A DNA stretch of 43,942 nucleotides from Pseudanabaena sp. lw0831 (GTDB lineage: Bacteria; Cyanobacteriota; Cyanobacteriia; Pseudanabaenales; Pseudanabaenaceae): positions 1 to 43,942 of the forward strand of contig NZ_BBJB01000045.1 in NCBI RefSeq assembly GCF_016584665.1. Reading direction: 5' to 3'. The notes beneath the pieces are model-generated. The model did not search any database, was not told the origin of the DNA, and saw nothing but the letters and a program-made list of their open reading frames with translations. Position numbers and translations under genes: made by a program. Of the stretch, positions 1-43,942 are shown piece after piece. The first letter of the stretch is position 1. Every line of letters starts with the position of its first letter.

Positions 1-104
1 CCGCCACTCATCTTTTGGGTTTTATGTCCTAAGCAAAACTTACATTGCTATAGAAACTCCTGAAAGCATGACTACACTTTCGAGAATTTAGATGAGAACA
101 AAAC

Positions 105-149
105 CAAAAAAGAGAGTGGCGGAACTTCGCGCTACCACTCTTTTTTTTT
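105..149 (-). terminator. Terminator hairpin downstream of the deacetylase gene
   Basis: An imperfect stem (AAAAAAGAGAGTGG against CCACTC plus a T run) lies about 60 nt past the stop of the minus-strand deacetylase gene. Read on the minus strand, the stem runs into a T-rich stretch, as in a rho-independent terminator. Confidence 0.6.
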
Positions 150-209
150 GATTTTGCTGACAAGAGCTAGGTATATCAAATCCCATGCAGATGCGGTAAG
201 AGCATCAAG

Positions 210-2075
210 CTATGGATTTAAGCTCACTGGGCAATTGGGCTTTTCAGCAGTTTCTACAGGAGCAGGATCGGGTGGTAAAAGTGCCACAATATGTGGGACA
301 GGGCGTGGTTCGTAAGCCATGACTGACTTGCCGCGATAGGCCAGCGATGCACTTGCGCCAGAGTCAAGCATGACTACATCTCGCAACCCAGCTTTCGCCA
401 AGATTTTACCTAAGCCGACGGAATCGATCATTTCCATGGTTACGCCGATTGTCGGTCTACCAGAGCGATCGATCCCCCAAAAAGCGCGATCTCGACTTGC
501 ATCAAAGCCATAAAGCTTCCCGAATGATTCTGCTGATTGTGGTTTACCATCGCGGACTAGCCAACCTGCGGCAACAAAGGCATCAGTGACATCTGCTAAT
601 TCCGCTCTTACAGCTTCTAGAGAAGTGTGCTTAGCGGCATTAAAGGGGATGAATTTGACTGTCGTAGGGCTAATCAAAACCAGAGGACGACCATTGAGAA
701 GGGGATTTTCGCCTTTATTCCCAGTATTAAAAACGCCTGCATAGCTAGAAAACTGGCTCATCACGGGGCCAATCATCGTATTGCCATCAATGCGTTCGAG
801 AGAGAAAAAACCACCATCAACCGCCGCGATCGCATTGGGAGTCATGGTAAGAATCTCAGCAACCTGAGCACGTTTATCAGCATGAGTTGTGACAGCGCGA
901 CCGCCATGTACAAGAGTAAGTGGCAATCCATCAATAGTAACTGTGCGCTTCTCTACAGGAGTAGTAAAATTGACGACTCCATTACTTACTGGAGGCAAAA
1001 GTGAAACTTGACTTGCAGAAGTTCCTCCAGAAGCTTGCTCGATCGCTTCACTAAAACGTGATTGCCCAAAACGCATGATTGCAAGTAAATCTTCTGATTC
1101 GTTAGCAGAGCGCTCTTGACGTGGATCGAGGCTCATTGCTAAGGCTGCTTTGTACCCAGCTTTTTTGATTTTATCTCTAGCTCTATCTGTAAAATCTCCT
1201 TCAGGATAAGTAAAGTAATCGATGGGAATTCCCAATTCCTTTTCAAGAACTTTTTTCGATTCCGTTACTTCTTTTTCGATGTCTTTCTCGCTAAGATCCT
1301 TTAAATTGAGATGATTTACTGTATGGGAAGCAACAGTGATCAAACCACTTTTTTGCATCTCCCGCAGTTGATCCCAAGTTGCTTTGGGCTTCTGTCCAGC
1401 AGTGCCGACAAACCGAGTATGGACAGACCATACCGCAGGATAGTTATATTTTTTGAGCAATGGAAATGCGTATTTGTACTGTCCGACATAGTTATCATCG
1501 AAGGTGAGCAATACAGGTTTTTCTGGCAATTGCGCACCAGTACGCAGATGGTTAACCATGCGATCCATCGTAATTGGTGTATATCCACCTTCTTGGATCA
1601 TTTGAAAATGTTTTTCGAGATCTTCAGGTGTGACATCCCAATCTACGTCTTTTACCGCCGTGATGTCGTGATACATGACGATCGGGATTTTGGCAGCACG
1701 AGCGCGATCGCTGATTTGGGGGAATGGGGCGGGGGTAAAACTAGCGATCAGATCGGCATTAATACTGCTGCTCAGGCTTGATAAAACAGGTAATGGGTCA
1801 TTAGCGATCGCATTGATCGATCTGACCTGATAGAGCGATGCTGTCACCGACTCCAATGCATTGTATTGACAAAAGGCTCGCGAGTCATTATTCGCGACAG
1901 GATTAGCAGGGATTAAAGCTGATTCATTAGTGGCTGTGGCTACCTCCGTAGAGGATGTTCGGGTGACAAATCGTGAGGCGATCGCTGCGCCCATGCCAGT
2001 ACCGAGGACTGCTAATCCCAGCACGATCCAGATCGTGTTCATGCTGCTGCTATTTTTGCCGTTGCCCCTGCTCAT
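210..2075 (-). CDS. Membrane-anchored polysaccharide deacetylase fused to phosphodiester glycosidase domain
   Basis: This 621-residue protein has an N-terminal membrane anchor (about residues 13-33). A NodB-type polysaccharide deacetylase domain (about 130-310) follows, with the metal/base motif TFDD and the histidine motif SHTVNH. The C-terminal half (about 360-605) matches the phosphodiester glycosidase (NAGPA-like, exopolysaccharide-associated) family, with AVDGGFF and the glycine-rich LDSGASASLAYRGK near the end. It probably acts outside the membrane on N-acetylated surface polysaccharide or peptidoglycan-linked glycan; the substrate cannot be read from sequence. The ATG at 2075 has a weak ribosome site, and an ATG at 2042 just before the anchor is an alternative start. 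Each domain is a known family. The fusion suggests two successive activities on the same glycan, which is inference. Confidence 0.85.
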   Translation of the reverse strand: MSRGNGKNSSSMNTIWIVLGLAVLGTGMGAAIASRFVTRTSSTEVATATNESALIPANPVANNDSRAFCQYNALESVTASLYQVRSINAIANDPLPVLSSLSSSINADLIASFTPAPFPQISDRARAAKIPIVMYHDITAVKDVDWDVTPEDLEKHFQMIQEGGYTPITMDRMVNHLRTGAQLPEKPVLLTFDDNYVGQYKYAFPLLKKYNYPAVWSVHTRFVGTAGQKPKATWDQLREMQKSGLITVASHTVNHLNLKDLSEKDIEKEVTESKKVLEKELGIPIDYFTYPEGDFTDRARDKIKKAGYKAALAMSLDPRQERSANESEDLLAIMRFGQSRFSEAIEQASGGTSASQVSLLPPVSNGVVNFTTPVEKRTVTIDGLPLTLVHGGRAVTTHADKRAQVAEILTMTPNAIAAVDGGFFSLERIDGNTMIGPVMSQFSSYAGVFNTGNKGENPLLNGRPLVLISPTTVKFIPFNAAKHTSLEAVRAELADVTDAFVAAGWLVRDGKPQSAESFGKLYGFDASRDRAFWGIDRSGRPTIGVTMEMIDSVGLGKILAKAGLRDVVMLDSGASASLAYRGKSVMAYEPRPVPHIVALLPPDPAPVETAEKPNCPVSLNP

Positions 2076-2164
2076 AAAGATTTATAAATTTTGTGATATT
2101 ACTAGCGCCTATTTAATCAGAGAGCCATCATGTGCACAAGTACCTAGGGTGCATTGAAGCAGCC

Positions 2165-2205
2165 CACAAAGAAAAGGCGGCGCTTCGCGCCGCCTTTTCT
2201 TTGTG
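2165..2205. terminator. Perfect 18-bp hairpin between ydcF-like and deacetylase genes
   Basis: Stem CACAAAGAAAAGGCGGCG pairs perfectly with its complement around a CTTCG tip. It lies directly after the stop of the minus-strand YdcF-like gene, so it may terminate that transcript. It belongs to the hairpin family repeated across the window. Confidence 0.6.
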
Positions 2206-2207
2206 AA

Positions 2208-3047
2208 TTAAGCCCATCCTGCTAATTGATAAACAAGTAAGCCAATGTACTCTTTGATGGCATTGGTGGTATTTCTGAGCGCATCCACACTAGGCAATAA
2301 ATCTAGTATCAAGGCGAAGCCTTTGTTGTTCTCATTTTGCACCGACAAAAAGTCAGTTGGGACAGCAATAGTCTCAAAGCCGACTTTCCGAAATATTTCC
2401 ATCGATCGTGGCATATGCAGAGCCGATGTTACGAGCAATATTTTATTGATCCCCTTTTTAACAAGGATTTCTTTTGTATTAATCGCGTTATCGCGAGTAT
2501 TAAAAGATTGTGATTCTTGGATAATGGCACTAGGAGGCACGCCCATAAATTCCGCGATCGCAGCCATGTCCTCGGACTCAGGGTTACCCCCATCGCCTAG
2601 CCATTCGGCTCTACCACCAGTGACAATCACTAAGGGAGCTTTACCCTGCTTATAGAGCCACGAGCTATACAAAATGCGATCGCCAGCTTCATTAACCTCA
2701 TACCAAGGTCGCGGTGCTATGCGCGGTCTAGTACCGCCACCCAAGACCACGATTGCCTCAGCTTTGGGGATCTCACCGTTTGGCAGATATTGCCATTCCA
2801 GCGATCGCACTAACCCCTTAGAAAAAATTTCATTGCTGCTTAGCAATAAAATTACTAGTGCGAGGCTTATTAGGGTTGAGGCAAAACGATTTTTTTTAAA
2901 TAAGCTGATTAATTTACTAGAGTTACTAGTATTGCGCGATCGCTTGGATCGCCACAGCAAAATCACTAAGGCGATCGTAATTAATACACTCGATAACCCA
3001 AGCGGATAAAGAAACAGAGGCAAAAGTTTCGATAAAAAAAGCGACAC
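2208..3047 (-). CDS. YdcF/ElyC-like DUF218 membrane protein
   Basis: The protein has 279 residues and two N-terminal membrane segments (about 9-31 and 55-70). They are followed by a DUF218 domain with AIVVLGGGTRPR, VIVTGG, ESQSFNTRDNA and LLVTSALHMPRSMEIF, the standard blocks of the YdcF/SanA/ElyC family. Members are linked to envelope integrity and polyprenyl-phosphate carrier metabolism in enterobacteria; the biochemical activity is not settled. The start is a GTG at 3047 with no clear ribosome site. It lies upstream of the deacetylase gene on the same strand but is separated by a strong hairpin, so cotranscription is uncertain. Confidence 0.85.
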   Translation of the reverse strand: MSLFLSKLLPLFLYPLGLSSVLITIALVILLWRSKRSRNTSNSSKLISLFKKNRFASTLISLALVILLLSSNEIFSKGLVRSLEWQYLPNGEIPKAEAIVVLGGGTRPRIAPRPWYEVNEAGDRILYSSWLYKQGKAPLVIVTGGRAEWLGDGGNPESEDMAAIAEFMGVPPSAIIQESQSFNTRDNAINTKEILVKKGINKILLVTSALHMPRSMEIFRKVGFETIAVPTDFLSVQNENNKGFALILDLLPSVDALRNTTNAIKEYIGLLVYQLAGWA

Positions 3048-3081
3048 GGTTTTAAAGACTATTATTTTTAGTAATTCTGTA

Positions 3082-3178
3082 CTATAGCAATCCTAAATTA
3101 TTATCTATGTATATCGCGTTTGTAGAAGAGCGCATCCAAAGGATTCGCTCTTCTACAAACTACTTAGGATTGACATAG
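3082..3178. repeat. Nested inverted repeat, MITE-like
   Basis: The outer arms CTATAGCAATCCTAA (3082-3096) and TTAGGATTGACATAG (3164-3178) are near-complements. Inside is a perfect 15-bp stem (3118-3132 with 3146-3160) whose loop itself pairs (ATCC/GGAT). The layered palindrome resembles a small non-coding mobile element. Confidence 0.6.
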
Positions 3179-3212
3179 CATAAGCTGTTTTTGAGTCAGC
3201 TAAATGACTTAG

Positions 3213-3310
3213 CTACTCCCTTCCCAGTGAAGAATTAGTGGTGCGCGGCAAAGCCGCGCACCACTAATTCTTCACTTTACAATGTCTATTCTTTCGCTGG
3301 GAAGGGAGTA
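3213..3310. repeat. Nested inverted repeat with perfect 23-bp inner stem
   Basis: The outer arms TACTCCCTTCCCAG (3214-3227) and CTGGGAAGGGAGTA (3297-3310) are exact complements. The inner stem is 23 bp and perfect (3227-3249 with 3253-3275), closed by the 3-nt loop AAA between GC pairs. It sits upstream of the chemotaxis operon, so it is not a simple 3'-end terminator. Confidence 0.65.
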
Positions 3311-3536
3311 TCATGATTGAGAATCGAAAACCTTGTTAACTTGTTAACTTGTTCTCTAATCAATAAGCACTTTGGTTTAACATTGATGGTATTATAGCCC
3401 GATAAATATCTAAGGGAAGAATTAGGTCAACTTTAGTTAAAAAATTAGTGCATTACCCAATGCACACTAACAATGCCCTAATTTTAAATGGGGGGGAGTT
3501 CGCTCAGAATCTAGACTTAATCAATTGAGAATAATT

Positions 3537-4832
3537 ATGATGAGTGCTGACATAGATTTAGATGAAGTATCTAAAGAGCAGAAAGAATCGGCTAAGCAAT
3601 TATTAAAGAGTCTAGAGTTAAGTAGATCTGGATGTGTATATGTTATTCGCGATCGCATTCGTTGGTCGTTTTACATTGAGCGCGGAAAACTGGTCTATGC
3701 TTCGCACTCATTAGATAGTTTTGAAAGATTAGAACGACATCTGCGGATGTTAAGTCGAGAAGTCCCTGCCTTGGATGACAAATTGCGATCGCAGCTTCGG
3801 CTCATGTTTGACGATCCTTCTCCAGATAATGCTAAGTACAAAGTTACTAGCGAAATTCTCTGTGTTGAATATCTTGCAATTTTGTGGCTAGTTAATGAAA
3901 ACCATCTGTCTAAACCTATGGCGGGTAAATTGGTTGCACGGATTATCCAAGAAGTTGTCGAAGCATTTCTCTGCTTGCCAGATGGGAAGTTTGGGGGTTC
4001 CTATTACGAGCATTTCTTAAAAGAAACCTATTGCAGTTTATCGATTGATCGGATTTTAGAAGTAGTTATAAAGCGCCTCCAAGCATGGTACAAACTTGGC
4101 CCGACGATTATCTCACCCTACCAATGTCCTTATCTAGTCAGCCAGGCAAATGCGGAAACCCGCATGTCACATGAAACTGTGCAACGACTTGGACGAATTT
4201 TACGTGGTTTTAACTTTTGTCAATTGGGTGCATTACTAGCCAAAGATCCCCTAGCGATCGCTAAGCAACTTAGTCCCCTAATTAGTGATGGTTCGATTCT
4301 ATTAAGAGATCCCTTGCCTCCTTTTAATATGTTGCCCCCTACCTATTACCTAGCGCCCGCAGAAGAGCAAGAAAATATCGAAAAACTTTCAGAGACTTTT
4401 ATGGATGACTCTAGCTCAGGTGAAGATGAATCTAGCATTTCGCAGATTTTTACAAGGCAGGCATCAAAAACTTGGAAGATCGTCTGTATCGATGATAGTG
4501 AGTCAATGCTCAGTATTATTAGCAGCTACTTAGGAAATGAAGATTTTCAAGTTACACTAATTCAAGACTCCATGAAAGCGTTATTAAAAATCACTTCGAT
4601 TCGTCCTGATTTAATCTTGCTAGACATCGGAATGCCCAATGTTGATGGTTATCAACTTTGTTCTTTAATTCGTAAATCTTCGATTTTAAAAGAGATTCCC
4701 ATTGTGATGGTGACAGGCAATAAAGGATTAATTGATCGTGCCCGCGCAAGGATCGCAGGAGCGACGGATTATTTGACCAAACCCTTTGTCCAAAATGATT
4801 TGCTAAAAATGATCATGCGTCATCTCATGTGA
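3537..4832 (+). CDS. PatA/PixG-family response regulator (PATAN-REC)
   Basis: This 431-residue protein has an N-terminal PatA-type (DUF4388-like) region over about 1-270, an acidic linker, and a C-terminal receiver domain (about 312-430). The receiver shows the acidic pair CIDDSE, phosphoacceptor D363 in LLDIGMPNVDGY, the T of MVTGN and the K of YLTKPF. It is the usual first gene of cyanobacterial pix/pil/hmp-type chemotaxis operons and probably acts downstream of the CheA hybrid on the type IV pilus machinery. I chose the ATG at 3537; a TTG at 3525 and an ATG at 3540 are in frame. Its own hairpin terminator follows, so the downstream genes may use a separate promoter. Confidence 0.88.
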   Translation: MMSADIDLDEVSKEQKESAKQLLKSLELSRSGCVYVIRDRIRWSFYIERGKLVYASHSLDSFERLERHLRMLSREVPALDDKLRSQLRLMFDDPSPDNAKYKVTSEILCVEYLAILWLVNENHLSKPMAGKLVARIIQEVVEAFLCLPDGKFGGSYYEHFLKETYCSLSIDRILEVVIKRLQAWYKLGPTIISPYQCPYLVSQANAETRMSHETVQRLGRILRGFNFCQLGALLAKDPLAIAKQLSPLISDGSILLRDPLPPFNMLPPTYYLAPAEEQENIEKLSETFMDDSSSGEDESSISQIFTRQASKTWKIVCIDDSESMLSIISSYLGNEDFQVTLIQDSMKALLKITSIRPDLILLDIGMPNVDGYQLCSLIRKSSILKEIPIVMVTGNKGLIDRARARIAGATDYLTKPFVQNDLLKMIMRHLM

Positions 4833-4840
4833 ACATTAAC

Positions 4841-4892
4841 ACATTAAATTTGTGGATATTTACAGAAATAATCACAAATTTAATGTTTTTTA
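4841..4892 (+). terminator. Terminator after the PatA-like gene
   Basis: ACATTAAATTTGTG (4841-4854) pairs with CACAAATTTAATGT (4873-4886) and is followed by a T run. It begins 8 nt after the stop, fitting a partial terminator between the PatA-like gene and the rest of the chemotaxis operon. Confidence 0.6.
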
Positions 4893-5069
4893 GCATTGGA
4901 TGAGTTAAGCAACTCGGATCTAAAAACACATTGCTTTTATATGGTATCTTTATATTTTATTAAGAATTACCATCTCGGACAAAAATTAGGATGAGCGCCA
5001 AAAGCTAAATCCTATTCGTAAAATCCTTAGTTAGCAATTAAAGAAAACAAGATTTAGTGAGCACGCATT

Positions 5070-5429
5070 ATGACGACAGTACTTGTAGTTGAAGATACTG
5101 CTTCTGAGCAGGATTTGATTGTTAGTTATTTAGTGGAAAGTGGTTACAACGTAATCAGTGCGACTAATGGACAAGAAGCTCTCAAAAAAATCGAAGGGAG
5201 AAGGCCTGATGTCGTAGTTACTGATTTGGTGATGCCAGGAATGAGCGGATTAGAGCTATGCCGCAGTCTGAAAAAAAATAGTGAGACAAAAGATGTGCCA
5301 ATTGTAGCCTGTACTTCTAAAAATCAAGAGCTTGATAAGTTATGGGGTATGAAACAAGGAATTGATGTCTACGTTACTAAGCCTTTCACCCGTGAAGATA
5401 TCTTACGAGCCGTTCGTTCTGTAGCCTAG
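5070..5429 (+). CDS. CheY-like response regulator, PilH/PixH type (copy 1)
   Basis: A single receiver domain of 119 residues with VVEDT, phosphoacceptor D52 in VTDLVMPGMSG, the T of ACTSK and K in YVTKPF. It has no output domain, so it should act as a diffusible phospho-receiver for the CheA hybrid encoded downstream. It is one of two tandem copies; the block DLVMPGMSGLE and the WGMKQG segment are shared with the next gene. It follows the PatA-like gene after 237 nt and precedes copy 2 by 59 nt. Confidence 0.92.
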   Translation: MTTVLVVEDTASEQDLIVSYLVESGYNVISATNGQEALKKIEGRRPDVVVTDLVMPGMSGLELCRSLKKNSETKDVPIVACTSKNQELDKLWGMKQGIDVYVTKPFTREDILRAVRSVA

Positions 5430-5488
5430 ATCGCTAAGCTCTGATTGTCATGCTCAATTAGTTTCCATATAGATTAGGAGATAAGAGA

Positions 5489-5854
5489 TTGATTACAGTA
5501 TTGGTAGTAGAAGATACGTCTTCGGAACGTGAATTGATTTGCGATTATTTACGTCAGGGTGGATATTCAGTCGTAAGCGCTTGCGATGGCAAGGAAGGCT
5601 TAGAAAAGTTTGAGTCGGTTAAGCCGAATATTGTCGTTACCGATCTGGTAATGCCTGGGATGAGCGGGTTGGAGATGTGTCGGGCGATCAAAAAGGTGGC
5701 GACAGCAAAAGTGCCTGTGATTGCTTGTACTTCCAAAGATCAAGATCTCGATCGCATGTGGGGGATGAAGCAAGGTGTGGATGTTTATCTCACCAAGCCA
5801 TTTACCAAAGACGATATCTTGCAGGCTGTGCGATCGCTGGCGGTTGGAGGATGA
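5489..5854 (+). CDS. CheY-like response regulator, PilH/PixH type (copy 2)
   Basis: A receiver-only protein of 121 residues, clearly a tandem duplicate of the preceding gene. It has phosphoacceptor D52 in VTDLVMPGMSG, ACTSK and YLTKPF, and divergent helix surfaces. The start is a TTG at 5489, supported by a strong AGGAG about 8 nt upstream and by alignment with copy 1 from residue 1. Its stop lies 1 nt before the ATG of the CheW-like gene, so the two are probably translationally coupled. Two receivers for one CheA suggest divided roles such as signal and phosphate sink; this is inference. Confidence 0.92.
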   Translation: MITVLVVEDTSSERELICDYLRQGGYSVVSACDGKEGLEKFESVKPNIVVTDLVMPGMSGLEMCRAIKKVATAKVPVIACTSKDQDLDRMWGMKQGVDVYLTKPFTKDDILQAVRSLAVGG

Positions 5855-5855
5855 A

Positions 5856-6368
5856 ATGGTTGATTTGATGATCGAGTTGCAGGAGGAGAAGACACAGGCG
5901 ATCGCAGGCTTGCCCTATTTAAGCTTGCAGCTAGGTCTCAATGTGACTGTCGCTGTACAATTAAAATTTGCGCGCGAAACCTTGGTATTAGCTACTGATC
6001 GCTTTACGCAAATGCCCAATGTTCATCCTTGTCTGATGGGGCTAGTTGAGCATCGCAGCAACGTTTTTTGGGTGCTGGACTTACCTCAACTATTAGGTTT
6101 TACCCCGATTGATTCGACCGCGATCGAGATACATATCGCGATCTTGCAAATTGGCGGCGCATTTATTGGTCTAGGGGTTTATCGGGTGGGGAGGGTGGTG
6201 CGATTTACCGAGCCTGAGATCGTATCGCCCCTAGAATTACCGAAGGCTAAGACTCCAATTGAGCTTGTGCCTTTTCTGCGCGGTTGGGTCATTCAGTCAG
6301 AAGATGTTAACGGCAATCTGTATGTGTTAGACCCCGAAGCGATCGCTCGTCATAACTTTACCGTCTAG
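5856..6368 (+). CDS. CheW-like adaptor, PilI/PixI type
   Basis: This 170-residue CheW-domain protein would couple the MCPs to the CheA hybrid. Features include an N-terminal beta-strand block (LVLATDRFTQMPNVHPCLMG), the CheW core NVFWVLDLPQLLG, and VGRVVRFTEPE. I set the start at the ATG at 5856, which has GGAGG 5 nt upstream inside the end of the CheY gene. A longer in-frame reading from 5775 would overlap that gene by 80 nt and has no support. Order and spacing place it in the chemotaxis operon. Whether it is the functional PixI or PilI equivalent cannot be decided from sequence alone. Confidence 0.85.
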   Translation: MVDLMIELQEEKTQAIAGLPYLSLQLGLNVTVAVQLKFARETLVLATDRFTQMPNVHPCLMGLVEHRSNVFWVLDLPQLLGFTPIDSTAIEIHIAILQIGGAFIGLGVYRVGRVVRFTEPEIVSPLELPKAKTPIELVPFLRGWVIQSEDVNGNLYVLDPEAIARHNFTV

Positions 6369-6369
6369 A

Positions 6370-6391
6370 TTTCAACTTTCAACTTTCAACT
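6370..6391. repeat. Short heptamer tandem repeat TTTCAAC x3
   Basis: Three copies of TTTCAAC lie between the CheW-like and MCP genes, about 30 nt before the MCP start. This resembles the short tandemly repeated repetitive (STRR) sequences known in cyanobacteria. Confidence 0.6.
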
Positions 6392-6420
6392 TTTTACTGG
6401 AAAAAACGGAGTTTTAAATC

Positions 6421-9237
6421 ATGGTTCTTGATTCACGTTCTCGTACTGATAGCTCTGAATCCATAGATGGTAATGGGACAGAGCCTTCTAGCAATGGCAG
6501 CCATACCAATACAAATAGGATTAATCCGACTAACTCTACTCCTGCAAATCCTGCGAACAAGAAAAAGTCAATCGGGCAATGGTGGCAAGCTTTAGGTTTA
6601 CGAACTAAGACCGCAGTTATATCGGTGGCGGCGATCACGATTCCTTTGCTAGCTTTAGGAGGATTTACTTATTATTATGTTGGACAAAATATTGCTGAAT
6701 CTACCAAACAAAAAGATATCGAGGTTTCAAGTGAGTTAGCTCAGCGGCTTGCTTATTTTATGCGCGATCGCTATGGAGATATTCAAACTATTGCTCAACT
6801 GTCCTTTTTAACCAATACCAAAGTGCGGGAAGCATTACCGATCACTGAGCAGAAGGCAATTTTAGACACATATATCAAGAGCTATCTGGTCTATGACAGT
6901 ATCGCGGTCTATCGGTTGGATGGCAGCCTAATTGTCGATGTTAGCCCAGAACCACCACCTGCGAATATTTCTAAACGCGCTTACTTTCAGGAGGTTTTAA
7001 AGACCGACAAACCATATATCAGCCAACCCGAAGCATCTGTCGTTACAAAGAAGGTGAGTCTATTTATTGCCGCACCCGTGAAAGATGTGACAACGGGTAA
7101 AACCATTGCGGTAGTCCGTTCCAGAATGCAAGCATCTGCTCTTGATGAGGTATTTAAAGATTTTAGTGAAGGTGCACAAGAATATCATGTATCTGAATCT
7201 GACGGCAAATTTTTCTTGGCATCAGAGGCAAATAAAATTGGGCAAGATATAAAAACTGAGTTCCCTGAATTAAATTCGCTAATTGCCAGTCGTCAACGTG
7301 GTTCGGTGACAGCAAATGATCGAGCGGCTAATAGAGAGCAGTTTGCGGGATATTCACCATTGCCTAAGCTGGAAGGACTACCAGAACTAAAGTGGGATGC
7401 TGTAATTGCCATTGACACTGATATTGCGCTGAAACCTTTGCAGCAATTACTGTTGATCTTGTTGGCTGCGACTGGTGGTGTCGCTGTCTTAGCATCGGTA
7501 TTAGCGATCGCGATCGCCCAGCGTGCCACCAAACCAATCATCGACGCAACGCAAGCGGTGGTTGAACTTGGTAAAGGTAATCTCGAAACCCGACTTGCGG
7601 TAGAAGGCGAAGATGAAATGGCGCAACTGGGCGGCAACATCAACTTGATGGCCGAACAATTGCAGACATTCTTGGCTTTGCAAGAAGCTCAAACAAAGCG
7701 ATCGCAGATTATTGCAGAAATATCCCGATTGCGTAAAACTGAAGAACTTGAAGTGCCATTGTGCCGATTTTTAAATGAAATTTGCCAAGATTTAAAATGT
7801 GATCGGGTCGTAGTTTATCAATTTATCAACGACGATCTTGGGCGCAACCTTGGCGAGATCGTTGCCGAATCTGAAACTCACTCTAATCTCTCTAGTGCTA
7901 AGACTGCGGGATTGAGCGATCCTTGTATTCCTGATGAGCTAATTGAAGGATATAAGCAAGGACGAGTAGTCGCAACTCGCGATGTTTTTAATGCAGGATT
8001 TGCTCCTGCTCACCTCGACCTAATGCGGAAATTACAGATCAAATCTAATTTGGTAGTGCCTGTTCTGATTACGGGTAAGTTGGATAGTCTATTGATCGCG
8101 CACTCCTGTAGCCAAATGCGTGATTGGCAAGATTCAGAGATTCAGTTCATGCAAGACTATGCTAAGGACTTGGGACTTGCGCTTGGTGGAATAGCACTTA
8201 TACAACAAGAGCGCACTAATGCGTTAAAAGAACGTAACCGCAGTGAAACGATTCAACGCGAGTTAATTACATTACTATCGGACGTTGAAGGTGCGGTGAG
8301 TGGAGACTTGACTGTTCGCGCTCAAATCTCGGCTGGTGAAATTGGCATCGTTGCCGACTTTTTTAATGCGATCGTCGAAAGTTTGCGGGACGTTGTCCGC
8401 AAGGTAAAAGACACAACAGGGCTGGTAAGTACCTCCGTAAATACTAATAACGAAGCAATTCGTAAGCTTGCTCAAGAGTCAACCTTACAGACCAAACAAC
8501 TTGACGAAGCACTGACTTCCGTTGAACAAATGACCGATTCGATTCAACAGGTGGCAAGCAGTGCTCAGCAAGCGGCGACAGCTTCTAATACGGCGGCAAA
8601 TACAGCAAAAACTGGTAGCGTGGAAATCGAGCAGTCAGTACAAAGTATCTTGCAACTACGTCAAACTGTTGATGACACTGCGAAGAAAGTAAAACGACTT
8701 GGAGATGCATCGAAACAGATCTCGAAGGTAGTTGTACTAATCGATCAGATTGCCCTAAAGACCAACATGCTTGCACTAAATGCCAGTGTTGAAGCCGCGC
8801 GGGCGGGTGAAGAAGGTCGCAGCTTTGCGGTCGTTGCAGCAGAGGTCGGAGCCTTGGCTGCACAGTCAGCAACAGCAACTAAAGAAATTGCCCGCTTGGT
8901 TGAGAGTATTCAACAAGAAACTAGTGAAGTAGTTCAAGCGATGGAAGCCAGTACAGTGCAAGTGGTTGAAGGTACAAATCGAGTCGAAGATGCGCGTAAG
9001 AGTTTGAACCAAATTGTGATAGTTTCGCAGCAGGTAAATGAACTCTTTCAAACGATTTCGATTGCTACGACTTCACAGGTGCAAACTTCCCAATCAGTGC
9101 GATCGCTAATGGCTAAGCTCTCAACCCAGTCACAGATGTCTTCGGAAACCTCGCGAAATGTTGCGATCGCCTTACAAGAAACCGCAGATGTCACTAGTCA
9201 GTTACAAGAATCAGTCGAAACCTTTAAGGTCGAATAA
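6421..9237 (+). CDS. Methyl-accepting chemotaxis protein, Cache-HAMP-GAF-HAMP-signalling
   Basis: This 938-residue transducer has a polar N-terminal tail, a first membrane segment (about 64-88), an extracytoplasmic Cache-like sensor (about 90-340), a second membrane segment (about 344-368), a HAMP domain, a GAF domain (about 450-600), a HAMP-like repeat (SGDLTVRAQ) and an MCP signalling domain. The signalling hairpin tip is [20 protein letters not shown]. The GAF domain looks like a cyanobacteriochrome: it keeps C502 in SDPCIPDEL. At the canonical bilin-attachment position 28 residues later, however, it has Ala530-His531 instead of Cys-His. Light sensing by a canonical thioether-linked bilin is therefore unlikely. 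GGAG about 11 nt upstream supports the start. It is PixJ/PilJ-like in position, and the ligand is unknown. Confidence 0.9.
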
Positions 9238-9321
9238 GTTCTAGATTTTGAGCGATCGATGCAACGCATTGATCGCTTTGTCCCTAATCGAATTAACAGC
9301 AGGGTTTTTTTAAAGGAATAT

Positions 9322-11178
9322 ATGCTAGCAAACAAAGAATCAGTTTTGACCGATCCAAAGCCTTCTATCCCAGTTATTTTAGAGCCTGTAATGGAGCGAA
9401 CTGGAGAAGATCGTAAAATTATTCGTGGCTTGACTACTTTTGTGGGAGTCGGGCTAGTCATATTTGGGATTTCAGCATTGAATCTCTTTGATATCTATCG
9501 AGGGTTTCGCTCGATTTCCGAGAAAAATTTTCGACTGCAAGAACTAAGCGGCAAAATCGTATATTTTGACGAAGTTTTAACCATGTCAGCACGGATGTCA
9601 GCTTCTACTGGCGATCCTCGGTGGGAAAAGCGCTATCTAGAGTACGATCCCCAACTCGTAGCCGCACTTGAAGAGTCAGCAAAGATTGCACCTGATGCTT
9701 ATAAAAATTTGCCAACAGAAGTTAATGATGCCAATACAAAGCTAGTTGACTTAGAAAAAAAATCCTTTGAATTAGTCCGCCAAGGCAAAAAGATCGAAGC
9801 TTCACAAATTTTATTTGGGGCTGAGTATGAAGCCCAGAAAAAGATTTATGCTGATGGCTCATCAAAGACACTGGTAGCAATCGAAAATGAAACTCAAGGA
9901 CAGTTGCAATCTTTCAGTCAGCGTTTGACTGTTTCTCTAATATTCACTCTGCTCACTTTACCCGCATTGATTGGGGCTTATTTAATTGCTCTGAAGTTAA
10001 TTCGCGCATATCTAAGCGATCGCGATCGCGCTCAAAAAAATATTGCATCATTGCTAATCCAACAGGCTGAGACCGATAAGGAACGCGCAAGACTCGAACT
10101 ACAACAGGCTACATCTGAGCAGGAACGAGCAAGAATGCAATTGGAGCAATCCATTGCGACTCAAGACAGTGAACGAAGCGCTGTTTTACAAAGAGAGTTA
10201 ATTGCATTGCTGTCAGATGTTGAAGGGGCTGCGAGTGGTGACTTAACGGTACGGGCCCAGATTTCGGCGGGTGAAATTGGGATTGTTGCCGACTTCTTTA
10301 ATTCAATTATTGAAAGTCTACGAGACGTTGTGCGACAAGTAAAACAGTCGGCAGGGCTTGTAAATACATCAGTGGATACAAATAACCAGTCAATTCGCAA
10401 TCTTGCGGAAGATGCCATCTCCCAAGCACAACAACTTGAGGAAGCACTGCAATCGGTCGAACAAATGACCAATTCGATTCAGCAAGTTTCTAGCAGCGCT
10501 CAACAAGCTGCCAATGCTTCGATTGCTGCTGCCGACAATGCGGAAACTGGTAGTGTGGCGATCGAGCAGTCTGTAAAAAGTATCTTGCAATTGCGGCTAA
10601 CAGTGGCGGAGACTGCCAAGAAGGTAAAACGACTTGGGGAAGCTTCGCAACAAATTTCTAAAATTGTCGTACTGATCGATCAGATTGCGCTAAAAACAAA
10701 CATGTTGGCAGTCAACGCTAGTATCGAAGCGTCACTAGCAGGTGAAGAAGGTCGCGGCTTTGCAGTAGTTGCGGAAGAAGTCGGTGCATTGGCTGCACAA
10801 TCAGCAAAAGCCGCTAAAGAAATTGAAATTTTGGTGGAAACTATTCAAAAAGAAACTAGCGAAGTGGTACAAGCGATGGAAGCCAGTACGGTGCAAGTAG
10901 TTGAAGGTACAAATCGGGTCGAAGATGCTCGTAAGAGTTTGAACCAAATTGTCCAAGTTTCACGTCAGGTTAACCAATTGTTTCAAGAGATTTCGATCGC
11001 CACAACTTCACAGGTACAAACTTCGCAATCAGTGAAGCTGGTTATGGAAAACCTCTCTACTCAATCTCAGAAGTCTTCAGAAACTTCACGGGATGTGGCG
11101 ATCTCACTACAAGAAACCGCAGATGTTGCCAGCAAGTTGCAGGCTTCGGTAGAAACCTTTAAAGTAGATATAGCTTAA
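9322..11178 (+). CDS. Second methyl-accepting chemotaxis protein with altered hairpin tip
   Basis: The protein has 618 residues from the ATG at 9322 (AAAGGA about 4 nt upstream). An in-frame ATG at 9259 would add 21 residues. A first membrane segment lies about 35-57, then a short helical ectodomain, a second membrane segment (about 215-240), a long charged coiled coil ([20 protein letters not shown]), a HAMP-like block and the MCP signalling domain. From the HAMP-like block onward it is closely similar to the preceding MCP, so the genes share a duplicated cytoplasmic half with different sensors. Its tip reads [16 protein letters not shown], where the family has LALNAAxEAARAGE, so a normally conserved arginine is leucine. 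It matches the position of PixJ2 in the Synechocystis operon. Confidence 0.9.
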
Positions 11179-11227
11179 ATTCGCTAATCGCTTCCAGCAA
11201 AAAGACAAAACAAAAAAAGAGGTCGAT

Positions 11228-14143
11228 ATGGCAACTAATACATTAAACGATCGCGAATGGGAAGTTCGATTGCTATTTCTCGACGAAGTTAAAGATTTTT
11301 TGGCGGATATTGAGACGGAAATCATCGGCTTAAGCGATCGCGGTTTGCAGCGATCCTCGACTGATAAGATTTTACGTGCTGCTCACTCCATGAAAGGTGG
11401 TGCAGCAATGATGGGTTTTCTTGCTCTCAGTGAACTAGCTCACCATCTAGAAGACTTCGTTAAAATCCTCCAAGTAAACAATCAAACTGCGATCACCCCT
11501 GAAATGGAAAGCCTGTTTCTAGCAGCAGTCGATAACATGGGAAAAACTGCGAATATTCACAAGCAGCGTCAAAAACCTGATGATGTTTGGTTAGAAGAAC
11601 AGGTCAATCTTCCATTTAAGCATCTGCGGGAAATTCTCGGCGAATTATCAACAAAGGATGAAGCAAGTCTGCTATCTGAAGAAGCTGGACAGGATATGCG
11701 TGTCCTCATGTTTGCGACTGAAGTAGATGCATGTTTGGAGAGGTTAGCTAAAGTAATTGGCGATCAAGATTCGCAAGTGCTACGAGAGGAGTTTGAACTC
11801 ACAAGCCAAGAATTTGGCTGCTTAGGTGAAATGCTTGAACTGCCAGCATTTAGCCTCCTTTGCCAAGAGATTAGCAGCGCCTTAGCCGAGCATGACAATA
11901 ACCTTTACGAAGTGACAACCGCCGCCTTAGAAGCTTGGCGGCGATCGCAAGCTCTTGTTTTAGTCGGACAGTTTCAAGCTTTACCAGACCATTTTGAAAT
12001 ATCGTCACCAAAAACTGCTCCAATTGCAGTTGCCACAAACGATCCATCCTTAAATTTAGAGGGTTTCCCGAAAGAAATTCTAGTTGATGATCTCAATGAG
12101 CTTTCTCTAGACTTAGTAGAATTAGAATCTAACTATCAAGATGTCAAGATCGCTACTCCAAACGTAGTAGAGCCTACGGCTGCCCCTGCCACAAATTTTG
12201 ATGCCACTATCCGTATTCCTCTACGTCAGTTAGAAGCACTCAGCGATCGCTTTGGTGAGTTAAATGCAGAACGTAGTGGATTGCGCCTACAACTTCGCCG
12301 AATGCGCGATTTGGTGCAACTTCTCAGTACAAGAATGCATGGATTAGAACAGTCCAATTCCCAACTTAGAGAAGCCTACGATCGTGTAGTTACATCATCT
12401 GAGCCATTTATTCCCTTAAATACCATAATTGCTTCAGAAATCCCATCAGAAAGTATGAGAGGCGATCGCTACATTAACGAAGCCGTAAACAATGCAGACT
12501 TTCTGCCCTATACCAGTCGTTTTGACTTGTTAGAAATGGATCGCTATAGCGAGTTACATGTGCTGTCACGGGAAATCATGGATAGTGTTGTCCAATTGCA
12601 AGAAGTCTCAAGCGATCTAGAAACAGCTTTAACTGACACCGAAGGCACTGAACGTGAACTAGGACGAGCCTCACGCCAAATGCAGACGGCGATCGAGCAA
12701 GCCAGAATGCGAATGCTCAGCGAGATCTTAGGCAGATTTCCCCGCTTATTGCGGGATTTGTCTCTCGCCCATGGTAAACAAGTTGAGTTGTTGGTACGTG
12801 GCAGTTCCACTCTTGTTGAGCGATCAGTTTTAGAAATCTTGGAAGATCCGATCTTACATCTAATTCGCAACGCCTTCGATCATGGCATTGAAACGCCAGA
12901 AGCGCGTATTGCTGTTGGTAAGCCACCAAAAGGAAAGATCGAAATTGCCGCAGGATATCGTGGTAACCAAACCGTAATAACCGTCAGTGATGATGGCAAT
13001 GGTGTTGATTTTGCCAAACTACGCGATCGCGCTTTGCAGATGGGATTAAGCGAGAGCGATCTTGATGGCTCTAGTGAAAATGAACTATTAGAGTTGATTT
13101 TTGAAGCAGGATTTAGTACCGCAGATCGCGTGACTGAGCTTTCAGGTCGTGGCGTTGGTATGGACGTGGTGCGCTCAAATTTGAATGTGATTGGTGGCAA
13201 TGTTCGTGTTGAGACAGAAACTGGACGAGGAACAACTTTTATCTTGACAGTGCCTGTGTCTCTCTCAATCGCGCGAGTGCTTCTATTTGAAAGCAATGGT
13301 TTGCAGATGGCAATTCTCACTAGTGCTGTTGAAGAAATTATCCTAATTAAAGACACTTCGATCTATACGGTCGCCAACCAAGAGGTGTTAGATTGGGAAG
13401 GATATTCCGTGCCTTTATTGAAATTAGGCGATCGCCTCCATTTCTCGCGACCCCAATTTCAAATTGAAACTGAAAACCGCCCGATTGTAGACGAACCTTT
13501 AATGCTAGTTGTGACACGCAATAACGTTCCATTCGGGTTGCAAGTAGATCGCTATTGGGGTGAGCAGGAAGTAACCATTCGTGGTTTACAAAGTCCGATC
13601 CCAATGCCAACTGGGTTTATGGGTTGCGCGATTTTAGGAGGTGGGAAGCTAGTGCCACTGGTGGATATTGACAGCTTACTCACTTGGTCAATTGCCGATA
13701 TTGATGCACCTCCCAGTAAAACACTCACCTTACCATCTGAGCGAGGCGATCGGCGCGTTACCGTGCTGGTCGTTGACGATTCGATTAACGTGCGCAGGTT
13801 CTTAGCGATGACCCTAGAAAAATCTGGCTATCGAGTAGAACAAGCTAAAGATGGGCTGGAAGCAATGGAGAAGTTGCGGAAATTGCAAACTTTACCTAAA
13901 GACTCCAGAGTCAGTGCGGTGATCTGCGACATCGAAATGCCCCGACTAGATGGATTTGGCTTTTTAGTACAATCTCGTGACGATGATAATTGCAAAAATA
14001 TTCCTGTGATGATGCTCACGTCTCGAAGCGGTGCAAAGCATCGAGAATTAGCAATGCGTCTGGGAGCTTCCGCATATTTCGCGAAGCCATTTAAAGATAA
14101 TGAACTACTGCAAACGTTATCGCATCTTGTACAGTCAAGATGA
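11228..14143 (+). CDS. CheA-type hybrid histidine kinase (Hpt-CheA-CheW-REC), PixL/PilL-like
   Basis: This 971-residue kinase has an N-terminal Hpt domain with phosphorylated H53 in RAAHSMKGGAAMMGF. A dimerisation region follows, then an HATPase domain with the N box LIRNAFDHGIE, the G boxes VSDDGNGV and GRGVGMDVVRSNL, and GRGTTFIL. A CheW-like regulatory domain (about 690-830) and a C-terminal receiver (VLVVDDSIN, D901 in ICDIEMPRLDG, YFAKPF) complete it. All catalytic boxes appear intact. It should take signals from the two MCPs via CheW and phosphorylate the CheY-like proteins and the PatA-like receiver. It lies 49 nt after the second MCP. Only one Hpt domain is seen. Confidence 0.93.
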   Translation: MATNTLNDREWEVRLLFLDEVKDFLADIETEIIGLSDRGLQRSSTDKILRAAHSMKGGAAMMGFLALSELAHHLEDFVKILQVNNQTAITPEMESLFLAAVDNMGKTANIHKQRQKPDDVWLEEQVNLPFKHLREILGELSTKDEASLLSEEAGQDMRVLMFATEVDACLERLAKVIGDQDSQVLREEFELTSQEFGCLGEMLELPAFSLLCQEISSALAEHDNNLYEVTTAALEAWRRSQALVLVGQFQALPDHFEISSPKTAPIAVATNDPSLNLEGFPKEILVDDLNELSLDLVELESNYQDVKIATPNVVEPTAAPATNFDATIRIPLRQLEALSDRFGELNAERSGLRLQLRRMRDLVQLLSTRMHGLEQSNSQLREAYDRVVTSSEPFIPLNTIIASEIPSESMRGDRYINEAVNNADFLPYTSRFDLLEMDRYSELHVLSREIMDSVVQLQEVSSDLETALTDTEGTERELGRASRQMQTAIEQARMRMLSEILGRFPRLLRDLSLAHGKQVELLVRGSSTLVERSVLEILEDPILHLIRNAFDHGIETPEARIAVGKPPKGKIEIAAGYRGNQTVITVSDDGNGVDFAKLRDRALQMGLSESDLDGSSENELLELIFEAGFSTADRVTELSGRGVGMDVVRSNLNVIGGNVRVETETGRGTTFILTVPVSLSIARVLLFESNGLQMAILTSAVEEIILIKDTSIYTVANQEVLDWEGYSVPLLKLGDRLHFSRPQFQIETENRPIVDEPLMLVVTRNNVPFGLQVDRYWGEQEVTIRGLQSPIPMPTGFMGCAILGGGKLVPLVDIDSLLTWSIADIDAPPSKTLTLPSERGDRRVTVLVVDDSINVRRFLAMTLEKSGYRVEQAKDGLEAMEKLRKLQTLPKDSRVSAVICDIEMPRLDGFGFLVQSRDDDNCKNIPVMMLTSRSGAKHRELAMRLGASAYFAKPFKDNELLQTLSHLVQSR

Positions 14144-14229
14144 GAGGCGGCGCTTCGCATCTTGAATTAGTAAGGGGGGGCAATGCCCACCCTACTTAGA
14201 TAATTACCAATTACCAATTACCAATTACT
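14136..14229. repeat. Hairpins and ATTACCA heptamer repeats between cheA and cheW-like genes
   Basis: The stop of the CheA gene lies in a small hairpin (TCAAGATG...CATCTTGA, tip GCTTCGC, 14136-14164). A second hairpin follows with tip GGGCAATGCCC (about 14172-14194). Then come about four copies of the heptamer ATTACCA (14202-14229) just before the CheW-like gene. The heptamers are STRR-like. Confidence 0.6.
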
Positions 14230-14234
14230 AAATT

Positions 14235-14750
14235 ATGCCAGCCATTTCTTCTCTGCGATCGCAACGACTTTCAGAACTTCGTCCTGATAGCGAAAAGCAA
14301 TATGTTGCTTTTCGCTTACGTCTTGCTTGGTTTATTGTGCCAATTGAATCCATATATCGAGTAATTCCGCTTGAGAAACATATTCCTAAGATTACCCTTG
14401 CAGGACAAAATGTACCGCTGATCGATCTTGGGAAAATACTATTTGGTCAAACTAAAGTACAAGTAAGTGATATTCCGCAACTAGTTGTTAATGGGGCGAT
14501 CGTATCTTCAAAACCATCCTTGATTATTGTTTGCAATCAAAATGAAGATTTAATTGGCATACTTAGTAATTCTCAACCTGCGCTGCAAAAAGTTTCGCAA
14601 GATCTAATTGTCCCGCTCCCTCCAACCTATGGCGAGCGATGGAAAGTTGACTTTATCAGCTCCATGACTCTTCCTTCTAAGGATTTCCCTGCTTTATTTG
14701 CGATCAATAGCGATCGCCTTATTTCGACCGCCTTAAAAAAGAACAAATAA
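14235..14750 (+). CDS. CheW-domain protein at the end of the chemotaxis operon
   Basis: A 171-residue protein with a recognisable CheW fold: YVAFRLRLAWFIVPIESIYRVIP at the start, then VPLIDLGKILFG, which is the conserved strand of CheW domains. It has no other domain. It follows the CheA hybrid after 91 nt of hairpins and heptamer repeats. It may be a second adaptor that docks one of the two MCPs, or the product of a duplicated CheA C-terminal CheW domain. A strong terminator begins at its stop codon and closes the operon. Confidence 0.75.
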   Translation: MPAISSLRSQRLSELRPDSEKQYVAFRLRLAWFIVPIESIYRVIPLEKHIPKITLAGQNVPLIDLGKILFGQTKVQVSDIPQLVVNGAIVSSKPSLIIVCNQNEDLIGILSNSQPALQKVSQDLIVPLPPTYGERWKVDFISSMTLPSKDFPALFAINSDRLISTALKKNK

Positions 14751-14803
14751 ACCAAAAAGGAAGAAGGGGTCGCTTTGCGACCCCTTTTTCCTTTTTGGTT
14801 TTT
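14750..14803 (+). terminator. Strong terminator closing the chemotaxis operon
   Basis: A 23-bp stem with one mismatch starts at the stop codon of the CheW-like gene. Its tip is GGTCGC-TTT-GCGACC and the right arm ends in a T run. Confidence 0.8.
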
Positions 14804-14868
14804 ACAAACTTGGTATTGATCCTGAAGATTTAACTTGGATTTGCATGTGTTGCGATCGCTATACAACC

Positions 14869-14913
14869 CATAAAAAACAGGAGTAGCGCGAAGCACTCCT
14901 CCTGTTTTTTATG
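14869..14913. repeat. Hairpin upstream of purL
   Basis: CATAAAAAACAGGAG pairs perfectly with CTCCTGTTTTTTATG around AGCGCGAAGCA. It lies 64 nt before the purL start, so it is upstream of a gene rather than at a 3' end. It may be a second terminator for read-through or an element of the window-wide hairpin family. Confidence 0.6.
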
Positions 14914-14976
14914 GCAAAAACTAAGTTTGACTAGTAAAATCGATATTGCCCGCCAAAGATTTGTCGCACGTTAACT

Positions 14977-17301
14977 ATGACCGCAAATATCACTACCAAA
15001 TTTTCTCCAGCCGAAATCAAGTCTGAAGGCTTGACCCTTGATGAGTATCAAATGATTTGCGATCGCCTTGGTCGTGAACCCAACAAAGCCGAATTGGGGA
15101 TGTTTGGCGTGATGTGGTCAGAGCATTGCTGCTACAAAAATTCGCGCCCGTTACTTAAGCAATTTCCGACCACAGGCGATCGCATTCTCGTAGGACCTGG
15201 AGAAAATGCAGGCGTAGTCAAGATTACCGATGATATTGCCATCAGTTTTAAGATCGAAAGCCATAACCGTCCCTCGGCAGTTGAACCCTACCAAGGCGCA
15301 GCAACTGGTGTAGGCGGTATTTTGCGCGATATTTTTACGATGGGAGCGCGTCCTGTAGCGATTTTGAACTCATTGCGTTTTGGCGAACTCTCAGATCCTT
15401 GGGTACGTAGTCGCGTTAATGGCATCGTTAACGGCATCGCGGGTTATGGAAATTGTATCGGTGTTCCGACTGTTGGTGGCGAAGTTTATTTTGATAAAGC
15501 TTATAACCGTAATCCCCTCGTCAATGCGATGGCGATCGGGATTATGGAAACTAAGGAAATCGTCAAATCGGGCGCTTCTGGTACTGGAAATCCTGTGATT
15601 TATGTCGGCTCTACCACAGGGCGAGATGGCATGAAGGGCGCAAGTTTTGCTAGTGCCGAGATTTCTGATAAGTCAGAACAGAGCCGTTCAGCGGTACAAG
15701 TTGGCGATCCATTCCTTGAGAAAGCGTTAGTTGAAGCTTGCTTAGAAGCTTTTAAAACTGGGGCTGTCGTGGCGGCGCAAGATATGGGAGCAGCAGGTTT
15801 GACTTGTTCTACTTCCGAAATGGCAGCAAAAGGCGGCGTGGGTGTAGTTCTCGATTTGGACAAGATTCCTGCGCGGGAAACGGGAATGACTCCCTATGAA
15901 TATCTGCTCTCCGAATCACAGGAACGGATGCTCTTTGTTGCCCATAAGGGGAGAGAAGCAGAACTTATTGAAATTTTTGAGCGTTGGGGACTTCATGCAG
16001 TTGTTGCTGGTGAAGTTCTTGCCGAGCCAATTGTGAGAATTCTCTGGCATGGTGAAGTTGCGGCGGAGATTCCTGCGACAGCGCTTGCCGATAATACCCC
16101 GATTTATCATCGTCAGTTAGGCGATACTCCTGATTATGCTAAGAAAGCTTGGGCTTGGGATGAGAAGGCTGAGATCGCCACTTTCCCTTCCATTACTCCC
16201 AATGATGCATTATTGCAATTACTCGATACGCCTGCGATCGCATCGAAAGCATGGATTTATCGCCAATACGATCACCAAGTGCAGAATAATACAGTCATCT
16301 TCCCTGGGGGAGCCGACGCGGCAGTGATTCGGTTACGCAGTCAGGGCTTTGGTGTTGGCGAATTAGGAACGGCGGAATCTCAAATTGATTCTCTTGTCGG
16401 TGTCGCTGCCACAGTCGATTGCAATGCCCGTTATGTCTACCTCGATCCTTATGAAGGCGCAAAACTTGCCGTTGCCGAAGCGGCGCGGAATCTCTCCTGT
16501 GTTGGTTCTGAGCCTCTATCAGTAACAGACAACTTGAACTTTGGTAGTCCAGAAAATGCGATCGGTTATTGGCAACTTCACGAGGCATGTCGTGGGATTG
16601 CCGATGCTTGTCGTGAGTTGTCAACGCCTGTCACAGGTGGGAATGTTTCGCTCTACAACGAAACTATCGACTCAGATGGTAATTCTCAACCGATTTATCC
16701 TACGCCTGTAATCGGTATGGTGGGCTTAGTTGAAGATGTAACTAAAGTCGTTGGTCAGGGTTGGAAAGGTGTCGGTGATGCGATTTATCTACTCGGTAGC
16801 GATCGCTCTAGTCTGGCTGCTTCTGAATATCTCGCCTTAGTCATCGGTGAAGTCACAGGTCGCCCCCAACCCGTAGATTTTGAGCTAGAGCGTAAAGTTC
16901 AATTTGCTTGTCGTCAAGGGATCGCTCAAGGTTTAGTACAGTCAGCCCATGATTGTTCTGAAGGTGGGCTTGCCGTAGCGATCGCAGAATCATGTATATC
17001 GGGGAACCTCACAGCGCAGATTCAGTTAGTTAATGCTGATGACAGTCATCTCACGCAAGTCCTCTTTGGCGAAGGCGCAAGTAGAATTGTTGTATCTGTG
17101 AAACAAGGCGATCGCATTGCATGGGAAACCTATCTCACCAGTCAATTGGGCAATAGTTGGCAACATATCGGTACTGTAAGTGATGCGGCTAGTGATTTGG
17201 AGATTATTGTTGGAGGAAAGAAGGCGATCGCAGTATCTCTATCTCAAATCACCAAAAACTTTAACGAAGCAATTTCGAAACGTATGGGACATATTTTCTA
17301 A
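14977..17301 (+). CDS. purL: Phosphoribosylformylglycinamidine synthase subunit PurL
   Basis: A 774-residue protein of the small PurL type that works with PurQ and PurS. It catalyses the ATP-dependent amidation of FGAR to FGAM in purine synthesis. Recognisable blocks include [16 protein letters not shown] with its catalytic histidine, the ATP/FGAR-binding [39 protein letters not shown] and the second-half [15 protein letters not shown]. Length is normal and no frameshift is seen. Neither purQ nor purS is adjacent. The start ATG has no strong ribosome site. Confidence 0.97.
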
Positions 17302-17307
17302 AACCCA

Positions 17308-17348
17308 AAATAGACAAATCGCCCGCTATGCGGGCGATTTGTCTATTT
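17308..17348. terminator. Bidirectional terminator between purL and glucokinase
   Basis: A perfect stem (AAATAGACAAATCGCCCGC with its complement, loop TAT) lies between the convergent purL and glucokinase genes, with A/T runs on both sides. Confidence 0.8.
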
Positions 17349-17350
17349 GT

Positions 17351-18391
17351 TTACTTAGCGGCATAAAGCATTGCCCCAATTAGTCCAACTTCAGGATTAA
17401 GCACAATATGAATCGGAATGTCGTCTAAAACGGGGCTGATTCGACCCTTACTTTTTAAAATCTGCAAAAATGTTCCATCCTGAAGCAAAGGCAATATTTT
17501 GGGAGCAATGCCACCCGCAATATACAAGCCACCACTAGGAATTAATTTCAAAGCTAAATTCCCCACTTCGGATGCATAAGCCTCCACAAACATTTGCATC
17601 GTTTGTGTGGCTAAGTGATCAAGATTAGTTTCGCTATTAATTCCCAAATTTGTTAACGCCGCATTAGCGATCGCAGCCGCCACATCAACATTAAGATCGC
17701 CTGCTTCCCATAGCTTCACTTTCTCAGCAAGTTCTGCCGATTCTGGAGAGGGTTGCCGAACTCGCAAAAACTGATAAATTGCCACAATTCCTGTTCCCGA
17801 AGCTACTCTTTCCACCGATACGCGATCGTGGTGCTTTTGCAAATATTGCAATAATTCGATTTCTAGAGCATTTCTGGGCGCAAAGTCTGTATGTCCGCCC
17901 TCAGTAGGGTAAACCTCATAACGATCGCCATTCCAACCTAAAAATGCCTCACCTAAACCTGTCCCCGCACCAATTACACCAATCGGAGCTCGATTCACCA
18001 CACGCCCATCTTGTAAAGTATGCAAATCATTGGGCTGTAATCCTAAAACCCCATAGCCCACTGCCACAAAATCATTGATCAAGCTCACGTTGGCAATATT
18101 AAATTCTTCGGCAAGGCGATCGCTATCGAAAGACCAACCGAGGTTAGTTAATTGTGATCGGCGATCGCGCACTGGGCCAGCAATTCCAAAACAAGCTGCT
18201 GATAACGATGGAAGTTCACCTAAATTTATTTTGGCTGTCTCTACAAATTCGCGTAAAAGATCGGAGAAATTAGCATAACTAGCACCAGCAAAGCGCTGCT
18301 CGTATAAAACGGTAAACCCATCAGAATTTTTTTCGGCAAAACGTAAAAGAGTCTTTGTCCCGCCAATATCACCAGCTAAAATCATCGTCAT
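17351..18391 (-). CDS. glk: Glucokinase
   Basis: A 346-residue ROK/glucokinase-superfamily enzyme that phosphorylates glucose to glucose 6-phosphate. The N-terminal phosphate-binding motif is ILAGDIGGTKTLLRF. The substrate region contains SLINDFVAVGYG and GVIGAGTGLGEAF, with EGGHTDFAPR downstream. The C-terminal adenosine motif GGLYIAGGIAPKIL is typical of bacterial Glk rather than of ROK repressors, and no DNA-binding domain is present. It stands alone between a bidirectional terminator and a hairpin cluster. Confidence 0.93.
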   Translation of the reverse strand: MTMILAGDIGGTKTLLRFAEKNSDGFTVLYEQRFAGASYANFSDLLREFVETAKINLGELPSLSAACFGIAGPVRDRRSQLTNLGWSFDSDRLAEEFNIANVSLINDFVAVGYGVLGLQPNDLHTLQDGRVVNRAPIGVIGAGTGLGEAFLGWNGDRYEVYPTEGGHTDFAPRNALEIELLQYLQKHHDRVSVERVASGTGIVAIYQFLRVRQPSPESAELAEKVKLWEAGDLNVDVAAAIANAALTNLGINSETNLDHLATQTMQMFVEAYASEVGNLALKLIPSGGLYIAGGIAPKILPLLQDGTFLQILKSKGRISPVLDDIPIHIVLNPEVGLIGAMLYAAK

Positions 18392-18465
18392 TATTATTTC
18401 CTTGCCTAATCTATCGAAGAAAGTATTTGAAGACAGTATTTAAGGATCTGCTTTGCTGATCTTTT

Positions 18466-18568
18466 ATACCAAAACATAAAATGGCGTAGCCATTTTGTGT
18501 TTTTAAAACCCTTACTGGGTTTGTTTTTTAATTCGCAAAAGTGTGACGGTACTTTTGTGAATTGGTAT
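18466..18568. repeat. Nested inverted-repeat cluster upstream of glucokinase
   Basis: Outer arms ATACCAA (18466-18472) and TTGGTAT (18562-18568) enclose three hairpins. These are AAAACATAAAATGGC/complement around GTA (18471-18503), AAAACCC/GGGTTT (18505-18525) and AATTCGCAAAAGT/ACTTTTGTGAATT (18530-18563). It lies upstream of glk and directly downstream of the HEAT-repeat gene on the minus strand. Confidence 0.6.
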
Positions 18569-18570
18569 TA

Positions 18571-19251
18571 CTAATTGGTTGCAAACTGATCGATCGCATA
18601 TTGGGCTGCCGCCGATACTTGAGGATGAGCATCCTTAACGAGATAATTCAAAGCCGAAAGACTTTTATCACATCTCAGATGACCTAAAGCTTCAGCCAAA
18701 CGTTGTCGGGTTAGCCAATCATCAGACTGAGCAAATCGCAAAATTCGATCGACACAGCGTAAATCACCCACCTCACCTAAAGCCGCGATCGCCGCTTGAT
18801 GCAACATTGTTTCTTCACTTTCTAGTGCTTGAATGAGGGCATCGTAAGCTCGCACATCGCCCAGATTTCCGAGCGACACGGCTGCACTAAAACGGACTAG
18901 CCACTCAGTATCCTCATAAAAAGCGCGTAGCAATGGCTCAACGGCTCGATTATCTTGTAGATAACCCATTGCCCCAGCCGCATCAGCGCGAATCCCATAA
19001 TCATGCTCAGTTTCTAGAATTCTCGCCAAAACTGGAAAACAGTCTTCTGTATGTTTCAAACCTAGAGCAAATACCGCCATTGATCTAATCTGCAAGTTTT
19101 CATCATCAATTACCTTTAAAATCAGAGGTACAGCCTCATCGGGCGTTAAATCTCGCAAAGACACTAAAGCCCGAAGGCGATCGCGAGAATTGTCACTGTC
19201 AAGTTGTCGAGCGATATTGCTTAAATCTGGGTTTTGATTGGCAAAAGACAT
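18571..19251 (-). CDS. HEAT-repeat protein, NblB/CpcE-F-like
   Basis: About 226 residues made almost wholly of HEAT/PBS-lyase-type helical repeats, visible as recurring units ending in AVFALGLK, AAGAMGYLQD, AAVSLGNLGD, AIAALGEVGD and LAEALGHLRC. The size and repeat layout fit the NblB and CpcE/CpcF lyase-related families, which act on phycobilisomes; NblB is needed for phycobilisome degradation in Synechococcus. The family also includes unrelated scaffolds, so the function is tentative. I prefer the ATG at 19251; a GTG at 19260 adds three residues. It stands alone on its strand. Confidence 0.75.
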   Translation of the reverse strand: MSFANQNPDLSNIARQLDSDNSRDRLRALVSLRDLTPDEAVPLILKVIDDENLQIRSMAVFALGLKHTEDCFPVLARILETEHDYGIRADAAGAMGYLQDNRAVEPLLRAFYEDTEWLVRFSAAVSLGNLGDVRAYDALIQALESEETMLHQAAIAALGEVGDLRCVDRILRFAQSDDWLTRQRLAEALGHLRCDKSLSALNYLVKDAHPQVSAAAQYAIDQFATN

Positions 19252-19596
19252 AAAAAGCACATGTTAAAACTCTAAGTATAGCGATCTCTTATTTGATTGA
19301 GATAGACTAAAGCTACAAGGGCAAGGATTCATATGACTTCTAATTTCAATATAGCCCGATTGGATGACAAAATATGCAGACTAGGTATGCTATGATACAT
19401 ACGAATTGAAATCTACAGTAGCTCATCTAGTGGGACGAAAAAACTGACGATTCCTATTTTAGATAAAATCTATGTATTATAGGTTTAGTAACATGAGGAT
19501 AAATTTATTGATAGTGTAAATACCTATCGAAAAAATTCATCTAACTACGTAGACAAATACACAAACATAAAATTTACTCTCGTGAGGAGTGGAATA
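19252..19596. other. Divergent promoter region, HEAT gene and porin
   Basis: About 345 bases without a gene separate the divergent HEAT-repeat and porin genes. A possible porin promoter is ATGACA (19364-19369) with TATGCT (19386-19391) at 16-nt spacing. That would leave a long leader of about 200 nt. No known riboswitch motif is recognised. Confidence 0.4.
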
Positions 19597-21222
19597 ATGA
19601 AAAAACTATCTTTGAATCTAGCTGGCAGCCTAAGTCTATTAAGTGTTATTGGTGCAGTCGCCTCAACCCCTGCATTTGCTGAAACGACTACAAGTGTTTC
19701 GCAAGTTAGCCAAGCTATTAGCAGCGATCCAGTTGCTCAAAACGTAACTTCAGTATCTCAACTTAGCGATGTTAAGCCAACTGACTGGGCTTTCACCGCA
19801 CTTCAATCTTTGGTAGAGCGCTACGGTTGTATCGCTGGCTACCCTGACAGCACCTTCCGTGGAAAACAAGCAACCACTCGCTACGAATTTGCAGCAGGTT
19901 TGAATGCTTGCTTGGACAAGATCAACGAAATCATCTCCGCAGGTTTGGCTGACAAGGTTAGCAAAGAAGACCTCGCTACCTTGCAAAAGCTTCAAGAAGA
20001 GTTTGCTGCTGAACTAGCTACCCTACGTGGTCGTGTCGATGCTCTCGATGCTAAGGTTGCCAAGCTCGAAGCCCAACAATTTTCCACCACCACCAAGCTT
20101 TCTGGCGAAGCGATTTTCTCCGTGCAAGGAGCTAGTGGTAACAATCTCGCTGCATTCCCAACCAGTACAAACGTTTTCGTCTCTAGCCGTGTTCGTCTAG
20201 ACCTTAACACCAGCTTCACAGGCAGCGACCTGTTGAAAACCAGACTAGAAGTCGGTAATGGTGGAACAACTAATATTCCCGGAGTATTTGGTGCTGGTAC
20301 AACTACTGGAACTACTGGTGTTGCTAGCAACATCGGCTTCCAAACCTATGGTCAAGACTATACAGGTCTAAGCTCAACATTTACACTTGCCAAATTGCGT
20401 TACGATTTCAACCTTGGTGATGCTCGCATCTCAATTGGTCCTGTATTGCACGCTTATGATCACATTGATGTCAATAGCTATGCTAATAACGAAGCTGTTG
20501 ACTTTGCCTCTACTTTCTTCATCAATAATCCTTTGATGGTTCTGGTCAATGGTCAAACAGGTGGAGCAGGTGCTGCATTCGATTGGAATCTTGGCAAGAG
20601 TGCTTTCACAATTCGTGGGCTTTATCTAGCAGGTAATGCTAGTAGCCCTACTGCTGCTGCTGGTGTGAATCGTGGTTTGTTCGGTGATGCTTACCAAGCA
20701 ACTGGTGAATTGGAATTTGCCCCTAAGAACGCTGCTGGTGACAAACCTTTTGCCATCAAGCTCCAATACACCAACGGTGCTGTAAATAATGCCAACATTA
20801 ATGCTGCTGGCGTAAACATCGAGTGGAAGTTTGCAAAGGGTATCGCAGTATTTGGTCGTTACGGATTTGGCACAATTGACAATCGTGGTGTTGGCGCTAC
20901 TGTTGCTGGCTATACAGCTGGACTATTCACTGGTGGTAACACAACTACAGCGGGCAATTTGAGCCCTCAAACTTGGATGGCTGGTTTTGCTTTCCCTGAT
21001 TTGTTCAAGGAAGGAGCTTTGGCTGGTGTCGCAGTTGGGCAACCTTTTATCGATAGAAGTGTAGGCAACGCAAGTCAGACCAACTTGGAGTTGTTTTATA
21101 ACTTCCCGATCACCAACAACATCCGCATCACACCTGATGTTCAGTTTATCTTTAATCCTAACAACAACAGCACTAACAGCACCATCTTCGTTGGTACTTT
21201 AAGAACTGTATTCTCGTTCTAA
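19597..21222 (+). CDS. SLH-domain OprB-type outer-membrane porin (SomA/SomB-like)
   Basis: The 541-residue precursor has a signal peptide (KKLSLNLAGSLSLLSV... ending TPAFA-E). An SLH domain follows (about 55-110: VSQLSDVKPTDWAF, YGCIAGYPDSTFRG, ATRYEFAAGLN), then a coiled-coil spacer (about 115-165: LRGRVDALDAKVAKLEAQQ) and a long OprB-like beta-barrel. This is the standard cyanobacterial major porin, whose SLH domain binds pyruvylated cell-wall polysaccharide. It is often annotated as an iron uptake porin. The ATG at 19597 has GAGGAGTGG just upstream and begins the signal peptide cleanly; a GTG at 19582 is in frame. Two hairpins follow the stop. Confidence 0.93.
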   Translation: MKKLSLNLAGSLSLLSVIGAVASTPAFAETTTSVSQVSQAISSDPVAQNVTSVSQLSDVKPTDWAFTALQSLVERYGCIAGYPDSTFRGKQATTRYEFAAGLNACLDKINEIISAGLADKVSKEDLATLQKLQEEFAAELATLRGRVDALDAKVAKLEAQQFSTTTKLSGEAIFSVQGASGNNLAAFPTSTNVFVSSRVRLDLNTSFTGSDLLKTRLEVGNGGTTNIPGVFGAGTTTGTTGVASNIGFQTYGQDYTGLSSTFTLAKLRYDFNLGDARISIGPVLHAYDHIDVNSYANNEAVDFASTFFINNPLMVLVNGQTGGAGAAFDWNLGKSAFTIRGLYLAGNASSPTAAAGVNRGLFGDAYQATGELEFAPKNAAGDKPFAIKLQYTNGAVNNANINAAGVNIEWKFAKGIAVFGRYGFGTIDNRGVGATVAGYTAGLFTGGNTTTAGNLSPQTWMAGFAFPDLFKEGALAGVAVGQPFIDRSVGNASQTNLELFYNFPITNNIRITPDVQFIFNPNNNSTNSTIFVGTLRTVFSF

Positions 21223-21230
21223 ACTTGTGA

Positions 21231-21312
21231 AAAAAGGTTATTGCTTTGCAATGACCTTTTTAAGTAAACAAAAGAGAGTTGAGACGCTTTGCGTCTCAAC
21301 TCTCTTTTGTTT
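21231..21312 (+). terminator. Tandem hairpins after the porin gene
   Basis: Two hairpins lie in series. The first (21231-21261) has tip ATTGC-TTT-GCAAT. The second is a perfect 22-bp stem (21266-21287 with 21291-21312) with tip GACGC-TTT-GCGTC, followed by T residues. They separate the convergent porin and small secreted-protein genes. Confidence 0.75.
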
Positions 21313-21354
21313 TTGCCTCAACTATCGATTAGGTAGTACAGCTTGATCTGAAAT

Positions 21355-21777
21355 TTACTTAATGCCAATTAGTGATTTTGCCATCGGGAAATAAGTTGCC
21401 CATATTTTAGGATCGGGACGACTTGCCCAGTCGCGACGGGAAACGATCAATTGCAAGATAATGGCAGCTTGATCTAGGTTTAGATTTTGAGCAGTAACTT
21501 TGACTGATACATCAGAGACAAGTACATCACGGTCAAATGTACGTTGAGCCGCCGATCGCGCTAGTATTTCAGCCTTACGAGTCATTACAATAAACCCCTC
21601 ATCCTGATTCACGAGTAACCGAATATCGACCTCACGACGCTCAGCCGCCGCGCTACTTGCGATCGCTATAGTTGATAAAGTTGCGATCGCAGAAACAAGT
21701 AAGTAGTTAGTTAATCTACGAAATGGCGGAGCCATTGAAAAAGTCGGAGAAACATGCGATTTGTTTTTCATAGTCAT
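21355..21777 (-). CDS. Small secreted protein of unknown function
   Basis: About 140 residues from the ATG at 21777; ATG at 21771 and a longer reading from 21831 are alternatives. A hydrophobic signal-like segment (NYLLVSAIATLSTIAIASSAAA) ends in an AxA-type cleavage site. It is followed by a roughly 100-residue soluble domain containing DIRLLVNQDEGFIVMTRKAE and IILQLIVSRRDW. I do not recognise the family. It is probably periplasmic and is divergently arranged with the giant ATPase-like gene, 232 nt away. Composition and HIP1 content match its surroundings, so transfer is not suggested. Confidence 0.6.
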   Translation of the reverse strand: MTMKNKSHVSPTFSMAPPFRRLTNYLLVSAIATLSTIAIASSAAAERREVDIRLLVNQDEGFIVMTRKAEILARSAAQRTFDRDVLVSDVSVKVTAQNLNLDQAAIILQLIVSRRDWASRPDPKIWATYFPMAKSLIGIK

Positions 21778-22009
21778 CTTCGCCAGAAACTCACAAAAAA
21801 AATTATAGAAAAATCGCCAAGATATTAGCAAAAAACTGGGAAAGATGTGTGCTATTGTCTGCTAACAAATTTGGCTTTAGAGTGTAGCTCATTTAAGAGC
21901 CAATTTGCGTACTAATTTTAGTAATCTTTGGATTTATAGCACTAAGCAACATAAATCCAAAGATGATATCCCTTTATCTTGTCGTTATGGAGGTCTTGCA
22001 GGGGGCGTT

Positions 22010-25000
22010 ATGTCAAAAGTTCTGATTAGTAGTTTGATCGATCAAATCAATACATTATTGAGCCGCCCAGTAGGATCAGTATCGAGGAAGCCATCCTCAG
22101 AGCTGATCAACCAGAGGGAGCAGCTAAAACAGCTGCGATCGCATCTTGAAGGACTAACTGATGACTCACATTTGGTTGATTTAGAGCCGCAATATCAAGC
22201 TTTAGTAACGCACTTGCAAGGAAAAAGCCATCCTCATAATGATCTAAACAATCATCTGGGAAGTGAACCATCTAATCAAAATGACGCAAAAACAGCAGAA
22301 TTCAAGACAGACCTATTTAAAACAGATAAACTAGAAGCATTGCCACCCCTATTAGTTAGCCCAGTAGTTAGCAACTTATTTGGCGCTGAATCTTACTTGA
22401 CAAAGGAGACTAGCACAATGACGAATGGCACACCTGAACCAAATTCTACATTTGTCAACGATCGCATGATTGCTTCGCTCCAGCAAGCAATTCAGCAGAC
22501 ATTGCAACAGGTTGTTAAAGAGTCAGTCCAGCAATCGGTGCAGCAAGTAGTCAGTCAAACTCTCGCCGTCGAAAGGGCGCTCATGGTAGGAGAAATTTCG
22601 GCGAGTTTAAATAAAATTGTTGAATCCCAGCAGCGATCGCAAATAAGTCAAGAATTAATTACTTTAAATCAACAAAAACAAAAGTTAAACGCTGAAATCT
22701 CGCAGCTAGAATCTGATCGTGTAACTTGGATGAAACAGTTTCAAGAGTTTCAAACGACTCAACAGGAAGCTCTAGATCGATCGCTAAGCTCAGTTAATAA
22801 CTACGTGCGCGATCAGATCTCTGACTCATTGCAACAAACTATGCAGCAGACTATGGCGGGAACTGTAGCCGATAGGGTCAATCAAACAGTCGCCCAGACT
22901 CTTCAAGATAACTTAGCTAATCTATCCTCTACTACTGCTAGTCCATTGGCAGAGACTCCACAAACAGAATTTGCAAATAAAGTACAGGAACAAACTGATC
23001 GTTTTTTGCTGCATCTAGATGAAATGTTTAACACCACATTTCGATCGCTAGAGCAGGAAATCCAAGGCTATCAAACATCGATCGCTGCCAAGCTTGGTAA
23101 TATCGAAACCCTTGAGCAAAAGGGTGAAGCTTTAATTAGTGCCTTAGTTGATCGGATCAGTCAACAAACTGTTCAACAGCCACAAAACTTTGCTGAAATA
23201 TCTCCATCTGCCACCAATATATTGCCCGAATTACCAGATGATATCCCAATCCGATATCTAGAGACCTTTACAGAACCTGCTGATGAAGAATTAATCAAGG
23301 CCTTATTAGCGGGTAATAAGTTTGGCGAGGCGGATGAAGTTGAAACACCTGAAACATCAACTATTGAGGCTGAGCTTCTTGAAGTTGTGACAAGTGATGA
23401 TATAAATAGTCCCGCTGAACTGGACAGTATATTAAGTGCAGACGAGGATTGCCTAATCGAGGAGCCAATTGTTGCAATACAAGCCGATCCGTTAATTGAT
23501 CTAGCTGGCTTCGGTACAAGTATTATTCTCGACCCTCAAAGCGCGATCGCTGCTCGTGAGTTAAATCCCGATTTTGATTTAGAGGCGGCAACCCAAATAG
23601 TCGAAAGATTTGATACCCCGCGTACTCGAATGCAGGAAAATGAAGATGAAAGTAATAGTTTTGATTTACTATCATTAAATTTTCCTGTGGAGGAGGTAGT
23701 CAGCGAATCTGGAGAATTAATTGATGATCCTGAACTTCTGCAATGGTTAGAGGAAAGTAATAATCGTCCTAGTCCAACCACCAATATCGCTGATGTTTCC
23801 CCCGACGAAGATTTATTGTCATGGCTAGGTAACGAAGCTCTCGACATGGCTAAACTACCTGCCCAGAGAGAAGATCAATCACTAATTCTCAATAGTTCGA
23901 CATCAGAAGAAGTTTTTACTGCTTCTCAAACTCCTCCTATTTCCTCGATTAATATAAATTTAGACATAAACAGTGATAGCCCAGATACTATAGAATCCAA
24001 AATCGAACAATTCTTAAATAGTTCTAATAATGATCAAGCCGATGATTCTGATGAATCACTAATCCTACTGACTAGTAAAAGCTTAAATGATTCAGCTTTT
24101 CCTGAATGGGAAGATTCACTAGTTGATGATCTTAATTTTGATCTGGAGCGCCTTGATGCTGGAGTTGGAGCCGATCCACAGATTGCTGCTAATCTCGATC
24201 AATTTATTCGCAATACGCCCTACGCTCTAACTAATTGGGAAACCGAAGAATCTCAAGCTTATCCTACGATCATTGAGGTCTCAGCCCAAGAATCAAGTGA
24301 CAAAAATGTCAAATCGCAATCAGAAATTGATGAATTAGAAGTTCCACCAGTTATAGAAAATCCTAACACCTTATTTATTGATCGATTTGCTGATTCCTTT
24401 ACTGATCGTGACGATCTCTCAGAGATGAACGTAGATATTGTCGATTTACAACTATCTCCATTTACAACTGAATCTAATGATATTCCTGAAATCTTTGACA
24501 ATCCCGATTCTCTGTTTGACATAAAAACGGAAGAGCGGATTTCGGGAATAGAATTAACTCCTTCTTCCAATTTGTTGCCAGATTCGGTTCCGTCTAATAT
24601 TGATGACATGGACGCAATTTTTGCAGCAGTAATAGCCGAAAACGCAGCTAAGTACTCTCAACCAACTCCATTTACAGCTAGTGATGAACTTGATGAATTG
24701 TTTGTGCCGATCGAAACTAGTAATCAGGGGGCAAGCATAAGTACAAGTCCAAATCCAAGTCTAGATGATGAAAGTGAGATTGATACGCTTTTGTTTGGGT
24801 TCGATCCTGCAACTGAATTAGAAGAATCTGATACAGTCATGCAAACTATAACTAAAGGAGATTCTAAGGGGATTGATGTTGGCGCGAAAACGATGCATGA
24901 GCCTCTTGTTCTTCCTGAATCAACGGAATCTATTGAAGAGCAATTAGATACAATTATGCAAGGCTTTGCACTGGAAGAGTCGATAGATTTTATTGACTCT

Positions 25001-27268
25001 TCAGAACTTACTGTAATTGAGACTGTCGAAGAAGTTCCAACAGCTTCGGGAAATTATAATACCAATATTACGCAAGAAGAAGCTGAAGATGATTGGACTA
25101 TAGCTCTAGCGAATCTCGAATCCAAACTAGTGCAGCCAAATACAAGTAAAGATGATAATGATTCTAGTACTGAATCTTCAGAGTTATCAGCGGATGAGTT
25201 TTTCGCTTCTTTAGAATATGACAAGATAGATAGTTTCGCAAATACGATCGCAAAAGCTACGCCACCAAAATCTTCAGGCGAAGTCTCGATGGATGAGATC
25301 GCTGATTTCATCGATTTCGAGAATATCCCTGAAGAAGAGGAAGGCGACCTATTGCTTAATGAATTTGCAGATGCTCAGAGGAATGCTCCGAGCAATGTTG
25401 CCGATAATGAGTGGGAGAATTTATTAAGTGAATTGAACTCATTTAACTTTAACGAGCCATTGCTTGATGATATGCGTGAGCAGCTTGGGCTGTCATCAGT
25501 AGCGCCAATTAGTGACACCAGCGAAAATGTCTTCGATATTGACTCACTGGTATTGGAATCACGCAGTATGTCTTTGATTCCTGCTCCACCTGAAAAAGAA
25601 GTTTATAACCTTGATGATACTTGGGTTTTAGGTATTGATTTTGGTAGTACCGCCATAAGGGCAAGCTTACTTAATGCTGATACTGGTCGCGTGTATTCTC
25701 TATATCTTGACGATGCTGATGAAATGCCCTGCAAAATTGTTTGGCAAGCAGATCAAAGCTTAGATGATCCGATCGCTCAAGATATTCGGACGATCTCTAA
25801 GCGATCGCAGAATGCTGGACTAGAAGATGGCGAAGTGGCGATTGTCCATTTCAAACAGTTTCTCAAACTAGGTTTACCCTATCGCGGTGTAAGTACTTGG
25901 CAGCCAATCATCCAATGGACTGATCACAGTCAGGTAAGTCTGCGTTGGTTAATTGCTGCTCTTAAAAATCTACTGGAGCAAATTCAAACTAGAGCTAATC
26001 ATCCTAAACTTCCTGATGTTGGGTTGATTTTGTTAAAGCTCAGCGGCGTTGTTTTTGGCTATCCTGCTAACTGGTCAGATACCTACATTCTTAATATTCG
26101 CGAAGCAATTCTTAAAGCAGGATTAGTTAGTCAAGCTGAGCAGGTGTTGGCTGTCGATCAGGCGATCGCCCCCGTTTTATCTTTGCTTCACGATCAGAAG
26201 ATTTCACAGGAAGTTACGCTTTTAGTTGACGCAGGTGCAATTACAACCAGTCTCTGCTTGACTAAAGGGCTTAGTCAAACTAAAGATCGCTCCAAGATAC
26301 ATATTCGCAGCCTTGACTATGCGGGGATTAGCATCAGTCAAGATATTGTCGTCCAATTGTTCTATCCTCATTGGCAGTTAATCACCAATCCAAATCGTCA
26401 TCTCTGCAATTTTGATCGTCTCAGCTTGCCAGAGATTGGCGCTGATGCCCCGCAGCAAAGGATTCTCCTTCAGCAATATTTGTTAAGTTCTAACCTTGGG
26501 CAACAAATGTTGGAGCTTGCCGATCGCATCAAAGTCACATTTGGTAGAGATGTTGGTGTCGATAGTTGGAATGAGGAACTGATGGGACAGCCGATCGTGG
26601 TTTTGCGGCGGGAGTTGGAAAACTTGATTTTGCAACCATTAATCCAACGACTTAATCGCGAACTAAATTCTATTCTCAGTAATGCGGGAGTTATTGGTGA
26701 AGATGTGCATCAAGTTTTGCTGTTAGGTAACACTATGCATATTCCCTTGCTATCACGTTGGCTATCCCAAAAACTGCCCAATGCGAAGATTAGCCCATTA
26801 GCGACAACAGTGTTGGCAAATGGGTTAGCTGTATCACCGCTCTATCCGAATTTGCAAGATGTCGCACGTCAGCAATATTCTGATTACTTTCTTCTGCAAG
26901 AGATTTGCCGCCTCAACCTCACGCAATCGGTCAATCCTAGTCAACTACTTCAACAATTACAAATGCGCGGAATTAATATCAAAACATGCCGCGATCGCAT
27001 TTTGAGTATCCTGCAAGGTGATTTGCCAGAAGGTTTATTTCCTTGGCAAGAGCCAGAAAGTTTGGTGGTTTTAGAAGATCCGACTCTTAGCAGTGACTTG
27101 TTTGCAGGTCGCTTGTTTGAACTAGAAACTGATGGCACATATCAGCCCAATGTAGTCAAATTCCAGCAATTGCGTGTTTATTTACAAGCGATTATTGGCA
27201 ATATGAGTCAAACGCTGAATGAACCACTCGTTTTTCCTGAAATCAAAACCTTGGCGCTCGCCAAGTAA
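22010..27268 (+). CDS. Giant coiled-coil/acidic protein with C-terminal Hsp70-like ATPase domain
   Basis: A 1752-residue protein. Residues about 1-150 hold a short helical segment; about 150-370 are a Gln-rich coiled coil (QQAIQQTLQQVVKE, QQTMQQTMAGTVADRV). About 430-1190 are strongly acidic and probably disordered, with recurring short motifs such as DPELLQWLEE, DEDLLSWLGN and NEWENLLSEL. The C-terminus (about 1205-1620) is an Hsp70/actin-fold ATPase: phosphate-1 GIDFGSTAIRASL, phosphate-2 LLVDAGAITTSL, adenosine motif VLLLGNTMHIPLL. No peptide-binding beta domain of DnaK type is recognised. I chose the ATG at 22010 after AGGGGGCG; a start at 21905 is possible. The ATPase is probably cytoplasmic and the acidic region may be a multivalent scaffold. 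The role is unknown. Confidence 0.85.
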   Translation: MSKVLISSLIDQINTLLSRPVGSVSRKPSSELINQREQLKQLRSHLEGLTDDSHLVDLEPQYQALVTHLQGKSHPHNDLNNHLGSEPSNQNDAKTAEFKTDLFKTDKLEALPPLLVSPVVSNLFGAESYLTKETSTMTNGTPEPNSTFVNDRMIASLQQAIQQTLQQVVKESVQQSVQQVVSQTLAVERALMVGEISASLNKIVESQQRSQISQELITLNQQKQKLNAEISQLESDRVTWMKQFQEFQTTQQEALDRSLSSVNNYVRDQISDSLQQTMQQTMAGTVADRVNQTVAQTLQDNLANLSSTTASPLAETPQTEFANKVQEQTDRFLLHLDEMFNTTFRSLEQEIQGYQTSIAAKLGNIETLEQKGEALISALVDRISQQTVQQPQNFAEISPSATNILPELPDDIPIRYLETFTEPADEELIKALLAGNKFGEADEVETPETSTIEAELLEVVTSDDINSPAELDSILSADEDCLIEEPIVAIQADPLIDLAGFGTSIILDPQSAIAARELNPDFDLEAATQIVERFDTPRTRMQENEDESNSFDLLSLNFPVEEVVSESGELIDDPELLQWLEESNNRPSPTTNIADVSPDEDLLSWLGNEALDMAKLPAQREDQSLILNSSTSEEVFTASQTPPISSININLDINSDSPDTIESKIEQFLNSSNNDQADDSDESLILLTSKSLNDSAFPEWEDSLVDDLNFDLERLDAGVGADPQIAANLDQFIRNTPYALTNWETEESQAYPTIIEVSAQESSDKNVKSQSEIDELEVPPVIENPNTLFIDRFADSFTDRDDLSEMNVDIVDLQLSPFTTESNDIPEIFDNPDSLFDIKTEERISGIELTPSSNLLPDSVPSNIDDMDAIFAAVIAENAAKYSQPTPFTASDELDELFVPIETSNQGASISTSPNPSLDDESEIDTLLFGFDPATELEESDTVMQTITKGDSKGIDVGAKTMHEPLVLPESTESIEEQLDTIMQGFALEESIDFIDSSELTVIETVEEVPTASGNYNTNITQEEAEDDWTIALANLESKLVQPNTSKDDNDSSTESSELSADEFFASLEYDKIDSFANTIAKATPPKSSGEVSMDEIADFIDFENIPEEEEGDLLLNEFADAQRNAPSNVADNEWENLLSELNSFNFNEPLLDDMREQLGLSSVAPISDTSENVFDIDSLVLESRSMSLIPAPPEKEVYNLDDTWVLGIDFGSTAIRASLLNADTGRVYSLYLDDADEMPCKIVWQADQSLDDPIAQDIRTISKRSQNAGLEDGEVAIVHFKQFLKLGLPYRGVSTWQPIIQWTDHSQVSLRWLIAALKNLLEQIQTRANHPKLPDVGLILLKLSGVVFGYPANWSDTYILNIREAILKAGLVSQAEQVLAVDQAIAPVLSLLHDQKISQEVTLLVDAGAITTSLCLTKGLSQTKDRSKIHIRSLDYAGISISQDIVVQLFYPHWQLITNPNRHLCNFDRLSLPEIGADAPQQRILLQQYLLSSNLGQQMLELADRIKVTFGRDVGVDSWNEELMGQPIVVLRRELENLILQPLIQRLNRELNSILSNAGVIGEDVHQVLLLGNTMHIPLLSRWLSQKLPNAKISPLATTVLANGLAVSPLYPNLQDVARQQYSDYFLLQEICRLNLTQSVNPSQLLQQLQMRGINIKTCRDRILSILQGDLPEGLFPWQEPESLVVLEDPTLSSDLFAGRLFELETDGTYQPNVVKFQQLRVYLQAIIGNMSQTLNEPLVFPEIKTLALAK

Positions 27269-27319
27269 ACCCATAAGATGAAAGACCGCGCTTCGCGCGG
27301 TCTTTCATCTTATGGGTTT
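27267..27319 (+). terminator. Perfect 25-bp terminator hairpin after the giant gene
   Basis: A perfect 25-bp stem (27267-27291 with 27295-27319) with tip CGCGC-TTC-GCGCG overlaps the stop codon. The right arm ends in GGGTTT. Confidence 0.75.
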
Positions 27320-27389
27320 AAAAAATCGCGATCGCAAAGAGCTGTAAAATATTCATTCTTGCTGTGATTTTGGGAAATTTGAAGAGCTT

Positions 27390-28166
27390 ATGCTAGCGAA
27401 ACGCATTTTGCCTTGTCTAGATGTAAAAGCAGGTCGAGTTGTCAAAGGAGTCAACTTTGTCGATCTTAAGGATGCTGGAGATCCTGTTGAACTAGCACAG
27501 GCTTATAACCTTGCTGGAGCCGATGAACTGGTATTTCTAGATATCACAGCCACCCACGAAGATCGCGGCATTATTTTGGATGTGGTCTATCGCACTGCCG
27601 AGCAAGTATTTATTCCACTCACAGTGGGTGGCGGTGTGCGAAACCTAGACAATATTCGCGAACTTCTGCGAGCAGGTGCAGATAAGGTGAGCATGAATTC
27701 AGCAGCAGTAAATGATCCAGATTTAATTAATCGCAGTAGCGATCGCTTTGGTAATCAGTGCATTGTTGTGGCGATCGATGCCAGACGGAGGCATGATCCT
27801 AATAATCTCGGCTGGGATGTGTATGTACGGGGTGGACGTGAAAATACAGGTATTGATGCGCTCTGGTGGGCACAAGAAGTAGTTAGGCGCGGCGCTGGTG
27901 AAATTTTACTTACTAGTATGGATGCTGATGGGACAAAGGCAGGTTATGATCTGGACTTAACCCGTCAAGTTGCAGATTTAGTGGAAGTTCCTGTAATTGC
28001 TTCAGGTGGTGCGGGTAATTGCGAACATATTCTGCAAGCAGTGACTGAAGGTAGAGCTGAAGCGGCTCTGCTGGCTTCGTTACTTCACTATGGAGAACTA
28101 ACGATCGCTGAGATTAAAGATTATCTAAGTGCTAACCAAATTCCTGTGCGATCGCTGCATTCTTAG
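27390..28166 (+). CDS. hisF: Imidazole glycerol phosphate synthase cyclase subunit HisF
   Basis: A 258-residue (beta-alpha)8 barrel that, with HisH, converts PRFAR to imidazole glycerol phosphate and AICAR in histidine synthesis. Seen are catalytic D11 in [14 protein letters not shown], the second catalytic aspartate in VVAIDARR, the phosphate-binding loops TVGGGVRN and IASGGAGN, and the end segment [14 protein letters not shown]. Length is normal and no other his gene is adjacent. It is isolated between two perfect hairpins. Confidence 0.97.
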
Positions 28167-28168
28167 GA

Positions 28169-28207
28169 GTTTGTTTGTGGCGCGGCTTCGCCGCGCCACA
28201 AACAAAC
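28169..28207 (+). terminator. Hairpin between hisF and the methyltransferase gene
   Basis: A perfect 18-bp stem (GTTTGTTTGTGGCGCGGC) with loop TTC begins 3 nt after the hisF stop. It lies 29 nt before the next start. Confidence 0.7.
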
Positions 28208-28235
28208 TGGTTCTATTTCAAGAAAAAAAATTTTT

Positions 28236-29207
28236 ATGGCTACAAATTCTCCTATCACCAAACTAGATCAACCCGATGATTGGCTATACGATCGCTCAGT
28301 TTTAGGGTGGGTACTTAATCCAGCTCTTAGCAAACAGTTACCATTTCTATATCGCATCTTCAGTTTGTACTGTAAATTGTATTTTGGTCTCACAGGCAAA
28401 AGCTATCTTAAAGGCGGTAGACAATTATTCAGATTTCTATCAAATATTTTCTATCGACTTTCGCCAGATCAATATTTAGAGCTAAAACTATCTGGTTATC
28501 AAGTATTTCTCAATCCAACTGATATGCGCCTCTTTCAAGTGGTGAATGAGCTAGCTAGTGGAGATACCGATACGCGAGTTTTATCACAATTGCTTTCTGT
28601 AGGGGACACTTTTCTGGATATTGGCGCAAATCATGGCAGCTTTGCGATCGTGGCAAGCAAGATGGTTGGAGCGAATGGTTTTGTGCTTGCCGTTGAGCCT
28701 CAGCCGCGCTTAGCCAAAGCTTTAGAAAAATCTCTGACGGCTAATGCGCTCTGTAAATTCCAGATTCATAATCTTGCCGTTGGCGATACCGATGGAGAAA
28801 TAGAATTATTAGTGCCAATTGGGACATCTGGTTCGGCGGGAGTATTTCCAGAGCATTCAGCAACTCATCAGTTCAATGCGATTAAGGTTCCAATTAGGCG
28901 GTTTGATGACTTAGTAGACTGGCAAAAGTTTACTGGCAAAGTTTTACTAAAACTTGATGTAGAAGGTAGTGAATGTGCGTTTCTCGCAGGTGCAAGCAAA
29001 ATGATTGCTTTTCTAAAACCAACTCTAATTATTGAAATTCATCCTACTAGTCTCAGAGCCGCAGGTACAACGGGAGATAAGCTAAAGGAATTATTGCAAG
29101 CACTTGGCTACAAAAGCTATACAGAAATGAACGATAGCGATCGCACTTTTGCGTTGCAAGATTTAAATACCGATGTCCAAAGGAATGTCGTGATGAAGAT
29201 AGCATAG
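28236..29207 (+). CDS. FkbM-family methyltransferase
   Basis: A 323-residue SAM-dependent methyltransferase of the FkbM type. The SAM motif I is DTFLDIGANHGSFAIVASK and is followed by VLAVEPQPRLAKALE (motif II acidic residue). The family blocks KLDVEGSE and IIEIHP appear later. The first 100 residues are helical and specific to this protein. FkbM enzymes methylate sugars or natural-product intermediates; no substrate can be inferred because no biosynthetic genes lie beside it. Confidence 0.88.
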   Translation: MATNSPITKLDQPDDWLYDRSVLGWVLNPALSKQLPFLYRIFSLYCKLYFGLTGKSYLKGGRQLFRFLSNIFYRLSPDQYLELKLSGYQVFLNPTDMRLFQVVNELASGDTDTRVLSQLLSVGDTFLDIGANHGSFAIVASKMVGANGFVLAVEPQPRLAKALEKSLTANALCKFQIHNLAVGDTDGEIELLVPIGTSGSAGVFPEHSATHQFNAIKVPIRRFDDLVDWQKFTGKVLLKLDVEGSECAFLAGASKMIAFLKPTLIIEIHPTSLRAAGTTGDKLKELLQALGYKSYTEMNDSDRTFALQDLNTDVQRNVVMKIA

Positions 29208-29210
29208 ACC

Positions 29211-29242
29211 AGAAACAAGAGCGCTTTAGCGCTCTTGTTTCT
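29211..29242. terminator. Bidirectional hairpin between methyltransferase and ndhD
   Basis: AGAAACAAGAGCGCT pairs with AGCGCTCTTGTTTCT around TT. It lies between two convergent genes. Confidence 0.7.
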
Positions 29243-29261
29243 CTGTGCAGAATTCCTAACT

Positions 29262-30878
29262 TTATTCAACAATTCCCAAAATAGTTTGAGGGTTTGTGCG
29301 AGTTAGTTGCGGAGCAATCAATCCTGAAGAATAAAGATGAGGATTGGTCTGAGCAACTAAGCTAAAAGCATCACGAGCTTGTTCAGTTACCGCAACAGTT
29401 TTTACGTCGTATGTCTGAGTTGCCAATTTGGGATAAAAACCGATCGCGACAATCGGCACAAGCAAGCAAGCGGCAATAAATACTTCGCGAGGTTTCGCAT
29501 CGCTAACATATTTATCTAAATGTAAATCTAGGTTGGGCTGACCGTAGAAAACTTGACGCAAGGTTGAGAGTAGATAAATGGGAGTGAGAATTACTCCAAC
29601 TGCTGCTAAGCCAATCATCACGATTTTGAAGTTAGATGCGTAGACATCGCTGGTAGTGATACCCAGAAAAATATTTAACTCACTCACAAATCCACTCATC
29701 CCAGGGAGGGCAAGAGATGCCATTGCCGCTGCCGTCATTAGGGCAAAAGCCTTAGGCATGATTTTGGCGATACCGCCCATTTCATCCATCATCAAGGTAT
29801 GGGTGCGATCGTAGGTGACTCCTGCAAGGAAGAACAACGCTGCCGCAATTAGTCCGTGAGAAATCATTTGGAGCAATGCACCACTTACACCCAAATCATT
29901 AAATGATGCTAATCCCACAAGGATAAAGCCCATGTGTGAAATCGAAGAGTAGGCTAGGCGGCGCTTGAGATTTTGTTGAGCGAATGCTGCCATTGCGCCA
30001 TAGACAATGCCGACTACCCCCAAAACCGCGAGCAAAGGCGCGAAGTAAACGTGAGCATTGGGCAACATTTCAATATTGAAACGAATTAGTGCATAGCCCC
30101 CCATTTTTAGCAATACCCCAGCTAATACCATCGATACTGGTGCAGAGGCTTCCCCGTGAGCATCTGGCAACCAAGTATGCAAAGGGAAAATTGGCAACTT
30201 TACACCAAAGGCAATTAAGAAACCTGCATAGGCGAGTAACTCAAAAGCGATCGGATACTGCTTCATACCCAGTTCAGCCATATTAAATGTTGTCGTATCC
30301 CCGTAAAATGCCATCGCTAAACCAGCGACGAGAATAAAAATCGAACCTAATGCTGTGTAGAGAATAAACTTTGTCGCAGCATAAAGACGCTTCGGCCCAC
30401 CCCAAATTGAAATCAGCAGATACACAGGAATCAGTTCTAATTCCCACATGAAGAAAAACAATAACAAATCTTGGGCTGCAAATACACCAATTTGAGCACT
30501 GTATAAGCAAAGCATCAAGAAATAGAATAGTTTTGACTTATTAGTAACATTCCAACTTGCAAAAATGGCTAGGGTTGTAATCAAGCCTGTCAATAAAATT
30601 AGCGGCATCGATAAACCGTCAACCGCCAATGACCAGTTCAAACCAAGTTGGGGAATCCAATCATAGTTTTCTGACATCTGGAATGATGCTTCATGGAGAT
30701 TGTATTGACTCCAGAATGCATAGACCATTAAAGACAATTCAATAAATCCTACTGCCATTGAGTATGATCGCACATTCTTCGCATCGTCGTACTTGTCAGG
30801 TATGAAAGGAATCACGAAGGCTGCTACAAGTGGTAACAGCAAGATAGTGGTAAGCCAAGGAAATTCTGCAACAGACAT
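29262..30878 (-). CDS. ndhD: NAD(P)H-quinone oxidoreductase chain 4 (NdhD)
   Basis: A 538-residue polytopic membrane protein homologous to Nuo-M/NdhD, a proton-pumping subunit of NDH-1 in respiration and cyclic electron flow. Visible are [18 protein letters not shown] with the conserved glutamate, [31 protein letters not shown]-like [12 protein letters not shown], and [14 protein letters not shown]. Paralogues exist for respiratory (D1/D2) and CO2-uptake (D3/D4) complexes. No cup genes are adjacent, which favours the D1/D2 type, but I did not prove this. It appears monocistronic. Confidence 0.95.
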
Positions 30879-31082
30879 GATGAGGATAAATACTTACTCG
30901 TTAATTCAATTGTATTAAGAATTTGTAAACTTGTGTTAAGTCTTTTGATATAAAAGTTAACAAATCATCAAAACTATCAAATAGACTCAAAGCCATGCCA
31001 GAAGTCATTTCCTAGGATATAGACTGGCATTCATCTACAAATTGTCATCTAAATAATGAATATCATCACTTTATTACTATCG

Positions 31083-31163
31083 TTAAACCTCAAAACCAGA
31101 AACAGCAATTCCCGCTCTTTCTAGTTTCTCAATGAGCAAGTGCGATCGCGAGACAATTTCTAT
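31083..31163 (-). pseudogene. Possible C-terminal fragment of a lost gene
   Basis: In one minus-strand frame the stretch reads IEIVSRSHLLIEKLERAG followed by IAVSGFEV and a stop. It has the alternation of charged and hydrophobic residues and codon use of real cyanobacterial coding DNA, including an in-frame HIP1 site. The frame continues only about 10 more codons before a hairpin, and there is no start signal. It could be a remnant of a deleted gene or chance. I do not recognise a family. Confidence 0.3.
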
Positions 31164-31189
31164 TAAGATCAAATTTCTATAGCACTTAC

Positions 31190-31222
31190 GCAAGAATCGC
31201 ACTCTGTGAGTGCGATTCTTGC
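31190..31222. repeat. Perfect 15-bp hairpin upstream of the aminotransferase gene
   Basis: GCAAGAATCGCACTC pairs with GAGTGCGATTCTTGC around TGT. It ends 34 nt before the chosen start, so a longer reading that begins inside the hairpin (31206) is disfavoured. Confidence 0.6.
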
Positions 31223-31256
31223 AAATCAACAAACCTTATACGTTCTCACAACACAA

Positions 31257-32438
31257 ATGAAGACTTGGCTCAAACCTGCTCAAAGACTAGAAAAACTCCC
31301 TCCATACGTTTTTGCCCGTCTAGATGAGTTGAAGTTACGAGCGAAAGAGCAAGGTCTAGATTTGATCGATCTCGGTATGGGCAACCCCGATGGTCCCACC
31401 CCTGAACCAGTAGTCGAAGCCGCGATCGCTGCTTTACGAAACCCCAAAAATCATGGCTATCCCCCCTTTGAAGGGACGGCTAGTTTTCGCCGGGCGATCA
31501 CTGACTGGTACAAGCGTCGTTACAATGTACAACTTGATTCTGAAGGCGAAGCATTACCTTTAATTGGCTCTAAAGAAGGCTTAGGGCATTTAGCGATCGC
31601 CTATATCGATCCTGGCGATCTGGTACTTGTACCCAGTCCTGCTTATCCTGCCCATTTTCGGGGGCCATTACTGGCTGGCGGTGAGATCTATGAAATGATT
31701 CTCAAACCTGAACAAGACTGGTTGATCGATCTATCGGCAATTCCCGAAGAGATCGCCCAACGCGCCAAAGTGATGTACTTCAACTATCCTGCAAACCCCA
31801 CGGGTGCAGTTGCGCCACGGGAATTTTTTGAAGAAGTAGTTGCTTTTGCCAAGAAATACGAGATTTTACTAGTTCACGATCTTTGCTATGCCGAACTTGC
31901 TTTTGATGGCTATACGCCTACTAGTTTGCTGGAAATCGAAGGCGGCAAAGATGTGGGTGTAGAATTTCATACTCTCTCCAAAACCTATAATATGGCTGGC
32001 TGGCGCGTGGGCTTTGTGGTCGGCAATCGTCATATTATTCAAGGTTTACGTACCCTCAAAACTAACCTCGATTACGGGATCTTCTCCGCGATCCAAGTTG
32101 CCGCCGAGACAGCACTGCAACTACCTGATACTTATTTAGAGGCTGTCTGCGATCGCTACAAAGAACGCCGTGATTTCTTGATCTCAGGGCTAGCCGAACT
32201 CGGTTGGGATATTCCCAAAACATACGCCACCATGTATCTCTGGATTCCTGTACCTGTGGGGATGACATCTGCTGACTTCGCTCTAAAAGTTTTAGAAAGT
32301 ACAGGCGTAGTGTTTACCCCTGGCAGTGCTTTTGGGAAAGGCGGCGAAGGCTATGTCAGAATTAGTTTGATCGCTGACTGCGATCGTCTTGGCGAAGCAC
32401 TCAATCGCCTCAAGCAATCTGGAATACGTTACAAATAG
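31257..32438 (+). CDS. Class I/II PLP aminotransferase, AlaC/LL-DAP-aminotransferase-like
   Basis: A 393-residue fold-type I PLP enzyme. The N-terminus RLEKLPPYVFARLDELK and IDLGMGNPDGPTP, then GSKEGLGHLA, PAYPAHFRGP, LVHDLCYAELAFDG and the PLP-lysine block TLSKTYNMAGWRVGF, closely follow the E. coli AlaC type. Related cyanobacterial proteins are annotated as aspartate or LL-diaminopimelate aminotransferase. Substrate specificity is therefore open among glutamate-pyruvate, aspartate and LL-DAP transamination. The ATG at 31257 matches the family start; a GTG at 31206 would place 17 extra residues across a hairpin. Confidence 0.88.
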   Translation: MKTWLKPAQRLEKLPPYVFARLDELKLRAKEQGLDLIDLGMGNPDGPTPEPVVEAAIAALRNPKNHGYPPFEGTASFRRAITDWYKRRYNVQLDSEGEALPLIGSKEGLGHLAIAYIDPGDLVLVPSPAYPAHFRGPLLAGGEIYEMILKPEQDWLIDLSAIPEEIAQRAKVMYFNYPANPTGAVAPREFFEEVVAFAKKYEILLVHDLCYAELAFDGYTPTSLLEIEGGKDVGVEFHTLSKTYNMAGWRVGFVVGNRHIIQGLRTLKTNLDYGIFSAIQVAAETALQLPDTYLEAVCDRYKERRDFLISGLAELGWDIPKTYATMYLWIPVPVGMTSADFALKVLESTGVVFTPGSAFGKGGEGYVRISLIADCDRLGEALNRLKQSGIRYK

Positions 32439-32475
32439 ATATAAGGTGTGGTGCAAAGCACCACACCTTATATCT
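32437..32475 (+). terminator. Hairpin between aminotransferase and lgt
   Basis: A perfect 18-bp stem overlaps the aminotransferase stop codon, with tip GTGC-AAA-GCAC. Confidence 0.7.
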
Positions 32476-32500
32476 GAATTACCCAAGTAAAAAGGAAAAA

Positions 32501-33352
32501 GTGTTTAATCTGTTGCCTCTTGCTTTTGAATTTACATCTCCAGGTCCGATCGCTTTTGAGGTTGGACCACTTTCGATCCGTTGGTATGGATTGCTAATCG
32601 CTTCAGCAATAATTTTTGGGACGGTACTAGCGCAAAAACTTGCGGAAAAGCGCAATGTTGATCCAGAGTTGGTTGGCGATCTGGCGATTTGGCTTGTAGT
32701 TGGGGCGATCCCCTGCGCTCGTTTTTACTATGTCCTGTTTGAGTGGCATCGCTTCCAGAATCAAGAATGGTACAAAATATTTGCAATCTGGGAAGGTGGG
32801 ATTGCTATTCATGGGGCGATTATTGGTGGGGCGATCGCGGCAACTATATTTTGCAAACGCCAAAAAATTTCCACATGGTTAATGGCCGATATTGTTATGC
32901 CTGCGGTAATTTTGGGCCAGGCGATCGGGCGTTGGGGCAATTTTTTTAATTCGGAAGCTTTTGGCAGCCCGACTGACTTACCTTGGAAATTATTTATCCC
33001 CATCAATCGTCGTCCACCTGAATTTGTCAACGAATCATACTTTCACCCCACATTTCTATATGAATCTGTCTGGAATATTGGTGTATTTGCGATTCTAATC
33101 TTTACATTCCTGCGCTTTCCTAAACTTAGGACTGGCACAATTACAATGATGTATGCGATCGCTTACAGCATCGGTAGATTTTGGATCGAAGGTTTACGCA
33201 CCGACAGCTTAATGGTAGGTGGGCTTCGCACCGCACAGATGATTAGTTTGGCTGCGATCGCCGCAGGTATCTTTGGCTTAATTTGGCTATACGGATTGCG
33301 CCGTAGGTTTCCCGATACCACTCCTAAAGAAATAACGTCCGAAAACCTATGA
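32501..33352 (+). CDS. lgt: Phosphatidylglycerol--prolipoprotein diacylglyceryl transferase
   Basis: A 283-residue polytopic membrane enzyme that adds diacylglycerol to the lipobox cysteine of prolipoproteins. It carries the Lgt signature GRWGNFFNSEAFG, the early SIRWYGLLIA block, IAIHGAIIGG and the C-terminal YSIGRFWIEGLRTDSL. The start is a GTG at 32501 with AAGGA about 6 nt upstream. The stop overlaps the next start by 4 nt (ATGA), so the two genes are translationally coupled. Confidence 0.96.
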   Translation: MFNLLPLAFEFTSPGPIAFEVGPLSIRWYGLLIASAIIFGTVLAQKLAEKRNVDPELVGDLAIWLVVGAIPCARFYYVLFEWHRFQNQEWYKIFAIWEGGIAIHGAIIGGAIAATIFCKRQKISTWLMADIVMPAVILGQAIGRWGNFFNSEAFGSPTDLPWKLFIPINRRPPEFVNESYFHPTFLYESVWNIGVFAILIFTFLRFPKLRTGTITMMYAIAYSIGRFWIEGLRTDSLMVGGLRTAQMISLAAIAAGIFGLIWLYGLRRRFPDTTPKEITSENL

Positions 33353-33975
33353 TCAAATTGCCCCATACCGATCCTCGCGAAATGGTGGAAACCGCATTCC
33401 TCGCTAGTACCACCGCCATGTTGTTTCTCATTAATTTTTACTTTCCCCTCGGTCCATTGCTGAGAATGCTATTTCCATTGCCAACAGCTCTAGCCTATTT
33501 ACGCTGGAATAGCCGCGCCGCATGGATGTCAATGGTCGTAACAGCATTACTTCTAGCAATTTTGATGGGGCCAACCCGTAGTATTCAGTATATTGTCCCC
33601 CATGGTTTAGTTGGAGTCACGTTGGGATATTTATGGAAACGAGATTTTCCTTGGTCGGGTTCGCTGAGCATTGCGACAATGATTGGCTCAGTTGGCACGG
33701 CTTTTCAGTTTGCTTTTTTATCAGTCTTGATGGGTGAAAATGTCTGGAACTATTCAATTGCCCAGATTACAGGGTTACTCAATTGGGTGATGCAGCTTTT
33801 CGGGTCGCTGGAACAGCCAGATTTTGCGACAATTCAGATTTTTGCGATCGCAGCCATTATCTTTAGTAACTTTGCCTATCAATTACTCGTGCATTTAGTC
33901 GCTTGGATTGTGCTCGATCGCCTTGGCAACCCTATTCCCAGTCCCCCAAAATGGATAGAATCTTTGTTAGTTTGA
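33349..33975 (+). CDS. DUF2232 family membrane protein
   Basis: A 208-residue hydrophobic protein with about five or six membrane segments, such as TAMLFLINFYFPLGPLL, MSMVVTALLLAILMG and IFAIAAIIFSNFAYQLL. The RMLFPLPTALAYLRW block near residue 40 is typical of DUF2232/YybS-type proteins. The function is unknown; the fold resembles small substrate-binding membrane subunits. It overlaps lgt by 4 nt, which suggests coupled expression with lipoprotein processing. Confidence 0.75.
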   Translation: MIKLPHTDPREMVETAFLASTTAMLFLINFYFPLGPLLRMLFPLPTALAYLRWNSRAAWMSMVVTALLLAILMGPTRSIQYIVPHGLVGVTLGYLWKRDFPWSGSLSIATMIGSVGTAFQFAFLSVLMGENVWNYSIAQITGLLNWVMQLFGSLEQPDFATIQIFAIAAIIFSNFAYQLLVHLVAWIVLDRLGNPIPSPPKWIESLLV

Positions 33976-34148
33976 ACGTAAAATCCTCACTTAAACGATT
34001 TTTTACCCCCTAGTCATCAGCATGTCTAAGACAATCTTTTGAAAAACTTAATTAATTGACACAATATCGAATAAGAAATTATACTCATTAGTTAACCGCA
34101 CAGAATGCCTATAATTCTGAAATATTGGCGCAAATCACTTTCGTTACC

Positions 34149-34481
34149 ATGACCAACCCTGCCGAATCAAATCAAACTGTAATTACAAACTCATCAATTG
34201 CTCTATCTGAAAGAGAGCTACAAGTGATTGAATTAGTAGCTGGTGGCTTAACCAACCAAGATATTGCAATCAAACTAGCGATTAGCAAACGTACTGTGGA
34301 TAATCACATCAGCAACATTTTAACAAAAACGAAAACTGATAATCGGGTTTCACTGGTGCGTTGGGCTTTGCAATGGGGTAAGGTATGCATTGACGAAGTC
34401 AATTGCTGCATAATTGGCACACATCCAGTTAGTAATGTTTTAGATGCAAAAGATTTAGGGCAGGAATTAGAAAGTGCCTAG
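34149..34481 (+). CDS. Single-domain LuxR/NarL-type regulator, PedR-like
   Basis: A 110-residue protein that is essentially one LuxR-type helix-turn-helix (about 20-75: SERELQVIELVAGGLTNQDI, ISKRTVDNHISNIL). There is no receiver domain. It resembles Synechocystis PedR, a small redox regulator that answers thioredoxin through Cys80. With the ATG at 34149, a cysteine falls exactly at position 80 (WGKVC), and two more (Cys86, Cys87) follow. A TTG at 34125 is an alternative start that would shift this numbering. The next gene overlaps its 3' end. Confidence 0.75.
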   Translation: MTNPAESNQTVITNSSIALSERELQVIELVAGGLTNQDIAIKLAISKRTVDNHISNILTKTKTDNRVSLVRWALQWGKVCIDEVNCCIIGTHPVSNVLDAKDLGQELESA

Positions 34482-34749
34482 TGGGGAATTAGCAATTAAT
34501 CGTTGCAAGATTGTTTATAAGCCTGATATTGCTCTAGCGATGTATAGAGAGTTAGCATCTCATATCGAACAAATTGACAATGTTGACGCTGAATTGTTTT
34601 GGCAAGAAAGCGTTGAATTTAGTTATTTAGGTAGTCAAATTGGTGGTTTGTGGCTTACCTACCCTCAATCAATACCTGAGCAATCCCAATTTTTAATAAA
34701 AAATATTTTGAACCATTACGGAGATTGGACATCTGATCCCAAAGATTAA
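34474..34749 (+). CDS. Small hypothetical protein overlapping the LuxR gene
   Basis: A 91-residue protein from a GTG at 34474 that overlaps the end of the LuxR-type gene by 8 nt. It has no signal peptide or membrane segment. Visible is an alpha-helical start (DIALAMYRELASHIEQID) and an aromatic middle (FWQESVEFSYLGSQIGGLW). I do not recognise a family. The overlap suggests coexpression with the regulator, and a terminator follows directly. The function is unknown. Confidence 0.6.
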   Translation: MPSGELAINRCKIVYKPDIALAMYRELASHIEQIDNVDAELFWQESVEFSYLGSQIGGLWLTYPQSIPEQSQFLIKNILNHYGDWTSDPKD

Positions 34750-34774
34750 AAAAGTGCGCTTCGTGCACTTTTTT
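34748..34774 (+). terminator. Terminator after the LuxR-hypothetical pair
   Basis: AAAAAAGTGC pairs with GCACTTTTTT around GCTTCGT at the stop codon, and a T run follows. Confidence 0.75.
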
Positions 34775-34787
34775 ATATTAGAAACCT

Positions 34788-35474
34788 ATGAGAAGACGCA
34801 TATTTACTGATTTCGATGGTCCAATCATGGACGTGTCAGAGCGATATTACCAAGTTTACTTATATTGCTTAGAAAAAATTCGCAAGCCCGAACAGGTAGT
34901 TACAACCTTATCAAAGTCCGAGTTTTGGGAATTAAAGCGATCTCAAGTACCTGAAAAGGAAATTGCAAATTTATCAGGCTTTGAAGACGAGAAACAATCC
35001 ATTGCTTTTGCTCATCTGCGCCGTGCCACTGTGCATACAAATCCCTATTTTTCCTATGATCGCCTGATTGACATTGCAATTCCAGCATTAGAAAAAGCTC
35101 AACAGTTAGGAATCGATCTCGCAGTGATGACCATGCGTCGTCGCCGCGAACTCGAACCTGTACTCGATCAATATAATTTAAGAAGATTTTTTTCTAGCGA
35201 TCGCATTTTTTGTCTTGACGATGACTATGTAAAAACAGTCGATATCCAAGACAAACCCAAGTTAATGAAAATGGCTCAAGCTGATCTGCCAGAAGTTCAT
35301 CATCAATGGATGATCGGCGATACTGAAGCAGATATTATCGCTGCTCAAACTTATGGTGTTCCAGCGATAGCGGTACTTAGTGGCATCCGCAATCAAGTTC
35401 AACTAGAAAAATACAAACCAAATCGAATCGTTACCAACTTAATTTGCGCAATAAATGAGGTTGTAGACCTATAA
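34788..35474 (+). CDS. HAD-family hydrolase
   Basis: A 228-residue haloacid-dehalogenase-like phosphatase. Motif I is FTDFDGPIMD with the nucleophile and acid/base aspartates. Motif II is the threonine in AVMTMRRRREL, motif III includes the lysine in DKPKLMK, and motif IV is MIGDTEADI. The helical cap lies between motifs I and II. Motif I has proline and isoleucine where DFDGTL is usual, a known variation. It resembles phosphoglycolate-phosphatase-type HADs but the substrate is unknown. It is convergent with nblA across a bidirectional terminator. Confidence 0.85.
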   Translation: MRRRIFTDFDGPIMDVSERYYQVYLYCLEKIRKPEQVVTTLSKSEFWELKRSQVPEKEIANLSGFEDEKQSIAFAHLRRATVHTNPYFSYDRLIDIAIPALEKAQQLGIDLAVMTMRRRRELEPVLDQYNLRRFFSSDRIFCLDDDYVKTVDIQDKPKLMKMAQADLPEVHHQWMIGDTEADIIAAQTYGVPAIAVLSGIRNQVQLEKYKPNRIVTNLICAINEVVDL

Positions 35475-35520
35475 ATAAAACAAAAGTAGTGATTCACACT
35501 GCTTTTGCTTTATTTATAGG
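35468..35520. terminator. Bidirectional terminator between HAD gene and nblA
   Basis: CCTATAAATAAAACAAAAG pairs with CTTTTGCTTTATTTATAGG with a small bulge. It spans the HAD stop and ends 8 nt before the nblA stop on the other strand. Confidence 0.7.
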
Positions 35521-35527
35521 TGTCAGA

Positions 35528-35701
35528 TTACATGCCCCCTAAAAACTCTTGCTTAGCAATCTTTACCATCAAAGCTTGCTGACCTAAATAAAGCATATGT
35601 AGCTCAGTAAGAAGTTGCTTAGCTGAATCTATATCAATATTTTGGATCTGCTGGCAAAACATCATATGGGTAAATTGCTTTTCGACAGGTAAGTCACTCA
35701 T
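35528..35701 (-). CDS. nblA: NblA-like phycobilisome degradation adaptor
   Basis: A 57-residue protein, MSDLPVEKQFTHMMFCQQIQ at the start and ending KQEFLGGM. The pattern of a short helix, then FCQQIQNIDIDSAKQLLTEL and a second helix with LGQQALMVKIAKQEF, fits the NblA/Ycf18 family (about 55-65 residues). NblA binds phycobiliproteins and directs phycobilisomes to Clp protease during nutrient starvation. The start ATG has GAGG about 7 nt upstream. It lies downstream of apcABC on the same strand, behind two hairpins, and has its own candidate promoter. NblA is short and divergent, so the call rests on the helix pattern and size. Confidence 0.75.
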   Translation of the reverse strand: MSDLPVEKQFTHMMFCQQIQNIDIDSAKQLLTELHMLYLGQQALMVKIAKQEFLGGM

Positions 35702-35768
35702 AAGTACCTCATTTACAAATCAATCAATGACACTAAACTATTACAATAACCAATGCTTTGAAGTTGCT

Positions 35769-35797
35769 TTAGACTAGATATTAGTCACTGTGTCAAC
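35769..35797 (-). promoter_or_regulatory. Candidate nblA promoter
   Basis: On the minus strand TTGACA (35792-35797) is followed after 17 nt by TCTAAA (35769-35774), about 70 nt upstream of the nblA ATG. The -35 is perfect and the -10 is 4 of 6. I found no clear NtcA box (GTA-N8-TAC) nearby. Confidence 0.4.
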
Positions 35798-35926
35798 ATA
35801 ACGTAACAATACTTTAAAGTCATTGAAAAAACTGTATCACGATAAACATTTTTTCTAGATATACCCAAAGAAATATTTTCTATAAAAAGTCATAAAGGTA
35901 TTCCTTATGATGGCTATAAGCAAATA

Positions 35927-35979
35927 TATGTAAAACCGAGAAGAGAGTTGCGCCGCAACTCTCTTCTCGGTTTTACATA
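35927..35979. repeat. Long perfect hairpin upstream of nblA
   Basis: The left arm begins TATGTAAAACCGAGAAGAG and the right arm is its exact complement, giving a stem of about 25 bp with a very short tip (GTTGCGCCGCAAC). It lies about 225 nt upstream of the nblA start. Confidence 0.65.
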
Positions 35980-36060
35980 AGAAATAGCAGTGCGGGGCAA
36001 AGACTGGCGACGGCTATTTACGTGACTATAGATATCGTCTTAAGCAAGGCGATCGCTCCA

Positions 36061-36111
36061 AACCAAAAAAGCAGAAGATTCACAACGTGAATCTTCTGCT
36101 TTTTTTGGTTT
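36061..36111 (-). terminator. Terminator of the apcABC operon
   Basis: AACCAAAAAAGCAGAAGATT plus CAC pairs with its complement around AAC, starting 17 nt past the apcC stop. Read on the minus strand it ends in a T run. Confidence 0.8.
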
Positions 36112-36127
36112 GGGGATAAGAAAAAAA

Positions 36128-36331
36128 CTAAAGCAAGCCAGTATTTGCGCCTTGCTTGCCAGTAGCTAGTTCAACTTTTACAATCTTGCCGCCCATTTTC
36201 ATAATGCGTTGCTGTTCAGCAAACCAGTTGTCGAAGGACACTAGCTTCGTGAAATAGGTATTTTGCAACTCTCGTTGTGTACGAATACGAGTTTGGCTAG
36301 GTACACAAGCCGTGATTTTAAAACTCCGCAT
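36128..36331 (-). CDS. apcC: Phycobilisome core linker ApcC (Lc 7.8)
   Basis: A 67-residue CpcD-type linker, the usual ApcC length. It caps allophycocyanin core cylinders. Conserved stretches are FKITACVPSQTRIRTQRELQ and QQRIMKMGGKIVKVELATG. The start is the ATG at 36331; an upstream in-frame reading would add eight residues (MALKEIAA) not seen in the family. It is the last gene of apcA-apcB-apcC and lies 183 nt after apcB, with a hairpin in the gap. Confidence 0.96.
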   Translation of the reverse strand: MRSFKITACVPSQTRIRTQRELQNTYFTKLVSFDNWFAEQQRIMKMGGKIVKVELATGKQGANTGLL

Positions 36332-36416
36332 AGCGGCGATCTCCTTCAGAGCCAATTATTTAAAGATTAATTAGAAGTTAATTTCAAAGAAATATTTCTA
36401 GACTGATATAAGCGTT

Positions 36417-36457
36417 GGCGGCAAGATAGGAAGCTCAAGCTACCTACCTCCGCCGCC
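36417..36457 (-). terminator. Hairpin between apcB and apcC
   Basis: An imperfect GC-rich palindrome (GGCGG...CCGCC with AGCT-CA-AGCT at the tip) lies 58 nt after the apcB stop. Hairpins here in cyanobacterial apc operons are thought to give abundant apcAB and less apcC message, by attenuation or 3'-end protection. Confidence 0.6.
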
Positions 36458-36514
36458 TTGTAAATATTAATTATTAAAAAATCAATAAATAGCAATTAAC
36501 GCCATATCAAGCAA

Positions 36515-37000
36515 TTAGCTCAAGCCTGAGCTGATGTAGTCAAGGTATACACCCAATTCTTTGCCAGCTTCAGAACCAACGATGCTAGCAGCAACTTCTT
36601 TGATTGCTTGGATAGCTTGAATGGTAGAAACTACAGGTACTCCAAGGGAGTTGTAGGTTTCTTTCAATCCATTGAGAACACGTTCGTCAAGGATCGAAGC
36701 ATCACCAGCAAGCATTGCATAGGTTGCATAACGAAGGTAATAGTCGAGGTCGCGGATACATGCGGCATAACGACGGGTGGTGTACATGTTGCCGCCTGGA
36801 CGGGTAACATCTGAGTACAACAAGGACTTAGCAACTGCTTCTTTAACGATGGTTGCAGAGTTAGCGGAGATCGCGGCGGAAGCACGAACGCGAAGTTCGC
36901 CAGTTGCGAAATATGCTTTTAGCTTTTCGAGAGAAGCGGCATCAAGGTATTTGCCTTGAACGTCAGAAGAATTGATGACGGAAGTAATTGCGTCTTGCAT
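36515..37000 (-). CDS. apcB: Allophycocyanin beta subunit
   Basis: A 161-residue phycobiliprotein of the phycobilisome core. Chromophore-binding C81 lies in [20 protein letters not shown]71 in [11 protein letters not shown] is the site methylated in beta subunits. It carries one phycocyanobilin and pairs with ApcA to form trimers that pass energy to photosystem II. Length and sequence are standard. It lies 135 nt downstream of apcA. Confidence 0.98.
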
Positions 37001-37135
37001 TTTTGTATATCTTTTAGGTTTGCAATTAGTTTTTTGAATTACAGATTCAGAATTCTGAATAGCTTAAATTCTGTTTTTAAAGAAAATTAATCCGAGAACA
37101 ATCTGAAAACAATCTAAGAAAGTCTCAAGACCGAT

Positions 37136-37621
37136 TTACTGCATTGCACCGATGACGTAGTCAAAGTAGTAACCAGCTTCGGCTGCATCTTCACCAGACA
37201 ACAAGGAAGCTGCTGCATTCTTAAGACCACGTACACCTTCGACAACACCAGGAATAGGAGTGCCTAAAGAGTTGTACATTTCCTTAACGCCAACTAGACC
37301 GATTTCTTCGATAGGAGTAACATCACCAGACACAACTCCGTAGGTTACTAGGCGAAGGTAGTAGTCTAGGTCACGTAGGCAAGTTGCTGTCATTTGCTCA
37401 CCATATGCATTTCCACCAGGAGAAACAACATCAGGACGCTTTTGGAAAAGTTGATCGCCAGCTTGCTTAACGATGCGCTCGCGGGATTCGGTCAATGTTT
37501 GGGCAATGCGAAGACGACGCTCACCAGAGCTTACAAAGCCCTTAATACGATCTAGTTCGCCAGGGCTGAGGTAACGTGCTTCAGCATCTGCATTCACGAT
37601 AGACTTCGTGACTACGCTCAT
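37136..37621 (-). CDS. apcA: Allophycocyanin alpha subunit
   Basis: A 161-residue phycobiliprotein with chromophore cysteine C81 in [16 protein letters not shown], an intact globin-like fold and the typical start [20 protein letters not shown]. It forms the alpha-beta allophycocyanin monomer with ApcB and is the first gene of the apcABC operon. Upstream is a 250-nt leader with a GGAG about 10 nt before the ATG. apcE, often near apcA, is not in this window. Confidence 0.98.
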
Positions 37622-37734
37622 TTAATTTTTTCTCCAATCAAAAATGTGAATAAAAACGATTGATGTGATGCCATACCATGCAGGAATTCCTTTGCTTTAG
37701 CTATGTCCTATGAACAATCGCAAAAAGTTTGGGG

Positions 37735-37764
37735 CTTATCTGACATGGAAGGTTTCTTTGTCAA
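37735..37764 (-). promoter_or_regulatory. Candidate apcA promoter
   Basis: On the minus strand TTGACA (37759-37764) precedes GATAAG (37735-37740) at 18-nt spacing, about 110 nt upstream of the apcA start. Further upstream is the small palindrome AACATTTCATATGTT (about 37831-37845). The -10 is weak. Confidence 0.35.
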
Positions 37765-37872
37765 AGCAATGATTACCAAAACATTTTGAAGCATTGCGTT
37801 GTCTACAAGCTTTTCTTCATAACACTTCTTAACATTTCATATGTTATCACTAGTGTTGAAAGCCAAGAAAAA

Positions 37873-38187
37873 TTAGGCTGAAAGTAACGCTGCACCTAGG
37901 GTTGCGACCCCTCCAAGGATCATTAGTCCTGCTGGCATAAATTTTTTGGTTTTGAGCAGACGCACGATGAAGACGATCACTAACATGGCCGAGATCGCCA
38001 TCCCAGAGATTTTGCCCCACTCTTGATTTTGGACGGCGGCGAGTCCTGAGACGATTAATCCCACACCGCTAATGCTGCCCGAAATGATGGATGCTTTGCT
38101 TTGGCTTTTGGCAAAACCAATGATGCCGCCAACAATCGCGATGACTCCATAGACAAGCAAGGCAATGGTACTTGGGGATAAATTCAT
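37873..38187 (-). CDS. TMEM14-family small membrane protein
   Basis: A 104-residue protein with about four membrane helices: STIALLVYGVIAIVGGIIGF, ASIISGSISGVGLIVSGLAA, ISGMAISAMLVIVFIVRLLK and PAGLMILGGVATLGAALLSA. The spacing and the GGIIGFAKSQSKASIISG motif match the TMEM14/UPF0136 family. Plant members (FAX) export fatty acids from plastids; the cyanobacterial role is inferred only. It stands upstream of apcA on the same strand, but the promoter-like region between them suggests separate transcription. Confidence 0.82.
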   Translation of the reverse strand: MNLSPSTIALLVYGVIAIVGGIIGFAKSQSKASIISGSISGVGLIVSGLAAVQNQEWGKISGMAISAMLVIVFIVRLLKTKKFMPAGLMILGGVATLGAALLSA

Positions 38188-38300
38188 AGTTGGATGTCGA
38201 GTTGTAAAAACTAGGAGAATAAAAAATACTATCGACCATGCTAGCGAACTGTATTTCTAGGCGATCGCTAACTCCAAAGTTTGGTTACACAAGTTTACAA

Positions 38301-38376
38301 ACAACAAAGATGTCACGCTTTGCGTGACATCTTTGTTGTGAAAGAAAGGTGGCGTTTTGCGCCGCCTTTCTTTCAC
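38301..38376. repeat. Two abutting hairpins
   Basis: First stem: ACAACAAAGATGTCACGC with its exact complement, loop TTT (38301-38339). Second stem: GTGAAAGAAAGGTGGCG with a near-complement, loop TTTTG (38338-38376). They lie between the LysM-M23 gene and the TMEM14 gene. Confidence 0.65.
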
Positions 38377-38384
38377 ATGGCATT

Positions 38385-38452
38385 TATAGCGTTTTGTACT
38401 TAAGCTCGAACCAAAAAATTTTTTGGTTCGGGTACTCGAAAATTGCTGTAAA
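38385..38452. repeat. Repeat element copy 1 (short form)
   Basis: The 30-bp left arm ends CTCGAACCAA, a short palindromic A/T centre follows, then a 30-bp right arm beginning TTGGTTCGGGTACTCGAAAA. Both arms match the copy at 39629-39733 (about 23 and 24 of 30 positions), in the same orientation. Confidence 0.7.
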
Positions 38453-38469
38453 GCGTGGGAGGGCAAAAT

Positions 38470-39429
38470 TTAGAGCAGAAATAAATTGGTCATAACAGAT
38501 GCAATGCGATTTAGATAGGGGGCAGGGTCAAGGGCGACCCAGCCGTCACCTGACGAAACCATGATCTCAAAGTGCAAATGTGGCCCAGTTGAGCGTCCTG
38601 TTGAGCCAACAATGCCCAATTGCTGACCTTGAGCTACATTTTGCCCCTGCGAGACATAAATTGCTTCAAGGTGAGCATAGCGAGTACCTGTGGAGCCGTG
38701 ATCGAGCTCGACAAGGTTGCCATAGCCATCACCCCAGCCTGCAAATTCGACACGTCCTGCCTTGGCTGCAAGTACGGGTGTACCGAAAGATGCGCCAAGG
38801 TCGATGCCACTATGAAATGACCAGATGGTTGTGACAGGATTCATTCGCCAGCCATAGTTGGAGGTGACGGGGACTGCATAGGGCAGAGGATATCCGCCTG
38901 TTTGGAAGATGACATCAGGATTGCCTGAGCCTCTAGAAGCGATCGCAGGATTGAAAGGAACTGATTCAGGCTTCCAGATTGCCCCTGGTACAAATACGAC
39001 TTTGGGCTTGCGTTGACAGCCGTTACGCTCAAAAAGAACATCTGCGCGTATCTTAAATTTTTTGGCAACAGTGGTGTAATTTTCTTCGTTTTGAAAGCGG
39101 TAGGTCAAACCATCTAGGGGCGGAATTGCTAAGGTTTGCCCCACCTTGACTTCACCGCTACGTACTTCGGGGTTTAGCCCCATCAGGGTTGCAGTTTTAA
39201 GTTCGTACTGCTTGGCGATCGCTTCTAGAGTTTCGCCCTGTTTGACCTTGTGCTGAGCAAGATCATCGAGGGTTGGCTTACCGCAAAGCTCTTCCGCCTC
39301 TTTTGAGTTGGCTTGATCGATCTGGGTTGGTGGGGTTGAAGTAGTCGCTAGTATGGCTGAGGGAAATAAACTAGCGATCGCACTAGTGACTAAAACTGGT
39401 AGCAGGGATATTTTCCAAGACGGATTCAT
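38470..39429 (-). CDS. LysM-M23 peptidoglycan endopeptidase
   Basis: A 319-residue exported protein. It has an N-terminal hydrophobic signal (LLPVLVTSAIASLFPSAILA), a LysM domain (about 55-100: VKQGETLEAIAKQYELKTAT, VKVGQTLAIPP), a degenerate second LysM-like stretch (about 108-155), and a C-terminal M23 domain. The M23 zinc ligands and catalytic residues are seen in SFHSGIDLGASFGTPVLA, GTRYAHLEAIYV and TGPHLHFEI, all intact. It should cleave peptidoglycan cross-links during growth or division. It is flanked on both sides by copies of the same repeat element. Confidence 0.93.
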   Translation of the reverse strand: MNPSWKISLLPVLVTSAIASLFPSAILATTSTPPTQIDQANSKEAEELCGKPTLDDLAQHKVKQGETLEAIAKQYELKTATLMGLNPEVRSGEVKVGQTLAIPPLDGLTYRFQNEENYTTVAKKFKIRADVLFERNGCQRKPKVVFVPGAIWKPESVPFNPAIASRGSGNPDVIFQTGGYPLPYAVPVTSNYGWRMNPVTTIWSFHSGIDLGASFGTPVLAAKAGRVEFAGWGDGYGNLVELDHGSTGTRYAHLEAIYVSQGQNVAQGQQLGIVGSTGRSTGPHLHFEIMVSSGDGWVALDPAPYLNRIASVMTNLFLL

Positions 39430-39817
39430 GGAGTGTTACTTGAGATATGTGTGGGAGATACGTGGAACAGTAGGAGGCTAAATTTGTGATTTGATATCTG
39501 TGATTTGATCGAGAAAGTAACAAAAGATGAAGAATTAATACAAGAATCTTCACAATGCAAATTCTTAGATATTTTCGCAGCGATCGCCCTTTTATAGACA
39601 CCACCGATCTGGTGAAATTAGATGGAGTTAAAGCGCTTTGCTCTCAAACCCGAACCAATAAATTTTTTAAAAGTGTTGCTTTGCAACACTTTTAAAAAAT
39701 TTATTGGTTCGTTTGATCGAAAATTGTTGTGAATCACTCGCTAATTTTTTTATTGGCAATTTGCTTAGAGCAAGCTTATCTTTTCCAAAAATAAATCAAA
39801 AAACACTTCCAAAGATT
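39430..39817. other. Intergenic region upstream of M23 and IMPase genes
   Basis: These 388 bases lie between divergent genes and contain repeat copy 2 (39629-39733) and a short direct repeat (GTGATTTGATATCT, about 39486-39507). No gene is seen. An apparent longer start for the phosphatase at 39704 falls inside the repeat and is not used. Confidence 0.6.
39629..39733. repeat. Repeat element copy 2 (long form with inner hairpin)
   Basis: The 30-bp left arm ends CCCGAACCAA and the 30-bp right arm begins TTGGTTCGTTTGATCGAAAA. Between them a 45-nt near-perfect hairpin (TAAATTTTTTAAAAGTG, tip TTGC-TTT-GCAA) replaces the short centre of copy 1. The element lies about 85 nt before the phosphatase gene. 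Confidence 0.7.
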
Positions 39818-40669
39818 ATGACAAATTCACTAGTTTCTGTTAGTAAAGAGCAACTACAAACCTTCTTAGATATTGCTACTGAGGCAGCTTGTGCTGGTGG
39901 TGCAGTCCTGAAATCTTATATGGGAAATCTGAAGGAAAAGGAGGTTGAAGAAAAGCGTCCTGGAGATTTAGTCACGATCGCAGATAAAGAATCAGAAGCA
40001 ATGGTTCTCTCAATTTTGCAGCGACACTTTCCTGAACATGGAATTTTGGCAGAGGAGTCGGGTGTATTAGGGAATACCGAAAGTCGATATTTATGGGCGA
40101 TCGATCCTCTGGATGGCACAACTAATTATGCTCATCAATATCCATTTTCATCAGTTTCGATCGCTTTATTGATTGATGGAATTCCCTCAGTTGGGGCAAT
40201 TTACGATCCCTTTCGCAATGAGATATTTCGGGCGGCGACAGGCTTAGGCGCAACTCGCAATCGTCTGCCGATCAATGTTTCTAAAACCACAGAACTCAGT
40301 CGCAGTTTGCTTGTGACAGGCTTTGCTTATGATCGCACTCTCGTTGAAGACAATAACTATGCTGAGTTTTGCCATTTTACGCATATCACCCAAGGTGTGC
40401 GGCGTGGTGGCTCGGCGGCGATGGACTTAGCCTATGTTGCTTGTGGACGTTTAGATGGCTATTGGGAGAGAGGCTTATCACTGTGGGACTTGGCGGCGGG
40501 TGTTGTCGTTGTCCGCGAGGCTGGTGGCATTGTCACTGCCTATGATGGCAGCGAACATATTCCCAAATCAGGAAGATTGCTGGCTACTAATGGTCATTTG
40601 CATAAGCAAATGATTGACGAATTGGCATTGATTAAGCCTTTACCATTTAAGTTTCCTTTTGGGCGTTAG
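39818..40669 (+). CDS. Inositol monophosphatase family protein
   Basis: A 283-residue Mg-dependent phosphatase. The metal-binding motifs are intact: EESG, DPLDGTTNYAHQYPFSSVSIA and GSAAMDLAYVACGRLDGYWE followed by LWDLAAGVVVVREAGG. The family includes inositol-1-phosphatase, histidinol-phosphatase (HisN type) and related enzymes; substrate cannot be set from sequence. The start is the ATG at 39818, because the longer frame would run through a repeat. It is convergent with the M14 gene. Confidence 0.93.
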   Translation: MTNSLVSVSKEQLQTFLDIATEAACAGGAVLKSYMGNLKEKEVEEKRPGDLVTIADKESEAMVLSILQRHFPEHGILAEESGVLGNTESRYLWAIDPLDGTTNYAHQYPFSSVSIALLIDGIPSVGAIYDPFRNEIFRAATGLGATRNRLPINVSKTTELSRSLLVTGFAYDRTLVEDNNYAEFCHFTHITQGVRRGGSAAMDLAYVACGRLDGYWERGLSLWDLAAGVVVVREAGGIVTAYDGSEHIPKSGRLLATNGHLHKQMIDELALIKPLPFKFPFGR

Positions 40670-40686
40670 CTCCACTCTAAAAAAAT

Positions 40687-40727
40687 AGAATAAAAAAGCT
40701 GGTGCAAAGCACCAGCTTTTTTATTCT
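40687..40727. terminator. Bidirectional terminator between phosphatase and M14 genes
   Basis: A perfect 19-bp stem (AGAATAAAAAAGCTGGTGC with its complement, loop AAA) lies between two convergent genes and overlaps the M14 stop codon. Confidence 0.8.
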
Positions 40728-41752
40728 GGGGTTGGGAAACGTTCCATCAGGTAGCAGAGACAGTCTTGGCGAACGATATCGGTATTGAGACTGAGCATTG
40801 ATGGCATCACGGGAACTTTTAAAATAATTTTGCCATTTTGAATTTGAAAATAATGATCGCCTTGTTCTTCACCCTCTTCACTTAAAGCTGACAAATAAGC
40901 TCTCTCGGTTTTAGCTTCACCAAAGTTTGCCCCAATTGGTAATTCACAGAAATTTAAACAATCCATCTCGGCTGGGAAAGTAATGTCATCATTAGGCTCG
41001 CCCGTAAAGCTGAAATTAACCTGCTCAGGTACTTTCACGATCGCGACTGTGTGAAACAAATTAATATCGGCGATCGCAGAGTCAGGCAAATCATCAAAAC
41101 TATCGAGATTGAGGCAAGTTTCTACATATTCCAGTGCGTGAGCCGTGCCATGAGGTTTATCAGGCTGTCCACATTCCAAAACAATTGCAGGGCAAAACTC
41201 CCCAAAGGCATAGGATTGCACTGTTTTCGGGTTGGTGTAATACACCACAGTTTTATCGAATAGTCGCGCTAAATGTCGAGAATGCTTGTCTAAGTGGGTA
41301 ATACAGCCATAGTGAGGATTTCTGCCCGTATTGTTGTGAATATCGATGCTGGCAAATGTACCGCGCGATCGCATTTCGGCAATCACCTTTTGCGCCATGA
41401 TTTGCTCTGGTAATGGCTCTGAGGAGTCTCCGACTTGCCAAATGCGATTGTAGTCAGGCTGATCGGCTAAATGCCTTTGGCGATATCTAGCACCTTCGAT
41501 ATTGCCGATAAACAATGACAGCGATCGCGGTAGCTTTTTGTTTTGATATTTGCGAAGCAATTCGCGCATTGCTAACCAACTAGTTGTTTCATTGCCATGT
41601 AACAAAATCGAAACAAATAACGCTGGTTGGCGATCTCCTTCGAGGTGGATCAGGGTGGGGTGCTTTAGTAATTGCCAAAGTTGAGTAGATTCAAGCTCTA
41701 GTAAGCCATCGGGTATGCGATCGAAAATATCAAGCATAAAAAACATATTCAT
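40721..41752 (-). CDS. Aspartoacylase/succinylglutamate desuccinylase-like M14 metallopeptidase
   Basis: About 343 residues from the ATG at 41752; an ATG at 41737 is as good, and a longer reading from 41800 starts inside a hairpin. It has the AstE/AspA zinc motif HGNETT with the paired His-Glu, the later third ligand in DIHNNTGRNP, and VLECGQ. The family deacylates N-acyl amino acids and some members act on peptides. The substrate is unknown. Its neighbours are metabolically unrelated. Confidence 0.82.
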   Translation of the reverse strand: MNMFFMLDIFDRIPDGLLELESTQLWQLLKHPTLIHLEGDRQPALFVSILLHGNETTSWLAMRELLRKYQNKKLPRSLSLFIGNIEGARYRQRHLADQPDYNRIWQVGDSSEPLPEQIMAQKVIAEMRSRGTFASIDIHNNTGRNPHYGCITHLDKHSRHLARLFDKTVVYYTNPKTVQSYAFGEFCPAIVLECGQPDKPHGTAHALEYVETCLNLDSFDDLPDSAIADINLFHTVAIVKVPEQVNFSFTGEPNDDITFPAEMDCLNFCELPIGANFGEAKTERAYLSALSEEGEEQGDHYFQIQNGKIILKVPVMPSMLSLNTDIVRQDCLCYLMERFPTPE

Positions 41753-41783
41753 ATAGAAATGGCGCTTAGCACCGTCTCTATTA

Positions 41784-41855
41784 AAACAAAAGGCACGCAT
41801 AGCGTGCCTTTTGTTTCTAAAAACAATTTAGGCGCACCAATTGGTACGCCTAAAT
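41784..41855. repeat. Two hairpins between the M14 gene and psaC
   Basis: A perfect 15-bp stem AAACAAAAGGCACGC with its complement, loop ATA (41784-41816), is followed by ATTTAGGCG...CGCCTAAAT with CCAATTGG at the centre (41826-41855). The second may end psaC transcripts, whose stop is at 41921. Confidence 0.6.
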
Positions 41856-41920
41856 CTAAATGCAGGATAAAGAATAATTGCACTTAACGAAAAATAAACA
41901 AGAATCTTGCCAACTAAAAA

Positions 41921-42560
<640 letters not shown>

Positions 42561-43724
42561 ATGAAACGCATTACCCTGCTTGGCTCCACTGGCTCGATTG
42601 GCACACAAACACTAGATATCGTTGCTGAGTATCCTGAAAAATTTCAGGTGGTTGGGATGACGGCAGGGGGAAATATCGAACTGCTTGCGAAACAAATTCG
42701 CCAGTTTCAGCCCGAAATTGTGGCGATCGCTAGTGAAAGTAAAATCTCTGAACTTAAAGATGCGATCGCCGATCTTGATGTGAAGCCAATCCTGTTAGCA
42801 GGAGCTGAAGGTGTGGAAACCGTGGCAGCCTATGGAGACTCTGAGACAGTGGTAACGGGAATTGTCGGTTGTGCTGGACTATTGCCGACGATCGCAGCGA
42901 TTAAAGCGGGTAAAAATATTGCGTTGGCGAATAAGGAGACTTTAATCGCAGGTGGTGAGGTAGTTGTGCCATTAATGAAAAAATATGGCGTGAAGTTATT
43001 GCCTGCGGATTCTGAACACTCGGCGATTTTTCAATGTTTGCAGGGAGTGCCAGAAGGCGGACTGCGGCGGATTATTCTGACAGCTTCAGGCGGTGCATTT
43101 CGCGATCGCCCCACAGAGGAACTCGCATCGGTAACTGTTGCCGACGCATTGAAGCATCCTAACTGGGCGATGGGCAAGAAGATCACGATTGACTCAGCAA
43201 CCCTCATGAATAAGGGATTGGAAGTAATCGAAGCTCATTATCTCTTTGGGGTTGATTATGACCAGATCGAGATTGTGATTCATCCTCAAAGTATTATTCA
43301 TTCTCTAATCGAATTGGAGGATACTTCGGTACTAGCCCAGCTTGGCATTCCTGACATGCGGTTGCCATTGCTCTATTCCCTATCCTATCCTGATCGCATT
43401 CCTACCCAATGGGAACGACTCGATTTAGTCAAGTGTGGTACGCTCACCTTCCGCGCCCCCGATCATCAGAAATATCCTTGCATGGAGCTAGCCTACGCCG
43501 CTGGTCGTGCGGGTGGAACCATGCCTGCGGTGTTGAATGCCGCTAATGAGCAAGTAGTAGAACTATTTTTACAAGAGCGAATTCGTTATGTCCAAATTGC
43601 TGATTTAATTAAATATGTATGCGATCGGCACAATTGTGTTTCTAAACCAGAACTTGAAGATATTCTCGAAGCTGATAAATGGGCGAGAAATGCAGTGATC
43701 GAACAAGTTCTACTTAAAGTTTAG
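42561..43724 (+). CDS. dxr: 1-deoxy-D-xylulose 5-phosphate reductoisomerase
   Basis: A 387-residue enzyme that converts DXP to MEP with NADPH in isoprenoid synthesis. The N-terminal Rossmann motif is [16 protein letters not shown]. The metal and substrate region has [26 protein letters not shown] and TASGGAFRD, and the catalytic loop [20 protein letters not shown] is complete. The C-terminal domain is intact. It supplies precursors for carotenoids, phytol and quinones. Confidence 0.98.
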
Positions 43725-43779
43725 ATAAGCTTTTCACTGTCACACAGCAAATAAAGCCTATTTAGTAGCTTCTTTATGA

Positions 43780-43941
43780 TTAAAGACTAAATTCTGCTGC
43801 ATTTTTGACATAAATAGCGAGGTTATTGGGAAAAAGTTCGTTTGTATATATGTCGTAAATCTTTTTGATCGGTATGAGAACCAATATGTCGTAGCGATCG
43901 CCCTTAGTGGTGCAGAAAAGTCTTGAAAGAGTTGACACACA
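43780..43941 (-). CDS. C-terminal end of a gene cut by the window edge
   Basis: One minus-strand frame is open to the right edge and reads 53 residues to a stop, including KGDRYDILVLIPIKKIYDIY and NLAIYVKNAAEFSL. Its composition is protein-like and the frame includes a HIP1 site. A competing 60-residue frame on the same strand looks less natural. The pattern of a short aspartate-rich strand followed by hydrophobic strands recalls PD-(D/E)XK-type proteins, but there is too little sequence for a family call. Confidence 0.4.
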   Translation of the reverse strand, partial: CVSTLSRLFCTTKGDRYDILVLIPIKKIYDIYTNELFPNNLAIYVKNAAEFSL

Positions 43942-43942
43942 T

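Follow-up and report, generated by a model that had tools for sequence, protein, structure and literature searches.

The window, a 43,942-nucleotide contig of Pseudanabaena sp. lw0831 analysed over its whole length, carries on its forward strand a gene for a protein of 1752 residues (22010–27268), in which a coiled-coil scaffold is fused to an ATPase-like half. The open reading frame is real and conserved, and it occurs as a single copy in the 5.26 Mb genome. The ATG at 22010 is directly preceded by a purine-rich stretch and the homologue alignments start about there; an in-frame TTG at 21905 offers an alternative start that would add 35 residues. The fused protein found matches in 52 of the 58 genomes searched, its own genome counted, the weakest of them (E near 1e-4) being at the level of ordinary Hsp70, and its nearest named relatives belong to Pseudanabaena; a plasmid collection searched with the fused protein gave no match. 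Stem-loops with 20-pair stems lie on both sides of the gene (21268–21310 and 27270–27316), the second starting one base after the stop codon, and another part of the window (3525–14143) holds a chemotaxis-type cluster that encodes two MCP-domain proteins and a hybrid kinase resembling CheA.

The sequence-only reading had placed a Gln-rich coiled coil and acidic disorder in front of the ATPase, and the front half is indeed built in this way. Residues 1–400 contain 13% Gln, and residues 401–1180, the acidic linker (23210–25549), contain 23.6% Asp and Glu and 4.0% Lys and Arg, with a net charge of −153. An N-terminal helical hairpin (22010–22189, approximately residues 1–60, the boundary being approximate) aligns with the start of the scaffold proteins that other genomes encode separately, and a coiled-coil block of the SepJ type (22637–23185, residues 210–392) has its core, LLHLDEMFNTTFRSLEQEIQGYQTS, at residues 333–357. 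L100, a fused relative that was modelled over its full length, contains helices at residues 7–30, 42–69, 83–164 and 185–269, followed by residues 268–596 with pLDDT under 50 and then by the ATPase, from which the linker of the window protein is predicted to be disordered. This model has a pTM of 0.57, a linker pLDDT of about 30–40 and no confidence values for domain placement, and we do not claim docking of the linker onto the ATPase. The linker also contains the short motif SPDEDLL (23798–23818), and motifs of this class occur in 23 of 74 N-terminal halves, compared with a mean of 0.6 and a maximum of 4 after shuffling. Judged by sequence, such short motifs are conserved beyond letter shuffles and point to no binding partner. 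Among the separate scaffolds, one (L117:4956–8351) has eight FTLEGMDDLF-like repeats counted by eye, which suggest multivalent binding, and two others are extremely acidic (L170:8739–14150, 28% Asp and Glu versus 2% Lys and Arg; L168:1227–6488, 24% versus 1%). Because the maximal Kyte-Doolittle mean over any 19-mer of the whole protein is only 1.32, no transmembrane segment is apparent, and no export signal was seen in the fused protein.

The last 577 residues were modelled with AlphaFold from a 57-sequence alignment (model m33fa64723cd6), giving a pLDDT of 89.4 and a pTM of 0.90. DnaK structures were the best Foldseek matches of this model (E 2.6e-15), and a second structure aligner returned at least 50 matches to nucleotide-binding domains (NBDs) of the Hsp70 family among those listed, with Z 22.4–25.0 over 332–369 residues. 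Many of the listed matches stay within model residues 28–438 (25616–26848) and others extend to 558–577. The last 550 or so residues are thus predicted to fold as an Hsp70 nucleotide-binding domain. The three nucleotide motifs that had been read from the sequence as those of an actin fold are present within this fold: GIDFGST at residue 1208, LLVDAGAITT at residue 1404 and LLLGNTMHIP at residue 1570. The description as a divergent, non-standard member of the Hsp70 group likewise stands as far as sequence goes, since the whole protein matched no Pfam family at E ≤ 0.1 and NCBIfam only at chance level, while the isolated domain scored 17.2 bits against Pfam HSP70, under the gathering cut-off of 20.6, and gave NCBIfam DnaK/HscA matches far under their cut-offs (best E 6.6e-4). 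With phmmer against solved structures, four weak DnaK matches were obtained (E 0.01–0.18), all on the last part of the domain. The genome also encodes three full-length DnaK-type proteins besides the fused protein, together with three further divergent Hsp70-like proteins of about 540 residues (L181, L182 and L183), one of which (L183) aligned to the family profile around the adenosine motif with an E of 7.8e-5.

The nucleotide site is kept unevenly across the 107 family members aligned. Here we use the DnaK residue names D8, K70, E171 and D194, which we take to apply to the corresponding family positions; the equivalences of E171 and D194 were verified by alignment with the genome's own DnaK, and those of D8 and K70 by motif only. 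The phosphate-1 Asp in GIDFGST (25637–25639) is Asp in 106 of the 107 members, with a gap in the other; the K70-equivalent is Lys in 98, and the E171-equivalent is Glu in 89 and Asp in 15. At phosphate-2 the DnaK signature GGGTFD (DLGGGTFD), whose loss had been noted from the sequence, is replaced in the window protein by LLVDAGAITT. This motif retains the Asp (26228–26230), which is found in only 29 of the 107 members; the position is Asn in 37 and Ser in 32, so that Asp is absent from 78, suggesting a slow or binding-only switch. With the nucleotide residues mostly kept and the phosphate-2 Asp mostly lost, ATP binding is likely and fast hydrolysis in most lineages is unlikely. Model residues 439–577 (26849–27265) form a C-terminal module of about 140 residues that stands where Hsp70 has its substrate-binding domain, is apparently different from that domain and is conserved in its own right (QYSDYFLL..E, RGIN...C, LP.GL.P), with Q443 kept in 104 of the 107 members, Y444 in 105, D446 in 103, F448 in 104, E452 in 106, G475 in 106, N477 in 96, C481 in 105, G491 in 103, P494 in 106 and G496 in 104.

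A profile of scaffold N-termini (13 rows), searched against 291 cyanobacterial genomes, recovered the scaffold and a second protein, mostly of about 560–855 residues. Both second proteins tested, one from the window's own genome (L186) and one from another (L187), end in an EamA permease domain. The latter lies 3.4 kb from a Pfam-confirmed hetR, and a third (L191) lies 2.3 kb from an ORF whose start equals that of this hetR. In Anabaena, alr2338 is reported as sepJ and alr2339 as hetR (PMC2821919, PMC12421839). We therefore regard the second protein as SepJ, from its EamA C-terminus, the nearby hetR and the Anabaena gene pair.

Comparison of the scaffold profile with a profile of SepJ coiled coils (9 rows) by hhalign gave a probability of 99.7 and an E of 1.4e-25. 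At E ≤ 1 the SepJ coiled-coil profile had just two matches in the entire genome from which the window comes, SepJ itself (7.9e-61) and the fused gene (4.6e-20), the latter exactly at residues 210–392. In the 291 genomes at E ≤ 1e-5 it found mostly SepJ and the scaffold locus of each genome, with a few weak strays. It also matched 73 of 74 scaffold N-terminal halves at E ≤ 1e-5, these halves having been picked with the scaffold profile and not with the SepJ profile, and at E ≤ 10 it matched none of the 74 reversed halves and none of 74 shuffles that preserve the heptad register. By these profile comparisons, the region from about residue 210 to residue 392 is a homologue of the SepJ/FraG coiled-coil domain. 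In a quick 30-row tree of the coiled coils, with SH-aLRT support only and long-branch warnings, one branch (SH-aLRT 92) parts SepJ from the scaffolds, and the window's genome is represented on both sides, so both forms of the coiled coil are probably old.

The phyletic distribution proposed as a check in the sequence-only reading was taken from the same 291 genomes, which had been selected through a completeness filter of 95. The ATPase profile matched 79 of them, of which 61 (E ≤ 1e-60) were counted as the ATPase family; 11 intermediate genomes (E 1e-25 to 1e-50) and 7 at the level of DnaK were kept outside the main table, the sets being sorted by hand. SepJ was found in 64 genomes, one of them by a weak match (G249, E 6.6e-8), and HetR in 65. 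Both the ATPase and SepJ are present in 59 genomes, only the ATPase in 2, only SepJ in 5 and neither in 225; with the 11 intermediates added, the counts become 61, 11, 3 and 216. For the ATPase and HetR, the corresponding counts are 57 with both, 4 with the ATPase only (the window's genus among them), 8 with HetR only and 222 with neither. These co-occurrence counts are inflated by shared descent and are not phylogenetically independent. HetR and SepJ are reported to mark filamentous species (PMC2821919, PMC12096826). In a scan of all prokaryotes, the 78 best loci, from the best 80 of 204 matching stretches, all had cyanobacterial titles.

Several genomes depart from this pattern. One (G095) has SepJ and HetR and lacks the scaffold/ATPase pair; two (G233 and G265) have SepJ and the scaffold with no recognised ATPase; two (G223 and G324) have the N-terminal module with neither ATPase nor SepJ; and in two (G151 and G163) the ATPase is present while SepJ, HetR and any recognised N-terminal module are missing. 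Nine genomes of one family (f27) have shrunken fused homologues, about 400–590 residues long in the five loci fetched (L164, L165, L166, L167 and L177), and no separate SepJ or HetR match. At three of these loci (L164, L165 and L177) the shrunken homologue adjoins an ORF that resembles, by eye, the CRP-type regulator of the full-length loci. Scaffold genes with no recognised ATPase gene behind them were also seen (L194, L195 and L196).

Across 128 loci, a set that counts some genomes twice (e.g. L043/L101 and L040/L074), scaffold and ATPase are fused in 67, encoded by separate ORFs in 27 and uncalled in 34. All 27 separate pairs are on the same strand, and in 22 of them the scaffold ends no more than 310 bases before the ATPase domain. 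In the other five (L116, L093, L099, L086 and L059; 825–3086 bases) an in-frame stretch precedes the ATPase, and these may be interrupted fusions. In the first 12 split loci examined, one with its scaffold cut by a contig end, an ATPase gene of 585–665 codons stands directly behind an acidic coiled-coil gene of 614–1408 codons. Among the uncalled loci, the ATPase domain is within 2500 bases of the locus end in 26; in the remaining 8, either the ATPase frame runs to the locus end (L103 and L126) or the N-terminal part was missed by the profile (L041, L039, L040/L074 and L046/L113). Since one split pair (L111) lies on the complete chromosome of Microcoleus vaginatus HSN003, assembly errors alone do not account for the splitting.

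The two arrangements have also replaced each other repeatedly. In a 67-row tree, the fused or split state changes nine times, six of the changes being forced by starred, well-supported branches; this tree is quick, with SH-aLRT support only and warnings of long branches. It took 43 of the 67 fused loci, near-copies having been removed by hand, and its 19 split rows leave aside the five possible interrupted fusions, a partly masked locus (L115), L127 and a duplicate (L043). One gene here, two adjacent genes in many cyanobacteria and at least six forced switches between these states make it very likely that the halves work as a pair, and we regard their functional coupling as well supported. Over 72 loci, other Pseudanabaena loci excluded, the frequent divergent neighbours (e.g. 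L111:5783–6493 and L111:4024–4776) are a CRP-family regulator (37 loci), a DUF2232 membrane protein (31) and a protein of about 389 residues (27). Pfam searches of the six commonest neighbour clusters, which include a CRP-type regulator, DUF2232, a sugar transferase and an AbrB-like regulator, recognised no septum gene.

The predicted NBD fold, the coiled-coil homology to SepJ, the recurrent pairing of scaffold and ATPase and the co-occurrence with SepJ support a reading in which the protein, switched by ATP, would partner SepJ-type coiled coils at the intercellular septum, a proposal that we judge about evenly poised between right and wrong. SepJ is described as a septal protein made of a coiled coil, a linker and a permease (PMC12096826), and its coiled coil is reported to be important for filament integrity (PMC6282017). 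In the fused protein the coiled coil and linker are kept and an Hsp70-type domain replaces the permease; on the simplest reading, the coiled coil would enter or mimic SepJ complexes, whose state the ATPase would control. We infer from this that the protein would sit on the cytoplasmic face of the septum, where its coiled coil would co-assemble with, or copy, those of the SepJ type. ATP binding, with hydrolysis slow or absent in most lineages, would switch the NBD and C-terminal module between states, and this switch would govern how the septal coiled-coil complex is assembled or exchanged. The partner and process, which the sequence-only reading had called unknown, are in this way narrowed to a SepJ-type coiled coil, the septal action being a proposal built on it. 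The strongest objection is a possible periplasmic location of SepJ's own coiled coil (PMC12096826, PMC6282017), in which case the two coiled coils might never meet, the fused protein having neither an apparent transmembrane segment nor an export signal; SepJ, too, is described as lacking an evident signal peptide (PMC12096826).

A bolder form of the septal-partner reading would make the pair an energy-sensing element of cell-cell junctions, in which the Hsp70-type domain would read ATP and, through the SepJ-type coiled coil, drive or license the closing and reopening of septal channels. These channels are reported to close on collapse of the proton motive force, and their components, the cytoplasmic cap included, were described as mostly unidentified as of 2022 (PMC9722847); the role of SepJ is still called elusive (PMC12096826). 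We consider this form highly improbable. SepJ is central to bacterial multicellularity, and here is a second family with its coiled coil, in nearly the same genomes, joined to an Hsp70-type NBD. The fused and split proteins offer a concrete candidate, accessible to genetics, for a control of septal junctions by ATP. In searches of open-licence literature, some of which listed only the best-ranked papers, we recognised no description of the family; a paper using an unfamiliar locus tag would have escaped them.

A cell-shape cytoskeleton, in which the NBD would polymerise like actin in the manner of FcmB or MreB, with filaments bundled or anchored by the coiled coil and a kinship with SepJ that is ancestral only, seems to us unlikely. 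The NBD does have the fold of the actin superfamily, and bacterial systems joining a coiled coil to an actin-like protein exist, with magnetosome examples; the structural matches listed are nevertheless of the Hsp70 family, and the Hsp70 family is not known to form polymers. An actin-like protein, FcmB, that interacts with a partner, FcmC, is reported from filamentous and not from unicellular cyanobacteria, but it is described as ParM-like with fcmC downstream (PMC12645912), whereas the scaffold is upstream here. A search of the window's own genome with PF06406 (StbA/ParM) gave no match, but neither did the controls, so that this search carries no weight.

We consider it decidedly unlikely that the protein is a specialised chaperone, an Hsp70-like machine folding or disassembling coiled-coil clients such as SepJ or pili, with the coiled coil as a built-in client adaptor. 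Such a machine would fit the Hsp70 NBD with its conserved D8-, K70- and E171-equivalents, and a cyanobacterial DnaK system has been reported to link pilus activity with polysaccharide secretion (PMC9239167). No canonical substrate-binding domain was recognised, however, the phosphate-2 residue is other than Asp in most members, and the genome is already provided with full-length DnaK-type proteins. It is equally doubtful that the coiled coil is a mere oligomerisation module in a system serving another filament-linked process (gliding, hormogonia or cell division), for although any filament-linked trait would fit a distribution that tracks HetR about as closely as SepJ, the common block is a specific family and not a generic coiled coil.

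Among known systems, PilM shares the actin fold, and of 21 family members 10 matched PilM_2 weakly (best E 9.4e-4) and 2 matched the FtsA profile (best E 0.015). PilM came into question through these weak PilM_2 matches and was set aside. Neither the PilM_2 nor the FtsA profile matches the window's domain at E ≤ 1, and the genome has a separate PilM beside an apparent pilN. FcmB and FcmC are likewise similar, FcmB being a member of the actin superfamily encoded next to its partner in filamentous cyanobacteria (PMC12645912). FcmB is however described as ParM/AlfA-like with its partner gene downstream, and the available part of that source mentions no SepJ-related coiled coil. An FcmB or ParM-type actin was rejected as an identity on two grounds, the upstream position of the partner half and the Hsp70 nature of the best structural matches among those listed.

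SepI (alr3364) resembles the front half in having a coiled coil and a linker-like region without a permease, and it is reported to interact with SepJ (PMC12096826). Anabaena SepI, SepT and SepN are listed at 521, 426 and 235 residues (PMC12421839), too short to be the fused protein; SepI could not hold both the coiled coil and an ATPase half of about 570 residues, and its length speaks against identity. In family f28, taken to be Nostocaceae, the homologue of the fused protein is an open frame of 1167–1511 residues.

SepJ/FraG (alr2338) itself shares the homologous coiled-coil domain, the order of coiled coil, linker and C-terminal functional domain, and mostly the same genomes. It ends in an EamA/DMT permease, whereas the fused protein ends in an Hsp70-type ATPase; its linker is reported to be rich in Pro, Ser and Thr, whereas that of the fused protein is strongly acidic; and the fused protein has an extra N-terminal helical hairpin. 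The fused protein has no EamA/DMT permease by Pfam (E ≤ 0.1) or by 19-mer hydropathy (no more than 1.32) and the genome's SepJ, with its EamA domain, lies elsewhere (L186). With Hsp70/DnaK, and with the NBDs of Hsp110 and Ssz1, the family shares the NBD fold and the D8-, K70- and E171-equivalents, and it differs in the missing GGGTFD, the variable phosphate-2 Asp, the coiled coil in front or in the neighbouring gene and, apparently, the C-terminal module. The family would show the Hsp70 nucleotide-binding domain used with a different C-terminal module.
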